Below are positions 1 through 64,000 of a stretch of 64,000 nt of DNA, piece after piece. Where the stretch lies: NCBI RefSeq assembly GCF_003236175.1, contig NZ_QKTW01000017.1, forward strand, positions 74,304-138,303, read 5' to 3'. The notes beneath the pieces were generated by a model. It worked only from the letters and a program-made list of their open reading frames with translations, had not been told where the DNA came from and ran no database searches. A program made the translations under genes and the position numbers. Each line of letters begins with the position of its first letter. Within the stretch, counting starts at the first letter, position 1. The stretch comes from Taibaiella soli (GTDB lineage: Bacteria; Bacteroidota; Bacteroidia; Chitinophagales; Chitinophagaceae).

Positions 1-19
1 ATTGACCATTGACCATTGA

Positions 20-1714
20 CTAACGGCGAAGTCTACTATGTTTCTTTCCGTACACAAAATACAGACACAGCCCAATCACCAGCCAAACCACAAAACGTTC
101 CCAGTTGGTCGTTCCGGATTCACAAAGCAGGTAAGTACAACATAAAAATCCGAGCACCGGAATAAGTGATAATTTCTTTACGAAACTGAGAATAGTAGTC
201 GCCAGAAACACCGTACCGAAAAGCAGGTAAGGTACTTTTTCGCGCCAGACGCTCCAGCCCGATTCACCTTTTTCATTTACGCCACTCAAAAAGCCGCTCA
301 CGCCGCCGGGATAAAATTTGAGGAACAAAATGACTGCTGTAATAAACAGCGCCGGTACAATCAACTGACCATTGACATACGGTGTTTTGAATTTAATTGC
401 CGATACGGTTTGCGAAGTATCGCCTTTCTTTCTTCTTTCCTCTAGCAGCAAAATACCTCCGCAAACCAGCACAAATGCAAACAGAGTACCCACGCTGGTC
501 AGCGCTACCACATCATTCAGATTCATAAACAAAGCCGGAATACCCACTACAAAACCCGTCAGCACCGTAGAGAACGAAGGTGTTTTATACTTTGGGTGAA
601 TGCGCGAAAATACCGGCGGCAGCAAACCATCACGGCTCATGCTCATCCAGATACGCGGCTGTCCGAGCTGGAAAACGAGCAATACACTCGCGGTGGCAAT
701 TACCGCACTTACAGAAATAATACCCGCCATCCAATCCATCTGGATACTCTGGAACACATGTGCCAGCGGGTCGCCTACATTCAGTTCTTTATAACTCACC
801 ATACCAGTCAGCACCAGGGCAATCAAAACATAGACAACCGTACAAATGATCAGTGAATAAAACATGCCACGTGGCAGATCGCGCTGCGGATTACGACATT
901 CTTCTGCTGTGGTAGAAATGGCATCAAACCCGATGTACGAAAAGAAAACAGCTGCCGTTCCGCCCAGCACGCCAGCAATACCATTAGGCATAAACGGATG
1001 CCAGTTTACGGGTTTTACGTAAAAAGCACCGGCAATAATCACCAGCACAATCACCGCCATTTTCAAAATCACCATGCCATTCATCAATCGCTTCGACTCC
1101 TTGATACCTATATATATGATCGCGGTAATGACAACGGTAATCAGGAATGCCGGTAAATCACAAATCAGTTTAAAACTACCAAACGAAGGCGCATTGGCCC
1201 AGGCAAGTTTAGCGTCAGCGGTAGCGCCTGCTTTCGCGGTCCAGTAATCCATGGTCAGAAACTCCGGAATATGCAGCCCCAGCCCGTCTAGTAACGTGGT
1301 GAAATAATCACTCCAGGAAATGGCTACCGCAATATTACCAATCGCATATTCCATCAGGAGATCCCAGCCAATTATCCAGGCAATGATTTCGCCGAAGGCA
1401 ACATAAGAATAGGTATAAGCACTACCCGACACCGGCACCATGCTCGCAAATTCTGCATAACAAACCGCAGAAAAACCACAGGCAATCGATACAAACAAAA
1501 ACAGGAACACCACACCCGGACCACCCTGAAAACTGGCTGTTCCGATAGTGGAAAAAATACCGGCCCCTACAATGGCTGCGATACCCATAAAAGTAAGATC
1601 GCGGACACCCAGCACTTTATTGAGCCCGCCGGACCCGTGCCCGTCACTGAGCCCACTTGCTGCTTCCAGCTCAATTTGTTGTATAGATTTTTTACGAAAT
1701 AAGTCTTGCCACAT
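20..1714 (-). CDS. APC-superfamily amino acid permease (CAT-like)
   Basis: Inner-membrane transporter that should import amino acids by cation symport or exchange. The start at 1714 gives 564 residues beginning MWQDLFRKK; the frame is open further upstream, but that stretch is not membrane-like. After a soluble N-terminus the protein has the APC signature GIAAIVGAGIFSTIG in the first helix, then the YAEFASMVPVSGSAYTYSY segment typical of the cationic amino acid transporter branch, and about 12-14 hydrophobic helices to the end. The motif GFDAISTTAEE, well conserved in CAT proteins, lies near the middle. The substrate cannot be told from sequence alone. It is a single gene, divergent from the AhpD-like gene on its right; downstream lies short-word repeat DNA. 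Confidence 0.9.
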   Translation of the reverse strand: MWQDLFRKKSIQQIELEAASGLSDGHGSGGLNKVLGVRDLTFMGIAAIVGAGIFSTIGTASFQGGPGVVFLFLFVSIACGFSAVCYAEFASMVPVSGSAYTYSYVAFGEIIAWIIGWDLLMEYAIGNIAVAISWSDYFTTLLDGLGLHIPEFLTMDYWTAKAGATADAKLAWANAPSFGSFKLICDLPAFLITVVITAIIYIGIKESKRLMNGMVILKMAVIVLVIIAGAFYVKPVNWHPFMPNGIAGVLGGTAAVFFSYIGFDAISTTAEECRNPQRDLPRGMFYSLIICTVVYVLIALVLTGMVSYKELNVGDPLAHVFQSIQMDWMAGIISVSAVIATASVLLVFQLGQPRIWMSMSRDGLLPPVFSRIHPKYKTPSFSTVLTGFVVGIPALFMNLNDVVALTSVGTLFAFVLVCGGILLLEERRKKGDTSQTVSAIKFKTPYVNGQLIVPALFITAVILFLKFYPGGVSGFLSGVNEKGESGWSVWREKVPYLLFGTVFLATTILSFVKKLSLIPVLGFLCCTYLLCESGTTNWERFVVWLVIGLCLYFVYGKKHSRLRR

Positions 1715-1877
1715 GCGCGCTAAAACGTATCTGATGTGATACGGGCGGTAAAGTAAATTGAAAAATGAACAAGAAAAAAGCGCCGGCCGAAAATTGACAG
1801 GGATATATACCATCTATACTCGCTTAGGCAGGATTTGAATGCGGCTTCTTACATTTGGAGTGCAAATAAGTAAAATC

Positions 1878-2222
1878 ATGAGTAAGATCGTAGAAGAATT
1901 CAACGAATACCGGGGTAAAATGAACGAAGTGATCCTGAGTAAGAATAATAAAGTGATCAACCGTCTTTTTAATCTCGATACCAATACATATGCAGCAGGC
2001 GCATTGCCGGTAAAAACAAAGGAAATGCTCGGACTGGTTGCCAGCATGGTACTCCGTTGCGACGATTGTATCAAGTATCACCTCGGCAAGTGTCACGATG
2101 AGGGCATCACAACGGATGAGATGTATGAAATTTTTGCCGTGGCAAACATTGTTGGCGGTACTATTGTAATTCCACATACCCGCCGCGCTGCAGAATATTG
2201 GGAAGCACTGCAGGAAGGCTAA
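1878..2222 (+). CDS. carboxymuconolactone decarboxylase / AhpD-like protein
   Basis: Small (114 aa) all-helical protein of the CMD/AhpD family, probably a peroxidase-type or thiol-disulfide oxidoreductase of the cytoplasm. It has the family's catalytic pattern: Glu49, then Cys61-x2-Cys64-x3-His68 in the segment VLRCDDCIKYH. The start at 1878 (MSKIVEEFNEYR) is preferred over an in-frame ATG 13 codons upstream, because homologues begin here and the upstream codons are not conserved in style. It is followed by a strong intrinsic terminator. The AhpD function in peroxide defence is family knowledge; many paralogues have no known substrate. Confidence 0.88.
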   Translation: MSKIVEEFNEYRGKMNEVILSKNNKVINRLFNLDTNTYAAGALPVKTKEMLGLVASMVLRCDDCIKYHLGKCHDEGITTDEMYEIFAVANIVGGTIVIPHTRRAAEYWEALQEG

Positions 2223-2244
2223 AAACTTTTTTCATAAACAAATA

Positions 2245-2284
2245 AAACGCGATACGGTGCCCAACTGTATCGCGTTTCTTTTAT
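2245..2284 (+). terminator. intrinsic terminator after the AhpD-like gene
   Basis: An 11-bp perfect stem (AAACGCGATAC / GTATCGCGTTT) with an 11-nt loop is followed by CTTTTAT. It lies 22 bp after the stop codon at 2222. Confidence 0.8.
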
Positions 2285-2322
2285 GTCTTTCACCGAAGAC
2301 ATTTGCGATGAGATGACAAATA

Positions 2323-2355
2323 TTTGCTACTTGTTGCGAAAAATTTATAGTTTTA
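2323..2355 (+). promoter_or_regulatory. possible Bacteroidota promoter for the 2387 gene
   Basis: TTTG at 2323-2326 and TAGTTTTA at 2348-2355 (7 of 8 matches to TAnnTTTG) are 21 bp apart, matching the -33/-7 architecture of the Bacteroidota primary sigma factor. Transcription would start about 25 bp before the ATG at 2387. Confidence 0.4.
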
Positions 2356-2386
2356 ACCTTTCTAAAAACCACAACTACTCAATCCA

Positions 2387-2911
2387 ATGACCTTACACAA
2401 AGTCCTAATGGCTACCGCCATAGCTGTGCTATGCGCACAGGCTTCGAAGGCGCAGATGAGCAGCTATACCCAAACGCTGAATGCGACGGGTGGCACTGCG
2501 GTTGTCAGCACCGACATCTTCGAATGGTCAGTTGGGGAAATGCCCCTGGTACAAACCTTTACCACTTCCAGTCTGATGGTTACACAAGGTGTTTTGCAAA
2601 CTGATCCAATCTCTACGGATGTAAATACTACAGCAGGGATTAACGACAATCTGCACGTCTATCCGGTTCCGGCATCTTCATTGCTCAATATCCAGTATGA
2701 TTTCGCGAAAAGCGGAACGCTGAACTATGAGCTGCAGGATATCACCGGCCGTAAAATTGCAGGTCGCTCGCTGAAGATCAGTTCCGGCAGTCAGACCGAA
2801 CAGGTATCGATGGAATCATTAGCCAGCGGTCACTACCTGCTTCATGTGCTGTATCAGCCTACAGGCGCTGACAAAGCTTCTTCCGTTGTCTTTAAAATTG
2901 AAAAAAACTAA
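2387..2911 (+). CDS. secreted protein with type IX (Por) sorting domain
   Basis: A 174-residue exported protein. Residues 1-22 form a signal peptide ending in KAQ. The middle is a short low-complexity segment beginning SSYTQTLNATGG and containing EWSVGEMPLVQTF, a theme common in small Bacteroidota surface proteins. The C-terminal ~85 residues are a type A sorting domain (starts LHVYPVPASSLLNIQYD, includes GRKIAGRS, ends SGHYLLHVLY...VVFKIEKN). Such proteins cross the outer membrane through the type IX system and are anchored or released. It is probably co-transcribed with the next gene (44-bp gap), another exported protein. No enzymatic domain is seen. Confidence 0.75.
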   Translation: MTLHKVLMATAIAVLCAQASKAQMSSYTQTLNATGGTAVVSTDIFEWSVGEMPLVQTFTTSSLMVTQGVLQTDPISTDVNTTAGINDNLHVYPVPASSLLNIQYDFAKSGTLNYELQDITGRKIAGRSLKISSGSQTEQVSMESLASGHYLLHVLYQPTGADKASSVVFKIEKN

Positions 2912-2955
2912 TTACTCATTATTCCCTTATTTATTAACCACCCGATTTGAATAAA

Positions 2956-4410
2956 ATGAAAAAACAATTTTTAACTTTTGCGCTCTGCGCATTTGCGGCT
3001 TATAGTGCCTTTGCTCAGGCTCCTCAAAAATTCAATTACCAGGGTGTAGCGCGTTCTGCAACCGGTAGTGCGATTGCCAACCAGTCTATTGGTCTTCGCA
3101 TCTCCATCCTCGATGGTTCTTCCACAGGTACGGCTCAGTATGTAGAAACACAAACTGTTACTACAAATGCCCTCGGCTTATATAATCTGCAAATTGGCGG
3201 TGGTTCTGTGGTAAGCGGCACGTTCGCCAATATTACCTGGGGTTCCGGCAATAAATACATTAAAGTAGAAGCAGATCCTACAGGTGGTAGTTCTTACACA
3301 ACACTTGGTACATCTCAATTATTGAGTGTTCCTTATGCATTGTATGCGGCAAACGCAACAACTGGCGGTGTTTCCGGTACTAAAAACTATGTAAGTAAAT
3401 TTACTTCTGCATCTGCAATTGGCAACTCCAGCATTTACGACAGCCTTGGCAAAGTAAGTATCGGGTCAATTACGCCAATTGCGACGCTGGACATTAGAAG
3501 TGTTGCTGCAACGGATTCTATGCTGCAATATATCAGCTCCACTTATAACGGTAGCGTCAACTATGGTGTTCACCGAGTGGAATACTCCGGTACATCAGAA
3601 AACGCTGCTGGTAGCATTGTCGCGGCATTTCCACCGGCAACCCAGACAAGTTCTGCGACAGGTATCGTTGGCGCTGGTAACAACACCGGTGTAGACGGTC
3701 GCGCACTGAACTCACTCTCTGCGCCAACCTCTACCCTTACAGACATGGGTGTTCTGGGCCAGGCTTATTCCCAGGGTTCAGCAGCTGGTGTTTTCGGTTA
3801 CGCAAATAATTATACCGGCACGGCAGCTGGTACTAAAATAGGCGTTTATGGTACGGCAACTGGCGGTGCTACTAACTATGCCGGTTTCTTTAATGGCAAT
3901 GTACAGATCAATGGTACATTGGCGAAATCATCCGGTACGTTCAAAATCGACAACCCGATGAATCCTGCAAACGAATACCTCTACCACAGCTTCGTAGAAA
4001 GCCCGGATATGATGAACGTTTATAACGGCAACATCACTACAGACGCTAACGGTAAAGCAGTAGTTACACTGCCTGATTATTTTCAGACACTGAATAAAGA
4101 TTTCCGTTATCAGCTGACGGTGATCGGTACGTTTGCGCAAGCAATCGTTGCTGAAAAAGTAAACGGCAACAAATTTGTGATCAAAACCAATCAGCCAAAT
4201 GTAGAAGTAAGCTGGCAGGTAACTGGTATCCGTCAGGATGCATTCGCAAATGCACACCGCGTAGTGCCGGTTGTAGAAAAAGAAGCAGAAAACAAAGGCA
4301 AATACCTGAATCCGGTAGAGCTGGGTAAAGATCCTTCACTGCAAATTGGCCGTCTGGAAATGCCAAAAACTGGCGCACTGGGTATAACACCATCAGTAAA
4401 AGGCAAATAA
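2956..4410 (+). CDS. exported repeat-type surface protein, unknown function
   Basis: A 484-residue protein with a clear signal peptide (MKKQFLTFALCAFAAYSAFAQ). The N-terminal ~110 residues (APQKFNYQGVARSATG..., ending LLSVPYALYAANA) are a domain seen at the start of many Bacteroidota exported proteins. A Gly/Ser/Thr-rich middle follows, and the C-terminal ~130 residues hold an ordered module (YLYHSFVESPDMMNVYNGN...) that resembles the ends of large surface proteins. No sorting domain is present. The ATG at 2956 is preferred over a TTG three codons upstream, since it gives the canonical lysine-rich signal start. Probably cell-surface or periplasmic; function unknown. Confidence 0.8.
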   Translation: MKKQFLTFALCAFAAYSAFAQAPQKFNYQGVARSATGSAIANQSIGLRISILDGSSTGTAQYVETQTVTTNALGLYNLQIGGGSVVSGTFANITWGSGNKYIKVEADPTGGSSYTTLGTSQLLSVPYALYAANATTGGVSGTKNYVSKFTSASAIGNSSIYDSLGKVSIGSITPIATLDIRSVAATDSMLQYISSTYNGSVNYGVHRVEYSGTSENAAGSIVAAFPPATQTSSATGIVGAGNNTGVDGRALNSLSAPTSTLTDMGVLGQAYSQGSAAGVFGYANNYTGTAAGTKIGVYGTATGGATNYAGFFNGNVQINGTLAKSSGTFKIDNPMNPANEYLYHSFVESPDMMNVYNGNITTDANGKAVVTLPDYFQTLNKDFRYQLTVIGTFAQAIVAEKVNGNKFVIKTNQPNVEVSWQVTGIRQDAFANAHRVVPVVEKEAENKGKYLNPVELGKDPSLQIGRLEMPKTGALGITPSVKGK

Positions 4411-4433
4411 TCGCTAAAGCACATAAAATCAGA

Positions 4434-4470
4434 AAAGCCGTCCCAACAACATCGTTGGGACGGCTTTCTT
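4434..4470. terminator. bidirectional intrinsic terminator
   Basis: A 14-bp perfect stem (AAAGCCGTCCCAAC / GTTGGGACGGCTTT) with a 6-nt loop sits between the convergent ends of the 2956 gene and bshA; it is T-rich on the right and A-rich on the left. Confidence 0.85.
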
Positions 4471-4559
4471 ATTTATGAATCTTTTTCCTGACGTTAACCG
4501 GAATGTTTAATGTTTAATTCCAACTTATAACCTATAACATACAACTTATAACTCACAAC

Positions 4560-5690
4560 TTACCTCTTGTAATTCGCCACTACCTGATTGTACAGGTTCT
4601 CGTACATCGGAATGATTTTCTCCTTTTCGAAATTGCTGGCATGCTCAATTGCATTCCGTTTAAACATTTCCAGCGTGTTGTCTTCTTTCAGGATTTCAAT
4701 TGCATGTTTCGCCATATCCGTTACATCGCCTACATCACTTAAATAGCCTGTTTTACCTTGCACATTAATTTCCGGTAATCCTCCGGCATTGGTAGAGATC
4801 ACAGGTACACCACAAGACATTGCTTCCAGTGCTGCTAAGCCAAAGCTTTCGTAAGAAGAAGGCAGAATAAATAAATCGGTGATGCTGAGAATTTCATCCA
4901 TCTGTTCCTGTTTACCAAGGAAGCGGATATCATTGCAGATACGCAGCGTACGGCAAAGCTCTTCAGCACTCTGACGCTCCGGCCCATCGCCGATCATCAG
5001 CAATTTAGACGGAATCACTTCATGTACCCGTTCAAATACGCGCACCACATCTTCTACTCTTTTTACTTTTCTGAAATTGGAAACATGCGCCAGGATCCGC
5101 TCACCATTTGGTGCCAGCATTTTTTTAAAATGTCCTTTATCAGTTTGGCGGAAACGGATGGAATCTACAAAGTTTGGAATAACCTGTATATCTTTTTCGA
5201 TGGCAAAAGAACGATAGGTTTCTTCACGCAGATTATCGGAAACCGCTGTAATCGCATTTGATTCATTAATCGAGAATGTAACCACCGGCGCATACGTCTG
5301 ATCTTTCCCTACCAATGTAATATCCGTACCATGCAACGTTGTAATAAATGGAATATCTCTGCCCTGTTTTTTCAAAATCTGACGGGCGAAATAAGCAGCC
5401 GACGCGTGTGGAATCGCATAATGCACATGCAGTAAATCCAGATTATTGTTTAGAATCACATTCACCATGGTGCTGGCCAAAGCAGTTTCGTAAGGCGGAA
5501 AATCAAACAACGGATATGTGGGCACCGTTACTTCGTGATAATAAATATTGGGATGGAAATTGAGCCGTACCGGTTGTTGGTAGGTGATAAAGTGTATTTC
5601 ATGGCCTTTTTCAGAAAGCGCCATACCTAATTCTGTAGCCAGAACCCCACTACCGCCAAATGTCGGGTAGCAAACAATACCTATCTTCAT
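4560..5690 (-). CDS. bshA: N-acetyl-alpha-D-glucosaminyl L-malate synthase
   Basis: First enzyme of bacillithiol synthesis: it joins GlcNAc from UDP-GlcNAc to L-malate in the cytoplasm. The 376-residue protein is a family 4 (GT-B) glycosyltransferase. It begins MKIGIVCYPTFGGSGVLATELG, the diagnostic BshA N-terminus, and contains the E-x7-E donor-site motif in SSYESFGLAALEAMSCGVPVIS. The start at 5690 is chosen because the 16 codons upstream have no counterpart in the family. Bacillithiol is the low-molecular-weight thiol of many Bacteroidota, which fits. The other bsh genes are not adjacent. The region just upstream is intergenic and then the cytochrome gene, in the same direction. Confidence 0.92.
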   Translation of the reverse strand: MKIGIVCYPTFGGSGVLATELGMALSEKGHEIHFITYQQPVRLNFHPNIYYHEVTVPTYPLFDFPPYETALASTMVNVILNNNLDLLHVHYAIPHASAAYFARQILKKQGRDIPFITTLHGTDITLVGKDQTYAPVVTFSINESNAITAVSDNLREETYRSFAIEKDIQVIPNFVDSIRFRQTDKGHFKKMLAPNGERILAHVSNFRKVKRVEDVVRVFERVHEVIPSKLLMIGDGPERQSAEELCRTLRICNDIRFLGKQEQMDEILSITDLFILPSSYESFGLAALEAMSCGVPVISTNAGGLPEINVQGKTGYLSDVGDVTDMAKHAIEILKEDNTLEMFKRNAIEHASNFEKEKIIPMYENLYNQVVANYKR

Positions 5691-5792
5691 TACTATTACC
5701 TGCTTATGTAAAACAAAAATGCTGACGCAAATATCCATATCCTGAGGGATATATCAAGAATACCTGCATCAGCATTTTCAATGGACCAATTT

Positions 5793-5845
5793 GGGCTTAA
5801 AGCCCAAAGCTTAAAGCTTTCCCACGTAGTACAGCTTTAAGCTTT
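5793..5845. repeat. palindrome plus 13-bp hairpin between cytochrome and bshA
   Basis: A 13-bp perfect palindrome GGGCTTAAAGCCC (5793-5805) abuts a 13-bp stem (5806-5818 with 5833-5845, 14-nt loop). It lies just after the cytochrome stop codon on the minus strand and lacks a T-run, so it is an RNA hairpin or REP-like element rather than a standard terminator. Confidence 0.5.
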
Positions 5846-5857
5846 AGGCGTATTTAA

Positions 5858-6193
5858 CTAGCTCATTTTCGCGTTGCTCAGAATATACGCGCGTACCAGG
5901 CTGGTTTGCGTTTCATCGAGGTGCGCTTTTTTCGCCATACCAGGAATAATACCTTCCCATGACTGCACGGTGTGCGTCGGCGGTTCTTTCAGTTTATGAC
6001 ACTTCTGGCAATTAGCTTCGAAAATTGTTTTTCCCTGAGCAAGCTGGTCGTCCGTAAAATTCTTCTTGATCTCTGCTACTTTTTCTTCTGGTGTCGGACC
6101 TGCTGAGCTTACAGATTTAGAGGTTTTGGGAGCACATTGAACCAATGCCATTGATGTAACGGCTAATACTGTAATAACAAGCAGCTTTTTCAT
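5858..6193 (-). CDS. lipoprotein c-type cytochrome
   Basis: A 111-residue exported monohaem cytochrome c. Residues 1-20 are a lipoprotein signal peptide with lipobox LVQC (Cys20), so the mature protein should be acylated and held at the periplasmic face of a membrane. The haem attachment motif is C62-Q-K-C65-H66 in FEANCQKCHKL, and Met86 in GIIPGMAKKA is the likely sixth ligand. It resembles small class I cytochromes that accept electrons from periplasmic dehydrogenases. It is transcribed alone; the donor is unknown. Confidence 0.88.
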   Translation of the reverse strand: MKKLLVITVLAVTSMALVQCAPKTSKSVSSAGPTPEEKVAEIKKNFTDDQLAQGKTIFEANCQKCHKLKEPPTHTVQSWEGIIPGMAKKAHLDETQTSLVRAYILSNAKMS

Positions 6194-6339
6194 AACGATC
6201 TATTTACAAATAAAATTACTAAAAGATTTGAGATCGCCGCATTACGTTTGAACAAATTAATCCGCATTTCTATTATTTTAGAGGCTATAAAACTGCTTTA
6301 AGGTGAACGGAATATCACGTCCGTTCAAAAAATACCATA

Positions 6340-7710
6340 ATGAAAAAAACATTTCTACTCGCTGCCGCTACACTATTTTCAGCTTATGTGCAGGCCGCCA
6401 GCGATTCGCTGACCATCCACCGCATTTCAGACGATATTATGCTCAATGGCACCTGCTATAACAGTCTGCGTACGCTTTGCAAAACCATCGGACATCGTAT
6501 CAGTGGTTCTCCGCAAGCCGCAAAGGCGGTGATCTGGGGACAAAAAGCGATGGAAGATGCAGGAGCCGACCGCGTTTGGTTGCAAGCTGTAGATGTTCCG
6601 AAATGGGTACGCGGCAAGGAAAGTCTGAAATTACCATTAGGCCCGAACAATAGTTTTATCAGCGTACCGATGCTTTCTTTGGGCAATTCGGAAGGCACCA
6701 AAGGAAAGGTGCTAAAGGCCGATATTATTATGGTCAACAATTTTGACGAGTTCAAAAACCTGACCGAAGCCGAAGTGCAGGGAAAAATTGTTTTCTTCAA
6801 TTATCGCTTCCGCCAGGATTGGGTCAATACCTTCGCTGGTTATGGCGATGCCGTAAAATATCGTTGGGCAAGTCCATCCATCGCTGCAGCTAAAAGCGCA
6901 GCAGGCGTAATTATCCGCTCTATTTCTACGGGAGCAGATGATGTGCCGCATACCGGGTCCATGCATTACAGCGATACCACCAAAAAAATTCCCGAAGTAG
7001 CGATCGGCAATCAAACCGCCGATAAACTGGAAGAAGCCTGTCACAGCCGCAAGGAAGTGACTGCTGTTTTACAGTCAGAATGCCATATGGATGGTACTGC
7101 ACCATCTTATAATGTAATTGGTGAGATTAAAGGTTCGGAACATCCGGAAGAAATTGTGGTATTCGGTGGCCACCTGGATTCATGGGATGTAGGCGAAGGC
7201 GCACATGATGACGGCGCTGGTTGTGTACAATCTATCGAAGTGATCCGTACACTGAAAGCTTTGGGCATTCACCCAAAACGTACTATTCGTGCCGTATTGT
7301 TTATGAATGAAGAAAACGGAACCCGTGGCGGCGCTGCTTATGCTGATTCTGCTTTGAAAAATAAAGAAAAAACAATTCTGGCACTGGAAACGGATGCCGG
7401 AGGTTTTTCGCCAAGAGGTTTTGGTACGGAAGGAATGAAGCCAAATCAGAAGATGAAAATACAAGGCTATGCTCCATTGTTTTTACCTTATGGCATTTAT
7501 GATTTTTCTAAAGATGAAGGCGGTGCCGATATCAGTTTCCTCGGCAAACAAGGTGTACCAATGATGGGCTTATTGCCAGATCCGCAGCGTTATTTTGATT
7601 ACCACCATACCAACGCTGATGTCTTTGAACAGGTAAATCATCGCGAATTGAAACTCGGCGCTGTTGCGATGACTTCGATGGTATATTTGATCAGTGAATA
7701 CGGACTGTAG
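6340..7710 (+). CDS. M28-family zinc peptidase (carboxypeptidase Q-like)
   Basis: A 456-residue exported metallopeptidase. Residues 1-20 are a signal peptide (MKKTFLLAAATLFSAYVQAA). A protease-associated insert lies around residues 110-230, and the M28 catalytic core follows. The co-catalytic zinc ligands are visible in order: His in GGHLDSWDVG, bridging Asp in GAHDDGAG, the catalytic Glu pair in FMNEENGTRGG, Asp in LETDAGGFSP and His in DYHHTNADVFE. This matches the plasma glutamate carboxypeptidase (PGCP) subgroup, aminopeptidase or dipeptidase in the periplasm. It is a single gene with no obvious partner. Confidence 0.92.
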   Translation: MKKTFLLAAATLFSAYVQAASDSLTIHRISDDIMLNGTCYNSLRTLCKTIGHRISGSPQAAKAVIWGQKAMEDAGADRVWLQAVDVPKWVRGKESLKLPLGPNNSFISVPMLSLGNSEGTKGKVLKADIIMVNNFDEFKNLTEAEVQGKIVFFNYRFRQDWVNTFAGYGDAVKYRWASPSIAAAKSAAGVIIRSISTGADDVPHTGSMHYSDTTKKIPEVAIGNQTADKLEEACHSRKEVTAVLQSECHMDGTAPSYNVIGEIKGSEHPEEIVVFGGHLDSWDVGEGAHDDGAGCVQSIEVIRTLKALGIHPKRTIRAVLFMNEENGTRGGAAYADSALKNKEKTILALETDAGGFSPRGFGTEGMKPNQKMKIQGYAPLFLPYGIYDFSKDEGGADISFLGKQGVPMMGLLPDPQRYFDYHHTNADVFEQVNHRELKLGAVAMTSMVYLISEYGL

Positions 7711-7854
7711 CAATGGTGAATGGTCAACGGTGAATGCCGATGAAAGGCTCCCAAAAATTGACTGTTCTAAAATACGGCTATTCAGACCCGATCATTCACG
7801 AACTTGAATTTCGCACAATTGACCATTCACAATTGACCATTCACAATTGACCAT
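7710..7854. repeat. short-word repeat tract (TTGACCATTCACA)
   Basis: The gap before the ABC permease contains several near-perfect copies of the words GACCATTCACAATT and GTGAATGGTCAAC, in tandem and inverted. The same word family occurs at 1-20 (ATTGACCATT three times) and about 11,870-11,897. Confidence 0.6.
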
Positions 7855-8955
7855 TTGATAAAAAAACTCTTCCGGAAACCATCGGCTGTCATTGCGGCTT
7901 GTATCATCGGACTCACTTGTCTGGTGGCGATCTTCGCTTACCAGCTCTCGCCCGATTCCTCGCCCTATGCCAATCGCATGATTGTAGAGCTGGGCGCGCG
8001 GCAACCTGGTTTCCGGAAACAATTACTTTATATTCCCAAAGCCATTCCACCTGCTAAAGAAAATAGGCTCACCGCCTGGTTTACCGGCATGCCATCGGCG
8101 TTTCAATATCTACCCATCAATAGTTATTGGTTTCGGGAAGATAAAATACTAGTGTCGCACTATATCGATGAGGACATGAGCGACACCATTACCTACAAAC
8201 TGAGCGCACTCGTGCCTTCATCAATACAACAACAATCGATCGCGGCACAGCAAACTTATTTGCAGCAATACCAGATTAAAAAAATCCGTTTCTGGCTGGG
8301 CACAGATCGTTATGGACGTGATATTTTATCACGCTTGCTCGTCGGCTCACGGGTGAGTATCGCCGTGGGATTTGTCGCGGTTATTCTGTCTATAACTATT
8401 GGTATTATTTTAGGTTCACTCGCCGGATATTTCCGCGGTATTATTGATAACGCCATCATGTGGGTCATTAATATGCTTTGGGCCATTCCTACCCTGCTGC
8501 TTGTTTTCGCCATTACGCTTACTATTGGGAAAGGTTTCTGGGAAATTTTTATCGCCATCGGACTCACCATGTGGGTCAGCGCCGCACGTCTCATTCGCGG
8601 ACAAATTATGGTGCTGCGCGAGATGGAATATGTAACGGCCGCGAAAGCGTTAGGATTAAGCGATATCAGAATTATTTTCCGGCACATCCTGCCCAATATT
8701 TCCGGGCCGGTAATGGTCATTGCTGCGAGTAATTTTGCAACAGCCATTTTGATAGAGGCAGGGCTGAGTTTCCTCGGCATAGGCGTACAACCTCCCCAAC
8801 CGTCCTGGGGACTTATGATTAAGGAGCACTATAATTTTCTGCTCACTGATCGCCCGTTTCTCGCCATTATTCCCGGCATTGCCATCATGCTGCTGGTTTA
8901 TGCATTTAACATCCTCGGCAATGCAATGAGAGATGTACTCGACGTGAGAGAGTAA
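7855..8955 (+). CDS. ABC transporter permease, OppC/DppC type
   Basis: A 366-residue inner-membrane permease subunit of a peptide/nickel-type ABC importer. The N-terminal helix (AVIAACIIGLTCLVAIFAY) and soluble insert of about 120 residues match OppC N-domains, followed by the five-helix BPD core. The EAA coupling motif is visible in KALGLSDIRIIFRHILPN. It has a TTG start, since the preceding DNA is a repeat tract with no better in-frame start. There is no ATPase, OppB or binding protein beside it, so the partner subunits must be encoded elsewhere; unlinked OppC genes are common in Bacteroidota. Confidence 0.88.
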   Translation: MIKKLFRKPSAVIAACIIGLTCLVAIFAYQLSPDSSPYANRMIVELGARQPGFRKQLLYIPKAIPPAKENRLTAWFTGMPSAFQYLPINSYWFREDKILVSHYIDEDMSDTITYKLSALVPSSIQQQSIAAQQTYLQQYQIKKIRFWLGTDRYGRDILSRLLVGSRVSIAVGFVAVILSITIGIILGSLAGYFRGIIDNAIMWVINMLWAIPTLLLVFAITLTIGKGFWEIFIAIGLTMWVSAARLIRGQIMVLREMEYVTAAKALGLSDIRIIFRHILPNISGPVMVIAASNFATAILIEAGLSFLGIGVQPPQPSWGLMIKEHYNFLLTDRPFLAIIPGIAIMLLVYAFNILGNAMRDVLDVRE

Positions 8956-9138
8956 TCAATGGACAATTAACGGATACCTGGTTGTCACATCAAAAAAACG
9001 AAACCTCAATACATGAGGCAGGTTTATGGTAGATTATCTATTATTAGACATTCACTAAGATTTCGGCTTTTTTTACTTTTGAATTTTGACTTTTGACTTA
9101 GCGTCAGCTTTTCTTATCTTGTGAAAAATTTCCCGGCT

Positions 9139-9612
9139 ATGGAAAATAATATGAAAGAAATACGCCTGGGCCAAGGCTTAGGCAAGCTCATCTTCGGTAT
9201 GACACGCGATCAGGCTAAAGCAATCCTCGGCGCACCGTCTGAAAAAGAAAAATACTCTTTGTCTGACGATGGCGACGATACAGAAGCTTGGCATTATGAT
9301 GATCTGGGACTGTCACTTTCCTTTGATCAGGAAAATGAATGGAAACTGACCAGCATCGCAGTAAGTTCTGAAGATTACAAACTGGAAGGTGAAGTACTTA
9401 TAGGCCGTGAAATGGAAGAAATTCTGGATTCGATCAGTAAGAAAGACTGGGGCGAACCAGAAGAAGATGAAGAAGTAGCCGAAGAAAGTCCTGAACACCG
9501 TTTGCTGCACATCGACGAAGCCACACTCAGCCTGTGGTTCGAAAACGGTGTACTCACAGAATTACAATGGGGTCCGTTTTACGAAAACGAATCCGTAAAA
9601 TGGCCATCTTAA
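9139..9612 (+). CDS. conserved hypothetical acidic protein
   Basis: About 157 residues, cytoplasmic and strongly acidic, with an EEDEEVAEESPE stretch near residue 120. The N-terminus has the pattern LGKLIFGMTRDQAKAILGAPSEKEKY, which recalls the short helix-then-PxxE pattern of BamE/SmpA-like or immunity-type small proteins, but there is no signal peptide or lipobox. The C-terminus (LSLWFENGVLTELQWGPFY) looks like a beta-hairpin. Possible starts are GTG 9121, ATG 9139 and ATG 9151; 9139 is a compromise. Function unknown. Confidence 0.65.
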   Translation: MENNMKEIRLGQGLGKLIFGMTRDQAKAILGAPSEKEKYSLSDDGDDTEAWHYDDLGLSLSFDQENEWKLTSIAVSSEDYKLEGEVLIGREMEEILDSISKKDWGEPEEDEEVAEESPEHRLLHIDEATLSLWFENGVLTELQWGPFYENESVKWPS

Positions 9613-9640
9613 TAGCCGTCGATTGTACCCGAAATCATTA

Positions 9641-9671
9641 AAAAGAGGTTGTCTGTGACAACCTCTTTTTT
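9641..9671 (+). terminator. intrinsic terminator after the 9139 gene
   Basis: A 13-bp stem (AAAAGAGGTTGTC / GACAACCTCTTTT) with a 3-nt loop and a T-run. The same GAGGTTGTC stem recurs in degenerate form at 49,630. Confidence 0.85.
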
Positions 9672-9709
9672 GTTATTTTGCTGATCACTGATACTCCAAA
9701 AGTCAAACC

Positions 9710-9795
9710 GTTAAAAAGTCAAGAGGTTAAAACTTATAACGTAGAACTTAAAACGTACAACTTATAACTTAAAACCCGCAACTTAAAAACGAAAT
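9710..9795. repeat. short-word repeat tract (ACTTATAAC / AACTTAAAAC)
   Basis: Multiple near-copies of ACTTATAAC, ACTTAAAAC and ACGTACAAC run in tandem just before the antiporter gene. A second tract of the same family lies at 4523-4560 (bshA downstream side), and a third family (CTTTTGACTTTTGA) at 9065-9100. Confidence 0.55.
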
Positions 9796-9805
9796 CCAAA
9801 CACCA

Positions 9806-11200
9806 ATGATAAAAACAAGATCTGGCATTTTATTTTACATAATCACCATCGGTGCACTGGTAGGGCTTATTTTCTTTGTTTTACACGCAGGTAAGCAATT
9901 AGAAACCTCCATTGGCAGCACACTCACGGCAAACCCAATGCCAAAACAGGCCCTGCAGCAAAACGCGCATTCGGCACTATCGCACCCACTGGCCGTATTT
10001 ATTATGCAGATCACCATTATTATCATTGCGTCAAGACTCTGCGCTTATCTGTTTCAAAAAATCGGGCAGCCCGCCGTGATGGGCGAAACCATCGCAGGCA
10101 TCCTTCTTGGTCCTTCGCTGATGAGCGCTGCGTTACCTGGTTTCAGTCAGTTTATTTTCCCGGCAGCATCATTGGGCAACCTGCAGATGCTCAGTCAAAT
10201 CGGACTCATCCTGTTCATGTTCGTTATCGGAATGGAACTTGATTTGAATGTACTGAAGAAAAAAGCCGGCGCAGCCATCATGATCAGCCACGCCAGCATC
10301 GTCATTCCATACGGATTGGGCGTTTCGCTCGCCTATTTTATTTATCAAAAATATGCGCCGCCACATATCCCATTTTACGCATTCTCGCTTTTTATGGGCA
10401 TCGCCATGAGTATCACCGCATTTCCGGTACTGGCCAGAATTATACGTGAGCGCAACTGGCAAAAAACACGACTCGGCACTTTAGCAATTACCTGCGCAGC
10501 AGCAGATGATATCACGGCCTGGTGTTTGCTGGCAATTGTTGTAGCCATTGCCAAAGCAGGCTCCCTAAGCGCGGCTATGTACACCATTTTGTTCGCACTG
10601 ATTTACGTGTTGGCAATGTTTTTTATTATAAAGCCTTTTCTCAGCAAATTACTATCACGCAAAACCGAAGACAAAAACATTCACCGGTCCACGCTCGCGC
10701 TGGTATTTGTAGTATTGTTACTTAGTGCTTATTGCGCGGAAGTCATCGGGATTCACGCTCTGTTCGGCGCATTTCTGGCCGGCGTTGTCATGCCTCAAAA
10801 CTGGAATTTCAGAAATAACCTTATCCATAAAATTGAAGATGTCGCGCTCGTATTATTGTTGCCACTGTTCTTTGTATTTACGGGTTTACGTACGCAAGTA
10901 GGACTACTCAACACGCCGGAACTAGGCATTACCTGTCTACTCATTATTCTTATCGCTGTACTGGGTAAACTGGGAGGCAGCGCCTTCACCGCACGCTTTA
11001 CCGGAGAAACACCACGCAATAGCCTTGCCATTGGTGCACTGATGAATACCCGTGGGCTCGTAGAACTTGTGGTACTCAACATTGGTTACGACCTCGGCAT
11101 TCTCACGCCAGAAATGTTTACCATGATGGTATTAATGGCAATCGTCACTACACTCATGACCACGCCAATATTGAATTGGCTAAAGGTTACGGGAGACTAA
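9806..11200 (+). CDS. CPA2-family cation:proton antiporter (Kef-like)
   Basis: A 464-residue inner-membrane exchanger of Na+ or K+ for H+. An extra hydrophobic segment (residues ~8-26) precedes the transporter core; the core begins about residue 65 (FIMQITIIIIASRLCAYLF) and carries PAVMGETIAGILLGPS, the hallmark of the KefB/CPA2 family. About 12 helices follow, with an unwound-helix region near CAAADDITAWCLLA (paired Asp, ion-binding) and MNTRGLVELV near the end. There is no C-terminal NAD-binding (TrkA-N) domain, so it is not a complete Kef channel. Single gene. Confidence 0.9.
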   Translation: MIKTRSGILFYIITIGALVGLIFFVLHAGKQLETSIGSTLTANPMPKQALQQNAHSALSHPLAVFIMQITIIIIASRLCAYLFQKIGQPAVMGETIAGILLGPSLMSAALPGFSQFIFPAASLGNLQMLSQIGLILFMFVIGMELDLNVLKKKAGAAIMISHASIVIPYGLGVSLAYFIYQKYAPPHIPFYAFSLFMGIAMSITAFPVLARIIRERNWQKTRLGTLAITCAAADDITAWCLLAIVVAIAKAGSLSAAMYTILFALIYVLAMFFIIKPFLSKLLSRKTEDKNIHRSTLALVFVVLLLSAYCAEVIGIHALFGAFLAGVVMPQNWNFRNNLIHKIEDVALVLLLPLFFVFTGLRTQVGLLNTPELGITCLLIILIAVLGKLGGSAFTARFTGETPRNSLAIGALMNTRGLVELVVLNIGYDLGILTPEMFTMMVLMAIVTTLMTTPILNWLKVTGD

Positions 11201-11360
11201 AGCTGGTGCGAGATTATTTTTCGCCCGATTATATCAAAATTATTTTTGCCACAAGCGTCAAAACTCCGGTTAAAATAAGTTGCGTCGCACACTGCATCAC
11301 CAGTGCTGCTATTGGGTTTTCCCATACAAACTTTGCACTTTTAACTTTTGAATTTTTAAT

Positions 11361-11849
11361 TTACCCGATCTTCATCAATTGTTCCAGCACCACAAAAGTA
11401 GCCGGACAAACGGTTGCATTCTTTAAAGTAAGGGAAACACGCTTCAGCAGTACGTCTTCATCGGTATACGGATAACGGCGGCAATCGCTCGGGCGATCTT
11501 CGTAAATAGAACACGTGTTGTCGTCAAGCAGAAAAGCGCAGGGCGATTGTTTTAAGACATAATCGCTGTCCTCATCCAGTTTAAGGTATTTACCAACCAA
11601 TTCACCTTCTTTCATGCGCAGCGCTTTGGCAATACGTTTGATATCAGGTTGTTTAAAACGAGGGGAATAATTTTTACAGCAATTCGCACATTCCAGACAA
11701 TCAATTTTGCTGAATGCTTCCTCATGCAAATCCGGCAATGCTTTCAGCATTTTATTCTTATTGCCTTTTTCCAGCAATCGTTTATAAGATTTCTGATGTT
11801 CTTTAGAAACCTTTTGCCAGTCTGCCGGTAATGAATCCTGATTTGCCAT
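11361..11849 (-). CDS. YkgJ-type cysteine-cluster (zinc/iron-chelating) protein
   Basis: A 162-residue cytoplasmic protein of the CxxCxxCC family. The cysteine pattern is C51-x2-C54-x2-C57-C58 in IDCLECANCCKNY, then two further Cys in PCAFLLDDNTCSIYEDRPSDCRRYP, the signature thought to bind zinc or an Fe-S cluster. Family length is about 120-250 residues, so this is complete. Its function is unknown, although family members often act near oxygenases. Transcribed alone and convergent with the antiporter. Confidence 0.85.
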   Translation of the reverse strand: MANQDSLPADWQKVSKEHQKSYKRLLEKGNKNKMLKALPDLHEEAFSKIDCLECANCCKNYSPRFKQPDIKRIAKALRMKEGELVGKYLKLDEDSDYVLKQSPCAFLLDDNTCSIYEDRPSDCRRYPYTDEDVLLKRVSLTLKNATVCPATFVVLEQLMKIG

Positions 11850-12224
11850 GGAAACGCAAAGTTACTGAAAAGTGAATGGTCAATGGTGATTGGTCAAAGC
11901 AATTCGTCGTTTGTCACCCTGAGCTGCGTCGAAGGTCGATATTCCATGGTTCGACTACGCTCACCATGACAAAGTGTGTCTCGCGATGGAACTCCCCTTC
12001 AGGGACCGGGGTAAATAAAAAAAAGCCAGCCTGAGAACAGGCCAGCCCCTATAAACCCTATCACCATGAAAACATCTTTATGCTATATGCTGAAGTATTT
12101 TATGTCGTTGTTTGTAATGTAAAATTACGATGGAAATTGATTTTGTCAACAAATTTTAGGTGTAATAACATCTAAAAAACAATTTTCAGAATCTTCAGAA
12201 TCTATCATTATACATAACTCATTG
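11850..12224. other. intergenic stretch with REP-like hairpin and short leader-like ORF
   Basis: No ordinary gene. Contents, in order: a short-word repeat GTGAATGGTCAATGGTGATTGGTC; an imperfect inverted repeat at 11,910-11,973; a GC-rich hairpin near 12,020-12,050 whose minus-strand reading ends in eight T (possible parB terminator); and an 18-codon ORF (12,066-12,122, begins MKTSLCYML). No ribosome-binding signal or downstream gene supports the small ORF. Confidence 0.5.
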
Positions 12225-13166
12225 TTACACATTCATCTTGTCCATGATTCTTTCCAGATCCTCGTCGCTATAAAATTCTATCACGACAGAACCTTTACCA
12301 TTTTTCTTACGATCGAGCTTAACACGCGTAGAAAAATGGGAAGCCATATTGTCCTCAATACGTTTGTAAGCAGGCGGCAGTTTGTGCGCGTCTTTTACCG
12401 GATTGTTCGGAATTTTCTCGGAAGTCATGTTTTTTACCAGCTGTTCTACCTGGCGCACAGACAATCCTTTTTCCAGCACTTCACGGTAAACATACAATTG
12501 CTGATCAATCTGCTCCAAACCGATAATAGCGCGCGCATGTCCCATTGAAAGACGGCCATCGCGTACTGATTTTTGTATATCTGGTGGTAATTTGAGCAGA
12601 CGGATGTAATTGGTCACCGTGCTACGCTCTTTTTTCATGCGCTCAGAAACTTGTTCCTGAGTAAGGTCGCATTCATCCATAAGACGCTTGTAGCTCAGTG
12701 CCACTTCAATAGCATTGAGATTTTCGCGTTGCAGGTTTTCAAGCAATGCCATTTCGAGCATTTGCTGATCATCTGCAGTACGCACATAAGCGGGGATATC
12801 TTTCAACCCAGCCATTTTAGCGGCACGCCAGCGACGCTCACCGGAAATGATCTGAAATGATTTTTCACCCACTTTTACAACCGTAATTGGCTGGATGATA
12901 TCATGCAGTTTAATACTTTCTGCTAATTCATTCATCGCCTGTTCGTCAAAATCATGACGCGGCTGTTTCGGGTTGACCGCAATCTGATCTACCGGAATAC
13001 GATTAATAGCATTTCCGTTATTTGCAGCAGAAGCAGCGGCAACAGGCTGTGGTTTCGCACCAGACACCACATCAGTGGTCGCCTTCATGTCCTCATCAAT
13101 AGTATTGAGCAACGCTCTGATACCTTTTCCTAATGCCTGTTTTTGTGGATTCTTATTTTGAGCCAT
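12225..13166 (-). CDS. parB: chromosome partitioning protein ParB
   Basis: A 313-residue DNA-binding CTPase that loads on parS and slides on DNA to organise the origin region. The N-terminal ParB/Sulfiredoxin-like domain has NPKQPRHDFD, and the CTP-binding C-motif is ISGERRWRAAK. The helix-turn-helix (LTQEQVSERMKKERSTVTNYIRLLKLP) reads parS, and the C-terminal dimer domain follows after residue 230. The start at 13,166 (MAQNKNPQK) overlaps the parA stop by 14 nt, as in most parAB operons; a five-codon upstream extension is unlikely. No parS site was noticed in the window. Confidence 0.93.
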   Translation of the reverse strand: MAQNKNPQKQALGKGIRALLNTIDEDMKATTDVVSGAKPQPVAAASAANNGNAINRIPVDQIAVNPKQPRHDFDEQAMNELAESIKLHDIIQPITVVKVGEKSFQIISGERRWRAAKMAGLKDIPAYVRTADDQQMLEMALLENLQRENLNAIEVALSYKRLMDECDLTQEQVSERMKKERSTVTNYIRLLKLPPDIQKSVRDGRLSMGHARAIIGLEQIDQQLYVYREVLEKGLSVRQVEQLVKNMTSEKIPNNPVKDAHKLPPAYKRIEDNMASHFSTRVKLDRKKNGKGSVVIEFYSDEDLERIMDKMNV

Positions 13167-13974
13167 GCTCGTCAGTTTCAAATATTTTATCCTCGTTTTT
13201 AATCTTAGTCAGGTTGTTTTTCTGCAAAATCTCTTTACCGAGATTCAGATAGTTTACAGCACCTGTACTTTCTGCATCATACATCAATGCAGGCTTACCA
13301 AAACTCGGCGCTTCACCCAGTTTGGTATTGCGGTGTACGATGGTATTAAATACCAGTTCACCAAAGTGATTTTTAATCTCTTCCACAACCTGGTTACTCA
13401 GACGCAAACGGCCATCGTACATAGTCATCAGAATACCCTCCACCTGTAAGTCAGGGTTGATATGCGTTTGTACGATCTTGATCGTGTTCAGCAATTTGCC
13501 GAGACCTTCAAGGGCAAAATATTCGCATTGTACCGGAATGGCTACGCTATCAGCTGCCGCAAGCGCGTTTACCGTGATGAGACCCAGCGACGGCGAACAA
13601 TCGATGATGATAAAATCAAACTCTTTACGCTGCTCTTCTAGCGCTGCACGCAGAATATGCTCACGGTTTGGATGATTGATCAGTTCGATTTCAGCACCAA
13701 CAAGGTCAAGATGAGACGGCATGAGGTAAAGATTAGGCGTTTCCGTTTCCAGAATAATCTGGCTGGCGGGCGTATCATTTACCAGGCAGTCATAAAGGCT
13801 GAGCTGAATATTTTTCAGATCAAACCCGTTACCCGTAGTACTGTTAGCCTGCGGATCGCCATCCACAAGCAGGGTTTTATACTCCAGCACTGCCAGACTC
13901 GCAGCCAGATTAATGGCTGTGGTAGTCTTTCCTACGCCACCCTTCTGGTTGGCTATCGCTATAACTTTACACAT
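13153..13974 (-). CDS. parA: chromosome partitioning ATPase ParA
   Basis: A 273-residue Walker-type ATPase that moves ParB-bound origins apart. It has the deviant Walker A motif IANQKGGVGKTTTA at residues 7-20 (signature Lys11 and Lys16), Walker A' DGDPQANST and Walker B IIIDCSPSLG. Start at 13,974 (MCKVIAIANQ), because the 9 codons before it are not conserved in the family. The 3' end overlaps parB. It is probably the first gene of a parA-parB operon; the gene upstream, a metal-dependent hydrolase, ends 33 bp before it in the same direction. Confidence 0.94.
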   Translation of the reverse strand: MCKVIAIANQKGGVGKTTTAINLAASLAVLEYKTLLVDGDPQANSTTGNGFDLKNIQLSLYDCLVNDTPASQIILETETPNLYLMPSHLDLVGAEIELINHPNREHILRAALEEQRKEFDFIIIDCSPSLGLITVNALAAADSVAIPVQCEYFALEGLGKLLNTIKIVQTHINPDLQVEGILMTMYDGRLRLSNQVVEEIKNHFGELVFNTIVHRNTKLGEAPSFGKPALMYDAESTGAVNYLNLGKEILQKNNLTKIKNEDKIFETDEHGSK

Positions 13975-14006
13975 TTGTAAGTCTAAATTCAAAAAAGTCA
14001 ATAATC

Positions 14007-14684
14007 TTATAGGGCAATTTCTTTACCGATTTCCGGCAAAATAAGCGTTTTCCCCGCAGCAGCAAATTGTTTTGCAACTGCTTCATGATCTATGCGGATC
14101 ACTTCAAAGGTATCAAAATGCACGCCAACTATCTTATCACACTGAATAAAATCTGCCGCAAGGATTGCTTCTTCTGCATCCATTGTGTAATTACCGCCAA
14201 TTGGCAATACTGCAAATGAAAGTTTCACGAAGCGTGGAATCAACTGCATATCCGTAATCACGCCAGTATCACCCGCGTAGTAAAAAGCTCCTTCATCATT
14301 GCTGATCACAAAACCGCCGGGATTACCGCCATAACTGCCATCAGGCATACTGCTGCTGTGTGAAGCCGGTACAAAACGCAGTTTACCGAAGTCGAACTGC
14401 ATGCTACCGAAATTAATACCATGTACTTTTTCACAACCGTTCTGATGCGCCCAGCCTGCTACTTCTGCCGCTGCAATAACCGTAGCTCCTGTATTTTGAG
14501 CAATCGCCGCCATGTCACCAACATGATCACCATGACCATGTGAAACAAGAATATAATCAGCTTCAATTTTCTTTACATCAATATCTTTAGCCAGCGCATT
14601 GCCGGTGATAAACGGATCAAACAGTAATTTCTTGCCCGCAGTCTCTACCATAAAGCAAGCATGTCCGTAATAAGTAAATTTCAT
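14007..14684 (-). CDS. metallo-beta-lactamase-fold hydrolase (UPF0173 type)
   Basis: A 225-residue metal-dependent hydrolase. The N-terminal MKFTYYGHACFMVE strand, then the HxHxDH zinc motif in SHGHGDHVGDM, YAGDTGV (bridging Asp) and VGVHFDTFE (last His) match the UPF0173/YtkL group. The family's substrate is unknown; related proteins cleave phosphodiesters or lactones. The start at 14,684 agrees with family N-termini, which begin MKxTYxGHA. It lies directly upstream of parA in the same direction, 32 bp apart, and may be co-transcribed. Confidence 0.88.
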   Translation of the reverse strand: MKFTYYGHACFMVETAGKKLLFDPFITGNALAKDIDVKKIEADYILVSHGHGDHVGDMAAIAQNTGATVIAAAEVAGWAHQNGCEKVHGINFGSMQFDFGKLRFVPASHSSSMPDGSYGGNPGGFVISNDEGAFYYAGDTGVITDMQLIPRFVKLSFAVLPIGGNYTMDAEEAILAADFIQCDKIVGVHFDTFEVIRIDHEAVAKQFAAAGKTLILPEIGKEIAL

Positions 14685-14937
14685 AGCCGTATCGTTTAGT
14701 TGACCTGGTATTAAAAGGCCCACAAAAATAATGTTCGCCCGCGACTTTTTGAGCGTTTAAATATAAAATGTGGATAAGATGAAATGAAAAGCAGACCATT
14801 CATTTAAACAATAGATAATACATCGAGCCGCGGTGGTCGAAACAATGCCGGTACACTTTCAAATATTTCCACAACTATATCAGGTATAACAATTTGTCAT
14901 TCGATTTTACGTATTCACTTCCGATGACCAAAGCATG

Positions 14938-14945
14938 TACCTTTG
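14938..14945 (+). promoter_or_regulatory. -7 box (TACCTTTG)
   Basis: Exact TAnnTTTG match 26 bp before the ATG at 14,971. The box includes the start of the longer possible reading frame, which supports the shorter start. Confidence 0.5.
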
Positions 14946-14970
14946 CAACCATATTTTCTGTTTACTCCCA

Positions 14971-15471
14971 ATGATCACAATAATAGCCGGCACCAACCGC
15001 AAAGACAGTATGACACTGCGGGTCGCCAATCTTTATTATAAAATACTGAGTGAAAAAACGAATAACGTCCAACTGCTTTCGCTGGAGGACAAGGACATTT
15101 TAACACGTAATGACGTGATGAAGGAAATTGAAGAAAATTATCTCATTCCTTCCGAAAAATTCGTTTTCATCATTCCTGAATACAATGGCAGTTTTCCCGG
15201 CATACTAAAACTACTACTCGACAACAGTGATATCAAAAAAGCCTGGTGGCATAAAAAAGCAATGATGACTGGCGTATCCGACGGTCGGGCGGGCAATCTG
15301 CGAGGTATGGAACACCTTACGAATATCCTGCATTACGTAAAAGTGCATGTATTGTATAACAAACTGCCGATTTCCCGGATCAACGAAGAAATGGATAAAG
15401 ACGGCAATCTGCTGATTCCTGCCACCCGCCAGGTAATTGAGCAACAAATCGATGAATTTTTAAACTTTTAG
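14971..15471 (+). CDS. NAD(P)H-dependent FMN reductase (flavodoxin-like)
   Basis: A 166-residue flavin reductase. Starts MITIIAGTNRKDSMTLRVA, the FMN phosphate loop (GTNRKxS); a second flavin contact is PEYNGSFPGILKLLLD, matching the PEYNG(S) motif of the NADPH-dependent FMN reductase family. The cytoplasmic enzyme reduces flavin, quinone or azo compounds. It is the first gene of an operon with the metallophosphoesterase 5 bp downstream; an exact -7 box lies just upstream. Confidence 0.9.
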   Translation: MITIIAGTNRKDSMTLRVANLYYKILSEKTNNVQLLSLEDKDILTRNDVMKEIEENYLIPSEKFVFIIPEYNGSFPGILKLLLDNSDIKKAWWHKKAMMTGVSDGRAGNLRGMEHLTNILHYVKVHVLYNKLPISRINEEMDKDGNLLIPATRQVIEQQIDEFLNF

Positions 15472-15476
15472 AACTT

Positions 15477-16721
15477 ATGTGGTTGCGCTTATTGTTGTTC
15501 ATCGCCATTTTAGGATTGGTGGAATATTACAGTTTTATCGTAATTCGCTCAGCGGTCCGGAATCTGCCTTCCATTTGGCGGATCGGCGTAATTTCAGTGT
15601 ATGTATTGATTACTGTCCTGGCCTGGAGCGCTATCATATTTTTCCGCCAGATCAATTGGGCTCATCTGCCGCATTTGCTGCGCAACCTCTCTATTGCTGT
15701 GATTCTGGGCATGACAGTCGGCAAAGTCCTGATGACGCTGGTGATGCTGGTTGACGAAATACGCAGGATTGCACTTTGGATTTTTCAGTCGTTCCAATCA
15801 CCGACTACCGTTCCGATGCCTGACCCGAAAGGCATCAGCCGTTCAACGTTTCTTACAAGATTTGCACTGTTACTCGGTGGCTTTGCTTTGGGTGGCTTCG
15901 TTTATGGCGTAAAAAACCGATACAATTATCATGTGCGTCGCGTTCGTCTTTCTTTTAAATCGCTGCCAGAGGCCTTTAAAGGAATGAAAGTGGTTCAGAT
16001 CTCCGATATTCATACCGGTAGTTTCGACAGTCATCATGCGGTAGAACGCGGCGTTCAGAAAATCATTGACGAAAAACCGGACCTGGTGCTTTTTACCGGC
16101 GATCTGGTCAATAATAAAAGTGAAGAAGCTGAAAGCTACAAAGAGATATTTGCTCGTATCAAAGCGCCGCTGGGCGTATACTCCAGCCTTGGCAACCACG
16201 ATTATGGCGATTATGTAGAATGGGATTCACCTGCTGCTAAAAAAGCGAATCTGGACCGCCTGAAACAAATCCATGCAGAAATGGGCTGGCGTTTGCTCCT
16301 CAATGAACATGTGGAACTGGAGAAAAACGGCGAGAAAATTGCTATTGTAGGTATCGAAAACTGGGGCGCTAAAGGTCATTTCTCCCGTTACGGCGATATG
16401 AAAAAAGCCTACGAAGGTTTGCCGGAAAAAAATATTCCATTTAAAATGTTGCTCTCGCACGACCCTTCCCATTGGGATGCACAAGTAACACCGGAGTATA
16501 AAGACATTCAACTCACACTTGCCGGACACACGCACGGCATGCAGTTTGGCGTAGAAATTCCTGGTCTGAAATGGAGCCCGATTCAATATATGTATCAGAA
16601 ATGGGCGGGACTTTATCAGGAAGGAGAACAATACTTATATGTAAACCGGGGATTCGGGTTCCTGGGATATCCTGGTCGACTGGGTATCCTTCCGGAAATT
16701 ACTGTTTTTGAATTCGTGTAG
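15477..16721 (+). CDS. membrane metallophosphoesterase
   Basis: A 414-residue protein with about four N-terminal membrane helices (residues ~1-140) and a calcineurin-like phosphoesterase domain (about 165-414). The domain carries all five metal motifs: ISDIHTG, FTGDLV, LGNHDYGD, LLSHDPSHW and LAGHTHGMQFG. Such YkuE-like enzymes cleave phosphodiesters or lipid-linked pyrophosphates at the membrane. It directly follows the flavin reductase (5-bp gap) and is likely translated from the same mRNA. Substrate unknown. Confidence 0.9.
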   Translation: MWLRLLLFIAILGLVEYYSFIVIRSAVRNLPSIWRIGVISVYVLITVLAWSAIIFFRQINWAHLPHLLRNLSIAVILGMTVGKVLMTLVMLVDEIRRIALWIFQSFQSPTTVPMPDPKGISRSTFLTRFALLLGGFALGGFVYGVKNRYNYHVRRVRLSFKSLPEAFKGMKVVQISDIHTGSFDSHHAVERGVQKIIDEKPDLVLFTGDLVNNKSEEAESYKEIFARIKAPLGVYSSLGNHDYGDYVEWDSPAAKKANLDRLKQIHAEMGWRLLLNEHVELEKNGEKIAIVGIENWGAKGHFSRYGDMKKAYEGLPEKNIPFKMLLSHDPSHWDAQVTPEYKDIQLTLAGHTHGMQFGVEIPGLKWSPIQYMYQKWAGLYQEGEQYLYVNRGFGFLGYPGRLGILPEITVFEFV

Positions 16722-16823
16722 GCTTCGCCGTTAATAAGTTAAAACGGCAAAGAGATTGATACGTCGTTATGCAATAGGCCTGATGGACACTTGCAGCGGA
16801 CAACTCACCACTCGCAAAAAAAG

Positions 16824-16867
16824 AAAAAGGCGAAAACAGATCGATATCCGTTTTCGCCTTATTTTTT
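16824..16867. terminator. bidirectional terminator
   Basis: An 11-bp stem (AAGGCGAAAAC / GTTTTCGCCTT) with a 12-nt loop; A-run on the left and T-run on the right. It lies between the convergent phosphoesterase and the small 16,868 gene. Confidence 0.8.
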
Positions 16868-17065
16868 TCAGTGACCGATTTTTTTGAGTAGCATGGCTAC
16901 TGCTTCTGGTCTCGGCTGTAACAGTTCTTCTGAAGCCTGTTGCCAGAAATCCTTCATGTTTTTCATTTCGCCGCCCAGCAATTCATTTTCACTTTTCTGT
17001 GTGCTAGCCGCCAGCGTCGTTTTGTGGTTTGAAGGAGAAAATGTACGGAGTAAAGTTTTGCTCAT
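16868..17065 (-). CDS. small hypothetical protein (65 aa)
   Basis: A possible real small gene: it ends at a good terminator, is the only frame in this gap and has a coding-like, polar composition. The C-terminal half (MKDFWQQASEELLQPRPEAVAMLLKKI) looks like an amphipathic helical pair. No signal peptide or known motif. The upstream ATG at 17,065 is the first possible start; the internal Met at MKNMKDFWQQ would give about 31 residues. Confidence 0.45.
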   Translation of the reverse strand: MSKTLLRTFSPSNHKTTLAASTQKSENELLGGEMKNMKDFWQQASEELLQPRPEAVAMLLKKIGH

Positions 17066-17223
17066 TAAGATAGATTTTCAGCTTAAACGGCAAATAATAA
17101 AAGATTATTGTTACGCATTTAATTTTTTCTCAAAAACTAGAGCCTTTAACATTCCTTTAAATAAGGCACGATTTTACTACCCTATTAAAGAAGTAAATTA
17201 CTGGCACTACCTAAAAAGTTCCT

Positions 17224-18141
17224 ATGCAAACAATTGGAATCACCGGCGGCACCGGCTTCGTCGGTCACCATTTAGCAACGCAGCTTCAATCTGAAGGATA
17301 TAAAGTGATCATTTTCACCCGTTCGGCCAAACAAACCGGCGACGAACAACTCAGTTATGCGCACTGGGATCCAGACAATAAAAAATGCGATATAGCAGCT
17401 TTGGGAAAAGCAGATGCAATGGTGCACCTAGCGGGCGCGAGCATTGCCGGTAAACGCTGGACGCCGGAACGCAAAAAAGAAATCATTGACAGCCGGGTAG
17501 CTTCTACCCGCTTTTTGGTACAAATGCTTCAGATTCACGCGCCGAATTGCAAAACCCTACTCTGCGCCTCGGCCACCGGCTTTTATGGTCCCGACAGACC
17601 TGGATTAACGCCATTTACAGAAGAAGCACCCGCCTACCCTGATTTTCTGGGAGAGGTCTGCAGAGAATGGGAGGAAGCATCGGAAGAAGCGGCTCATTTT
17701 TTGCGCAGAGTAATTGTACGGTTTGGTATTGTACTCGGCAAAGAATCCGGAGCCTTTCTGGAATTTGAAAAACCGACGCGCATGGGCGTGCTACCGATTT
17801 TGGGTAGTGGCCAGCAAATGGTGTGCTGGATTCATGTGGAAGATCTTGCCCGCATGATCACTTTCCTACTTCAGCATGACACACTTTATGGCATTTATAA
17901 CGGCGTGGCTCCTGTTCCGGTTTCCAACAAAAGACTGATGAAAGATATAGGACAAGAAAAAGGTGGCATCAAAATTCCGGTGCCTGTGCCTTCGTTCGTT
18001 CTGAAAATGATGCTTGGAGAGATGAGCGTGGAGGTTTTAAAGAGCACAACGGTAAGTGCTGAAAAAATCCTGAGAGCAGGCTTTTCATTTAAGTATCCGA
18101 ATATTGAAAAAGCGGTGCACGATTTACTCAAGAAGCGCTGA
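17224..18141 (+). CDS. TIGR01777-family NAD(P)-dependent epimerase/nucleotide-sugar-like SDR
   Basis: A 305-residue extended short-chain dehydrogenase fold, cytoplasmic. Begins with the Rossmann motif GITGGTGFVGHHLA; the SDR core then shows LCASATGFYG (YxxxK is replaced in this subfamily, active-site Tyr in GFYG) and the conserved WIHVEDLARMI. This matches the YfcH/TIGR01777 branch, whose reaction is unknown. Single gene; the next gene is convergent. Confidence 0.9.
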   Translation: MQTIGITGGTGFVGHHLATQLQSEGYKVIIFTRSAKQTGDEQLSYAHWDPDNKKCDIAALGKADAMVHLAGASIAGKRWTPERKKEIIDSRVASTRFLVQMLQIHAPNCKTLLCASATGFYGPDRPGLTPFTEEAPAYPDFLGEVCREWEEASEEAAHFLRRVIVRFGIVLGKESGAFLEFEKPTRMGVLPILGSGQQMVCWIHVEDLARMITFLLQHDTLYGIYNGVAPVPVSNKRLMKDIGQEKGGIKIPVPVPSFVLKMMLGEMSVEVLKSTTVSAEKILRAGFSFKYPNIEKAVHDLLKKR

Positions 18142-18250
18142 AGTTAATAATGATGATTTGGGTGAAAGTAAAAGTTGAATACGAACATGCATTTACATCA
18201 CCCGACAAAGCCAGGAATGCCAATCAAATATTTTTCATGTGCCGCCAACT

Positions 18251-19789
18251 TCAGGACGCGACACTGGCTACCCCATCTTGCACTGTTTCTTTGACAGGCG
18301 CATCCGCTCTGAAAGCTTCTGCAATTGCGTAGGTATCCATGTACACCTGTACGTTGACGATTTTTTCATCAGCCAGTGTAAATGCCATAACCCATTCAGT
18401 GGAATATATTTTTTGCGTAGCCAGCACTTTTGCGCTATCGTGGCCCTGAACAAGCACCATGTTGTCTTTATTAAAGAAGCATGTCGGTGTTAAAGGCGCT
18501 AGTATTTGGAGCAGGGCCTGTTCCATGCCAAACATTTTTTGTACTTCCTGTATACCGGAGTGTATGCCGCCAAATGGAACGCCGGGGGCGCCGGGTTCTG
18601 TCCATACAATATTATTGCTCATAGCAGCGAAAACACCTGCGGCGTTACCGTGTGCGTAATCATAAAATAATTGCTTTACGATTGCTTCGTTTTTATTCTG
18701 GTCCATGCCATTGTCTTTAGATGATGTGGTAATATTTGTGTTGACTTGCTGTAGTTTTTCCTCCATAGGAGTCTCTTTTAACGGCACATGATTTTTGTTT
18801 CTCCTGTAGTTGGCCAGCGCTGTATACACCAGTTTTCTTGCGCGGTTCAGGCCACCCAACGGTCTGTGTTCCGGCAGTGAATGCCAGGGCGAAAATGACA
18901 TGTCTTCGCCAAGTTTGTTCATTTCTGCGGTATCAAATTCCTGCCTTTTTATAGTAATGGTCGCCAGCTTCACAAAAGGAGATTTCCATTTTACCGTAGC
19001 GTCTTCAATCGGCATTTTATAAGGGTCTTCCTGGAACTGAACATAAAAGCCAAAGCTTACTTCGCGCTCCAGCAATACGTTTACCATATTCTGTCTGATC
19101 AAATCGTTCCCCGTTGTAATGCCAGCAGGAATGGGAACATCATTTTCTGGTTTTACATGATATTTGACTGCTTTATCCTGTGCGCCAAACTGATACGGCG
19201 TAGTGCTCCAGTATGGAATATCAAGAGCCTGTACGCATTTTGATTCAGCACGCAACAGTCCCGCAATCACGCGTGCATTCGACCAGAAATTTTTGAAAAA
19301 CGAACGTGCCTTAGCGAGCCCCAATGGCAGTGTTAAGAGTATCACACTTTTGCTGAACTCTTTTACTGTTTTCGCAATAAAAACTTCGTGCGACATCAGT
19401 ATGAAATCCTGTGTCTGTGCAGCATGATCGCCGGCGAGTAATTTCTCTCCGGGCACTTCGATAATTTTTATAGCGAAGCCGCGAATGTCAGGTTTCTCAT
19501 CATTCCTGATGCGCGTATTAGAATTTGAAAACCGGATAAATGCACGGTAAGTGTGTGGTTCCTTAAACAGTCCTACCCGAAGATGTTCCGGCAGCTCCGG
19601 TACTTTAAATTCCGCCTCTACGCAGCCATGCATTTTTGGATGTGCCTGACGCAGCGTACCTCCTTCCGGATATGATCTGGCCAGCTGAGCAATCATGTAG
19701 TTGATCGTATTCAGCACATCACCTGTTTCTTCTGCTGTAGGATATTCGTTCCCCAGTTTCAGCATTTTGCCTTCGAATTTAGGAGCCAT
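18251..19789 (-). CDS. catalase-like haem domain fused to an NTF2/SnoaL domain
   Basis: A 512-residue cytoplasmic fusion. The N-terminal ~370 residues resemble the divergent catalase family: HPKMHGCVEAEF, TYRAFIRFSNSNT (position of the catalase RFS motif) and DIRGFAIKI. These lack the full 480-residue core of monofunctional catalases and may act on organic peroxides or as fatty-acid peroxygenases. From residue ~385 (MDQNKNEAIVKQLF) to the end is a SnoaL-like/NTF2 cone domain with the family's WTEPGAPGVPFGG turn. The start at 19,789 removes a 20-residue hydrophobic extension; a longer start cannot be excluded. It is not two genes: no stop codon separates the parts. Confidence 0.75.
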   Translation of the reverse strand: MAPKFEGKMLKLGNEYPTAEETGDVLNTINYMIAQLARSYPEGGTLRQAHPKMHGCVEAEFKVPELPEHLRVGLFKEPHTYRAFIRFSNSNTRIRNDEKPDIRGFAIKIIEVPGEKLLAGDHAAQTQDFILMSHEVFIAKTVKEFSKSVILLTLPLGLAKARSFFKNFWSNARVIAGLLRAESKCVQALDIPYWSTTPYQFGAQDKAVKYHVKPENDVPIPAGITTGNDLIRQNMVNVLLEREVSFGFYVQFQEDPYKMPIEDATVKWKSPFVKLATITIKRQEFDTAEMNKLGEDMSFSPWHSLPEHRPLGGLNRARKLVYTALANYRRNKNHVPLKETPMEEKLQQVNTNITTSSKDNGMDQNKNEAIVKQLFYDYAHGNAAGVFAAMSNNIVWTEPGAPGVPFGGIHSGIQEVQKMFGMEQALLQILAPLTPTCFFNKDNMVLVQGHDSAKVLATQKIYSTEWVMAFTLADEKIVNVQVYMDTYAIAEAFRADAPVKETVQDGVASVAS

Positions 19790-19990
19790 AACAATGGACA
19801 ATACATCTATTGCTAATATAATAAATATATTTAATAGTATAATTTGCAAAATGCCGATGGAGCATTAATTCCAATTATATCCCAGAAGTGTACCGTATAA
19901 AGACGTTTGGAGTAACCGGGTTTTGCTCGGATTTTTACAAGGTTGGATGAAATGTTGTAAATTTTGTTTGCAAACTAACTTGTTTGAATC

Positions 19991-20740
19991 GTGAATATAA
20001 AAATCGCTACAGCGCTATCTACCCTGCTTTTTTGTTCGTTCACCTATGGGAAAACAAAAAGCCACGATACAAACATTCGCATCAAATCTATGGGTTCCGG
20101 TTCCGGTTACGATACGATTCAATTCAGACATCGCATTCAAGATGGAACGTCATTGGTGATTTGTTCAAAAGACACTTTTTGCCTGACGAATAGTCAATAT
20201 GGAATTATCGACACAAGATTGCTGCAGGAAAAATTTCTGTATGTAAGCTTTGGCTTGCCGGGAGGTAATGGCGCACAAAATAATTCGCAGGCGATATTCT
20301 GTGTTAGCGATCATCACCTTCATTTAGTCTGTCCTATTTTTAATTCGTCCGTTTTTCATTCGGAAACCAATGAACTGATAGAGCGGCATATTATCCAGCC
20401 ATCGGTTTGGGAGCAAGGCAATCAATTTCATCTAAAGCTTCATTTTGTTGATAAATGCACGCCGGATACGGATAATAGCCTATGTGAGAGAAAAGATATG
20501 GAACTGATTTTCGATCGCAAGCAAAATATTTTTTTCCAGCGTAAGGTATACCTTGACAACACGTATCACGTGAGCATAGCGGGTGCGGATGGTGATTATA
20601 CAAAGGCATTTAAAGGATATTTTCCTTCCATGGCCAACGGAAAAACGGCCTATTATTTTGCAGCTGGTAATTGGTATGAGCTATATAAGGAAAAGCATTT
20701 GTTGTTGAGAGGAAAGGCTTCTGCTGAAAAACAAAATTGA
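19991..20740 (+). CDS. exported hypothetical protein
   Basis: A 249-residue protein with an N-terminal signal peptide (MNIKIATALSTLLFCSFTYGK) and no recognised domain. It contains alternating polar/aromatic segments suggesting beta-structure, for example LHLVCPIFNSSVFH and YFAAGNWYELY. A GTG start at 19,991 gives the natural signal peptide. Single gene; the flanking genes are convergent at its 3' end (ArsR) and divergent at its 5' end. Confidence 0.65.
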   Translation: MNIKIATALSTLLFCSFTYGKTKSHDTNIRIKSMGSGSGYDTIQFRHRIQDGTSLVICSKDTFCLTNSQYGIIDTRLLQEKFLYVSFGLPGGNGAQNNSQAIFCVSDHHLHLVCPIFNSSVFHSETNELIERHIIQPSVWEQGNQFHLKLHFVDKCTPDTDNSLCERKDMELIFDRKQNIFFQRKVYLDNTYHVSIAGADGDYTKAFKGYFPSMANGKTAYYFAAGNWYELYKEKHLLLRGKASAEKQN

Positions 20741-20795
20741 CTGCTGAATGGCTATTTAGTGTTGTGCTAAATTACCTTCCGGCGCAGCGAAAATT

Positions 20796-21122
20796 CTAAT
20801 CGCAGCGATTATTGTTTTTAGGTACTTCTTTGAAGAAGCCCATCAGTATCTCTTTGCATTTATTCCATGACAGGGTATCAATAAAATAATGGAAGTCTTC
20901 GTCCTGTTTGATTTTGCGAATGAAGCCCGAATTTTCCAGCTCCTTGAGATGAACACCAAGAGCTTCTGGTTCCAGTTCCAGATCGTCAAGTATATAATCA
21001 AAGCTTGCATCATGGACGGCTGACAAGTATTGCAAGATGGCAATCCGTGCCGGATGTGCGATCACTCGCGCGATGCCGGCGAGATCGTTTTGGTATTTTG
21101 TAAACGAATGCGTGCTGTCCAT
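20796..21122 (-). CDS. ArsR-family winged-helix regulator
   Basis: A 108-residue DNA-binding repressor-type protein. The wHTH core is ARVIAHPARIAILQYLSA, recognition helix DLELEPEALGVHLKELENSGFIR, and wing IKQDEDFHYFI. No Cys-rich metal site is visible in helix alpha3, so the signal is not a classical ArsR metal. The start at 21,122 (MDSTHSFTKY) fits the typical length; the 27-codon upstream extension is hydrophobic and probably not translated. Its target is unknown. Confidence 0.85.
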   Translation of the reverse strand: MDSTHSFTKYQNDLAGIARVIAHPARIAILQYLSAVHDASFDYILDDLELEPEALGVHLKELENSGFIRKIKQDEDFHYFIDTLSWNKCKEILMGFFKEVPKNNNRCD

Positions 21123-21455
21123 ATGCAGATTCTGGCGTAGAAAATACGCTGATACTAATTTCATGAAATTGAGGAAAGCAGAATGGTAGATTTGAAAAAA
21201 CAATGGTATTCTTTATTGCTCGGAATGCAAAATGGCCACAGAATAGCAAAGTACATAGCCTGGAAGAAATCCTCCCAACACAACCTAGGCGGCATTTAAA
21301 CTCCGGAAACGCAATGTTGTGACCAGTCCGGCTATCGCAATTAAGATCGTTCGCCAGTCTGTAATGGCGAATTACCCCATTTCTATACAAATAGCCACGA
21401 TCAGGCCTGCTGAAATAATATTCACCTCTGCAACCAGAAAAAATGCTTGTATTCC
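21123..21455. other. intergenic stretch between ArsR and AraC genes
   Basis: About 330 bp with no convincing reading frame, terminator or repeat. It contains the ArsR promoter region on the minus strand; nothing else is supported. Confidence 0.5.
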
Positions 21456-22256
21456 TTACAATTTGCGAAAAGCGGACGGTGTTTGCGTTGTGTACCGCTT
21501 AAAATATTTGACAAAATGGGAGCCATCACTAAAATCAAGTGAATTGGCAATTTCCGCTACTGAATTATTTGTGTATAATAAAAGGCGTTTGGCTTCAGCG
21601 ATTATGTATTCGGCGAGCAGCTCACTGGCAGCCTGATTGGTTGCTTTTCGGCAGATTGCATTCAGGTTTTGCGGCGATGTATGTAGCAGTGTAGCATAAT
21701 GTGCAACATTATTTTTAATGCCTGTTTTCTGACTGAGTAATTCGCGGAAGGTGGTAACGAGATCTACACTTTTATTTACTTTCTGATATACAGGTAAGGA
21801 CACTTCCGATACTTTGGCAAATAATGCTTTTAATAATCCTTCCTGAATATGGAAGTTTGTTTCGGAAGCAAGTAATTGAAATACCTGTTCTATAAAAACA
21901 GAATCCTGCACTTGCATGCAGGCGTGGGCACTTAATTTTATCAGCAAGGCTTTTAGTTCGCTGTCGAGACTCTGATCTAAAAATCCTTTTTTCAGAATGA
22001 TTACAAAACCGTCTGGCTCACTGCTTAAATCCCAGTGATGGACTTGTTCTTTCCGTACGAGGAATATAACCGGAGGTTGAATGTTGTAAGTCGAATGATC
22101 GATCGTATGAGTACCCGTTCCTTTAGACAAATAGATCAGCTCAAAATAACTGTTGTGCTTATGCGGTTCAGTCTTTCTGATTTCTTTTCGAAAGGGGCTC
22201 ACTTTCAAAAGAGAAGACGATTCTATTTTATTTTTTACCTGGATGAAGTCAGACAT
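21456..22256 (-). CDS. AraC-family transcriptional regulator
   Basis: A 266-residue regulator with an N-terminal cupin-like sensing domain (about 1-150; HKHNSYFELIYLSKGTGTHTID) and a C-terminal AraC double HTH (about 165-266; LHTSPQNLNAICRKATNQAASEL, then VAEIANSLDFSDGSHFVKYFKRYTTQTPSAFR). It binds DNA as a typical AraC protein, with an unknown small-molecule ligand. The start at 22,256 (MSDFIQVKNKI) is preferred over one four codons upstream. The upstream neighbour is the divergent DUF488 gene, a possible target. Confidence 0.9.
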   Translation of the reverse strand: MSDFIQVKNKIESSSLLKVSPFRKEIRKTEPHKHNSYFELIYLSKGTGTHTIDHSTYNIQPPVIFLVRKEQVHHWDLSSEPDGFVIILKKGFLDQSLDSELKALLIKLSAHACMQVQDSVFIEQVFQLLASETNFHIQEGLLKALFAKVSEVSLPVYQKVNKSVDLVTTFRELLSQKTGIKNNVAHYATLLHTSPQNLNAICRKATNQAASELLAEYIIAEAKRLLLYTNNSVAEIANSLDFSDGSHFVKYFKRYTTQTPSAFRKL

Positions 22257-22357
22257 GGTACGGCACAAGTTTAAACAGTCCGTATGGAAGATATAAAATA
22301 AGCAAGAAAAAATTATATTAATTTGCTCAATGCCTCAGTAATGGCAGAATATCAATA

Positions 22358-22891
22358 ATGAAAGCGGTAGAGAAACATACGGTTTATACGGTCGGGCATT
22401 CGACCAATAGTCTCGAATATTTTATTGAAATGCTGCGATCATTTAACATTAAAATGCTGGTAGACATCAGACGTTTTCCCGGCTCAAGAAAATACCCTGA
22501 TTTCAACAAAGAGACCCTGGCAGAAGCGTTAAAAAAAAACGACATTGATTACATTCATATGGAAGATCTGGGTGGCAGAAGACCTGCAAAAAAAGATTCG
22601 ATAAATAACCTTTGGCGCAACAGATCATTTATGGGTTATGCCGACTATATGGAAACAGATGCATTCAAAAAAGCGATAGCAGAACTTCAAAGAATCGCTG
22701 CACAGCAACCAACTGTTTACATGTGCGCAGAGGCATTGTGGTGGAGATGCCATCGTTCCATGGTTTCTGATTATCTGAAAGCAAAAGGCTGGCTGGTATT
22801 ACACATCTCTGCACCTGGCAAAGCCGAAGAGCATCGCTACACATCGCCTGCCCGCGTTGTCGGGGATCAGGTTTTTTATTCCGCGGAGTGA
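22358..22891 (+). CDS. DUF488-family protein
   Basis: A 177-residue cytoplasmic protein. Starts KHTVYTVGHSTNSLEYFIEML, the DUF488 hallmark (TxGHSxxxxxxF), with VDIRRFPGSRKYPDFN and the conserved CAEALWWRCHRS near residue 125, matching the family's C-A-E-x-x-x-C-H-R block. DUF488 proteins are found in many bacteria; function unsettled. It diverges from the AraC regulator with an intergenic gap of about 100 bp. Confidence 0.9.
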   Translation: MKAVEKHTVYTVGHSTNSLEYFIEMLRSFNIKMLVDIRRFPGSRKYPDFNKETLAEALKKNDIDYIHMEDLGGRRPAKKDSINNLWRNRSFMGYADYMETDAFKKAIAELQRIAAQQPTVYMCAEALWWRCHRSMVSDYLKAKGWLVLHISAPGKAEEHRYTSPARVVGDQVFYSAE

Positions 22892-23154
22892 TTCGATACT
22901 TGCATTTCATAACAGGCGATTTATATTCCCTTCATTATTCTATCTCCCGAAAAACCTTTTAATTAGTGATCACAGGTAATGAGCAGTCAAGAAATGGACC
23001 TGCGGTTTCATCCAGCTGCAAAATTGTTTTTCAATTTCCATTATCTTCGCAGCTGAAAATGGAGGTTGAACAGCCTATTCACCTAAAATAGAAAGTTCTA
23101 TAATTACCAACCCACAATATCCCCAAACCAAACGTAAACCACTTTAAACAGCAT

Positions 23155-25518
23155 ATGATAAAAAGTATCCTATCGATTATTGCAGTTTTCTTTTCTGTAG
23201 CTGCATTTTCTCAAACTCATCCCGCGTGTGCCAGTGATCTAATTCATAAATATCAGATGGAACATGATTCGGTGTATGCTACCGCTTTTAAACGCCAGTT
23301 GCAGCAATGGGCTGCGTATAACAAGCCTAAGGGGCCCAAAATGGCACAGGGATTGCTGGTGAGCAGTCCTACAGGAATGGTCTATGAGATTCCGATTGTG
23401 TTTCACATTATTCATACAGGACAAAATATTGGCACACCACAAAACCCAAGTGATGCCACTATCCAGACATTAGTGAATTATCTGAATTCCGTTTATGCAG
23501 CTACCTGGGCATCCAATCCGGATACCAACAACGGTGGCGTGAATGTTCCGCTCCGTTTTAAGCTGGCTCAGAGAACTCCTTCTTGCCAGGCGACAAATGG
23601 CATTAACCGCGTAAATGGGAGCAGTTTGCCCGGTTATGCAGCATATGGAATTAAAATGGCCGGCGCAACATTAGGTGCTGATGATTCACTGGTGAAAGCA
23701 TTAAGCATATGGCCCTCTTCAAAGTATGTGAACATATGGATTGTCACCAATATTCAGGGCGCTGCCGCTAATGGTGGTGCTGTCGCTGGCTATGCCACTT
23801 ATCCCGGCACTCCGGCATACCGGGATGGCGTTGTGTTGCGTTACGACCAGACAGATTGGTCCATTGCGCATGAAGTGGGACACGTTTTTGGCCTTGCACA
23901 TACATTTGAAGGATCGAGCAGTCCGACGACTTGTCCAACCAATAATAATTGCGTAACCGACGGGGATTACGTCTGCGATACGGACCCACATCCGCTAGTG
24001 TCAGGCTGCCCTACCGGTATCAATCCATGTACCAATAGCAGCTACGTTCCGGTTAACTACAATATCATGAATTATTCAAGTTGCCCGAACCGTTTTACTG
24101 TTGGACAAAGATCAAGAATGATATTTCAGATGCTGAATAACCGAGGATCGTTGAATACGTCTCTGGGTGCCTATGCTCCAGGAATCTTTCCGACCAATCT
24201 GCCCTCTCCGGTTTTAGCTTGTGTGCCCAGCGCTATTTCGGCCCCTGGCAATATATACGGCATAGGTCCACAAAATGTCACACTCGCAGATATGAGCTAT
24301 GCAAGCGGCGGCTATAGCCAGGATGGGAATTTCTATATGGACAATACCGCCAATTCATGTTTGACTGGACAGTCCATAGCCCATTTACAAGCCGGCATGC
24401 AGTATACGTTAACTGTTTCTACAGGTCTTTGGAATGATGAAAATGGTGCAGCCTGGATTGACTGGAATAATGATGGCGTATTTCAAACCTCAGAACAAGT
24501 AATGGATTATTCCTCGACATCAGGTGATCAAACGGCTACAGTTATTGTTCCTACTACAGGTGTCCCACTTTGTACACCTTTGCGCATGCGCGTGTTTTCC
24601 GACTTTTTTGGAAGCGCCACGCCAACACCGTGTGGAAACCCGGCTTACGGTCAGGTGGAAGACTTTACAGTATATGTGTCCGGCACACCGTCTGTTAGTA
24701 TTGCTTCAAATGCAGTGTCCTTCTGCGCCGGACAAGTAGCGAGCTTTGCAGCTACCTCGGTAAATGGCGGCTCTGGCGCTACTTATCAATGGCAAAAGAA
24801 TGGTGTTAATATGGGAGCTAATACCGATACACTCAGTTTCGCTCCTGCCAATGGCGATACAGTTACCTGTGTACTTACGAGCAGTCTCTCTTGTGTAACT
24901 CCGGCAACGGTGACAAGCAACACGATTACCTTAGCGGTTCACCCTATAGTGACACCCGCGATCGTTATAACTGCTAATCCGGGGACTAATCTGGCTACCG
25001 GACAAAATGTGACTTTTACGGCAACGGTAACCAATGGCGGCAATGCGCCCGTTTACGAATGGCGTAATAATGGTACAGCCATCCCGGGTGGAACAACGAT
25101 AAGCTATACCGCGACTGCAGGTGTAGATTTACAAAACAATGACCAGATAAGCGTTTGGGTTCATAATACCGATTCATGCGGACTGTCTTCTACCAGCAAC
25201 GTGCTCAACATTCAGGTGCTCTCTAATACGAGCGTTGCCCATGTTGACGGAAACGAAGATGCTGTAAGCATATTTCCGAATCCGAATGATGGAAGTTTCA
25301 GAATCAAAGGCAAGATAGAAGATAAAAACAGTCGATCATTGAGCCTAATGCTTTTTAATGCCATTGGTCAATGTGTATACAAAGAGCAAACAAGCGTGGC
25401 TAACGGTAATCTGGATCAAATGATCCATTTACCAGTAACTATTAGTACGGGTCTGTACCAGTTAAAAATCGTCAGCGATCACAGTGCGTGCAGTTTAAAA
25501 TTAGCAGTGTACAAATAG
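23155..25518 (+). CDS. M43-family (pappalysin-like) zinc protease with type IX sorting domain
   Basis: A 787-residue secreted metalloprotease. Signal peptide 1-19 (ends AFSQ). The peptidase domain has HEVGHVFGLAH (HExxHxxGxxH metal and catalytic residues) and the Met-turn NYNIMNYSSC, typical of M43 cytophagalysins. Next is a GEVED module (GAAWIDWNNDGVFQTSEQVM...GQVEDFTVYV), then two Ig/PKD-like repeats of about 85 residues, then a type A sorting domain (VSIFPNPNDGSFRIKG...GLYQLKIV). It should be exported by the type IX system to degrade extracellular protein. Single gene, with a terminator just after. Confidence 0.92.
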   Translation: MIKSILSIIAVFFSVAAFSQTHPACASDLIHKYQMEHDSVYATAFKRQLQQWAAYNKPKGPKMAQGLLVSSPTGMVYEIPIVFHIIHTGQNIGTPQNPSDATIQTLVNYLNSVYAATWASNPDTNNGGVNVPLRFKLAQRTPSCQATNGINRVNGSSLPGYAAYGIKMAGATLGADDSLVKALSIWPSSKYVNIWIVTNIQGAAANGGAVAGYATYPGTPAYRDGVVLRYDQTDWSIAHEVGHVFGLAHTFEGSSSPTTCPTNNNCVTDGDYVCDTDPHPLVSGCPTGINPCTNSSYVPVNYNIMNYSSCPNRFTVGQRSRMIFQMLNNRGSLNTSLGAYAPGIFPTNLPSPVLACVPSAISAPGNIYGIGPQNVTLADMSYASGGYSQDGNFYMDNTANSCLTGQSIAHLQAGMQYTLTVSTGLWNDENGAAWIDWNNDGVFQTSEQVMDYSSTSGDQTATVIVPTTGVPLCTPLRMRVFSDFFGSATPTPCGNPAYGQVEDFTVYVSGTPSVSIASNAVSFCAGQVASFAATSVNGGSGATYQWQKNGVNMGANTDTLSFAPANGDTVTCVLTSSLSCVTPATVTSNTITLAVHPIVTPAIVITANPGTNLATGQNVTFTATVTNGGNAPVYEWRNNGTAIPGGTTISYTATAGVDLQNNDQISVWVHNTDSCGLSSTSNVLNIQVLSNTSVAHVDGNEDAVSIFPNPNDGSFRIKGKIEDKNSRSLSLMLFNAIGQCVYKEQTSVANGNLDQMIHLPVTISTGLYQLKIVSDHSACSLKLAVYK

Positions 25519-25546
25519 TTTTTGCTCTGGCGACAGAATATACAAG

Positions 25547-25577
25547 AAAGACCGGGCAGTGATGTCCGGTCTTTTTT
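25547..25577 (+). terminator. intrinsic terminator after the M43 protease
   Basis: A 9-bp stem (AAAGACCGG / CCGGTCTTT) with a 10-nt loop and a T-run, 29 bp after the stop. Confidence 0.85.
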
Positions 25578-25647
25578 GTGTTTTTAAATGCTCACAGCTG
25601 TTGTCACTTTCTTGCACAAACTCATTGCAGATATGTCTGTCGAGGAA

Positions 25648-26565
25648 TCAATCTATTTCATAAATATCATAACTTCTGGCTAGTGCTTTGAAACGCACTT
25701 CATCGTTACTCCAGGGTTCACTATTTTTCCAGGATTGATCGTCCTTTAATTTTTTAATAATGACCGGTTTAATTTCCGCGTCACGGAACCGAAGTAATTC
25801 ATCCAAAATCCGGTAATATTCGTCTGTCCCGGATTTGCTGTAATCCGTCTCTTGCAAGCGTTCAATCAGCGCTTTTTTTAAATTTTCGGAATTGGCAGCA
25901 CGATACCAATCGCACAGATAAAAGACAGCCTCGATGCTATTTTGCAGAAACGCGAGATTTTCGATTTGATCATTATAGCACGGAGGATAAACTCTGTTTT
26001 GAAAAGCCCGCTCTTTCAGCAGCCATCCAGCTTCTGAGGTGTATATTATGGTGCTGTCAAGTTGCGACAAAAGTCTGTCATCAGCTTTTGCTTTTTCATC
26101 CACTTTATTCCAATATCGATAGTAGAGCTCGGTTGAAATCGATTTTGTAGATTTTATGCAGCCGCGAAGTGTTTGAACTACTTTATCATTTTTAAGAAAA
26201 TGGGCGAAGACGGCCGGCAAATCTGGATAAGACTCATCTGCCAAAGCCCAGCTTGCATAACACGCAACAACACTGTTTGTATCATAAGTCAGGCTCACTA
26301 ATTCCTTGGTTGAAGCCAGCTTCTGTAATTGCAAGTAATTTCTATAGTTGTCGCTCTCTGCACCCCCATCTCCGATATATTTTGATTGTACTTCATCAAT
26401 AATTGCGATGTTTTGCACTATTGCTCTGAGATGCTGCGGTATTTTAAAGTTGACAGTTGCGGTATCTGGCGCTGCAAGACTTTCTTTCGGCTGTTCTTTT
26501 CTAACACTTTGTCCGAATGAAACAAATGACGTGACGATAAGGATGTATGAAAAAAGGGATTTCAT
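25648..26565 (-). CDS. exported helical (HEAT-like) hypothetical protein
   Basis: A 305-residue protein with a signal peptide (MKSLFSYILIVTSFVSFGQ) and a mature part of repeated helix pairs such as LPAVFAHFLKNDKVVQTLRGC and ENLKKALIERLQETD, suggesting an armadillo/HEAT-like scaffold. No catalytic motif, no sorting domain. Likely periplasmic. Transcribed alone. Confidence 0.7.
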   Translation of the reverse strand: MKSLFSYILIVTSFVSFGQSVRKEQPKESLAAPDTATVNFKIPQHLRAIVQNIAIIDEVQSKYIGDGGAESDNYRNYLQLQKLASTKELVSLTYDTNSVVACYASWALADESYPDLPAVFAHFLKNDKVVQTLRGCIKSTKSISTELYYRYWNKVDEKAKADDRLLSQLDSTIIYTSEAGWLLKERAFQNRVYPPCYNDQIENLAFLQNSIEAVFYLCDWYRAANSENLKKALIERLQETDYSKSGTDEYYRILDELLRFRDAEIKPVIIKKLKDDQSWKNSEPWSNDEVRFKALARSYDIYEID

Positions 26566-26647
26566 TTTCTGATTCAGTAAAAAAAATTATTCGCCGGAAA
26601 GTAAAAATATATTTGAGCAATGCTATCATTCCGATGTCATTTAATGA

Positions 26648-26678
26648 CAAAAAAGGCCGGACATTCTGCCCAGCCTTT
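26648..26678 (-). terminator. terminator after the J-domain/KTSC gene
   Basis: Read on the minus strand: AAAGGCTGGGC, a 7-nt loop, GTCCGGCCTTTTTT; the stem has one mismatched pair. It lies 24 bp after the stop codon at 26,702. Confidence 0.65.
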
Positions 26679-26701
26679 CAAAATATTATCAAAGCAACAC
26701 C

Positions 26702-27148
26702 TTATGCTTCCATAGCCTTCGCCACTTTTCTATACACAAACTCATGGTAGATATGTCTGCGGCAGAAACGTGCAGGAATATCAGAGTTGCGCAGTTTAGC
26801 ATACAGATTTTCCGGCACACCAAAATATTCATAACTGCTGCCATCTACAAAATTCAGTTGTAAAATCCGTTTCTCATAAGAGAAGTGGAGGATCTGCGAA
26901 TTCGTCACCGTTGCAGTATATTCTGGCAATGCAGCTTCGATAGTTTCCGGCGCAATGCTCACCAGGAAATGATACGCTTCAATCACCTGCTTGCTTTTTT
27001 CTTCAGCAACCAATTTACCATCTTCATCATTTATGAACCTGTCAGGATGGAACTCTTTCATCATGTTCCGGTATACTGATTTCAGTTCTTTAAGATCAGC
27101 AGTTTTATCAACGCCTAAAAGCTTTCTATGTGCAATAATTCTTTTCAT
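26702..27148 (-). CDS. J-domain protein fused to a KTSC domain
   Basis: A 148-residue cytoplasmic protein. Residues 1-70 are a DnaJ-like J domain with the HPD tripeptide at 34-36 (EFHPDRF), which stimulates DnaK ATPase activity. Residues about 85-148 match the KTSC domain (VDGSSYEYFGVPENLYAKL...FVYRKVAKA), a small module of unknown role named for its lysyl-tRNA synthetase association. The order J-KTSC is a fusion; the J domain is not followed by the G/F or zinc-binding regions of classical DnaJ. Single gene. Confidence 0.85.
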   Translation of the reverse strand: MKRIIAHRKLLGVDKTADLKELKSVYRNMMKEFHPDRFINDEDGKLVAEEKSKQVIEAYHFLVSIAPETIEAALPEYTATVTNSQILHFSYEKRILQLNFVDGSSYEYFGVPENLYAKLRNSDIPARFCRRHIYHEFVYRKVAKAMEA

Positions 27149-27354
27149 ACAATGTTTGTTGTGTTTGCGTAGTGGGGTTATTTATCCAGTGCAAAAAAGC
27201 AACGCGGAAGTCAGGATAGGAACAATAAAAAAAGGAATCACTTTCCCTTCGAGATTCCTCAATCGCGCGCAAAGGTAAGGACTTTATCTAATATTTTGAC
27301 ACACGACTGTCAAAATATTGATTGATTTTACTCAATCCACGTTAATTGGACTGA

Positions 27355-27687
27355 AACCAGCGTCCATCGCATATACATACAGCCCACACAGAGTACGATG
27401 TATACGCTTATTATTTAGACCATCTCGGCATCGATTATAAAACACCAGCAGGCAATGCCGATTATGATAAAATCTATGAATTGTTGAAATTTAACGTCGT
27501 GGTCGCTTTCGTGGGCGGCGGAGGCAGTAGCCATGACAACGGGACTTATGCTGTTGTAAAACTGCTGAAGCTGACATTTCATACTACACTAGGTTTTCCG
27601 AAAACTTATTGCAACATAAACATGATGAACCTGTTTCCTTTCATTTTGGAGGTATGCACTAGTTATGAAAACGGGCTCAATCAATAA
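27355..27687 (+). pseudogene. open frame without a start, possible gene remnant
   Basis: A 110-codon frame open from 27,355 with no ATG or GTG at its head; the frame before it is closed by a TGA. It reads HTEYDVYAYYLDHLGID...KFNVVVAFVGGGGSSHDN and ends EVCTSYENGLNQ. The sequence looks coding but matches no family I recognise. It lies on the host side, just left of the tRNA scar. Confidence 0.3.
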
Positions 27688-27823
27688 AAGAGAACAATTC
27701 ATATTCCTTGATAACTCGAAGGACCGACGATGTGAAAAAGAAATTGATTAACCGTGCTAAAAAGGTATCCGGAAGTCGACGGTATCATTTTGTAATTTCG
27801 TTGACGGAAGCCAGTCGGCAAAT

Positions 27824-27852
27824 AAAAAAGGAGCCACTTTCGTAACTCCTTT
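27824..27852 (-). terminator. terminator of the original tRNA-Leu transcript (minus strand)
   Basis: A 7-bp stem (AAAGGAG / CTCCTTT) with a 12-nt loop, ending in TTTTTT when read on the minus strand, immediately beyond the CCA end of the tRNA fragment. Confidence 0.65.
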
Positions 27853-27861
27853 GTAAATCTC

Positions 27862-27918
27862 TGGTGCCCAGAACAGGAATCGAACCTGCACTACCTTGCG
27901 ATAACCAGATTTTGAGTC
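27862..27918 (-). tRNA. 3' fragment of tRNA-Leu(CAA), probable integration att site
   Basis: Read on the minus strand, positions 27,918 down to 27,862 give the anticodon loop CTCAAAA (anticodon CAA, Leu), the 3' anticodon stem TCTGG, a long variable region, an intact T arm (GCAGG-TTCGATT-CCTGT) and TCTGGGC-A-CCA. The 5' side is replaced: the expected stem strand CCAGA reads TCGCGA, and no D arm or acceptor 5' strand follows. This is the pattern left by site-specific integration into a tRNA gene. The intact copy should lie at the other end of the element, right of this window. Confidence 0.75.
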
Positions 27919-28271
27919 GCGAAATGATAATTACATGATTAATAGCGACTAATAAATACACGTCGTTAATTAAGCGAAAGTCTAATTTGGATCACCTATT
28001 GCAGACTTCGACAAGAAAAACACATCTGTTTTTTGCGCAAAAAGAATCGCAAAAATTTAGTGTAAGTTTTAATGCAAGGAAAAAGTGGCTATGAGACAAG
28101 TCCGTAAAGATGAGAGCCTTATCCCAGGTCCAAATAGTTCCAGCTCTAAAATTTTGTATCGTCAAAGGACAATCATTATTAATGGCGATTAACGAACAAA
28201 TAATGCTAAATAAAAAGCCGCCGCAAACAGTAGCTGCTCTTTTTAGTATAAAAAACTATATAAGTATTTCA
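27919..28271. other. intergenic stretch, left end of the putative island
   Basis: About 350 bp without a supported gene. It begins at the tRNA scar and ends at the glycine-rich gene; the sequence turns visibly A+T-rich. A loose AAAAAGCCGC...CTTTTT inverted pair near 28,213-28,246 may be a weak terminator for the minus-strand cassette. Confidence 0.4.
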
Positions 28272-29069
28272 TTACGGTAAAGGTGGTTTAGAAATTTTAA
28301 TAAGTTGAGTGGGTACATCTTGTCCAGCGAGACCATCGTTGCCTTCTCGACCTGGTCCTCCATGAGGTCCACTATTGTTGCCCGCTTCTCGGCCAGACCC
28401 TGGCCCGCCCTTTTTTCCTGCAGAACCCCCACTTGCATTTACGCTTAAGTACTGCAGAATTGCATCGAGATCTAAGGTCGAGTCTGCAGCCCAAACTTCA
28501 ACTAACACATTACCTCCTCTGCCGCCATTGCTACCTGACCCTGCGTCACCTCCGGCCCCTCCGGCCCCATTCGAACCAAACATTCCACTTTTATTTCCTC
28601 CAATTTGTCCCATGCCTCCGTTTCCTCCTTTTCCTCCATTACCTCCATTCGCGTGGATGTTTAGTCTAATTAACTTAGTCAAACCAATTTGAATTTTTAC
28701 GTTTTGTACGGCAGGTCCCCCTGGCGTTCCAGAGGTTCCGGCGACACCCTTTAAGCCCGGCTGACCTCCATCAGCCTGCCACCAACCGGTACTATCCCAA
28801 CTGTCCTTTGGTTTAATACCATCTTGTCCATTGTCACCGTCTGCCACAATCTCTGTATCGGCGTCGAAAGAACCTTTTCCGATTATTATGTTACAGCTTG
28901 TAAAGTGCGACGGAATCAAAAGCTTTGACCTTGGTCCCATCTCCAAAGAGGGAAAAAAAACGGATGTTCCAGGAACCACTAAAGTTTGGTCTGCTGAAAT
29001 TTGTGTGGTTGGATATTTTATGAAGTCTTCAAGAATATCGATTGGATTGTTCGTTTGTTGCGGATTCAT
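28272..29069 (-). CDS. glycine-rich collagen-like protein
   Basis: 265 residues without a signal peptide. The N-terminal ~85 residues are ordered (LEDFIKYPTTQISADQTLVV...FTSCNIIIGKGSFDADTE). From residue ~85 to 250 the chain is dominated by Gly-rich triplets (GGKGGNGGMGQIGG, GGDAGSGSNGGRGG, GPGSGREAGNNSGPHGGPGR), interrupted by short beta-like segments (VKIQIGLTKLIRLNIHANG; NVLVEVWAADSTLDL). It is the last gene of a minus-strand cassette after the membrane protein (about 70-bp gap). No known family; it resembles repeat-rich surface or matrix proteins but lacks an export signal. Confidence 0.7.
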   Translation of the reverse strand: MNPQQTNNPIDILEDFIKYPTTQISADQTLVVPGTSVFFPSLEMGPRSKLLIPSHFTSCNIIIGKGSFDADTEIVADGDNGQDGIKPKDSWDSTGWWQADGGQPGLKGVAGTSGTPGGPAVQNVKIQIGLTKLIRLNIHANGGNGGKGGNGGMGQIGGNKSGMFGSNGAGGAGGDAGSGSNGGRGGNVLVEVWAADSTLDLDAILQYLSVNASGGSAGKKGGPGSGREAGNNSGPHGGPGREGNDGLAGQDVPTQLIKISKPPLP

Positions 29070-29140
29070 ATTGCATGTTTTTGATGTATAATATTATTGT
29101 TTTAAATTATTTCACTATATGTTGTAGGTGATAACAATGC

Positions 29141-29596
29141 TTAGGTAGGCTGACTTTCAGTTTGTTTTTTAGACTCTAAAGGTGGAGTTGCGCCATAGAT
29201 TGATTTAACTAATATGCCAAGATATACGCCAAAAATTAATTCACCTAAACCCAAAAAAAAAGTAAAATCATCATTATCCATTGGGCTGACAGCTTGATAA
29301 TATAGAATGTAACCCATAATACATATAAACACAAGAGGTATAAAAATCGCGATAAAAGCGAATACAATATTTACGAGGTCTTCTGATACTCTTGTTTTCG
29401 ATTTATTGACTACATAATAATTAATAATAACCGTCGTATACGCCGCAAACAGCGGGACAATAATTGGGAGGCATATTTTTATTGCTGGAGTATCATACCA
29501 TCCGATAAAACGTAGTGCCAATATCTCTATAATAATTGAAAAATGACCGGTAATAAATAAGATGCTAAGTATGTTTATTAATTTATTTTCTTTCAT
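29141..29596 (-). CDS. four-helix integral membrane protein
   Basis: 151 residues with four hydrophobic segments (about 9-30, 37-60, 78-100, 112-134) and polar ends (MKENKLINI..., ...ESKKQTESQPT). No recognised motif. Its ATG overlaps the end of the upstream gene by 14 nt, implying translational coupling within the three-gene cassette. Confidence 0.75.
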   Translation of the reverse strand: MKENKLINILSILFITGHFSIIIEILALRFIGWYDTPAIKICLPIIVPLFAAYTTVIINYYVVNKSKTRVSEDLVNIVFAFIAIFIPLVFICIMGYILYYQAVSPMDNDDFTFFLGLGELIFGVYLGILVKSIYGATPPLESKKQTESQPT

Positions 29597-30722
29597 GATT
29601 TATATATTTATAAATTTCTTTAGATAGTTGATTGAAATAGTCGTCTAATAATTGCCTTTGACCGTTTTCAATTAGAACCCCGCCATTTCGTACTGTTTCC
29701 GGTTTAGGGCCTGATCCGTCGGGTTTAGCAGTTTTATATCTTGCCTCACAGTGCAGTGTCAAGTGACCGGATTCTCTACTGTATACTTCATATATTATGT
29801 ATAGATGTATGTATTCCCAATTTTTATTATCCTTTGTAATTTCGCCCGGCGCTAAAGCAAACGTAAAACCGGTATGACCATCTGACAGAAACCTTGAGCC
29901 ATAAATCGGCTTATATTTTTTAAGCATGAATTGTTCTATTTGATTTTTTACAGTTGATTCTATTTGGCGCCGTTCCTTTCCAGATAAATCATCATTAAAA
30001 AGCGGATTTCCAAAATCAAATTCGTATGTCACCATCGCTCTGGGTTGATATATATTCATGTAATGTTTCATGCTCCATGAGCCGTCCTTGACTCCATTTA
30101 TGTCAAACACACGATTTTTTATCTCACATACCCGCATTTCATTATCAAAATAGAGCACAAAGTTTCTAACAATATCTAATTTCGACTCTGACGGTAACGC
30201 TGCGTTCGATTCTTTTTTGGGATTAGTACTACAAAATATGTAGATACTATCTATTGGGATTTGAGATAAGTAGCTCAGCTTGCACAAAAAATGAATCATA
30301 AAATCATTTTTCTCGAAGGTATTTGAGTCTAAAGTGGCCGCCATTAAAAAATCAATAGGCATAAGTGTACCACTGAATTCTCTTGTTCCCGATACATACA
30401 ATTTTAACAGCGTATTTGAAACAACTGCAGAGTCTACTTTAACTAATTTGCCAACTTGTAATACGGCATGTCCATGACTAACCGAATCAAATTTGCCGTC
30501 TGGGGGAGTTCTTTCGTAAAACAAGGGTGTATATTGTTTTAAATCTATGTTTCCACCGATTGCAAGATCCAGTGAGTTTATATTAACCGCAGTAGCTAAT
30601 AAGAGTTCATTAATTTCATCTGCTAATTGGACATTCTTGGTTTGCGCCTTGACTTGCTTGCCAAATGCGAGTATACATATACTACATGTTACGAAAGTTG
30701 TAAATAAAGCAGCTTTCATCAT
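29583..30722 (-). CDS. exported protein of unknown function
   Basis: 379 residues, with a signal peptide (MMKAALFTTFVTCSICILAFG, cleavage near AQ27). The mature part has mixed alpha/beta character (DLAIGGNIDLKQYTPLFYERTPPDG...; YEFDFGNPLFNDDLSGKERRQIESTV; YIHLYIIYEVYSRESGHLTLHCEARY). No catalytic motif is visible. It is first in a cassette with a membrane protein and a glycine-rich protein. All three lie just inside the putative island end, so a role in a surface-linked accessory function or defence is possible but not shown. Confidence 0.7.
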   Translation of the reverse strand: MMKAALFTTFVTCSICILAFGKQVKAQTKNVQLADEINELLLATAVNINSLDLAIGGNIDLKQYTPLFYERTPPDGKFDSVSHGHAVLQVGKLVKVDSAVVSNTLLKLYVSGTREFSGTLMPIDFLMAATLDSNTFEKNDFMIHFLCKLSYLSQIPIDSIYIFCSTNPKKESNAALPSESKLDIVRNFVLYFDNEMRVCEIKNRVFDINGVKDGSWSMKHYMNIYQPRAMVTYEFDFGNPLFNDDLSGKERRQIESTVKNQIEQFMLKKYKPIYGSRFLSDGHTGFTFALAPGEITKDNKNWEYIHLYIIYEVYSRESGHLTLHCEARYKTAKPDGSGPKPETVRNGGVLIENGQRQLLDDYFNQLSKEIYKYINHERK

Positions 30723-31177
30723 CGAGAATGGTTAACAATATCCATAAAACATTATGCATAATTCAAATTCAAGCGTACAACTCAAAACGTCCCTTAAGGG
30801 AGTAAGTTTCATCAAAACAAACATGTTGAAATTTTCTTTGAAATTTAGTGTGATGTTTTATTGTGAAATTATAAAATATAATAATTATACATATGCGTTA
30901 ATTGACGGTGGAGATGGGGGTAGTTTTCACGTAGTTACTCTGGGCAATTCTTGCTAATTGATTGTTGTTATTTTTTAGCGGTCCGACCTTGTACATTATA
31001 GAAATTATTTCGAGCAACTCTGGTGATTTGATTAATAAATTTACTTTTAATGAACTGTAACTCTTGCTACATGGACCGCTCAATAAACCTTCAAATTGAA
31101 ACGGCGTAACTTCAGGTTTCAATCTCATTTTTGAATAAGAAATGGTTCCATAAATTCGTTGGAAGTCAATACTGCAA
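30723..31177. other. intergenic stretch upstream of the acetyltransferase remnant
   Basis: About 450 bp, A+T-rich. A 76-codon minus-strand frame (30,898-31,128) is open, but I see no ribosome site, promoter or family to support it. The divergent cassette's promoter region must lie at the left end. Confidence 0.4.
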
Positions 31178-31426
31178 ATGGATATTTGTTTGGAAATCCA
31201 TTTTTGCGCAACGATGCAGTCTGTTGTTGATCTTGAATTTCAAATGCAAGGCCTCTCAAAGTCGATGTTTAAACGTCTTCTCCTCAACATAGAAGATCGA
31301 TATGATATTTTATTTGCGATGGTGTCAAAATTGAACCCCAAATTCAAAGCGCACTTAAGTGTGGGTTGGAAAACTCTGAGAGAAACTGACGAACTTTTTT
31401 TGCTGAGTTATTCAATAGTCCATTAA
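31178..31426 (+). pseudogene. C-terminal remnant of a GNAT acetyltransferase
   Basis: From residue ~13 of this open frame (MQSVVDLEFQMQGLSKSM...NPKFKAHLSVGWKTLRETDE) the sequence aligns with the C-terminal third of the intact acetyltransferase at 32,842: VVD-x-EFQ, G-x-x-K-x-M, Y-x-x-LF, NP-K, AH, VGWK in the same order. The N-terminal two thirds are missing, so the acetyl-CoA site is incomplete. By eye, about one third of residues match the intact copy. Confidence 0.6.
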
Positions 31427-31465
31427 CAACCTACCAATTATTTCAAACATAAAAAATCAACCATC

Positions 31466-32127
31466 ATGAGAAACGAATTGTTGTCTCTGTACAAAGAGAA
31501 GCAAAAGAACTTTAAATCTATCATTAACAGTTTTCCCGAGGACGATTTGGCGGGACCATTTTTGATGTCTCCTGGCGAAGTCTATCGCGGTCAGCCGAAT
31601 CGATTGTTGATTGTCGGACAGGAGACCAATGGTTGGACATCTTACGTGGATGATCTGGAAAAACAGATGGGGACCTATGAGGGCTTTAACGTCGGAATTG
31701 AATATTATGCATCTCCATTCTGGAACATTACAAGGAAAGTTGAAAAGGCACTCGGGAATGAACCGTATTCATGTGCCTGGACGAACCTTAGTAAGTTCGA
31801 TTTGGATGCAGGACGACGTTATGGGAACATGAAGCTGCCATTTCTAAAATCGACGGAATTCTGCTCAATGAAATAGAAATAATAAAGCCAGATTTCTGCC
31901 TATTCTTTACCGGTCCATCTTTTGATAACAGGTTAAAAGCGATTTTTGAAGGTCTGGAATTTATCGACATTCCCAATTGGACTTCAAGGCAATTTTGCAA
32001 TTTGAAACATCCGAATCTTCCAGCAAACAGTTTCCGAGCGTATCATCCAAAATCACTTAGAATAAGGCATCTCGAAAACGCCTTTATCGATTACATCGCG
32101 AAACAAAATGCATCAAAATTGCAGTAA
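31466..32127 (+). pseudogene. uracil-DNA-glycosylase-like protein, frameshifted
   Basis: The frame from 31,466 reads MRNELLSLYKEKQ...NRLLIVGQETNGW...AWTNLSKFDLDAGRRYG and then stops; the same protein continues in the +1 frame from about 31,826 (EHEAAISKIDGILLNE...LFFTGPSFDNRLKAIFE...AYHPKSLRIRHLENAF) to a stop at 32,127. Restoring one G in the GGG run at 31,823-31,825 rejoins them (about 220 residues). GQETNGW and AYHPKSLR sit where UDG-fold proteins carry the water-activating loop and the HPS loop. Family assignment is by fold pattern only. A sequencing error at the G run is possible. A near-identical C-terminus lies at 38,302. Confidence 0.55.
31937..32116. repeat. direct repeat, left copy (C-terminal part of UDG-like gene)
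   Basis: About 180 bp, highly similar by eye to 38,302-38,482 with scattered substitutions, mostly third-position (for example GATTTTTGAAGGT and CATCCAAAATCACTTAG in both). Both copies are in the plus orientation, 6.4 kb apart. Confidence 0.8.
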
Positions 32128-32169
32128 CATAGCGGGGATGATACGCCAAAACAAAAACAAGATTAAAAC

Positions 32170-32781
32170 ATGCCTTGTCAACATAGATTTCACCACATAT
32201 TGATCCCTCAACAGGAGAATTTAGAGTTTTTATTTATTGGGACTTTTAATCCCGTTTGGGATGCTGCCAACGGGAAGAATGCAGACTATTTTTATGGACG
32301 AGCGTCAAGCCTGTTTTGGTGCATACTTCCACATGCATTCAATGAGAACTGCCTAATCGACCAAGGTCCGGAACAATGGGAGGCATTCTGTACTAATCAC
32401 AATATTGGTTTAACAGATATTATCTCCTCGGTTTTGAATGGGAACGAGAATGATGAGGAGCACAACGATCTATTGTGTCGTGGGTTTCAAGACAAAAATC
32501 TTGATAAAAAGATTGATAGGCAATATGTCTTTAATCTTGATTTTACAACACATCAAATAATACGACTCATAAGTCAAAACCGTAGAACCTTAAAGGCTGT
32601 ATTTTTTACTCGGTCCACACCCGGGGAGATACCAAGGATATGGTCGCAATGGCAATTAATTTTATTGCATTGCCAAAATTTAGGAATTTATGCAAACGGA
32701 TTACCGACACCGTCAACACGGGGTGGTACCATAAGAGATAAAATTGCCCTGTGGCGACAAGAAGTTGGGAATAGCCTGTAA
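32170..32781 (+). CDS. uracil/mismatch-DNA-glycosylase superfamily protein
   Basis: 203 residues with two loops of the Mug/TDG-like branch: FLFIGTFNPVWD near the N-terminus (the GxxP catalytic loop) and LPTPSTRGGTIRDKIALWRQ near the C-terminus (the S/T-P-S substrate-recognition loop followed by an amphipathic helix). YFYGRASSLFW is typical of the family's aromatic pocket. These enzymes remove uracil, thymine or damaged bases from DNA. On mobile islands UDG-like proteins can act in repair or in defence against modified phage DNA; which applies here is unknown. It follows the frameshifted UDG-like gene by about 40 bp. Confidence 0.6.
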   Translation: MPCQHRFHHILIPQQENLEFLFIGTFNPVWDAANGKNADYFYGRASSLFWCILPHAFNENCLIDQGPEQWEAFCTNHNIGLTDIISSVLNGNENDEEHNDLLCRGFQDKNLDKKIDRQYVFNLDFTTHQIIRLISQNRRTLKAVFFTRSTPGEIPRIWSQWQLILLHCQNLGIYANGLPTPSTRGGTIRDKIALWRQEVGNSL

Positions 32782-32841
32782 CAAGGTGTTGGAATAACGA
32801 ATGCCGTTGGGGGACGTTAATGATTCTACTTAAGATTTTTT

Positions 32842-33396
32842 ATGAACAATTTTACATGTACGTCTGGGAGGTGCATTGATATCAGACTTGCAACGTTGGG
32901 AGATTTAGATGCCATTAGTCTATTGAACAAAAAATGGATTGTAAACTCATTTGACATTCCCAACAAAGAAGATGGCTTTTTGCTGTGCGACGAATACAAC
33001 TCAGAGGACCTCTCTAATATCATTTTAGCTCAGGATACCGCTGTAGCGTGTTCTGATGGTGCAGTAGTCGCCTACTATATCAACGACAATTGTTCCTCTC
33101 TGTTGGATCAATATAATCTTGCGATCTCGAACCTCAAGGAAAAGAATTTAATTCCGGCTGATTCAAGAGTATCCATCAGAACACAGATTGTTGTTGATAG
33201 GGAATTTCAACGTTTAGGTATTCCCAAAGCAATGCTTGATTTTTTAGTGCCGTTTTTAAAAGAGAAATACAATTTTCTATTTTCGATCGGAGTAAATGAA
33301 AATCCGAAGCGAGCTGCACATCAAAAAGTCGGTTGGAAAATAGTTGACGAAGATGACCTTAATTATTACTGCCTATACGATTTGAGAACACAGTAG
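32842..33396 (+). CDS. GNAT-family N-acetyltransferase
   Basis: 184 residues: N-terminal beta strand CIDIRLATLGDLDAISLLNKKW, core RTQIVVDREFQRLGIPKAMLDFLVPFLKEKY (motif A, acetyl-CoA pyrophosphate loop R-x-x-G-I) and a C-terminal strand ending VGWKIVDED. Cytoplasmic enzyme with unknown substrate. The paralogous remnant at 31,178 suggests the locus has carried two such genes. Spacing to the upstream glycosylase is about 60 bp; it may share its transcript. Confidence 0.85.
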   Translation: MNNFTCTSGRCIDIRLATLGDLDAISLLNKKWIVNSFDIPNKEDGFLLCDEYNSEDLSNIILAQDTAVACSDGAVVAYYINDNCSSLLDQYNLAISNLKEKNLIPADSRVSIRTQIVVDREFQRLGIPKAMLDFLVPFLKEKYNFLFSIGVNENPKRAAHQKVGWKIVDEDDLNYYCLYDLRTQ

Positions 33397-33409
33397 CAAC
33401 CAAGGTGTT

Positions 33410-33451
33410 TTTCATTTTACCTGCGGCAATATTGCTGCAAGTAAAATGAAA
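33410..33451. repeat. 42-bp imperfect palindrome
   Basis: An 11-bp perfect arm (TTTCATTTTAC / GTAAAATGAAA) encloses a second near-palindrome (TGCGGCAATATTGCTGCA), so the whole stretch can form one long hairpin. No T-run on either side. It lies 14 bp after the acetyltransferase stop, at the left edge of the CHAT operon. Confidence 0.55.
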
Positions 33452-33639
33452 CTTCAATAAACTGACAAATGTTTGCATTCATCAGGTAAAATCAATTAGC
33501 CACGTACTTTTTATAAACGTCGTTTTTTGATAAATTGCCCCCGATGGTAAATGTATTGCAATTGTCCTTGTCCTGATGTCGAAGTATTGCTACGGGTCTT
33601 GTACTAATTCTGCCTGCCTGATAAAAGAATATTGAATAA

Positions 33640-34551
33640 TTATTCATAGCGGCTAATCCCAAAAACAATATAGTTGTAGGGTATCAGTTTTGTCGGCTCA
33701 TCAGCATGCACCAGCTGGCCGTTGGATGGATTGAAAACCCATTCGTCCCAATCCCAGGCAGTAACCAGTGTTTCGGGTATTTGAACGGCAATATAAGACC
33801 CTTCACGTAAACGGGCGCGTGTACTTATTTTTGAAAAGTCAAGGCCCATATAAAAACTTTGCACGGGCACGTTTCTATTTCTTTTTGCAATGGCTTCAGA
33901 GATGCCCAGTGCCATCTTGGAGAGGGGCGCGATAGCCGGCTGTAACTGTTTACTGAGTTCAAGCCCTGATTTGAACACATCTGAATCCAGGAAAGATAGA
34001 AACTTTTCATCCGACTCATTTTTTACGTTGACCGTAAAACAGCGAAATGCTATTCCTTCGGTTCCAACATTCAGGCCGACAAATACAGGATATCCGATGA
34101 TTCCGGCCTGTTCTCCTTCCCTTGCGGTGTATGTATTGGTAAAATGGAGATGTTCGATTGTGCCAGGAAGTTGATTTTGTGCATAGAAATCGAACAGGAC
34201 CAAGTGTTGGCCTGATCCGGGATAATCGGCTACCCGGAGCCTGTCCAATGTGACTTTTATTCTCGTATTTTTCAGGTTTTGATCAGCCTCGATATTCCCC
34301 GCGTGCCTGATAGAAATAAATTCAGACCCCGGTTCTGACGGAGGCAGGAAACCGAAACTATGCCCGGTATGAATCCATGCTTTCTGACCGAAAAGATTTA
34401 AAAAAAAATCTTTCCTGACGCCTTCCTCACCTTTTAACTGTTCACCCTGCTGATCAATATCTTCTCCAAGAGAAGAAAGCAGGTTCATCAGTTCTTCCTT
34501 TGGAAGCTTTCCCGCCACGGGTATTTGATCCAGTGTATATTCTGAGCTCAT
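33640..34551 (-). CDS. unknown partner protein of the CHAT/ATPase gene
   Basis: 303 residues, no signal peptide, no strong membrane helix. Two parts: residues about 40-215 look beta-rich (WIHTGHSFGFLPPSEPG; RIKVTLDRLRVADYPGSGQHLVLFDFYAQNQLPG; GIIGYPVFVGLNVGTEG), then a helix (LELSKQLQPAIAPLSKMALGISEAI) and a C-terminal beta segment (SFYMGLDFSKISTRARLREGSYIAVQIP). I do not recognise the family. Its ATG overlaps the stop of the CHAT gene (ATGA at 34,548-34,551), so the two are translationally coupled and almost certainly functionally paired, for example as protease and substrate or effector. Confidence 0.75.
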   Translation of the reverse strand: MSSEYTLDQIPVAGKLPKEELMNLLSSLGEDIDQQGEQLKGEEGVRKDFFLNLFGQKAWIHTGHSFGFLPPSEPGSEFISIRHAGNIEADQNLKNTRIKVTLDRLRVADYPGSGQHLVLFDFYAQNQLPGTIEHLHFTNTYTAREGEQAGIIGYPVFVGLNVGTEGIAFRCFTVNVKNESDEKFLSFLDSDVFKSGLELSKQLQPAIAPLSKMALGISEAIAKRNRNVPVQSFYMGLDFSKISTRARLREGSYIAVQIPETLVTAWDWDEWVFNPSNGQLVHADEPTKLIPYNYIVFGISRYE

Positions 34552-37500
34552 TGTACGTTTGATTTATATTGGCTAATAATTTTATTGGCGTAAGCGATGC
34601 TTTGGGCATGAGTGGATGCATCTCCGTTATTCACAATATATTCTGCATAAGCGACGGCCTTATCGTACTCTTTCAGTTTTATCATTGCATCAATCATTTC
34701 ATGCCGAGTGGTTATGCCCGCATCGAAGAAGCCGTGTTTATTCGCGAATGAAAGCGCATGATTGAGGCTCTCCATTGCTTTAGCGGGATGACCTGCGCGG
34801 TTTAGGATGCTGCCACGTGTCTGGTAGGTCTGGAGCAGTTTCATGGCGGCATTCGCAGGCAGTTCGTCTATAGCGTCCGAACAATATGAATACGCTTCCT
34901 GTAAGTAAGCGGCGTACTGTTCATCGGTCAGCGAAAGATCATAGCTTTGATACAACCGGGCCTGAGACAGGGCAACGAGCGCTCCGCCTTTTTGCTCATT
35001 ATTTTCAGCAGGACAGTTCTCAAATGCTATTTGAGCGTATTCATAAGCAGGATTTGCTTCTTTTACGCCAAGTTGCAGATAGCAACCTGAAAGATTGAGT
35101 GCATAAATGGTGGTGCTTGCTTTATCACCAAGTTTTTCAGCAATTTTCATTCCTGTATTAAAATGTTCAATGGCTTTTTTGACGTCGTGTTTTGCCAACA
35201 ACGAAGCAAGTTCACCGACAGTGACCTGGTAGTTATTCAGTACAATTCTTTCCTGGCTGGTAAGCGTGCCCTCATCCTTATCTAAAAGGGCACCAGCTTT
35301 TTTCTGTTGAATTTCCATCTTTATCCCCAACAGTTTTTCACTCAAAGCCGCGTTGCCAAAATCCATTGTTATGCGGGTCTTCGCCTCCATAATAAAATGC
35401 CAGCACCCATCATCTTCATTAAGCGGGTAGCCGGTTTTTAAATCAAAATAAAAAGGCTCCATTTTGGTTACAAAGCGCAGAATATCGTATGCCCTGCCAT
35501 TTCTTTCATAATATTCCACCAGCGCAAGAAAGATATCTCTCGCCGCCACAAATAACTTGTGTTCCAGTGCAAGATCAAGTGCGAACCAGAGGTTAAATCT
35601 ATTTTGCTGTAAAAGCGCAAATCCCTGCAGGTTGCCTTCAAGGAACTGGTCATAGAGGTAACCGCCCATATCTGCAAAATCTCCGGCAAATGACCGCTCG
35701 AGATCGCTGCCGAATTTGGCGACCACTCTTTCTTCATACAGGCCCCTCAGGAAAAACGGCAACATTGGATGGGTTGCAAAAAGGCCTTTGGACAAGCTGG
35801 TCATTAAGCCGATGTCTGCAAATGCCTTGAATATTTCCAGGTCAGCATGTTCGTCGAACCCGGTCAGCATAGGAAAGTAAAATGACATTTTAGAGTCTGC
35901 CATTAAGCCAAGATCGGTGAGGCTCAACCACGTCTGGAAAGGTTGTGTGCATGAAATTTTGTCCAATTGAACGGAATTGAATTTTTGCAGCAACATTGTT
36001 TGAAATTGGCTTCGATCTTTTAACAGTTGCGAAAGCACCTGTTCGGCCATGTTTTCATATAAACCGCGTCTCAAACGTAGCGTTGTTGCTTCAAATTCCT
36101 GGTAGTTGACCAGTTTGTTTTTTACGACTAAATCCATGCAAACCTTTACAAGTAAGGGGTTTCCTTGCGGAAACTCTATCAGGGTTTTCCAAGCCGAAGG
36201 ATTGACTTTAACATGCTCCCGGTTTAAAAGCATATTCCCATAAGCTGCAGCTTCTTCTATTGTTAAAAAATTGACGAAAGTTTTTTCATCGGTATCCCAT
36301 GTTTTTTCGCCCCAGCCAGAGCTGACAATGATAAATTTTATGACTTCGCTTTGCAATTGTTGCAGGAACTGCTTTGTGCGCCAAATATCTTTTTCTGACC
36401 ACGTGTAAGCACTCTTGAAGCAGTTACCCAATACAGCGTGGATATCATCTAATACAAGCAGGCTTTGCACAGACGACAATGTTAATAGAATTTTCCGGAT
36501 TCGGTCTTTTTCGTAGGCCTGAGGGTCTGGGATTGTATGCAGCAATAATATGTTTTCTAACCTGCCTATAAAAGCATCGAAATCCTGCAAACCACAAAAA
36601 CTGCAGTAAACAGTTTGTTCAACGCCGTGTGTAAACTTATACCACGATGCAAAAGCCTTTATAGCGGTTGTCTTGCCGCCGATTGCCCATCCTTCAACCA
36701 ACACTGAATTGTGGTTATTAAAAATATTTTCAAGGTGCAAAAACAAGTGATCTATTCCAAAAATAGTGTCACCCGCGTAGGGCATTTCATCAAAACCGAA
36801 TTCATTGCTTTGATCCAGGCTGTCTGCTGTCGGAAGAGAATTGCCCGCTTTAATAACAGGAGTATGCTCCTGTTCATAGGTGACGGGAACAATCCAGTCC
36901 TGGATAAGAAAAGTGTTCTTATGAAGTTGTTTGCGGGCGTCTGCTGCTGCGGACCTTAAGCTGAAGTTTTCTGAAAACGAGGAATAGAAATTAAACATGA
37001 AATCAGCAGCCGTATTTACAAAAACATTGTATCGCATAGCAAGGCAGCCGGTAACTCCTGCTTTAATCAGCTCTGTTGCAAAAGATGGGTAGCCGTAACT
37101 GGATGAACCTGAGACCGTCTTTCTGTTGATAACAACTGATTTGGCGGACTGGCATGCGTTCAATACAACAAAATAGACACCATTCCGGACCAACATTTCC
37201 CCAAGCGCTTTGCCTTGTATATATTCAACGTTGCCGGGGAAATTATTATTTTCAAACAGTATATACCCCCTGTATTTTTGTGGTGTTTCGCCGACCATTA
37301 CTGCATTGATATCTTCGAAAATGCCGTGCCCATCAAAATGAAGCATGGTATAGGGTTGGTTACGCTCTACAGCAGCCGACAGTTTTTCTTCAAGTTTCTG
37401 AAAAGTTGGCGGACGTAATACTTCCAGTATGATATGTCTGGAGCCGGATGATCTTAAAGCGTCAGTCAGCATCCTGCCCACCGAATGAAAGGGCACGTCT

Positions 37501-38021
37501 TTGTATTGGGAGGGACGGGATATGACCAGGAGTACCCTGACTAAGCCTGCTTCGATGTTTGTCTGCGAAGTAGTGTTGCCCTGGACGATGTAAGAAATGG
37601 ATTCTACCTTTAAGAAAATGGGGTCATTCAAGTCCGGCGACTTTATCAGTTCAAGTGGAAAAGGAAGCTCTTGCCGGGAATTGTTGACAACATCCACTTT
37701 TGTCTGTACTATGTTTTCAAGAAAGTTCCGGCAAAGTATAATGGACTCTTCATCATTATAAAACATGCTTATGAAAAATTGTTCACCAATCGCTTGAAGC
37801 CTGCCTTCAATTTGTTTTGCAATTTCAGGATTGGGTTCAAATGGCTGGTAGGTATAATCTTCCAGGTACCACCGGAGATGCTCTTGGTCTTTTTGCGTGA
37901 AATCATGGTTCGCCACAACTGAACAATCCAGTACTTTGTCCAGGAGCATATATTCCATTTTTATTTCAACTTCCTGTTCCTTTTGGCTTTGGATGAAAAT
38001 TTTTAATATTGGTTGTTGCAT
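34548..38021 (-). CDS. CHAT protease / P-loop NTPase (STAND-like) / TPR protein
   Basis: 1157 residues. After a ~160-residue N-terminal region comes a CHAT (caspase-HetF) peptidase domain (about 160-380): the catalytic dyad is His232 in HFDGHGIF and Cys290 in VVLNACQSA. Next is a P-loop NTPase: Walker A G444-x4-GKT (Lys450, EGWAIGGKTTA), Walker B LLVLDD (525-526) and a sensor-like strand IIVSSGW, so this is a STAND/NB-ARC-type switch. Helical repeats fill roughly 590-1150, with TPR-like units (AIEHFNTGMKIAEKLGDKAS; AMESLNHALSFANKHGFF; KAVAYAEYIVNN). Known CHAT/NTPase/TPR proteins are biological-conflict proteins that sense an invader and cleave a target. The gene overlaps its partner by 4 nt. 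Trigger and substrate unknown. Confidence 0.85.
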   Translation of the reverse strand: MQQPILKIFIQSQKEQEVEIKMEYMLLDKVLDCSVVANHDFTQKDQEHLRWYLEDYTYQPFEPNPEIAKQIEGRLQAIGEQFFISMFYNDEESIILCRNFLENIVQTKVDVVNNSRQELPFPLELIKSPDLNDPIFLKVESISYIVQGNTTSQTNIEAGLVRVLLVISRPSQYKDVPFHSVGRMLTDALRSSGSRHIILEVLRPPTFQKLEEKLSAAVERNQPYTMLHFDGHGIFEDINAVMVGETPQKYRGYILFENNNFPGNVEYIQGKALGEMLVRNGVYFVVLNACQSAKSVVINRKTVSGSSSYGYPSFATELIKAGVTGCLAMRYNVFVNTAADFMFNFYSSFSENFSLRSAAADARKQLHKNTFLIQDWIVPVTYEQEHTPVIKAGNSLPTADSLDQSNEFGFDEMPYAGDTIFGIDHLFLHLENIFNNHNSVLVEGWAIGGKTTAIKAFASWYKFTHGVEQTVYCSFCGLQDFDAFIGRLENILLLHTIPDPQAYEKDRIRKILLTLSSVQSLLVLDDIHAVLGNCFKSAYTWSEKDIWRTKQFLQQLQSEVIKFIIVSSGWGEKTWDTDEKTFVNFLTIEEAAAYGNMLLNREHVKVNPSAWKTLIEFPQGNPLLVKVCMDLVVKNKLVNYQEFEATTLRLRRGLYENMAEQVLSQLLKDRSQFQTMLLQKFNSVQLDKISCTQPFQTWLSLTDLGLMADSKMSFYFPMLTGFDEHADLEIFKAFADIGLMTSLSKGLFATHPMLPFFLRGLYEERVVAKFGSDLERSFAGDFADMGGYLYDQFLEGNLQGFALLQQNRFNLWFALDLALEHKLFVAARDIFLALVEYYERNGRAYDILRFVTKMEPFYFDLKTGYPLNEDDGCWHFIMEAKTRITMDFGNAALSEKLLGIKMEIQQKKAGALLDKDEGTLTSQERIVLNNYQVTVGELASLLAKHDVKKAIEHFNTGMKIAEKLGDKASTTIYALNLSGCYLQLGVKEANPAYEYAQIAFENCPAENNEQKGGALVALSQARLYQSYDLSLTDEQYAAYLQEAYSYCSDAIDELPANAAMKLLQTYQTRGSILNRAGHPAKAMESLNHALSFANKHGFFDAGITTRHEMIDAMIKLKEYDKAVAYAEYIVNNGDASTHAQSIAYANKIISQYKSNVQ

Positions 38022-38301
38022 GGAGATAGTGGCGATTAGCTATTAGTGTTTCATTTTGGCATGTTGCTTCTTAGCGCAGCATCAGCAATCAACGAACTAT
38101 TCACTATATGTAAAGTAGTATATTTGTTAGATATGTTGAGTGTTTTAAAGTTATATTGCCTAAATAATAGCAGACTGGTAATAAAGAATGATAATAACCT
38201 TAATTTTTGAGGCCATTGGACCGGAATTTCATGATTAAAAAATGGCGTTATAAATCAATATCCTGTAGGGAAGAGAAAAGCAAATCTGTCATTATTAAGG
38301 C

Positions 38302-38504
38302 TAAAAGTGATTTTTGAAGGTTTGGAATTTATCGATATTTCAAATTGGACTTCGAGGCAATTTTGCAAATTGAAACATCTGAATCTTCCAGAAAACAGTT
38401 ACCGAGCGTATCATCCAAAATCACTTAGGATAAGGCATCTTGAAAACGCCTTTATCGATTACATTGCGAAGCAAAATGGACCTAAAAATTTATGGATAAT
38501 TTAA
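38302..38504 (+). pseudogene. C-terminal remnant of the UDG-like gene (right repeat copy)
   Basis: Encodes LEFIDISNWTSRQFCKLKH...AYHPKSLRIRHLENAF..., nearly the same as the end of the 31,466 gene. Nothing homologous to the first ~150 residues precedes it. Similarity stops within a few bases of 38,302 and about 38,482. It sits just beyond the CHAT operon's start, overlapping the 38,492 gene by 13 nt. Confidence 0.7.
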
Positions 38505-39076
38505 TTAGAATTACTAAAAGTATAACATTTGGAGATTTAAGATCCGGTAGAAAATCCCCAATTGATGTTTATAATGAACAAATAAAAAGCTTGCTATTTG
38601 GACCTTTGGAGCAATTAGCTCTTGATAAGTGGCAGTCCTTCGAAAATGGCTATGCGATGTTTGGGCTTGAGTTGCTATTTTTTGAACCTCATGGCAGGTA
38701 TTTGAAAGGTGAAAGCGGTAGAAGCGGACTACTTTTCCAGTACGGATTTAATACATTTCTAAATTTTCTAACAAACAATGGTCTTATTGATGAGATTGTT
38801 TTACGCAAGATTCGTCACACAAATTTTTACCGAATTTCAAGATGTGGGATATTTCACAATATGACGTTAGAATCAGGACTTCTAATCGATAGCATACACA
38901 TCGAAAAAGAAATGGTTTTTTATAACAGTCCTATTAATAACGGTATTTTAGTAAGTCCGTGGAATTTTTTTGATGCTCTAAGGAGATATTTTGATAGCTA
39001 TATAGAAAGTTTAAAGACGGATAACTTGAGAGCAGATAATTTTAATTTAACTTTTAGCTCATTGTTTCAATATTAG
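38492..39076 (+). CDS. hypothetical protein (194 aa)
   Basis: A 194-residue cytoplasmic protein: N-terminal helical part (LIRITKSITFGDLRSGRKSPIDVYNEQIKSLL), a conserved-looking FGLELLFFEPHGRYLKGESGRSGLLFQYGF, and RISRCGIFHNMTLESGLLID near the middle. No family known to me. It lies in the accessory region between the CHAT operon and an HNH nuclease. The ATG overlaps the end of the UDG-like remnant. Confidence 0.65.
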   Translation: MDNLIRITKSITFGDLRSGRKSPIDVYNEQIKSLLFGPLEQLALDKWQSFENGYAMFGLELLFFEPHGRYLKGESGRSGLLFQYGFNTFLNFLTNNGLIDEIVLRKIRHTNFYRISRCGIFHNMTLESGLLIDSIHIEKEMVFYNSPINNGILVSPWNFFDALRRYFDSYIESLKTDNLRADNFNLTFSSLFQY

Positions 39077-39138
39077 ATAAATGCTTCCTGTTTAGTTTGC
39101 AAAATATGTAGGCCTACCTATAGGTTGAATTGTTTCTA

Positions 39139-39402
39139 ATGAATTTCGAGTACATAACATTTTTGCCTTGTAAAAATGACATGCAAGTATTTGATACTTC
39201 ATTTCAAAAAGTCATTTTTATTAAAGCGTTTGATAAAGAGCACGCGGTTGTTTTCATTCCATTACTTGAGTTCAAAAACATCGATCTTCAGCATTTACGA
39301 GCATTTTGCGTGAATGTTACAACGAAGTTTTCAAGCAGCCGACCAATTTTTAGAAAACTGGTATGTTTGTATGATTATTTGGCATATGGGGTAGACGGAT
39401 AG
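39139..39402 (+). CDS. possible small protein (87 aa)
   Basis: An open frame from an ATG at 39,139 (MNFEYITFLPCKND...KVIFIKAFDKEHAVVFIPLLEFKNIDLQHL...YGVDG). Composition is coding-like and the frame is uninterrupted, but it matches no family and has no clear ribosome site. It follows the 194-aa gene by about 60 bp. Confidence 0.35.
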   Translation: MNFEYITFLPCKNDMQVFDTSFQKVIFIKAFDKEHAVVFIPLLEFKNIDLQHLRAFCVNVTTKFSSSRPIFRKLVCLYDYLAYGVDG

Positions 39403-39542
39403 TTTGGTTGACTGTAATGTTTACCGAATAGGCATTTCGTTTGCCCAATGAGAATGCCTAATTCTATAATTGATACAAAAGACAGCGACTTTACCAAGGC
39501 AAGTGTTTTTACCGTTACTTGAAAAACATCAATGATTTAGTA

Positions 39543-39569
39543 TACTACTACTACTACTACTACTACTAC
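39543..39569. repeat. (TAC)9 microsatellite spanning the HNH stop codon
   Basis: Nine perfect TAC units. On the minus strand they read as consecutive TAG triplets in frame with the HNH gene, whose stop codon is 39,566-39,568. Confidence 0.85.
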
Positions 39570-40345
39570 GATTCAAGTTTGGTTTTAAATTTCTGCCAGT
39601 GATATCTCAATGCGTCAGAATCCAATGCTTTATTGTCGTTGCGCATCGTTAGAGCCTTTCCTCTGTATTCGCTATACTCAGATTCGTTCAGTTTTTCGTG
39701 GATGTGTATTGTTAGACTCTCGGGCTGAATGCTTATCAAATGAGCATCAAATAAAAGGTGAACGTCGGCGCGCAATAACAAACCATTCGTTGATATACTA
39801 CCACCATTTTCGGCAAACGGTTTGATATGGCATGCTTGTAAAATCTGTTCAATGTTACATTTTGTTATCGCGCATTTTCCCTCATATAAGTTTAGCAATT
39901 TGTCTTTCAGTTTCCGCTGCCAAGGACGCATGGTTACTTCTCTACTTGCTTTGAGGTTTAGATCATCGATCCATGATTCAGCATTCAATTTTTCGTTTAA
40001 ACCTAAGTTGCCAAATGCTTCATTGTAGATATAGCGTCCTTCATTTGCCCAACATAGCATCGGTAGTAACTCAACGATAGCAGATTCCTCCGCAATTGTT
40101 ACATAAATCTTCCTCTTTGGGATTAATGTATTGTTTGCGTTGTTAATGTTATTAATGCAGGTTTTAAATTGTTTTTTTCCAATTCTTTTGGGAGCACCAC
40201 CTCCTCGCACCCACACCACATCTTGGGCTGTACCAATAATTTGATATGGCTTCTTCTGCTTCGAGGAATAAAAAAGTTCGCCTGTTACTTCGTACAGTTT
40301 TGCATTGTTAAGGAATATAGGCCACAATTGTTCAGCAGATAACAT
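39566..40345 (-). CDS. HNH endonuclease domain protein
   Basis: A 259-residue protein. The C-terminal third has the HNH_2-type arrangement ACHIKPFAENGG...TNGLLLRADVHLLFDAHLISI (His, Asn, His of the betabeta-alpha metal fold; the upstream Cys pair of some members, KCAITKCN, is present). The N-terminal 130 residues form an unassigned specificity domain (VTGELFYSSKQKKPYQIIGT; VWVRGGGAPKRIGKKQF). Such genes are often orphan restriction or homing nucleases on mobile elements. It diverges from the tyrosine recombinase to its right, with about 45 to 240 bp between, depending on the recombinase start. Confidence 0.8.
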   Translation of the reverse strand: MLSAEQLWPIFLNNAKLYEVTGELFYSSKQKKPYQIIGTAQDVVWVRGGGAPKRIGKKQFKTCINNINNANNTLIPKRKIYVTIAEESAIVELLPMLCWANEGRYIYNEAFGNLGLNEKLNAESWIDDLNLKASREVTMRPWQRKLKDKLLNLYEGKCAITKCNIEQILQACHIKPFAENGGSISTNGLLLRADVHLLFDAHLISIQPESLTIHIHEKLNESEYSEYRGKALTMRNDNKALDSDALRYHWQKFKTKLES

Positions 40346-40587
40346 ACTATCTTGTTTATTGTGAATATACTAAATCGATCATTTTTCTGATGTTTTCTAC
40401 CGAACCTACGTCCATATCGCCGCAAGTAAACAATCTTTCGCTGGTGATCTGCAAAAGTCGACACCAGATCTCATGTTTTCGTCGTAATCTGTTACACTCG
40501 CTTTATAAAACAGTATTAAAGCAAGTGAAGAACATCAAGATAAATCAGCACGGATCAGTCTATCCTTTCCTCGATGCCAGGACACCA

Positions 40588-41763
40588 ATGGCGAACTCAA
40601 ATCTACTTCCAGTCAAACTCTCAGTTTACTTGAACGGTTCCCAGTTCAGAGTCGGATTGCAACTATACTCCACCAAAGAGATATTCGACAAAGCGATCTC
40701 TGGTAACGGCAACATTCCCATCGATGCCAAAATTATAAAAGAGAAAGTCGATAAGTACTTACAGAAGGCGAAAGACATTCTATACAACTTCCCCAAAGCA
40801 GATCAGAAACAGTTTACCAATCTCTTCAAGTCTGAAGCCGATCTAAAGGTACATAACAAGACCAACCTTGAAGTTTTGTTTCAGATGAAGATCGATGAAC
40901 TCAAAGAAGAAGACCGAGCAGGAAGCGCCTGTTTTTATGAACAATCAATGCTTGCCTTTAAGAAGTTCAGAAAAGATTTCTACCTGGAAGATATCACGGT
41001 TCAATATTTGAAAGCATTTCGTTCATGGTATGTCGGTGAAGGCAATTCTAACGCAACATCACAGATCTATCTTAGAAGTCTGCGCCATATCTATAACAGA
41101 GCAATCAAAGATGGTTACATCTCTGCAGGACATTACCCGTTCAATGAATTCAAAATCGGAACTGCATCCCGATCCAAAGACGTATTGTATCCGGAACAAT
41201 TAAAGGCGCTGTGGGAATACGAAACAAAGACAAACGGCGAAAAGAAAGCGAAAGACTTTTTCTTCTTCCTCTATCTCTGTAATGGAATGAATATAAAAGA
41301 TGCGCTATCGCTAAAAGGAAAGAATATCAGGAACAATATGATTTCATTCGTTCGTGCAAAGACTTCCCGCACATCCAACGAGTCAAAAGAGATCATTGTA
41401 TATCTGCATCCCGAGGCAAAGACGATCATCGAAAGGTGGGGAACGTTGAATACAAAGGACTATCTCTTTCCTCATTTCAGAGGACTTGCCACCGACGTCG
41501 AGCGAAAGCATGCAAAGGATGTGATGGCGCGGAACATAAACAGAGACTTGAGAGCAATTGGTGCGACATTAGGTTTTGAAGTAAATCTGACGCTGAACCT
41601 GGCGAGACATAGCTACGCAACAAAACTAAAGATTGAAGGTGTTGCAACGTCATTCATCTCTGATGCATTGGGACATTCGAACGGCAGTACAACGGAACAT
41701 TATCTGAAGACCTTGCCGGATCAGAAGTTCAAATCGATTTCGGAGAGGTTGCTCAAATTTTAA
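40588..41763 (+). CDS. tyrosine recombinase / integrase
   Basis: 391 residues from the ATG at 40,588 (MANSNLLPVKLSVYLNG); the frame is open for 66 more codons upstream, but they look non-coding. The arm-binding/SAM-like domain is about residues 90-200, followed by the catalytic domain: RAKTSRTS (Lys), NLARHSYATKL (Arg II and neighbouring residues), LGHSNGSTTEHY (His/Trp position and the nucleophile Tyr). The usual Arg I is replaced, since the segment reads CNGMNIKDA as in a Bacteroidota-specific subgroup. It is the best candidate to have integrated the island at the tRNA-Leu, although it is 12.7 kb from that end. Confidence 0.85.
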   Translation: MANSNLLPVKLSVYLNGSQFRVGLQLYSTKEIFDKAISGNGNIPIDAKIIKEKVDKYLQKAKDILYNFPKADQKQFTNLFKSEADLKVHNKTNLEVLFQMKIDELKEEDRAGSACFYEQSMLAFKKFRKDFYLEDITVQYLKAFRSWYVGEGNSNATSQIYLRSLRHIYNRAIKDGYISAGHYPFNEFKIGTASRSKDVLYPEQLKALWEYETKTNGEKKAKDFFFFLYLCNGMNIKDALSLKGKNIRNNMISFVRAKTSRTSNESKEIIVYLHPEAKTIIERWGTLNTKDYLFPHFRGLATDVERKHAKDVMARNINRDLRAIGATLGFEVNLTLNLARHSYATKLKIEGVATSFISDALGHSNGSTTEHYLKTLPDQKFKSISERLLKF

Positions 41764-41952
41764 CGGAGAATTTCAAAACCGGATGTGGCATTTATAAATC
41801 GTATCACTATACGCTTCACTTTTGGACGGATGATAAACGATTTTCTTTTTCCACATCAATGTTGTTAATAAGATGCTGATTGACACATGGATACATGAAT
41901 GGCGGCTGTTGCTTTCTTCGGGCATTAACAGATGGTGTAAACTTTGCAATTG

Positions 41953-41960
41953 TAATTTTG
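41953..41960 (+). promoter_or_regulatory. -7 box (TAATTTTG)
   Basis: Exact TAnnTTTG match 18 bp before the ATG at 41,978; it supports that start rather than the longer frame. Confidence 0.45.
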
Positions 41961-41977
41961 TCGTAAATGCGACAATT

Positions 41978-42928
41978 ATGATACCCGGAACAACAATGCT
42001 AATGAGTGAACTAATGAAACAGCATGCAGATAGTTTTGGCTACGTGGTATATTCAGAAACGATGAACAGTAGTGCAGTGCTGTCTGACTTCAAAAACTTG
42101 CGAATTCCCGTAAACGCAACGCTTGAAGAAATAGATAAGACGTTTGGTGTCTCATCAAAGATGATAGTTGAGTTTGAACGAGGAGCAAACTTTGGAGAAC
42201 GTCTTACTCATTTAATTTCTGCCAGGAGAAATATACAAGAGAAATACGAAGCACCGATTCGCACAGGATTCAGGATTGACGAGGAAGAATTAACGAGTCC
42301 CGATAGAAGATGGGACCCGGATTATGTTGCATTTCATTGCGTGAGAGAAAGGAGTGATTTACCACTATCGGAACTGGGCTATACTTTTTTGGAATACATT
42401 GCCCCATGTGAGTTCTCCAAGGAAGTGGAAGCAGAGCAATATTTGAAATTATTAGCAGAAGGTGCGGGAACTGCAATTTATGCAAGGTATTTAGATGCTA
42501 AGATTAAAGAACAGATAAATGCTGAGATTAAGGAGCAGAATACAGGGATTAAGGAAAATGCCGTGAGTGAATACCTTGTTCAAGAGGATACAATCAATGA
42601 AAATCTTACTTTACAAGAGATTTTTGCATCGGCAGACGAATATGCTCTGGTGATTTCATTATTGAAGGAATGGGATCTTATGGACGAGACTGAAACCTGG
42701 CGATTGGGCAAAGGGAAAAAAATGAAACTTGTCTGTTTAGTTAGAGTACTGGATCGGAAGGGTTATTTCAAGGAAACGTATAATGCAGCGGATTACGGCC
42801 TGATCATCTCGGTAATTAAAAACTCCTTCAATATTTCCATCGCACCAAGAACTGTTCGAGATGATGTCTCGCGGTACAATAGAGAGTTTGCGTTTATACC
42901 GGATAGCAGCTTAAAGACGAAAATGTAA
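41978..42928 (+). CDS. mobile-element protein with RteC-like C-terminus
   Basis: 316 residues from 41,978. The N-terminal two thirds are helical and polar (MLMSELMKQHADSFGY; FERGANFGERLTHLISARRNIQ). The C-terminal ~85 residues (KLVCLVRVLDRKGYFKETYN...VIKNSFNISIAPRTVRDDVSRY) look like the end of RteC and related Bacteroidota element regulators. It follows the integrase in the same direction. The frame extends 35 codons upstream, but the -7 box favours 41,978. Function is inferred from position: regulation or excision control of the element. Confidence 0.55.
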   Translation: MIPGTTMLMSELMKQHADSFGYVVYSETMNSSAVLSDFKNLRIPVNATLEEIDKTFGVSSKMIVEFERGANFGERLTHLISARRNIQEKYEAPIRTGFRIDEEELTSPDRRWDPDYVAFHCVRERSDLPLSELGYTFLEYIAPCEFSKEVEAEQYLKLLAEGAGTAIYARYLDAKIKEQINAEIKEQNTGIKENAVSEYLVQEDTINENLTLQEIFASADEYALVISLLKEWDLMDETETWRLGKGKKMKLVCLVRVLDRKGYFKETYNAADYGLIISVIKNSFNISIAPRTVRDDVSRYNREFAFIPDSSLKTKM

Positions 42929-42971
42929 ATTGCCGAAATTGCCATGAAAAGAAATGCAGTTTCGGCAATTT
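42927..42971. repeat. 12-bp inverted repeat with 21-nt loop
   Basis: AAATTGCCGAAA at 42,927-42,938 pairs perfectly with TTTCGGCAATTT at 42,960-42,971. It overlaps the stop codon of the preceding gene. No T-run, so it is a hairpin or protein-binding site rather than a certain terminator. Confidence 0.6.
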
Positions 42972-42989
42972 CGATTATGCCCGACGTCC

Positions 42990-42997
42990 TACTTTTG
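42990..42997 (+). promoter_or_regulatory. -7 box (TACTTTTG)
   Basis: Exact TAnnTTTG match 26 bp before the ATG at 43,023, immediately after the inverted repeat. Confidence 0.45.
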
Positions 42998-43022
42998 CCT
43001 TGTTATTAAAACATAAATAGCA

Positions 43023-43371
43023 ATGCAACTACATCTACCAATAACTAAAGACAAAACCGAAACGTTAGTTATCGCCGCTACCAGGTTCCCCTGAAGGTTT
43101 CTGAGGATCTTTCAATTCAGCACTTCAGCAGCAATTCCACGAAGAAGCGAGGTAGCGCGATGCGCTTAAACAGAGCGCCAGTAAAATAGTAACAAATAAG
43201 ATTGTAAGTAATGTAGTGATTCAAAAAATGACCTTGAATCATAACGGGGCTCCCGTGTCTTTAAAATTGGTAAATGGTAAATCTGCAGACGATGTTCAAA
43301 CGGTTCAGACCCCGCTGCCGTTCTATGTAAAGTACGTAGCCAAGACAATTAAAACGAATTGCTCTACATAA
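43023..43371 (+). pseudogene. short frameshifted gene before the ParB-like gene
   Basis: The ATG at 43,023 opens MQLHLPITKDKTETLVIAATR and stops after about 23 codons. Shifting frame near 43,085 gives YQVPLKVSEDLSIQHFSS..., and shifting again near 43,160 gives ALKQSASKIVTNKIVSN...MTLNHNGAPVSLKLVNGKS...KTIKTNCST to a stop at 43,371. The three pieces join without gaps, so this looks like a ~115-residue gene with two frameshifts, 16 bp before the next ATG. Alternatively the final piece (about 47-65 residues) could be a small live gene. No family recognised. Confidence 0.35.
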
Positions 43372-43387
43372 ATCAACAATAACAAGA

Positions 43388-44398
43388 ATGCTAATTGTAA
43401 ACAATAATCATTTAGTTGACATAGATCAACTTTTACAACACCCTCTTCACAAAGAATGTTTCCTGGATCCGAGCGAAAAAAATAAGAAGGAACATTACCA
43501 CGAATCAATTGAAAAGTTTGGCAAGATAAAGCCTGTTGTGTATGTCGAAAATGAAGGCCAAAAACTCGTGATCGACGGCTGGGGCTTCGTTCAATATGCA
43601 AAAGACAGCGGAATTGATCAGGTGTCCGCTAAATGTGTTGCAGTAACCGACAACGAAGATATACTTCAGGTGATGTTGGAGCTGCAGTTCTCTGATCATA
43701 ATACGCCGAAACAAGAATATCAACTATACAAGGCAGCTTATCGGGTTTTAAGTAAAGGTAAAGGTTATCGCAGCGACCTTAATGAAGATGAGGAAACGGA
43801 ATCGCCGGAGAATAAAAGGCGTGAAAACACATACCAGAAAATTGCAGCGATGACCGGCGCCTCTTCCGGCAAGCGTGTTCAATACATGTTGAAAATCGGT
43901 GACACTAATCCTTTGTACTTTGAGCGGATGGAACTTGACCGTATGAGTCTGAATTCCGCGTATTTAAACTGCAAGAGCGAAGAAAAAGGAGAGGCTCCTT
44001 CAGCGCCCAAAGTAAAAGCTCCGGTCTTTATGACAAGCGAGACTGATCCACCCGATTTTAATACATCAAGTCAAACGCCGGAACCAGAGTTTACAACGAC
44101 AAATCAAACCGAACTGCCGCATTTTACAACGACAACGGAAGATAGCGCCCCTGGAGAATTTGATGGCACGATGGTTGCACAAACCAGTAAAGGTTTTTCG
44201 GGCATTAGCGGAACACAGCCCCCTGAGCAAACGCGATCTTCAGAATCGAAAAGTTCGCATCAAAGTGTTGCTGATGGCGAGCCGCGATGGATCACGATGG
44301 AAGGCATTTGCGCCGACTGTAATTTGAAAACAACTGTAAAAATCAACTTAGCTGACCTTTTAAAATTCAAAGAATGGAATACCCTGAACTTACAGTAG
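43388..44398 (+). CDS. ParB-like nuclease-domain protein
   Basis: 336 residues. The N-terminal ~160 residues resemble a ParB/sulfiredoxin-like domain: IEKFGKIKPVVYVENEGQKLVIDGWGFVQYAK, then a helical segment with YQKIAAMTGASSGKRVQYMLKIGD that fits the HTH region. The next ~110 residues are a Pro/Thr/Ser/Glu-rich, probably disordered linker with repeated PEPEFTTT/ELPHFTTT units, and the C-terminal segment has a CxxC pair (GICADCNLKTTVKI). The gene overlaps the following methyltransferase by 25 bp. Likely an element-encoded DNA-binding protein. Confidence 0.65.
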   Translation: MLIVNNNHLVDIDQLLQHPLHKECFLDPSEKNKKEHYHESIEKFGKIKPVVYVENEGQKLVIDGWGFVQYAKDSGIDQVSAKCVAVTDNEDILQVMLELQFSDHNTPKQEYQLYKAAYRVLSKGKGYRSDLNEDEETESPENKRRENTYQKIAAMTGASSGKRVQYMLKIGDTNPLYFERMELDRMSLNSAYLNCKSEEKGEAPSAPKVKAPVFMTSETDPPDFNTSSQTPEPEFTTTNQTELPHFTTTTEDSAPGEFDGTMVAQTSKGFSGISGTQPPEQTRSSESKSSHQSVADGEPRWITMEGICADCNLKTTVKINLADLLKFKEWNTLNLQ

Positions 44399-45303
44399 CA
44401 TCGGTATTTTGCAGTGGCGGAATCGGAATGACAGGATATGTGGACGCAGGATTTACCCCTGTATATGCCGCAGATTTGGAAAAGCAACCCTTGGAAATTT
44501 TTGATGCAAATTTTAGGTACTCAAATGGTGCGTCTGTGACGCACCAGGAGAACGCAGAGTTACTGATCGGATCAGCTATCAGGCAAGCTGTCAGGAAACT
44601 CACGGGGTCGGATACAATCCATCTACTCGAACAAGGGCCGTCTTGCCACGATTATACAGGTCTGCAATTAAGAGGTGATTTCGGACGAAGAACGCTTATG
44701 CTTGATGCGCTGCGCCTTATCGAAGAAGTACAGCCGATGGTCGCTGTCATCGAGGAAGTTCCCAAATTTTTGTTACCGAAACACAAAGATGTGTCCGACG
44801 AATATTTTGCAAGATTGAAAAAAATGAACTACCGCAGTGCTTACAGAATCATGAATACGGTCCATTATGAAAGTAACCAAAGCAGAGAGCGGTATGTCCA
44901 TATATTTGTTCATAATGAATTGGGAATTGATCCGATCTTTCCTGAACCTATTCTGGGTAAGGAAAAGAGGGTAAAGGATTTTCTGGACGTTGATCATTTT
45001 TTCTCAGGTCACTTTTCAGATAAGATCAAAACGAAAAACCACTTTATGTGCACAGTAACTTCTGGAAGCCCGGAATGGTTTGCGAAAGGAGGCATAAAAT
45101 GGGAACCTACGGACGATGAACTTAAGCTCTGCATGGATTTGGACCCGAAAAAATACAAATCCGCCTCGACGAAAACAGCAATGAAACAAGCCGTCGGCAA
45201 CGGAATACCTGCAAAACTGACTTACCACATTGGCAAAACGATTATTGACCAGATACTACGTCTTGAACAAAAACATGACGGAACTTGGGTTGGTAAGAAA
45301 TAA
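44374..45303 (+). CDS. cytosine-C5 DNA methyltransferase (orphan)
   Basis: 309 residues, Dcm-type. Motif I ASVFCSGGIGMTG binds S-adenosylmethionine; motif IV is EQGPSCHDYTGLQ with catalytic Cys91; motif VI reads VAVIEEVPKFL, with Glu in place of the usual Asn of ENV; motif VIII QSRERY; motif X AVGNGIP. The target-recognition region between VIII and X is short. No restriction endonuclease is adjacent, so it is an orphan methyltransferase, used by mobile elements to avoid host restriction or to regulate. The start codon lies inside the upstream ParB-like gene, implying coupled translation. Confidence 0.88.
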   Translation: MEYPELTVASVFCSGGIGMTGYVDAGFTPVYAADLEKQPLEIFDANFRYSNGASVTHQENAELLIGSAIRQAVRKLTGSDTIHLLEQGPSCHDYTGLQLRGDFGRRTLMLDALRLIEEVQPMVAVIEEVPKFLLPKHKDVSDEYFARLKKMNYRSAYRIMNTVHYESNQSRERYVHIFVHNELGIDPIFPEPILGKEKRVKDFLDVDHFFSGHFSDKIKTKNHFMCTVTSGSPEWFAKGGIKWEPTDDELKLCMDLDPKKYKSASTKTAMKQAVGNGIPAKLTYHIGKTIIDQILRLEQKHDGTWVGKK

Positions 45304-45323
45304 ACTTGGCTGAATTAAACGGG

Positions 45324-45355
45324 CCCACGGCAAATAACCGTGGGTCTCTTATTAT
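45324..45355 (+). terminator. terminator after the methyltransferase
   Basis: A 7-bp stem (CCCACGG / CCGTGGG) with a 7-nt loop followed by TCTCTTATTAT, 20 bp after the stop. Confidence 0.65.
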
Positions 45356-45509
45356 ATTCTCATTCAGAATCTGCTGAGAAGGAATACACCTGAGGCGGTA
45401 TTACCACAGGTTCCCTTGAAAAAATGTCTTAAGCTGTAATAGCGGGAGCAGGCCTGTGCGTACCAACGGTGGCAGCAAGCTATCGTCGCAAAAGACAACC
45501 ATGAAACAA

Positions 45510-45540
45510 GGCCCCGGCTGGGGGCCCCTTTTTACTTTTT
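45510..45540 (+). terminator. GC-rich terminator-like hairpin
   Basis: GGCCCC, a short loop (GGCT) and GGGGGCC followed by CCTTTTTACTTTTT. It may end a transcript initiated in the 45,400 region. Confidence 0.6.
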
Positions 45541-45636
45541 AAGGCTTTTTCCGTGCAGGAATCACAATGCAAATTCCGGAAACGCGGCTTTTTATCGCAC
45601 CTGTTTTTTGATGAAAAACCTAAAGTGCCTTAAGTG

Positions 45637-45873
45637 CTATCCTCCGTTGTGAACCTTTTCAATCGCGTCCATTAGTTCAAAAAATGTAAAAAAGTCGCCG
45701 AGTAACTCCTCGAAGCCAACCGGCAAAACTTCAAACTGGAGACGGATATAGTCAAGAAGGATATTCCGTAAGCCTTTGCTCAACCTTCCGGCATTGCAGT
45801 TATTTACAAAATGAATCAAGGCATCCTTTAACTGGCCATCGTTTACAGAGTCAATATTGATACTTCCTTCCAC
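45637..45873 (-). CDS. small hypothetical protein (78 aa)
   Basis: A plausible small gene on the minus strand, all-helical and cytoplasmic: LKDALIHFVNNCNAGRLSKGL and LRNILLDYIRLQFEVL are amphipathic. It starts at an ATG (MEGSINIDSV). No recognised family. It lies alone between the methyltransferase and the XRE locus. Confidence 0.5.
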   Translation of the reverse strand: MEGSINIDSVNDGQLKDALIHFVNNCNAGRLSKGLRNILLDYIRLQFEVLPVGFEELLGDFFTFFELMDAIEKVHNGG

Positions 45874-46006
45874 AGAGTTTTTCTATTTGGTAAGCAGAAG
45901 TTATAAGTCTGACAAGTGAAAACGAAGCATCAGTAAGGGTTTTAGCGTATCGTTAGCGTCAGGAGATCCCCTTTCCTTCTATACTTGCTGTATCAAACAA
46001 AACAAG

Positions 46007-46216
46007 ATGACAACGGAACAGATTAACAATTATCGCTCGCTTGCGGCTTTAGGATTGATGCCAGACGACGAGAATCCGATCTTCCTTTTCAGTCAAACAA
46101 ACAAGAATATACTGTTACAACTTTTGAACAACGATATTGATGCAAAAGATATCATCCGGCATGAATTAAAATGCAGAGGACTGAATGAAGAAGGCAGGTT
46201 TGTTGGGTTCAGTTAA
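46007..46216 (+). CDS. small hypothetical protein (69 aa)
   Basis: MTTEQINNYRSLAALGLM...DIIRHELKCRGLNEEGRF, compact, mixed alpha, cytoplasmic. A near -7 box (TATACTTG, 45,980) lies 20 bp before the ATG. It is convergent with the XRE gene, overlapping its stop by 4 bp. Function unknown. Confidence 0.55.
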   Translation: MTTEQINNYRSLAALGLMPDDENPIFLFSQTNKNILLQLLNNDIDAKDIIRHELKCRGLNEEGRFVGFS

Positions 46217-46425
46217 GGCAGGAGATCGGAAACAGGAACTTCTAAAGCTTCGGCAACTTTGTATAGAGTCGCTATTCTAAGATTTACTGTTCCGGACTCC
46301 ATTCTGGACATGTTGGACTTCTCATAATCGATGGCGGCAGCAAGCTCCTGCTGGGTAATTCCCTTAGAGAGCCTGATTTCCTTGATACGCTGCGCGATCT
46401 TTTTCAACAATTTTTTTTCGTCCAC
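46213..46425 (-). CDS. XRE-family transcriptional repressor
   Basis: 70 residues, essentially a single lambda-repressor-like HTH (IKEIRLSKGITQQELAAAIDYEKSNMSRMESGTVNLRIATLYKVAEALEVPVSDLLP). A GTG start at 46,425 fits the family length. The gene diverges from the 46,528 gene; the space between contains two copies of an 18-bp palindrome, the probable operators of this protein. One operator lies only 2 bp upstream of the start codon, so autorepression is likely. Confidence 0.85.
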   Translation of the reverse strand: MDEKKLLKKIAQRIKEIRLSKGITQQELAAAIDYEKSNMSRMESGTVNLRIATLYKVAEALEVPVSDLLP

Positions 46426-46427
46426 CT

Positions 46428-46445
46428 GTTATCGAAATTGATAAC
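46428..46445. promoter_or_regulatory. palindromic operator 1
   Basis: 18-bp near-perfect palindrome (GTTATCGAAATTGATAAC) 2 bp upstream of the XRE start. Confidence 0.7.
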
Positions 46446-46463
46446 TAAGTTTTCGGAATCTTA

Positions 46464-46471
46464 TATATTTG
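46464..46471 (+). promoter_or_regulatory. -7 box (TATATTTG)
   Basis: Exact TAnnTTTG match between the two palindromes, 57 bp before the ATG at 46,528. Operator 2 begins 3 bp further on, over the expected transcription start, so repressor binding would block initiation. Confidence 0.6.
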
Positions 46472-46473
46472 TG

Positions 46474-46491
46474 GTTATCGAAAACGATAAC
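46474..46491. promoter_or_regulatory. palindromic operator 2
   Basis: 18-bp perfect palindrome built as GTTATCG-AAAA-CGATAAC, matching operator 1 except at two positions in the centre. The two copies are 46 bp apart centre to centre. Confidence 0.75.
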
Positions 46492-46527
46492 ACGTTTAAA
46501 CTCAAATCAAACTACACACGAACAACA

Positions 46528-47079
46528 ATGAAACGACTCAAACATTTTTCCCTGAAAGGAATGATCGCTCTTTCTTCTCTTCTTTTCGCAACAGAAAGTA
46601 TTGCACAGAACGCTAATAGCGAGTTAGGAGCAAACGTTCCGTTAAGTAAAGCTTACAACACGTATGCGCTGGTGAACCATTGGAAGACTTACAAAGAAAA
46701 GACGGGCTATACTATTAGCCTTCCTGCAAACATCAGTGATGACGGGAAGACCCAGTCGGACATTCACAATTATGGAAATTTCGAAATAGGGGTAGAAATA
46801 GATATGTATAATGCCGGTGTTGATATGCAGAAGAAACTGAATGAATGGTATAAGGGGTCTCTGGATATCGGTAAAGAGAGAACATTGGTTAGTCAGACAC
46901 TTTCAGCTTCTGATTTTGTAATTGTTACTAAAGATAAAGATGGTTCTACCTGGTATACGAAGTGTATCAAAGGATCGCATTGCCTCTACACGCTTTCTTT
47001 CGGTGTCGGAAATGACCATCCAATAAAGGAAAGAGATGTAGAGCCGTTGTTACACCTATTCAAAACAATCGGCAAGTAA
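46528..47079 (+). CDS. exported protein under XRE control
   Basis: 183 residues from 46,528 (MKRLKHFSLKGMIALSSLLFATESIAQ, signal peptide). The mature part (YNTYALVNHWKTYKEKTGYTISLP; FEIGVEIDMYNAGVDMQKKLNEWYKGS; STWYTKCIKGSHCLYTLSFG) has no recognised domain. The longer frame upstream is discarded because it runs through the operators. It is first of a plus-strand cluster with the TPR and membrane genes that follow. Confidence 0.75.
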   Translation: MKRLKHFSLKGMIALSSLLFATESIAQNANSELGANVPLSKAYNTYALVNHWKTYKEKTGYTISLPANISDDGKTQSDIHNYGNFEIGVEIDMYNAGVDMQKKLNEWYKGSLDIGKERTLVSQTLSASDFVIVTKDKDGSTWYTKCIKGSHCLYTLSFGVGNDHPIKERDVEPLLHLFKTIGK

Positions 47080-47101
47080 ATAACATCAAAACGAGTTACC
47101 T

Positions 47102-48160
47102 ATGGAACAAACACCCATGGCAGAAGTAGAGTTTGAATTGGCGACGCTCCACCTCAAGGGCAAACGCTTCGACCAGGCAGCGAAAGCGTTTTATGAACTG
47201 GTTTCTGCAACACAACGAAGCGAAGCATGGTGCGGACTTGGTCTCTCCAAACTTGGCACGATCCTCGATGAAACAACGCCCGATGAAATCTTTTACTGCT
47301 TTGACAAAGCAAAAGCGGCAGAACCCGGCAAGGTAAACGAGATCGAACAATTGGTTCTTCAGTCTGTCCTTGAGGTTGCGGGACAGCTCTACGGACTTTA
47401 TACCAATGCGATCTTGGCAATCAGGGACGCGAACACGAGGAAGACGATTGCCATTATCGGAACAGTTGTCAGCACGCTCTTCACAATGGAGGCAATCGGC
47501 AAGAACAGGGCTATGGCTTCTATCGCTTCCGCGGGTCTTACTGCACTAAACTATAACCGATATCTCAGCTTACACTCGACGGCTGAACAATTGACGACAT
47601 TGTCGAGCAGGATAGTCAAGATTATAGAAGAACTCAAAGCACATGTTCAAATATTCGTTGAGCAGGAGCAGGACAACCTTCAAACCTTCAATAATACAAT
47701 TGCCCAGTATGAGCAAACGGTGATCGCGGAGACAAAAACAGAGAGTCAAAGGGCAGCGGAACAGAAGAAGCAGGAAGAGAAAGTCCAACAGGAAAGGAGA
47801 ATCGCTTACGTCGGAGATAAGAACAGTGAACTCGCTGACGTTAGCCATCCATTCCATAAAGCAAAAGAAGAAGCGCTCAAATGCTATAACAAACAGCAAT
47901 ACGGAAAAGCCGTGACGTTGACCAACCAGGCTTTGAAGATCTATGGAGATGATTACGAACTAAAGCTACTTAAAAACAACATGTTGGCCAGAGCATTTAG
48001 GAGGGATGCAGTCGTCAGTTTCGTTCTTCTTTTATTTGGCGCAGGCATAGTTGGTGCGGTTCTGGATATTAGTAAAGAGAATGCGAAATATATCGTTCTG
48101 ATCCCTATAGCGCTGTCGATTGTTTTCACCCGTTATCGTCATAAACAAAGATCAAAATAA
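47102..48160 (+). CDS. TPR/coiled-coil protein with C-terminal membrane helices
   Basis: 352 residues. N-terminal TPR-like helices (VEFELATLHLKGKRFDQAAKAFYELV; ALKCYNKQQYGKAVTLTNQALKIYGDD later on), a small hydrophobic patch (KTIAIIGTVVSTLFTMEAIG), a long coiled-coil region (about 160-250, IIEELKAHVQIFVEQEQDNLQ; ETKTESQRAAEQKKQEEKVQQERR), and two C-terminal membrane helices (VVSFVLLLFGAGIVGAVL, YIVLIPIALSIVF). Starts 23 bp after the exported protein. It looks like a membrane-tethered scaffold or sensor. Confidence 0.75.
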   Translation: MEQTPMAEVEFELATLHLKGKRFDQAAKAFYELVSATQRSEAWCGLGLSKLGTILDETTPDEIFYCFDKAKAAEPGKVNEIEQLVLQSVLEVAGQLYGLYTNAILAIRDANTRKTIAIIGTVVSTLFTMEAIGKNRAMASIASAGLTALNYNRYLSLHSTAEQLTTLSSRIVKIIEELKAHVQIFVEQEQDNLQTFNNTIAQYEQTVIAETKTESQRAAEQKKQEEKVQQERRIAYVGDKNSELADVSHPFHKAKEEALKCYNKQQYGKAVTLTNQALKIYGDDYELKLLKNNMLARAFRRDAVVSFVLLLFGAGIVGAVLDISKENAKYIVLIPIALSIVFTRYRHKQRSK

Positions 48161-48177
48161 GTATAAATCAAACTAAC

Positions 48178-48702
48178 ATGGAACAACAAAACAAAACTTG
48201 GTGGCAACAAGCCGCCGTTGAGCCCGCTGTCAAAGAAAAATGGTATAATGACAAATTCAAACTTGGATTGTCAGTTCTATTATGGCCGGTGCTACTGTAT
48301 GGGCTTTACAAGACTGATTTGATCAGCAATAAATCGAAGTGGATTTTCGGAAGTCTGATTGCTGTTATAGTTTTCTTCTCGTACATAACACCGAGTACTC
48401 CGGTAGGGAAATCATGGGTAACAGCAAATGCGACCGCAGAATATGACCTTGGCAATACTTCCGGGCAAGGAGATAATTTTTTGAATTACAATCAGATATT
48501 TTTTGATGGAATGGGCAATCCCATAAACAGTATTCATAGAACTGGAACGTTTACAATGGATGGAAAGAAAACGGTTCGTTGCAGTTTTAACGACGGCATG
48601 CCGCCGTATGAATTGCAGTACGGAAAGGTTGACGGTCGTTGGTGTATTTCCGATGGCAGTGGAAACTTGTTTTACTACGACGATCCTAAACAAAGAAAAT
48701 AA
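48178..48702 (+). CDS. membrane-anchored hypothetical protein
   Basis: 174 residues, starting 17 bp after the TPR gene and so in the same operon. Two hydrophobic segments (LGLSVLLWPVLLYGLY and WIFGSLIAVIVFFSYI) are followed by a ~90-residue soluble domain (WVTANATAEYDLGNTSGQGDNF...TMDGKKTVRCSFNDGMPPYELQYGKVDGRW), probably on the outside. No known family; the pair with the TPR protein suggests a membrane complex. Confidence 0.7.
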   Translation: MEQQNKTWWQQAAVEPAVKEKWYNDKFKLGLSVLLWPVLLYGLYKTDLISNKSKWIFGSLIAVIVFFSYITPSTPVGKSWVTANATAEYDLGNTSGQGDNFLNYNQIFFDGMGNPINSIHRTGTFTMDGKKTVRCSFNDGMPPYELQYGKVDGRWCISDGSGNLFYYDDPKQRK

Positions 48703-48715
48703 GTCAAATAATATG

Positions 48716-48781
48716 GGCTGATGTGCGGTTCCGGTTGTGTTGTGAGTGAGTCATTTCGGCTCACTCTTTTTTATTTTATGA
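48716..48781. repeat. 66-bp direct repeat with terminator, copy 1
   Basis: Begins GGCTGATGTGCGG and ends TATTTTATGA; contains the hairpin AGTGAG...CTCACT and a T-run, so it also acts as a terminator for the preceding operon. The second copy is at 49,455. Confidence 0.75.
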
Positions 48782-48879
48782 AATTCGTTTTGGACGGATG
48801 ATGATGTCATCATTCCAGTAATCAGAAAAGCGAAGCGAGGGCTTTATGCGTATATTTGAGAGTTGTAGGCAAGCTTTAG

Positions 48880-49401
48880 ATGATAGTCTCCAAAAAACAA
48901 ATTACCTCGACACTCATTGCGACACTGCTTTTTTACGTTGCAGGGCGACTCATGTACGAGCTATTCTACAGATGGACACTTTCGGTTATTGAAAACTTTT
49001 CGGGGAACACAGTTCATTTCTTTGGCAAAATCCCATTTTGGTTTTTGGGCGACCCATACTTTGGATTTGTATTTTGTTCAATTCCATCGGCAATATCTTT
49101 GTGTTATTTGCTGTTAAAAGACAAATATGAAAACGCGTTTCGGTGGACACTGGTTTTTTATTTGCCAATTCTGATAGTTTGCTTTTTGCTGAATTGTTAC
49201 ACAGAAAGTATCGCGTTAGTTGCTTCAAACGACTTTTATCAGACCGGACAAACATTGTCGTATAATTTGCGGCAAATAAATATCAACAACTTGCTGTTCG
49301 AATCCATAATTTTGACAACAATTATAATGACAATAGTAAATGCCTTCAAAAGGCGTGGCATGACGAAAAAAGCGCCAGCCTGCAACGCCCATTTGCAATA
49401 G
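48880..49401 (+). CDS. integral membrane protein (173 aa)
   Basis: Four hydrophobic segments (STLIATLLFYVAGRLMYELF; PYFGFVFCSIPSAISLCYLLL; FRWTLVFYLPILIVCFLL; LLFESIILTTIIMTIV). No catalytic motif. The gene lies between the two copies of a 66-bp direct repeat and may have moved with them. Function unknown. Confidence 0.65.
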   Translation: MIVSKKQITSTLIATLLFYVAGRLMYELFYRWTLSVIENFSGNTVHFFGKIPFWFLGDPYFGFVFCSIPSAISLCYLLLKDKYENAFRWTLVFYLPILIVCFLLNCYTESIALVASNDFYQTGQTLSYNLRQININNLLFESIILTTIIMTIVNAFKRRGMTKKAPACNAHLQ

Positions 49402-49454
49402 CATGGCAGAAATCATGTCAACTTCAGTTTGATGTCGTGAAATAAAAATAGTTT

Positions 49455-49520
49455 GGCTGATGTGCGGTTCCGGTTGTGTTATGAGTGAGTCATTTTTGGC
49501 TCACTGTTTTTATTTTATGA
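49455..49520. repeat. 66-bp direct repeat with terminator, copy 2
   Basis: Nearly identical to 48,716-48,781, with only a few substitutions. It includes the hairpin AGTGAG...CTCACT and a T-run (terminator for the 48,880 gene). Confidence 0.75.
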
Positions 49521-49629
49521 ATGTCGTTGTCAACCTGGGGGGACGTGGTGGCGGTTAGTGCTTAGATAGTCCTTTTTAAATAAAGCATTTTTATTGTAAA
49601 TCATGCAGCTGCAATAACCGTTCAAAATT

Positions 49630-49672
49630 AGAAAGAGATTGTCTCCTAAATGTCCGGGACAACCTCTTTTTA
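49630..49672. terminator. bidirectional terminator-like hairpin
   Basis: AAAGAGATTGTC and GACAACCTCTTTTT pair with one mismatch, with a loop of about 14 nt. It lies downstream of the convergent 48,880 and 49,706 genes and shares its stem with the terminator at 9641. Confidence 0.6.
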
Positions 49673-49705
49673 ATACTGCTGTGATAACCTGAAAGAAATG
49701 CCAAT

Positions 49706-51295
49706 CTACTCTTTAATAAACTTGGATTGATATACAACATCGTCTTTTGATGTCAGACGAATAAGATATAGCCCAGCAGATAGTCGAGAAGTATTTAGTT
49801 CGTTTTTTCCTTGCGTCAACAGTTGATTAATGACCGCTCTGCCATCTATGCCATAAACAGTCACGTCTTTCAATTTATCAAACACGTCATCTACAAATAT
49901 ATTGCCTGTAGAGGGGTTGGGATACACGCGAAACCGATCACGAATAAACGTATGTTCTGTGTTAGGAACACTTAATGATCCAGCGCTGTCGATATAATAC
50001 AGAAATCCTTGTGTTAAAGAATCATTATACGGTGTTAACGTCGTTTCTCGTTGCCCAGAAATAACCACGCCAGACCTATTGTAGGGTTTTATCACCTTCA
50101 AAACGCTTGCGCAGTTATTTGTGTCGGAATAAATATACTTCACCCATTTCTTATTCAGATTTGAATCCGTGCAAATCACTTGAATGTAGTTGGCATTCCC
50201 GTCGCAACCAAATGTAGATACATTTGTATTGGTACCGTTACAATAGTAAACGCGATTGTCGAAACCATTGTAAATAATATTTGCCTGAGCAATTGAGGAA
50301 TGATGCTCATGGCCCTGCACAACAATAAATGAATCTGTTCGGAACCCGTTGCTAACATCTTGCTTTGAAAGTGCTGTACCAAATGTCTGATCATCTTCAT
50401 AAACGCCTCCGAGGATAAGTGATCCTGTCGGTAGTACTGCAGCAAAAGGAGGTCTGTAAGCATAAATCGCATGCTTGGAATAGTCGAGATAACTGTCGTA
50501 TCGAAACGTGTCGATCAAATCCATACTCGAATCCGCGAGATACATCCCATTCCCATCATATGGTCCCAGTAATCCTCGTCCCGCCGCTATATAGCGGTTT
50601 CCAGGATAAGATAAAAGTTGTGCTATCTCGTGAGTTCCGTCCCAATAAGGAGTACCCTGCACCGTATCTTCTTTTATAAGGTTTGCTGCGGTGTCCAATA
50701 TTTGATACATCAACAACGTTCGACTCTGACCGTACAAAGTATCGAGCATTCCATATCCGATCAGCACGTGTTGATTACTGCAGTTAACAGCTTGTGGTAA
50801 GGGCGCAAAAAATGACTCATTACCTTTCTTTTGAACTAACATTTTGTCTGATACCAAAACATTTAGATTAGTGTCAAGGATAGTACAATAAACGCCATTC
50901 CATGACTTTTGATAATAAACCAATGATGTGTCGTAAAGAATGGATTTTTCATAAAATAAATAAATTCGACCATTCATCGCTTCCATATATATCTGACTCC
51001 AGAATGCTGTATTGTCGGCATGGGTACTATCTCCCAATTCCGTCAGCAGTTTCGCTTGTTGTAGAGTATTTGTGTATTTATCGGCTCTATTGATTGTGTA
51101 TTGTGTAGCAAAATCGCTTGGATAATAATGGGGAGTGTTGGGAAAGAAGCGGGATGAAAGAAAAAAATAATGGTTGCCATATTCGGTGGCAGCACCAGGA
51201 ACACTACGTCGTATGCCCAGTTGCTGTACAACATTAACTTGCGCATGGGCTACGAAACATGCGAAAAGTGATAAAATGGAAAGAAATTTTTTCAT
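49706..51295 (-). CDS. exported protein with type IX sorting domain
   Basis: 529 residues. Signal peptide 1-18 (MKKFLSILSLFACFVAHAQ); a large unassigned region rich in repeated beta-like elements (residues ~20-440, with several DTNxNxLxxD units), then a C-terminal type A sorting domain (FRVYPNPSTGNIFVDD...GRAVINQ...LSAGLYLIRLTSKDDVVYQSKFIKE). It should be secreted to the surface or medium through type IX. No catalytic domain recognised. It is 81 bp downstream of the lipoprotein gene in the same direction, but a terminator lies between them. Confidence 0.85.
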   Translation of the reverse strand: MKKFLSILSLFACFVAHAQVNVVQQLGIRRSVPGAATEYGNHYFFLSSRFFPNTPHYYPSDFATQYTINRADKYTNTLQQAKLLTELGDSTHADNTAFWSQIYMEAMNGRIYLFYEKSILYDTSLVYYQKSWNGVYCTILDTNLNVLVSDKMLVQKKGNESFFAPLPQAVNCSNQHVLIGYGMLDTLYGQSRTLLMYQILDTAANLIKEDTVQGTPYWDGTHEIAQLLSYPGNRYIAAGRGLLGPYDGNGMYLADSSMDLIDTFRYDSYLDYSKHAIYAYRPPFAAVLPTGSLILGGVYEDDQTFGTALSKQDVSNGFRTDSFIVVQGHEHHSSIAQANIIYNGFDNRVYYCNGTNTNVSTFGCDGNANYIQVICTDSNLNKKWVKYIYSDTNNCASVLKVIKPYNRSGVVISGQRETTLTPYNDSLTQGFLYYIDSAGSLSVPNTEHTFIRDRFRVYPNPSTGNIFVDDVFDKLKDVTVYGIDGRAVINQLLTQGKNELNTSRLSAGLYLIRLTSKDDVVYQSKFIKE

Positions 51296-51320
51296 AACAG
51301 GATTTTCTCAAACGAATATA

Positions 51321-51361
51321 TTAGAAAAAAGAGAGACACTCGAAGATTTCGAGTGCCTCTC
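51321..51361 (-). terminator. terminator after the lipoprotein gene (minus strand)
   Basis: A 14-bp stem (GAGAGACACTCGAA / TTCGAGTGCCTCTC, one mismatched pair) with a 3-nt loop, followed on the minus strand by a T-run. Confidence 0.8.
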
Positions 51362-51376
51362 TCGCAGAAATCGCAA

Positions 51377-52633
51377 CTAAAATGTAGCCAAAGATCCCGG
51401 CGGTGGTAATTTAATACCGGTTATGACACCATAAGTCATTTTATAAGCATGCCAAAAAGTTAACCATGGTTGATTGTAGATGTTAGTGTTTGCTGGCTGA
51501 GCTCCTCCGGAAACTGGATACAGTGCATAAATCTTCAAATCGCAGAAAACATATGAGTTTGTCGTGAGTCCACTGTTAGGTGGCATTACCAGCGCATTCT
51601 TTCCGTTTGAAATCAGACCAGGAATAAAACTGAGGTAGTAATTCATATTTGGCGTCGTAAGCCATTCTTTAAACACCTGATCAGCGTCCGAAATAAGGTA
51701 GGTGCCCGGGATGCTATAAAATTTTGTACATACCCAACGATCTCTATTTACATAGCCTGGAATATTACTGGCAACATAATCAGAAATAGGGCTTGCGACC
51801 GCAGTGGTTGACATTGACGGTAAATCTTTGTACTGGATATAGGTAATCAATTGTCCATATGCAATTGCTGGTTGATTACCCTGCCAATAATTATTAATAC
51901 CCAGCTTACGCAACACCTCTGCGGCTCCTGGTCCATTCTGACCGTAAGTTTGACTGCCACTAATAAGGCTCTTATTAGTAATGTCGATATTGTATTGCCC
52001 TGGTGCGGCGGCAGTTGAAGCTATATCGGAACTGGATATAGCATTCCAAGCATGATTAGGCGCGCCTGAAACTGTGTATACGTTGTTAATTACAGACGAG
52101 GGAATTGTTGGTTCCGGACCACTCTTTATCGTCGCGTAAACATCGAAGCTGATGGTTCTGTCATCGATTACAGTAAGTTTCAGGTCAAACAGTGCAAGGC
52201 CTTTCTCATCAAAATTGATTTGATTATATGTAGTCATAAGGTTGGCCTTAATTTGCCAGAACGCGTCAGTCACATCTTTCATTTGAATACCCTCACTACT
52301 CATTGGTTCCGTTATTGAAAAATCCACGGATGTCGTTGCATACTTGTAATCGTTCCGAGCTACATAATAATTATAGGAAGCTTCAGTCAGGAACTCGGCA
52401 TCATCGGCTGAAATTAGAGTACTTCCAGGATCGTTACCATCTCGGATGTTTTTTACGTTTTGGTAAAAAGTTTGGATGTCAGCCAGTGTCTGGTCATCGT
52501 TTTCCACGCTACGAGCTGTACTCGTTTTAGGTTTTACATTGGTGCCTGAGTCATGTTTTTTCGTGCAGGCAGTAAGGGAGGCCACAGAAAGCAGGCCCAG
52601 CGCTAATAGTGTTTTTTTTCTTAGGTAATTCAT
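51377..52633 (-). CDS. exported lipoprotein, unknown function
   Basis: 418 residues with a lipoprotein signal peptide and lipobox LTAC (Cys23). The mature protein is mixed alpha/beta with no motif recognised; a stretch QTYGQNGPGAAEVLRKLGINNYW is notable. Same direction as the type IX protein gene but separated from it by a terminator. Confidence 0.8.
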   Translation of the reverse strand: MNYLRKKTLLALGLLSVASLTACTKKHDSGTNVKPKTSTARSVENDDQTLADIQTFYQNVKNIRDGNDPGSTLISADDAEFLTEASYNYYVARNDYKYATTSVDFSITEPMSSEGIQMKDVTDAFWQIKANLMTTYNQINFDEKGLALFDLKLTVIDDRTISFDVYATIKSGPEPTIPSSVINNVYTVSGAPNHAWNAISSSDIASTAAAPGQYNIDITNKSLISGSQTYGQNGPGAAEVLRKLGINNYWQGNQPAIAYGQLITYIQYKDLPSMSTTAVASPISDYVASNIPGYVNRDRWVCTKFYSIPGTYLISDADQVFKEWLTTPNMNYYLSFIPGLISNGKNALVMPPNSGLTTNSYVFCDLKIYALYPVSGGAQPANTNIYNQPWLTFWHAYKMTYGVITGIKLPPPGSLATF

Positions 52634-52946
52634 TGTCTTTGAATTTATTTGATAAAACTATGGTTGAAAAACATATATTACAAGCGGTAGAAAACTGAGC
52701 CTACCCGTGAAAAAGGCCCCCCTTCCAAAGAGAAGCCTCGTCCACTAATTCAAAAATGTTCAACCGTGGATATTTAATATTCATGCCGTGTAGACTATAG
52801 AATTCTGAACTTGTCGATTATTTCTTTGCAGACTACAGTACTGCATTCATCATGAACAAAATTCCGTTGTTAAAGTTGATGAGTTAGCGTTTCAATAGCA
52901 CAGTTATTTGCTGGTTACTGCTATTCTCGTTGGAAATAAATTTCCG
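52634..52946. other. intergenic stretch
   Basis: About 310 bp, no gene or repeat seen; holds the promoter region of the lipoprotein gene and of the DUF6876 gene. Confidence 0.4.
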
Positions 52947-53285
52947 ATGTACGCAAACGACCAACTCACAGAATACACCTGCACTGAACATTATTACAAA
53001 CACCTTTACGGAATCGTCTACACCGACGGAGTTCGAGCACTGTGTCATCAGTTTGAATGCTATTGGTTTCTTGATCTTATTGTGAGTTACCAGCCAAGAT
53101 TGAAAGACGAAGAATTTCAGTTGTGGTGTCTTGTGAGACATGAAGATGAATCGGCAACAGTGACCTGCACGGATGGCAACGACAAAGAAATGGTGAGGCA
53201 ACAAGTTGATTGGACAGATTTCAAAGCGACCGAAGCTGCTGTCTGGGTTGAATTCAATGTTGTTTTGCTGCCATCAGAACATTAA
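52947..53285 (+). CDS. DUF6876-family protein
   Basis: 112 residues from 52,947 (MYANDQLTEYTCTEHYYKHL). The pattern TEYTCTEHYYKHL...GVRALCHQFECYWFLDLIVSYQ...EFQLWCL matches a small Bacteroidota family common on conjugative and mobile elements, named DUF6876; function unknown. Start ambiguous, since the frame is open 13 codons further upstream. Single gene. Confidence 0.75.
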   Translation: MYANDQLTEYTCTEHYYKHLYGIVYTDGVRALCHQFECYWFLDLIVSYQPRLKDEEFQLWCLVRHEDESATVTCTDGNDKEMVRQQVDWTDFKATEAAVWVEFNVVLLPSEH

Positions 53286-53416
53286 TCCTGTTGCCTCAGT
53301 AGCATGATACCTTTTTTCTTAATTACATCGAAATGTCTTTTTGGAATATTATTCTGTCTCATTGGGCACTTTTAACCGCGGCATTCGATTGACCTTTGTT
53401 TTGTAAATCTCAGGAT

Positions 53417-53911
53417 ATGAAGATGACGATAGATGAGAAACTCGACCGACTGGTTGAGCAACGGAATGAAATCTTGCTTTCGCTTGAAAATTATTGCAAT
53501 CACAAAAGAATCAACAGCGACCTACACGGGAAGCTGTGTAGAAGGAATGCTGATACTTCCCCACTGAGTGATGTGAATGGTATTGAAATAGTCTTGGGTT
53601 GCGATTATTTTTTGTTGACGGCTGAGTTGAGAACTTTTAGTAACAATGAGCCGTGTCTTTTCTTTCAGACTTACCATATCGTGAGGAATAAAAGAGAATA
53701 CCCAAATTGGTCGTTAAAGGAAATTAGTGAACTGGACATTGTCAGTACTTTAAATGAGCGTACATTCTTTCAGCATATTCATACAACGGGTATTTCGGAT
53801 GAAGATGTGCCGGTTGAAAATGACATCACGGATCATTTTGGCGATACGTACATTTTCCAATTGAAGAAGCATATGATTGAACATTTTCAAGTCGTTCATT
53901 CGGTGAAATAG
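53417..53911 (+). CDS. hypothetical protein (164 aa)
   Basis: A polar cytoplasmic protein with a coiled-coil-like N-terminus (IDEKLDRLVEQRNEILLSLENYC) and a beta-rich C-terminal part (VLGCDYFLLTAELRTF...YIFQLKKHMIEHFQVVHS). No family recognised. It sits 130 bp after the DUF6876 gene and is followed by a strong terminator at 54,037. Confidence 0.65.
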   Translation: MKMTIDEKLDRLVEQRNEILLSLENYCNHKRINSDLHGKLCRRNADTSPLSDVNGIEIVLGCDYFLLTAELRTFSNNEPCLFFQTYHIVRNKREYPNWSLKEISELDIVSTLNERTFFQHIHTTGISDEDVPVENDITDHFGDTYIFQLKKHMIEHFQVVHSVK

Positions 53912-54036
53912 TATTATCGAGTAGAATTGAAGCTCAAATCATCAATCATGGTTTGACAGTATAAATTGAAGTTTTGTTTGACTGTGATAAAAAACAGTTG
54001 TTTGTTTATTTGTGTGTTTGTGGTTTATCCACTGAG

Positions 54037-54067
54037 AAGACTCTCTTAATCGAGAGTCTTTTTTATT
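54037..54067 (+). terminator. intrinsic terminator after the 53,417 gene
   Basis: A 9-bp perfect stem (AAGACTCTC / GAGAGTCTT) with a 6-nt loop and a T-run. Confidence 0.9.
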
Positions 54068-54308
54068 GGGCACGTTTCCGCGAAGGAGTCCTTCGAAATG
54101 TTGGAGTTCTATAATTGTTTTTATCCTGGTTGAGGAGATAGTGTTTTTGGGAACGGTATTCTGTCTGACTGGAACTTTTTTAGATTGGCGAGATCAAAGT
54201 TTTGTAGATGTCTGAGAGTAAATGCGATTAGGATTGAACTGCCTTTTGTTTTTTGACAAACAAATTAATCGTTATTCAATAAAATACAAAGATTGCATAT
54301 TTATATTG

Positions 54309-54316
54309 TATTTTTG
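54309..54316 (+). promoter_or_regulatory. -7 box (TATTTTTG)
   Basis: Exact TAnnTTTG match 58 bp before the ATG at 54,374, in an A+T-rich tract. Confidence 0.5.
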
Positions 54317-54373
54317 TGCAATACATAACTATCCGCCTTTGTGTTAATTCCACGGAGGTGCAATTGGAAAACG

Positions 54374-55879
54374 ATGAGATTGTTGAGAGCAAATCAATTA
54401 CACAACGTTTTTTTCTACGCAATTACTGCACTACTTGTGTTTATCGGCGTTATGTCATTTTTTTTGTTGCAAAATGCTAATAAACTTGAGCGACTTGAAA
54501 ATGAACGGTATAAATTAACGACCCTCGCACTTGAATTAAAGGAAACTTCCGAAACACTCACCAAATATTGCAGAACCTATGTCTTGACAGGAAACCATAA
54601 ATGGGAGCAGAGGTATTGGGATCTGCTTGACATCCGCAATGGTGTGAAACCTCGACCTGGAGGAAGAAAGATCGCATTACGGGACAGCCTATTTAAACTC
54701 AACATCGCACTGGATGAATACAAAGAACTGTTGTTGGCGGAAGAATATTCAAATAAATTGGTGAAGACGGAAAATGTCGCCTTACACGCTGCCAAAGGTT
54801 TATTTGCAGATTCAACAGGAGAGTTTACCGTTCTATCAAAACCCGATACTTTTTTGGCTCGTCGGATGCTATATGATGCTGCTTATTATGCGGACAAAGA
54901 AAAAATAATGCACCCTATAGATCAGTTCAGATCGATGTTGGACAAACGTATATCTTCTGAGGTTAAATGGCGAAATTCAAGGAGGAATGTCTTCCTGGCG
55001 TTCATCATATCGAGCATTTTTATCACTGCATTTTTATCATTTTATGCCATCCTTGTCTTGAGAAAAAAAATACTGCTCCAATTGAAGGAACTTGAAATCT
55101 CAAACGAAAAGATAAAGAAGAATGAAGAGGAACTGTTGGTTCAAAATAAATTGCTGGATGCTAAAGTGGAGGAACGTAACAGGGAGCTGAAGACGAAATT
55201 TGAGGAGCTAATGACATCGCGGGAGGAAATAAAGCAAAAAGAAGAATTATTAAGGAAGATAACAGCGCAAGTGCCTGGGAATACTTACATGTTCGAGATA
55301 CAAGAGAACGGACACCCACGACTGCTTTTTGCAAATCAGGGAACGGATCCGTTTTTTGAAGGTGATGGGGAAGATGTATCAGGTCATTCACAGATCCTCG
55401 CGGAAATACTCTTAGAAGATGATAGGGCCAAATTTTTTCAGGCGATGAAAGAAGCGTCGAAGACGCGGACTGTGCTGAACCTTCAGTACCGGGTAACAGT
55501 GAAAGACAAGATCAGATGGCGTTGGTTGCAAGCCGTACCTGAGGTGGAAGCGAACAATAGGGTTGTTTGGTATGGTGCAACAAGCGATATTACGCCACTG
55601 GTGGATTACCTCGCTGCCATCGAACAAATAATTTTTGACATTTCGCACGTTATCCGACGACCGATTTGTACCATGCTTGGCATGACACAGCTTATTAGCG
55701 AGTCGAATTTGACGGAAGCTGACATCAAAGAGTATTCCGAAAACTTTTCTGATATCGTGAAGGAAATGGACCGTTTCGTTCGAGAGCTGAACGAAGCCTA
55801 TCATCTGAAAAAAGAATCGACTTATTTCAATATCGATGTCTCTTCTTCAATCGATAAAAGGAAGGCGTTATTTGATTAA
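54374..55879 (+). CDS. membrane sensor with PAS and DHp domains but no kinase ATPase domain
   Basis: 501 residues. A helix (FFYAITALLVFIGVMSFFLL) precedes a periplasmic or external sensor region (about 40-205), a second helix (VFLAFIISSIFITAFLSFYAILV), a coiled-coil linker (KKNEEELLVQNKLLDAKVEERNRELKT), a PAS domain (about 300-420; TYMFEIQENGHPRLLFANQ...VVWYGATSDI) and a DHp-like helix pair with an H-box-like ISHVIRRPICTMLGM. The chain ends about 60 residues later, so the HATPase (N, G1, F, G2 boxes) is absent. An ATG at 54,374 (MRLLRANQLH) is preferred; a GTG 11 codons upstream also fits. Confidence 0.75.
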   Translation: MRLLRANQLHNVFFYAITALLVFIGVMSFFLLQNANKLERLENERYKLTTLALELKETSETLTKYCRTYVLTGNHKWEQRYWDLLDIRNGVKPRPGGRKIALRDSLFKLNIALDEYKELLLAEEYSNKLVKTENVALHAAKGLFADSTGEFTVLSKPDTFLARRMLYDAAYYADKEKIMHPIDQFRSMLDKRISSEVKWRNSRRNVFLAFIISSIFITAFLSFYAILVLRKKILLQLKELEISNEKIKKNEEELLVQNKLLDAKVEERNRELKTKFEELMTSREEIKQKEELLRKITAQVPGNTYMFEIQENGHPRLLFANQGTDPFFEGDGEDVSGHSQILAEILLEDDRAKFFQAMKEASKTRTVLNLQYRVTVKDKIRWRWLQAVPEVEANNRVVWYGATSDITPLVDYLAAIEQIIFDISHVIRRPICTMLGMTQLISESNLTEADIKEYSENFSDIVKEMDRFVRELNEAYHLKKESTYFNIDVSSSIDKRKALFD

Positions 55880-55910
55880 GAACTCCGACATAGGCTGGAG
55901 CTCTTTCTTT
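55878..55910 (+). terminator. terminator after the sensor gene
   Basis: A 9-bp stem (AAGAACTCC / GGAGCTCTT, one mismatched pair) with a 10-nt loop and TTTCTTTT; it overlaps the stop codon. Confidence 0.7.
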
Positions 55911-56461
55911 TGAATTGCTTGACATATCATGGGTTCAAAATTGACCCCTCCTCACTTCATTGTCTCCAACTAATATAAACATCGTTTATTTCTTCACCAC
56001 CAGCTTCAAATCTTTCCAGAGTATAAATACCAGCAAATCCATTCCGAAGTCGGTCATGAGAGAAAGAACAGCTGATGCGCGAGTTTGGACGGTTAAATTA
56101 TACCAGTAGCACAAAGACCAGAGATCGTTGGCAAATCGTAATATTTATGTTCCAGGTATAGCTTCTTCTCTTACTTGTTGCAATCCTGACGTAAGTGCCG
56201 GCTTGAATGATTGCTTTTTGTTCTAAGTGAAGTTCATTTCGTGGTGAAGTCAATTTCTCTCTTCCATTTTCAATTTGGAATCACATATCTCCTAAACTCG
56301 CTTGTCGGAAATCGTCAAAGATGCTGTTTGTTTCTCCGTCATCAGCTTTGAATCGCAATGGAAGCTACATGCTTGATTTAAAATTCGGACTTGATATTGG
56401 AGAAAAGAAACACGTTTATGTGAGTCAGGAAAAATGCCGACAAGTATATAAAAGAAGAAAA
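55911..56461. other. intergenic stretch before the polymerase-like gene
   Basis: About 550 bp. The second half is in frame with the next gene, which could start at 56,321 (or 56,369). No RNA gene or strong repeat seen. Confidence 0.4.
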
Positions 56462-58309
56462 ATGCCAAGAAAGAAACATCCAACGAAACAGGTTACCTAC
56501 ATGCTGCCAAAAGGCGTCAGAGAACAAATCGATGCCATGATTGATGGTAACGGAGCCTACAAAGACAAAGAACTGTGGAAACAGAAATGCTATTACATCT
56601 GTGAATACATCGCCACGCAAAATCAAATGAAATCGGAATCTCAACAGGAATATGTCAACATTCATCAGGAAACAATGGCGAAAACGGTCGGCGTGAACAA
56701 TCAAGGAATCGCCCGTCTTCTGAAGCAACTGGTGAAAGCGAGCATTCTCGAAAAGGACGGTATTGCAATTCAGGCAGTCGTCAGTCAAAGAGGACGTCAG
56801 AAAGTGTACATCGAAGAAGGAAAGTCTTATGGTTACCGGTTCAAAGCAGAAAATCCATTGGAGACATTTGAGGTACAAAGTCACCGCCAGCAATACGAGA
56901 AATCAAACCAGTCAATCAAAGAAATATTTTCAAAGTATGACAGAGATCTACGATCCTATAACGAAGTTCTAAAGGAGATAAAGATTGATACAGAAAATTT
57001 GAAAGAAGTGATTGAAGAAATTCTAAAGAACAAACAAAAGAAAAAGAGCCAAAAAGAAAATTATGAAAGTTATTTAGAGGAAGTAGAAATTAAATACAGA
57101 AATAATCTTCTTAACTCTCTGAAGTATTACAAAGGAAATAATAATCAAGAGTGTAAAATATATCCATTTAACGGTAACATCGTACCTATCAAATATGAAG
57201 CAGAAACAAGGACGGTAAGTTCGTACCTGACAGGAGAAGTAGATGATGAAAACACTGCTGATAGATCAATTGATCCAAATGATGAAATTTACAGGACGGT
57301 AAGTTCGTACCATGTTGGAGAGAAAGACGATCAAAACAACAGTGATAAGACAACTGCTCCTGTTGATCAGATTTGTAGGACGGTAAGTTCGTACCAGTGT
57401 AAACCTCGTCGTTTTAAGATTCGCTCATTCATGGCTAAAAACCGAGTGAAAGAGAAAGTTCTCGAACCGGACGAAACCACGATTGCAAGATGTACGAAAG
57501 CTGTCTTTACAATTAACGAAGGTTACCTTTTTGCTACAAGACCAGTAAAGGATTCAAGGGTTTATTCCGCTATCACAAATCTGAACAGGGAATTCAGAAG
57601 TTCTATTCGCTTAAACGGTAAAAAGATTGTCGGGATTGATATTCGTAATTCACAGCCATTACTTGCCTGCATTCTGATTCGTCATTACTGGAAAGAGAAA
57701 CAAGGTGAACTTCCTGAAGATGTCAAACGGTATCAATCGCGATGTGAGCAAGGAAAATTTTACGACGATTTTATGGGAGAGATCGAATTGCCAGAAGATA
57801 TGAGATCGATGTTCAAACAGGATTTCTTTAGAAAGGTGTTCTTTTCAAAAGTCATTGAGAAAGGGAACGTGCTGAAGGATATGTTCATTCAGAAGTATCC
57901 GAGTTGTTGGGAAGCAATCACTGACGTGAAAGGTGGACTTTATTGTAAAGACTACGGCGAATTCGCAAGAATGCTGCAGGAAGTGGAGGCGCAAATCATT
58001 TATGATGTAGTCAACGTTGGTTTGTTGAATCAAGGGATCAAAGCGTTCAATATTTTCGATTCGATCTATGTCACACTCAAATGGGAATCTGAACGGGCGA
58101 TTGGGCTGATAAACAAAATATTCCAGGCTTTTGATTTACATCCGACACTTAATGTCGAATATGGAGAGCACTTTGAAGAGAACGAACGAAAAGAAATTGA
58201 AAGGCATTCACAAGAGTTTGCGAAATGGGAAGAGCAGCGAAAGAAGGATTTGGCTTTCAAAGATATGATACGTAAATCTAATCCATACGGAGCGCTGACC
58301 CGATCGTGA
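56462..58309 (+). CDS. element replication-type protein: winged helix plus polymerase A-like palm
   Basis: 615 residues from 56,462 (MPRKKHPTKQVTYMLPKGVREQIDAM). Residues about 55-130 form an HTH/winged helix (MAKTVGVNNQGIARLLKQLVKASIL). After a polar repeat-bearing linker the C-terminal half resembles a family A polymerase: motif A-like KKIVGIDIRNSQPLL (from 57,632), a K/R-rich fingers-like segment (FRKVFFSKVIEKGNVL) and motif C-like FNIFDSIYVT (near 58,055). Which acid residues are catalytic is not certain. Initiators or polymerases of this look are typical of element-encoded replication. The linker carries three RTVSSY units whose DNA is an exact 19-bp repeat. Longer starts at 56,321 or 56,369 are possible. 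Confidence 0.6.
   Translation: MPRKKHPTKQVTYMLPKGVREQIDAMIDGNGAYKDKELWKQKCYYICEYIATQNQMKSESQQEYVNIHQETMAKTVGVNNQGIARLLKQLVKASILEKDGIAIQAVVSQRGRQKVYIEEGKSYGYRFKAENPLETFEVQSHRQQYEKSNQSIKEIFSKYDRDLRSYNEVLKEIKIDTENLKEVIEEILKNKQKKKSQKENYESYLEEVEIKYRNNLLNSLKYYKGNNNQECKIYPFNGNIVPIKYEAETRTVSSYLTGEVDDENTADRSIDPNDEIYRTVSSYHVGEKDDQNNSDKTTAPVDQICRTVSSYQCKPRRFKIRSFMAKNRVKEKVLEPDETTIARCTKAVFTINEGYLFATRPVKDSRVYSAITNLNREFRSSIRLNGKKIVGIDIRNSQPLLACILIRHYWKEKQGELPEDVKRYQSRCEQGKFYDDFMGEIELPEDMRSMFKQDFFRKVFFSKVIEKGNVLKDMFIQKYPSCWEAITDVKGGLYCKDYGEFARMLQEVEAQIIYDVVNVGLLNQGIKAFNIFDSIYVTLKWESERAIGLINKIFQAFDLHPTLNVEYGEHFEENERKEIERHSQEFAKWEEQRKKDLAFKDMIRKSNPYGALTRS
57209..57395. repeat. three exact 19-bp direct repeats, 84-bp period
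   Basis: AGGACGGTAAGTTCGTACC occurs at 57,209-57,227, 57,293-57,311 and 57,377-57,395, always in the same frame (encoding RTVSSY). The 65-bp spacers share the reading frame but differ much more. The exact synonymous conservation suggests selection on DNA, as for iterons. Confidence 0.9.
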
Positions 58310-58342
58310 AGCTGAATCCTGCAGTATTTATAAAATAAAACA

Positions 58343-58681
58343 ATGACTACAGAATTAATTAAAGACATACTTGCGCAGTATCAATCAATGAGTCTTTATA
58401 TCGTTAGTAACACAAGATTTGAAGTTGAGATCTTTAAATTCAAAGATGACGTAAAGTTGATTCCTTCGGGGTTTCTGACGGCAGAAGCAGCATACTTTCA
58501 GGTCGAAGCAGAAGGGATTGATGGAAACAGAATGATTTCCCGTGGTAGATTGACAAATTGGTTGCTAAAGAACACGGTTGATGTGACGATGTTGATGACA
58601 AAAAATATTGCGACTGTTTCCGCTGTTGTTGAGATCGATAAACAGACTTTCCTAAAACATAGCATTCCTTTCGAAGTTTGA
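58343..58681 (+). CDS. small hypothetical protein (112 aa)
   Basis: MTTELIKDILAQYQSMSLYIVSNTRFEVEIFKFKDDVK...NWLLKNTVDVTMLMTKNIATVSAVVEIDK: ordered alpha/beta, cytoplasmic, no known family. 33 bp after the polymerase-like gene in the same direction, so probably in the same transcript. A terminator follows at 58,693. Confidence 0.6.
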   Translation: MTTELIKDILAQYQSMSLYIVSNTRFEVEIFKFKDDVKLIPSGFLTAEAAYFQVEAEGIDGNRMISRGRLTNWLLKNTVDVTMLMTKNIATVSAVVEIDKQTFLKHSIPFEV

Positions 58682-59168
58682 TGTTTGACATAAATGCCTT
58701 CCAACTCGGGAGGCATTCTTGTTTTATCGAAACGCTGATCAGATATCTGATTTGTGGAGTTTTGGAGTGTCAAATTCTTACCGAAAAAGAAAGATAAAGA
58801 TAACAACAAGCCGGCGATGTAGTAGTCGATAATGAAGACGTAAATGATGAAATGAATTCTGGGGAATAAAAAAAATGTCTTGCTATTTCAGAACTCTTTG
58901 GTTCCATGCCTGCATCTTCGTTCGGACTGCTCAAATATGAGTCCATGATTGCGCTCCTTTTCTTTTAAGGGCGGGTTGAAACGGTGGTGTAGTGATTCCA
59001 TAACAAAAGTTTAATTATTCTCTTTGTCTAAAATTTTAGACTTTTGTGACAAGCTTAGCGGGAAAGATAAAGAAGGGGAACCGGCCCACATCGTCCCGGA
59101 TGGAAACGGCCAAAAGTCGGAATAAAATAGAGACGTTTTCAAGATTAACCTGAATAGCTGTAAAAAGT
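58682..59168. other. intergenic stretch after the replication genes
   Basis: Holds the terminator at 58,693; otherwise no gene or repeat is supported. Confidence 0.4.
58693..58725 (+). terminator. terminator after the 58,343 gene
   Basis: A 10-bp stem (AATGCCTTCC / GGGAGGCATT, one mismatched pair) with a 5-nt loop, followed by CTTGTTTTA, 12 bp after the stop. Confidence 0.75.
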
Positions 59169-59336
59169 ATGATCGTAATAAACGCGGACTTTATTTGCAG
59201 ACGGAAAAATAAGTCAGATGAAGCAGGGCATCTTCCTTCAGCAGAGGACGAGGAAGTGAAAAACAGATACCTGCAATTACTGGAAAAGAAATTGGAAATA
59301 GACGACCACTATTATGCACCAAGGGGAAGTGCATGA
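59169..59336 (+). CDS. possible small protein (55 aa)
   Basis: An ATG-initiated frame MIVINADFICRRKNKSDE...EEVKNRYLQLLEKKLEIDDHYY. Charged, helix-forming, coding-like codons, convergent with the serine recombinase 45 bp away. No family recognised; too short to be certain. Confidence 0.35.
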   Translation: MIVINADFICRRKNKSDEAGHLPSAEDEEVKNRYLQLLEKKLEIDDHYYAPRGSA

Positions 59337-59381
59337 CCAGACTATCCAAGAGCGTGCCATACCCCACGAAAATAACTTTAT

Positions 59382-60779
59382 CTAAACCTCAACAAACTGC
59401 CATTTGAATTTACCTCTTGGTTTAGATTGGATGAATTGCCTGATTAGAAATCTAATAGCCTCCTCAATCTTATCCCGTTCTATTTTAGCATTGCGATAAA
59501 TAGTGCTGCTTTTAGAAAATATAAGGAAGTCTGTTGGTGTGAAGTCTTCTACAGAAAATAAAAGAAAATCATCAACCACTTTCTTTTTATCCAGGACAAC
59601 ACTTATTCCAAGCGCCTTGTCATATCTACGCGTCTTCTCCGAAATCAAAAAGCACCATTGGGAAAGGTATTCGTTTTCAATTTTAACACTAAAAATTATT
59701 GGCAGTTCTGATATTATTTCCTGGGCTTCAAATTCTGTTAATCCTTTACTCCTTAGCCATTTAGAAATGTCATTGCGAATGTTTTTTCTTGCCCTGTTGA
59801 TGGCATTGATTCCTTTGCGCCAATTACTGGCAAACATCCAATACAGCCTTTCCTGTGCTTCCCCGAACATTTGCTCATCTATTATAGGCTCAAAAGCATT
59901 AGGGACAATCACCCATTCGGAACGGGGGTTTTTATGTGATTTCTGTTTCAGCCGTCCCCATGTCCTATTGTATATCCGGGTGCCGATATAGACCTCATCT
60001 GTGAGAATTTTTATAATCTTCGATTTGTCCCACTGGTTGCCATTAGCAGAAAGTATTCCACTTTGGTTGAGTAGCAAAGCAATAGTGGATATCGAGTACC
60101 TCTCCTGTACGAACAACTGAAATATTTCCTTGACTGTTTTTGTTGTCTCATCATTTTTGGGGGCAAAAGAGACCCGCTCATTCGCAATTTGCTTATGCTC
60201 TCCTGGGCTTAGCATACGGATGGGCTTTTTATTTACGTCCAATAATTGACGAGCCATCCCATAAACTGCTATTCCTCCGGCTGAGTAGCCTTGTTTTGAC
60301 ACTTTCACACATCCGTGAAATACTTTATCGCTTAATTGGCGGCTATATTCCGCCGCCATGTAACGCTGGATAGAGGTCTCTAAACTTGAGATAAGCTGAT
60401 TTGCTACATCAGGAAACCCTTTGGAAACATAGATAACTTCCTTGCCACGCTTTTTACACAAAAAGACGTAGTGTCCGGCCTCGTCCTGGTCTTGAAATCG
60501 CCCCCAACGCGAGACGTCGTAAACCAACACATAGTCAAAATGTGGTGCTTCGGGATTTTCAATCCAATACGTGAAGAGGTTTTCAAATCCCGCGCGGGTA
60601 GCGAGCAACCCGCTTTTGCCTTCATCAACTTCTTCGTGTATTATTTCGATATTGTGGTCACGAGCAAATTTTTCAGTATGTTGCCGCTGGAGGGCTACGG
60701 AATTTTCCTGTTTGTCTTCTGCCGAATGTCGGTAATATGCTACTGCCTTTTTTGATATTTGTTGAGTGGTAATTAGCAT
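59382..60779 (-). CDS. large serine recombinase
   Basis: 465 residues. N-terminal resolvase/invertase catalytic domain: Ser19 nucleophile in AYYRHSAEDKQENSVALQRQ with conserved Arg17, then FDYVLVYDVSRWGR (Asp/Arg of the active site). A recombinase domain begins near residue 165 (GGIAVYGMARQLLD...GILSANGNQWDKSKIIKILTDEVYIGTRIYN). C-terminal to it is an unassigned basic region instead of the usual zinc ribbon. It should cut and join attachment DNA by 180-degree rotation, for element mobility or phase variation. It is 3 bp downstream of the ParB-like gene, same operon. Confidence 0.9.
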   Translation of the reverse strand: MLITTQQISKKAVAYYRHSAEDKQENSVALQRQHTEKFARDHNIEIIHEEVDEGKSGLLATRAGFENLFTYWIENPEAPHFDYVLVYDVSRWGRFQDQDEAGHYVFLCKKRGKEVIYVSKGFPDVANQLISSLETSIQRYMAAEYSRQLSDKVFHGCVKVSKQGYSAGGIAVYGMARQLLDVNKKPIRMLSPGEHKQIANERVSFAPKNDETTKTVKEIFQLFVQERYSISTIALLLNQSGILSANGNQWDKSKIIKILTDEVYIGTRIYNRTWGRLKQKSHKNPRSEWVIVPNAFEPIIDEQMFGEAQERLYWMFASNWRKGINAINRARKNIRNDISKWLRSKGLTEFEAQEIISELPIIFSVKIENEYLSQWCFLISEKTRRYDKALGISVVLDKKKVVDDFLLFSVEDFTPTDFLIFSKSSTIYRNAKIERDKIEEAIRFLIRQFIQSKPRGKFKWQFVEV

Positions 60780-60782
60780 CTC

Positions 60783-61691
60783 TTACATAAAGTTTTCTAT
60801 AAGTTTATAGAGATCTTCAACCAAATTTTGCTCTTTTTTTGTCAGTTCAATATTTAGGTTTCTTTTCACGCTCAAATCTTTTATCAGGCTCCTAATTTGG
60901 AATGAAAATCCTGATAATTGCGTCATTTCACACAGTTCATCTACGGATATTTGAGGTTCAGTAAGGAACTTCAATAATTCCTCTTCATTCAAAGAAGCAA
61001 TTGAAAAAACTTTAGCGAGGGAAATAAAATCACTCCTTTTATATAACAGATTATCATTGATTTTCTTGAAAAGAATTTTTACAATATCATCAACTTCAAA
61101 CCGCTTTATTTTTCGCAATTTAGGCAGCAGTTGCATTAGGGAAATACGTTGGTATTCTTTCAGATTATGCTCTGACATTAATTCGAGATATTCCATCCGC
61201 ATATTCCTCAAAGCCGTAAAATGAAACAAGGTTGTTTGCCTCATCCCAATTAAGTCAGCGACTTCTTTTTCACTCGCATTGTTATACTCTGTTCTTATTC
61301 TATGAATGGCATTTGCCTTTTCAATCGGTTTCCATTCCCTTCGGTTATTTTGCATCTCATATCTACGGGCCTCAAACTCACCGTCTTTCATTTTTGGATA
61401 TATACGGCAGGGTACTTTTTTAAATTTCAGTTCCTTTGCGCAGGCAAACCTCCGATGCCCGTCCATAATCCTGTAACGTCCTTCCTCAATTTCGCATACT
61501 TTAATTGGATCCTCAATTCCGTAAGTTGAAATTGATTTCAATAGGCGGTTGTGATCGCCACCGGCTCTTAGCCCAAATGCCTTACGGGGCTGGTTCAAGT
61601 CACCTTCGATTGCGTCAAGCGGCAATTCTAAAAACCTAAATGGATGAGGTTTAATTGAATTAATCAGACTATTTTTCTCTTTCTCGCTCAT
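60783..61691 (-). CDS. ParB-like protein paired with a serine recombinase
   Basis: 302 residues. ParB domain: LNQPRKAFGLRAGGDHNRLLKSISTYGIEDPIKVCEIEEGRYRIMDGHRRFACAKEL, including the RIMDGHRR box that corresponds to the CTP/RNA-contacting ERR motif of ParB. A helix-turn-helix follows (EKEVADLIGMRQTTLFHFTAL). The second half is helical and unassigned. It starts 91 bp into the intergenic gap upstream and is translated just before the recombinase, so the pair is one unit; a role in regulating or targeting recombination is an inference. Confidence 0.85.
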   Translation of the reverse strand: MSEKEKNSLINSIKPHPFRFLELPLDAIEGDLNQPRKAFGLRAGGDHNRLLKSISTYGIEDPIKVCEIEEGRYRIMDGHRRFACAKELKFKKVPCRIYPKMKDGEFEARRYEMQNNRREWKPIEKANAIHRIRTEYNNASEKEVADLIGMRQTTLFHFTALRNMRMEYLELMSEHNLKEYQRISLMQLLPKLRKIKRFEVDDIVKILFKKINDNLLYKRSDFISLAKVFSIASLNEEELLKFLTEPQISVDELCEMTQLSGFSFQIRSLIKDLSVKRNLNIELTKKEQNLVEDLYKLIENFM

Positions 61692-61986
61692 GATGAATCA
61701 ATTTCAGGGTTAACTCTGAGTATATGCCTGCTTTGAAAGGATGGAATATATATTAAATGTGAGCAATTGATTTAAACTGAATGTAAACTCTTAGTGGAAA
61801 TACGAAAAAAACACAAACGGCATTCATTTCCAGAATCGCAACTTGTGTAAAAAACTATCTAAAATGCTACAAATTGGCCCTAACTGTTTAATAGTATTTT
61901 GTCAATTCAGCATAAGAATGCAAATGGGATAACTTATTCAAAAAGGCCAGTTGATATATCAATACATTTGCTTCCCTTGATTGATT
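61692..61986. other. intergenic stretch between the recombinase pair and tandem paralogues
   Basis: Divergent promoter region; on the plus side an exact -7 box lies at 61,963-61,970. No repeats or genes seen. Confidence 0.4.
61963..61970 (+). promoter_or_regulatory. -7 box (TACATTTG)
   Basis: Exact TAnnTTTG match 17 bp before the ATG at 61,987. Confidence 0.45.
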
Positions 61987-62262
61987 ATGGATACAAATGA
62001 TTTGATAAAAAGCGCATTTCAAAATGCAGGTGGAATACTCGACGGCAGCAATTGGTATGTTCTCGAAGGCCATGTTGTATTAAACGAATTCCGGATTACA
62101 AAACTGGATGACTTTTACATCAATAACCTTGTTGCCTTCAAACATGGAGAGGACCACGGTTATGTAATGCTCGGTATATTTAATTCTATCGAAGCTGCCG
62201 AAGAGTATCAAATACACATAAGGACGATTGGAAGAGATGAAAAAGGAAATTTTATCAAATAG
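61987..62262 (+). CDS. small protein, tandem paralogue 1
   Basis: 91 residues: MDTNDLIKSAFQNAGGILDGSNWYVLEGHVVLNEFRI...YVMLGIFNSIEAAEEYQIHI. It shares the pattern N/T-x2-A-x2-NGG-IL-GS, VLEG-V--NEFRI, FK-G and EAAE-Y with the next gene. No domain recognised; cytoplasmic. First of two genes from an exact -7 box. Confidence 0.65.
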   Translation: MDTNDLIKSAFQNAGGILDGSNWYVLEGHVVLNEFRITKLDDFYINNLVAFKHGEDHGYVMLGIFNSIEAAEEYQIHIRTIGRDEKGNFIK

Positions 62263-62265
62263 GAT

Positions 62266-62526
62266 ATGAACACAGACGATATCATAAATAATGCATTAAG
62301 TAACGGTGGAGGAATATTGAATGGTTCTGGCCTTTGGGTGCTTGAAGGCAATGTAAATAGGAATGAATTCCGAATCATCCCTTTGAAAGAAGCTTATATC
62401 GATGGCTTCATGGTCTTTAAATTTGGGATTGAGACCGGCAATATCATCCTTGGAGTTTTTGATAAACCTGAAGCTGCGGAGTATTATCGAGACTGGATCA
62501 GATCAGTAGTACGTAGCGAAGATTGA
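62266..62526 (+). CDS. small protein, tandem paralogue 2
   Basis: 86 residues: MNTDDIINNALSNGGGILNGSGLWVLEGNVNRNEFRI...IILGVFDKPEAAEYYRDWI. It is 3 bp after paralogue 1 and clearly homologous to it along its full length, so this is a local duplication. Followed by a strong terminator. Confidence 0.65.
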   Translation: MNTDDIINNALSNGGGILNGSGLWVLEGNVNRNEFRIIPLKEAYIDGFMVFKFGIETGNIILGVFDKPEAAEYYRDWIRSVVRSED

Positions 62527-62552
62527 TTTTTTTGAATTACCGTATAGTTTAT

Positions 62553-62584
62553 AAAGAGCAGTGATCACTGCTCTTTATTTTTTT
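62553..62584. terminator. bidirectional terminator (24-bp palindrome)
   Basis: A perfect 24-bp palindrome (62,553-62,576) with arms AAAGAGCAGTGA / TCACTGCTCTTT; T-run to the right (ATTTTTTTT). It serves the convergent paralogue and membrane genes. Confidence 0.85.
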
Positions 62585-62589
62585 GCTGA

Positions 62590-62895
62590 TTATTGTTTCT
62601 CTTCGTTTTTTGAAGCGATTAAATACACGTTGTCTGCAATGTTTTGGATGTTGTCGGCTGAGTTGATCACTAACTTGATCAATTGAGAAATTGCAAAGGT
62701 TCCTATTATAGACACAATTAAGAGTACCAAATAGCCGAGCATGAGGTATGCACCGGTGGGATTGGAGTCGAACATGTCCATCCAGGTCCTTAAGCCAACG
62801 AGCACTACAATCGCAGTAGAAAGCGTTTCAATGATCCCAATAGCAATAAAAATTGCCGATAGCGTTCTTAAGAATGGATAAGATTTGTCGCGCAT
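62590..62895 (-). CDS. small integral membrane protein
   Basis: From 62,895 (MRDKSYPFLRTLSAIFIAIGIIETLSTAIVVLV) about 101 residues with two hydrophobic segments (SAIFIAIGIIETLSTAIVVLVG and AYLMLGYLVLLIVSIIGTF). No known family. The frame continues upstream another 55 codons, but these read as non-membrane, low-quality sequence overlapping the next divergent gene, so the shorter start is preferred. Confidence 0.6.
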   Translation of the reverse strand: MRDKSYPFLRTLSAIFIAIGIIETLSTAIVVLVGLRTWMDMFDSNPTGAYLMLGYLVLLIVSIIGTFAISQLIKLVINSADNIQNIADNVYLIASKNEEKQ

Positions 62896-63049
62896 GTTTG
62901 TGATGTTTTTAAAATAGTGTTTAATGGTTGAATTAATCTTAAAGTAGCAAAACGTTTTGAATTTTGCAATTGCAAGCATAATGCTAAACCCTTCCAATTT
63001 GTTCCCGTTGTCGTGATTTGCCGGTAAACTCGCTGGAAAGAAATCAGCA

Positions 63050-63640
63050 ATGGAAAACAAATCAGAGATTATTCTCGCTTACCTCAAATCAAATCCAGGA
63101 GCGACCAAAGTTCAAATCAGCCAAGCCACAGCAATCAAAGGACTGGAGCTATTCAACCTGCTACGCATGTTGACACGTGAGCGAATCATTCAAGAAGACA
63201 GTTCTGGAAACGAGCCAGTTTATACTGTCTTTTCAGAAATGCCGGAACCAAAAGAAGAAACTCCAGAGGAAGTTGAACTGAAAAAGAGAATAAAAGCTGG
63301 CAGAGACGTATCTCAATATACTTTTAATGGCAGATCATACGGCAAAGGTCCTTTGGTTAGAGCGGTGGTTGCTCAGTATGTGTTGGATCATCCGGAGATC
63401 ACTTACAAAGAACTGAAAGAAGTGTTTCCTGATGATCTTCTGAAACGATTCGGCATCTTTCAGGATCAAAAGACGGCGAAAGAAATTGCACCGAAAGGAA
63501 ATCGGTATTTCACAAAACCTGAACAGGTCATCAAATTGAAGGACAGGGAAGTTGTGGTATGCAGTCAGTTTACTTTGGAAAACCTGCAACCGTTTTTGAA
63601 AGTGGCACGAGCATTGGGATATGAGATTGTAGAATCATGA
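63050..63640 (+). CDS. winged-helix protein
   Basis: 196 residues. N-terminal wHTH (MENKSEIILAYLKSNPGATKVQISQATAIKGLELFNLLRMLTRERII) with a following wing (SGNEPVYTVF). The C-terminal ~100 residues (YGKGPLVRAVVAQYVLDHPEITYKELKEVFPDDLL...VCSQFTLENLQPFLKVARALGYEI) match a Bacteroidota hypothetical family whose role is unknown. Divergent from the small membrane protein gene. A terminator follows at 63,662. Confidence 0.7.
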   Translation: MENKSEIILAYLKSNPGATKVQISQATAIKGLELFNLLRMLTRERIIQEDSSGNEPVYTVFSEMPEPKEETPEEVELKKRIKAGRDVSQYTFNGRSYGKGPLVRAVVAQYVLDHPEITYKELKEVFPDDLLKRFGIFQDQKTAKEIAPKGNRYFTKPEQVIKLKDREVVVCSQFTLENLQPFLKVARALGYEIVES

Positions 63641-63661
63641 TCCCATTAATTTAGTATTGAA

Positions 63662-63693
63662 AAGAAGACTGCTTAAAATGGCAGTCTTCTTTA
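63662..63693 (+). terminator. terminator after the 63,050 gene
   Basis: A 12-bp perfect stem (AAAGAAGACTGC / GCAGTCTTCTTT) with an 8-nt loop; the arms are A-rich and T-rich. Confidence 0.85.
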
Positions 63694-63726
63694 TTAAGTT
63701 CCGTTTTTTGTACCAGTTTTGTATGG

Positions 63727-64000
63727 TTAGAATGTTTCCACAAGGAATTGGGTTATTTTCATTTTCCGGGCTGCAATCAAATCTTTAGTCCAAATAATAT
63801 CGTCTTTTGTCATTTCCTGGATTTCTCTTTGCTGAGCTAAATGAGTGTATGAGTTGCGTTTTTCAACAAAAGGTTTATTGCCGACTGAACAGTTATGCGA
63901 TTTCGAAAGCAGAAGATAATTGCCTAAGCAGTCAATGTATTGATCCTTGAATTCTTCGTCATATTCACAGTAGCCAGCGGCGAGTGGTTTGCCATCCGTA
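63727..64000 (-). CDS. C-terminal part of a GmrSD-like (DUF262/DUF1524) protein, cut by the window edge
   Basis: On the minus strand an open frame runs in from the right edge and ends with TAA at 63,727-63,729: ...DCLGNYLLLSKSHNCSVGNKPFVEKRNSYTHLAQQREI...KMKITQFLVETF. The pattern GN-x-LLL-x-x-x-N-x-x-x-GNKPF-x-EKR-x-x-Y is the hallmark of the DUF1524 (HNH-type) C-terminal nuclease domain of GmrSD-type restriction proteins. The N-terminus is outside the window. Such proteins cleave modified phage DNA. Confidence 0.6.
   Translation of the reverse strand, partial: TDGKPLAAGYCEYDEEFKDQYIDCLGNYLLLSKSHNCSVGNKPFVEKRNSYTHLAQQREIQEMTKDDIIWTKDLIAARKMKITQFLVETF

Follow-up and report, generated by a model that had tools for sequence, protein, structure and literature searches.

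We propose, with fairly good confidence, that the repeats inside a polymerase-like gene of Taibaiella soli are iterons of a replication origin, carried within the initiator gene of the element itself. The gene lies in what we call the window, the whole stretch of 64,000 nt that was analysed. The firmest result, shown computationally, is constraint on the DNA of the repeats. The placement of the repeats in linker codons, their independence of reading frame, their AT-rich neighbour, the domains predicted for the encoded protein and, for one subclade, the helical phasing of the repeats were likewise shown by computation. From these sequence features we infer binding, melting, priming and origin activity at the repeats.

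The gene and its predicted protein

The rep-like gene (56462..58309, + strand) encodes a winged helix-turn-helix (HTH) and a TV-Pol-like polymerase domain of the A family, both predicted. It probably starts at 56462 rather than at 56321, where the open reading frame can open, since the MPRKK-type start of its relatives falls at the former position. An AlphaFold2 model built on a ten-row alignment (mean pLDDT 71.9) predicts a winged HTH at residues 57-186 of the 662-aa ORF (56489..56878, +), helices at 191-269, disorder at 267-378 and a polymerase module reaching to about residue 618. The codons of the disordered linker (57119..57454, +; pLDDT under 50) contain all four iterons, and the palm and fingers of the polymerase are assigned by fold matches and invariant residues to residues 384-618 (57470..58174, +). 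Judged by secondary structure, the linker follows thumb-like helices, so that the iterons would seem to encode an insertion near the thumb.

The preliminary description of this DNA had credited the gene with an HTH and a polymerase-like domain. The polymerase is borne out by fold matches: Foldseek returned A-family DNA polymerases (best E 3.1e-5 for T7 DNA polymerase, whole-model TM 0.24) and VIA-align gave a best Z of 14.0 for Pol theta (rmsd 3.9, 266 aligned), supporting an A-family domain. R413, D440, R495, K499 and D580 are invariant in ten homologues. Motif order and the residue list in the available excerpts of PMC2579912 suggest that R413 is the template arginine, D440 and D580 the metal-binding aspartates and R495xxxK499 the fingers motif. 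The HTH is supported by models, though its fold matches are generic. Modelled alone, the N-terminal domain is a winged helix that resembles many families, none significantly; its fold search returned generic winged helices, with a Foldseek E of 0.014 at best and a best Z of 7.8, within the range that VIA-align calls common. Three replication initiators or Rep-DNA complexes by title (5kbj, 4pt7 and 7soz) stand in the Foldseek list as non-significant entries, and a weak Pfam match of the domain to HTH_Crp_2 falls under the cut-off of that family. Sequence searches added little: Pfam with the ten homologues (E<=0.1) gave weak scattered matches, none below E 8e-4, NCBIfam with six homologues gave a sole match, to L110, far under its cut-off, and a PDB sequence search gave nothing relevant.

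Exact and degenerate repeats in the window gene

Three identical 19-mers, AGGACGGTAAGTTCGTACC, lie on the + strand at 57209..57227, 57293..57311 and 57377..57395 (iterons 2, 3 and 4) at a pitch of exactly 84 bp. A search of the window thus confirmed the spacing and full identity reported in the preliminary description, and it found no further match at <=3 mismatches, with 100 shuffles also giving 0. A degenerate fourth copy, TTAACGGTAACATCGTACC (iteron 1, 57168..57186, +), is 74% identical and lies 41 bp 5' of 57209, an offset that puts it in a reading frame other than that of copies 2-4; it is conserved in the seven closest homologues. A marginal match to the motif occurs on the minus strand at 56872, within the gene. 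No overlapping gene was found at the repeats, no other listed ORF of >=60 aa covering 57155-57395.

The exact copies are parts of 84-bp tandem units, whose two 65-bp spacers are identical at 39/65 positions (60%). These spacers had been described as widely diverged, a wording that is slightly strong, since they remain clearly related members of an 84-bp tandem array. Under drift at the spacer rate, two further copies would stay 19/19 identical with P ~4e-9, and under free codon choice for RTVSSY the same 19-mers would be expected with P ~2e-7. With protein and codon usage fixed, the repeat score of the gene is 13, against a maximum of 8 in 200 synonymous-codon shuffles.

Related genes carry element-specific versions of the motif

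Ten genes were compared, namely that of the window, L007 and L105-L112; the more distant family matches L113 and L099 and the class-level matches L128-L132 lie outside this set. In a tree of 25 of 26 rows, in which several forks are weak, the ten motif-bearing genes group together, with the long-branch L113 and L020 at no firm position among them; the ten genes are not independent. The motif is present in all ten. The linker of the nine homologous genes holds one to five copies of an element-specific motif ending in approximately CGTACC: five in L105 (at 1551, 1592, 1623, 1665 and 1707), four in L110 with a different core, GCGGAAACTGTACC, three in L112, two in L111, three in L007 in addition to an upstream array, and one strong copy each in L106-L109 (4 of the 10 genes), for which the word iterons is therefore not literal. 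The core bases vary between elements and are coherent within each, as would be expected if the sites follow their own reader. Within the 5-20 kb around the ten genes, strong matches are confined to the gene except for the array upstream of L007, and weaker single matches occur outside the gene in several loci. In L113 and L128-L131 the in-gene repeat test did not reach p<=0.05.

L007, the closest named relative, comes from a MAG of an uncultured Bacteroidetes bacterium. Its upstream stretch, which has further sites and no ORF of 80 aa, aligns to the in-gene region of the same locus with a score of 75.5, against a maximum of 59.5 in 500 shuffles. This non-coding duplicate of the iteron region (L007 965-1181) may be a second origin or a site that controls copy number. 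When flanks were tested for repeats separately, it was not among the best 25 of 141. As a further observation, one genome (G158) holds two different members of the rep family, L107 and L108, each with one near-identical site, which raises the question of cross-talk or incompatibility.

Conservation acts on the DNA

That the DNA and not the peptide is conserved at the repeats is strongly supported by these comparisons. The preliminary description had favoured selection on DNA, and two of the checks that it named, a search of related elements and a look for synonymous constraint, agree. We did not find homologues that keep RTVSSY with other codons; we found the reverse, since RTVSSY is not kept and a related DNA motif is kept in the same linker, in differing frames and once in non-coding sequence. 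Across genes and frames, the related motifs read as RTVSSY, GNIVP, AACSYLG, GRAYPYR and EGMSVP, and in the window gene, L007 and L105 the copies of a single gene occupy more than one frame.

Synonymous constraint peaks at the first copy. Over seven homologues, mean codon identity at identical residues is 0.44, against 0.41 expected. Of 460 overlapping nine-codon windows, the ten with the strongest conservation all begin at 57155-57182. The top one, at the first copy, has a codon identity of 0.95 where 0.33 is expected. A second block of constraint coincides with AT-rich sequence at 57035-57085 (about 0.8 vs 0.5). The repeats themselves were significant (p<=0.05) in the synonymous-shuffle test in 4 of 12 genes: those of the window gene, L105 and L110 exceed all 200 shuffles, and L112 gives p=0.045. 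The remaining eight were not significant, including L007 (p=0.284) and L111 (p=0.249).

Repeats in distant genes and other collections

Among 62 distant TV-Pol-like genes, a set cleared beforehand of near-duplicates and of loci in which no gene had been recognised, the in-gene repeat test gave p<=0.05 in one (L004, p=0.010). That locus carries, at ~867-1160 on the minus strand, a distant A-family-like gene with in-gene repeats of its own, of another motif. Flank repeats at p<=0.01 were seen in 6 of the 141 flanks of the distant TV-Pol-like genes and the nine close genes. Of these six, four are AT-rich, a fifth is a run of CCACCAACCC type, and L022 has a clear triple repeat upstream; no general iteron location emerged from the 141. 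The L022 repeats, three near-identical copies of GTTGTGGAAGCATCTCAAA at 3925, 3991 and 4058 (a pitch of 66-67 bp), precede a distant viral TV-Pol-like gene and are a possible intergenic iteron set. A scan of viral contigs for the exact motif gave 2 single matches, both unrelated, and a search of viral contigs with the window protein alone gave no relative. Elsewhere in the window, short arrays of 7-bp period, for example CACAATTGACCATT three times over, occur within the first 12 kb (1-20, 7712-7855, 9698-9785 and 11329-11362).

Origin-like anatomy of the repeat region

In the window gene, repeated sites within the coding sequence, constrained as DNA, adjoin an AT-rich region, which is the layout of in-gene iterons. 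The AT-rich segment (57008..57167, +; 75.6% AT) lies directly 5' of iteron 1 and is our proposed unwinding element. When each gene is scanned in 60-nt windows, the AT maximum falls in the 160 bp that precede the first copy in 8 of the 10 (the exceptions being L106 and L112), and in 9 of 10 those 160 bp as a whole rank at an AT percentile >=0.97; this frame was picked after the AT maxima had been seen. The AT-rich stretch may partly reflect the Lys/Asn-rich linker.

The spacings are also origin-like in one subclade. Within the genes they are 41, 84 and 84 bp in the window, 41 and 31 bp in L007 and 41, 31, 42 and 42 bp in L105, near whole turns of B-DNA (10.5 bp) with p=5e-4 for the distinct values, which are few and partly homologous; adding the upstream spacings of L007 (42, 32 and 39) gives p=0.002, again for distinct values. 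Spacings of 41 and 31 bp break the codon frame yet fit helical turns. The spacings of L110-L112 are without exception multiples of 3, and their phasing is not significant (p=0.10). Plasmid iterons are helically phased, according to the available text of PMC5043065, and the combination of phased direct repeats and an AT-rich region that marks iteron plasmids was found in the window gene, L007 and L105 only. DnaA boxes, another mark of iteron plasmids, were not found: an exact TTWTNCACA is absent within 3 kb of the repeats, and such boxes occur in the window at chance level (9 vs 9.7 expected). GC skew shows no switch at the repeats, and a promoter and terminator scan gave nothing above chance.

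Could the sites instead be operators within the gene, used by its own protein or by some other regulator of the element to control its transcription through roadblock or autorepression, with no origin involved? Operators bound by the encoded HTH would leave the same sequence picture, and the one conserved site in L106-L109 fits either reading equally well. We nevertheless consider this unlikely, because the conserved sites lie ~700 bp into the window gene and strong promoter-side copies occur in L007 only, 1 of the 10 genes. Two weak upstream matches might be counted in its favour, at window 56090 (2 mismatches to the core pattern) and at L105 487 (score 9.9), but the first is at chance level, ~22 such matches being expected in the window, and the second falls under the 95% shuffle limit of 13.1. 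Spacing by helical turns and an adjoining AT-rich block are, moreover, features of an origin.

Genomic context

Small integrative elements are the probable carriers of the gene, as suggested by its recurrent neighbours, the differing recombinases beside it and the ORFs scanned, among which we recognised no phage structural gene and no conjugation gene. We compared ORFs across 12 stretches, 11 of them with a rep gene (BLASTP E 1e-4, single linkage, among the matches listed). A DUF6876 protein (52908-53285, +; Pfam E 2e-40) has relatives in at least 9 of the 11 rep-bearing stretches, and we found no paper by that name; a C5 cytosine DNA methyltransferase (44374-45303, +; Pfam E 2e-21) has them in at least 9 of the 12. 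Other recurrent neighbours are small families of unknown function and, judged by eye, XRE-type regulators. A winged-HTH-like protein at 63050-63640 (+) has related proteins next to the rep gene of L007 and L135-L138; by eye, a look-alike stands beside the distant TV-Pol of L005. The 112-aa ORF directly 3' of the polymerase gene (58343-58681, +) has no Pfam match; its position is like that of the SSB-like middle protein in CcPol-MP modules.

Family members are patchily distributed. Matches were found in 10 of 394 genomes of the window's family (E<=1e-12, its own included), in 3 of 396 of the order and in 6 of 395 of the class (E<=1e-20, both counts including the window's own genome and G092). 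In two genera holding the gene it is present in 1 of 4 and 2 of 15 genomes, a patchy spread that fits a mobile element. A plasmid collection gave no match and a phage collection 3 weak ones, and no terminal overlap indicative of a circular form was found in L007, L133 or L134.

The window carries, on the minus strand at 59382-61691, a large serine recombinase (59382-60779) beside a ParB-like protein (60783-61691). The recombinase type varies between elements, being serine in the window and a tyrosine integrase in L138, with related ORFs in L133 and L140; G000 has one further match of the Resolvase family over cut-off. Both window genes are less than 4.5 kb away from the repeats, which could then be parS-like partition sites or res or att sites read by one of them. 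This is improbable. Neither gene has a homologue in the other stretches (12 compared, E 1e-4, among the matches listed), whereas each of the ten genes compared has the motif. So do the rep genes at L138, L133 and L140, the loci with a tyrosine integrase or related ORFs.

Three further explanations concern the array itself, and we regard each as very improbable. A short protein-binding motif repeated in the disordered linker, the first of them, would account for RTVSSY occurring three times in the window gene, for the IVP- or SVP-like peptides of relatives and for the single frame shared by all copies in L110-L112, but the related DNA motifs yield five unlike peptides across genes and frames, and the codons of iteron 1 are fixed beyond what the peptide demands. 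Recent 84-bp tandem duplication of the linker, as DNA without function, is still harder to sustain: the window units are clearly tandem copies, but their spacers have dropped to 60% identity while the 19-mers stayed identical, and motifs akin to them are found in relatives, in other frames and also outside coding sequence. Equally implausible is a hairpin or attenuator in the mRNA, for although GGTA...TACC could pair by eye inside single window repeats, the possible stem is not kept (again by eye) in the repeats of L105 or L110, four repeat regions fold no better than shuffles (z -0.31 to 1.00), and the window has no Rfam match at gathering score.

Comparison with known systems

The closest analogue of the proposed in-gene origin is, in our view, the layout of phage lambda, with no sign of homology in the catalytic part. 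The lambda ori likewise has ~18-19 bp iterons inside an initiator gene, gene O (excerpts of PMC5043065, PMC3985674 and PMC3349717). Applied to gene O, two of our tests gave a like result: p=0.005, with iterons in three frames, and the AT-richest 40-nt window directly adjoining. There are differences. In lambda, dimers of O bind iterons that are inverted repeats (PMC5043065, in the text available), whereas the window-type sites are mostly asymmetric direct repeats, more widely spaced, with the AT-rich sequence on the 5' side and a polymerase as the C-terminal part of the protein. Lambda, as the excerpts describe it, works with P and host DnaB; in the window, the 12 distinct ORFs scanned yielded no helicase. 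Neither the window protein (E<=1) nor the ten homologues (E<=0.1) matched a Pfam family of the lambda O type.

TV-Pol, as described in excerpts of Iyer 2008 (PMC2579912), shares with the window protein the thumb-like helices, the arginine hairpin, the two palm aspartates and RxxxK. A mobile-element context with resolvase or integrase may be shared too, given the serine recombinase of the window and the tyrosine integrase of L138. The window protein shows, in its model and invariant residues, the A-family fold, two palm Asp, a template Arg hairpin and fingers RxxxK of that group, the residue roles being those suggested above. The N-terminal domain of TV-Pol is called an uncharacterized all-helical domain in the same excerpts, whereas that of the window protein is a predicted winged HTH. 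Unlike TV-Pol there, the window gene has a putative origin within it, and no D5-like helicase was found among the 12 window ORFs scanned.

The SCCmec CcPol-MP/Cch2 module and the PolA-SSB primases also place an A-family polymerase in an integrative element (excerpts of PMC7581432 and PMC10061031). According to the available text of PMC7581432, CcPol-MP has been shown to prime DNA, and the SCCmec module has iteron-like direct repeats as a putative origin, in an intergenic region where a helicase binds them. The window repeats, by contrast, lie inside the polymerase gene, whose product joins DNA-binding domain and polymerase in one chain.

A proposed in-gene origin and its implications

In the mechanism that we propose, the encoded protein would bind CGGNNNNNTCGTACC-type sites, spaced at near-whole helical turns, through its winged HTH, and this binding would melt the AT-rich segment that precedes iteron 1. 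With the strands opened, its polymerase domain, of the A family, would start or extend DNA synthesis on them. Iterons could live within the gene because the flexible linker that they encode tolerates almost any peptide. More tentatively, and with somewhat less than even confidence, we suggest a replicon core of one gene, an ORF that holds iterons and unwinding element and encodes, in fused form, an origin-binding winged helix and a self-priming A-family polymerase, with the iteron region as the flexible linker that joins them.

An in-gene origin is already known from lambda; in a TV-Pol-like gene the layout looks new. In-gene iterons in a TV-Pol or other A-family gene were not found among the titles and abstract openings listed from the open-licence literature, which is weak evidence of absence. 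Origins within coding sequence are easily overlooked by searches restricted to intergenic DNA.

Here a protein code and a putative protein-binding DNA code are overlaid, an arrangement apparently reached independently of lambda O. For TV-Pol, a family suspected of priming, a candidate for the cognate origin is now defined to the base, which makes recognition, melting and priming by one protein directly testable. If the proposal is true, a lambda-O-like layout was reached independently in a polymerase family, and initiator, primase-polymerase and origin would form one transferable cassette for small integrative elements of Bacteroidota-type bacteria.
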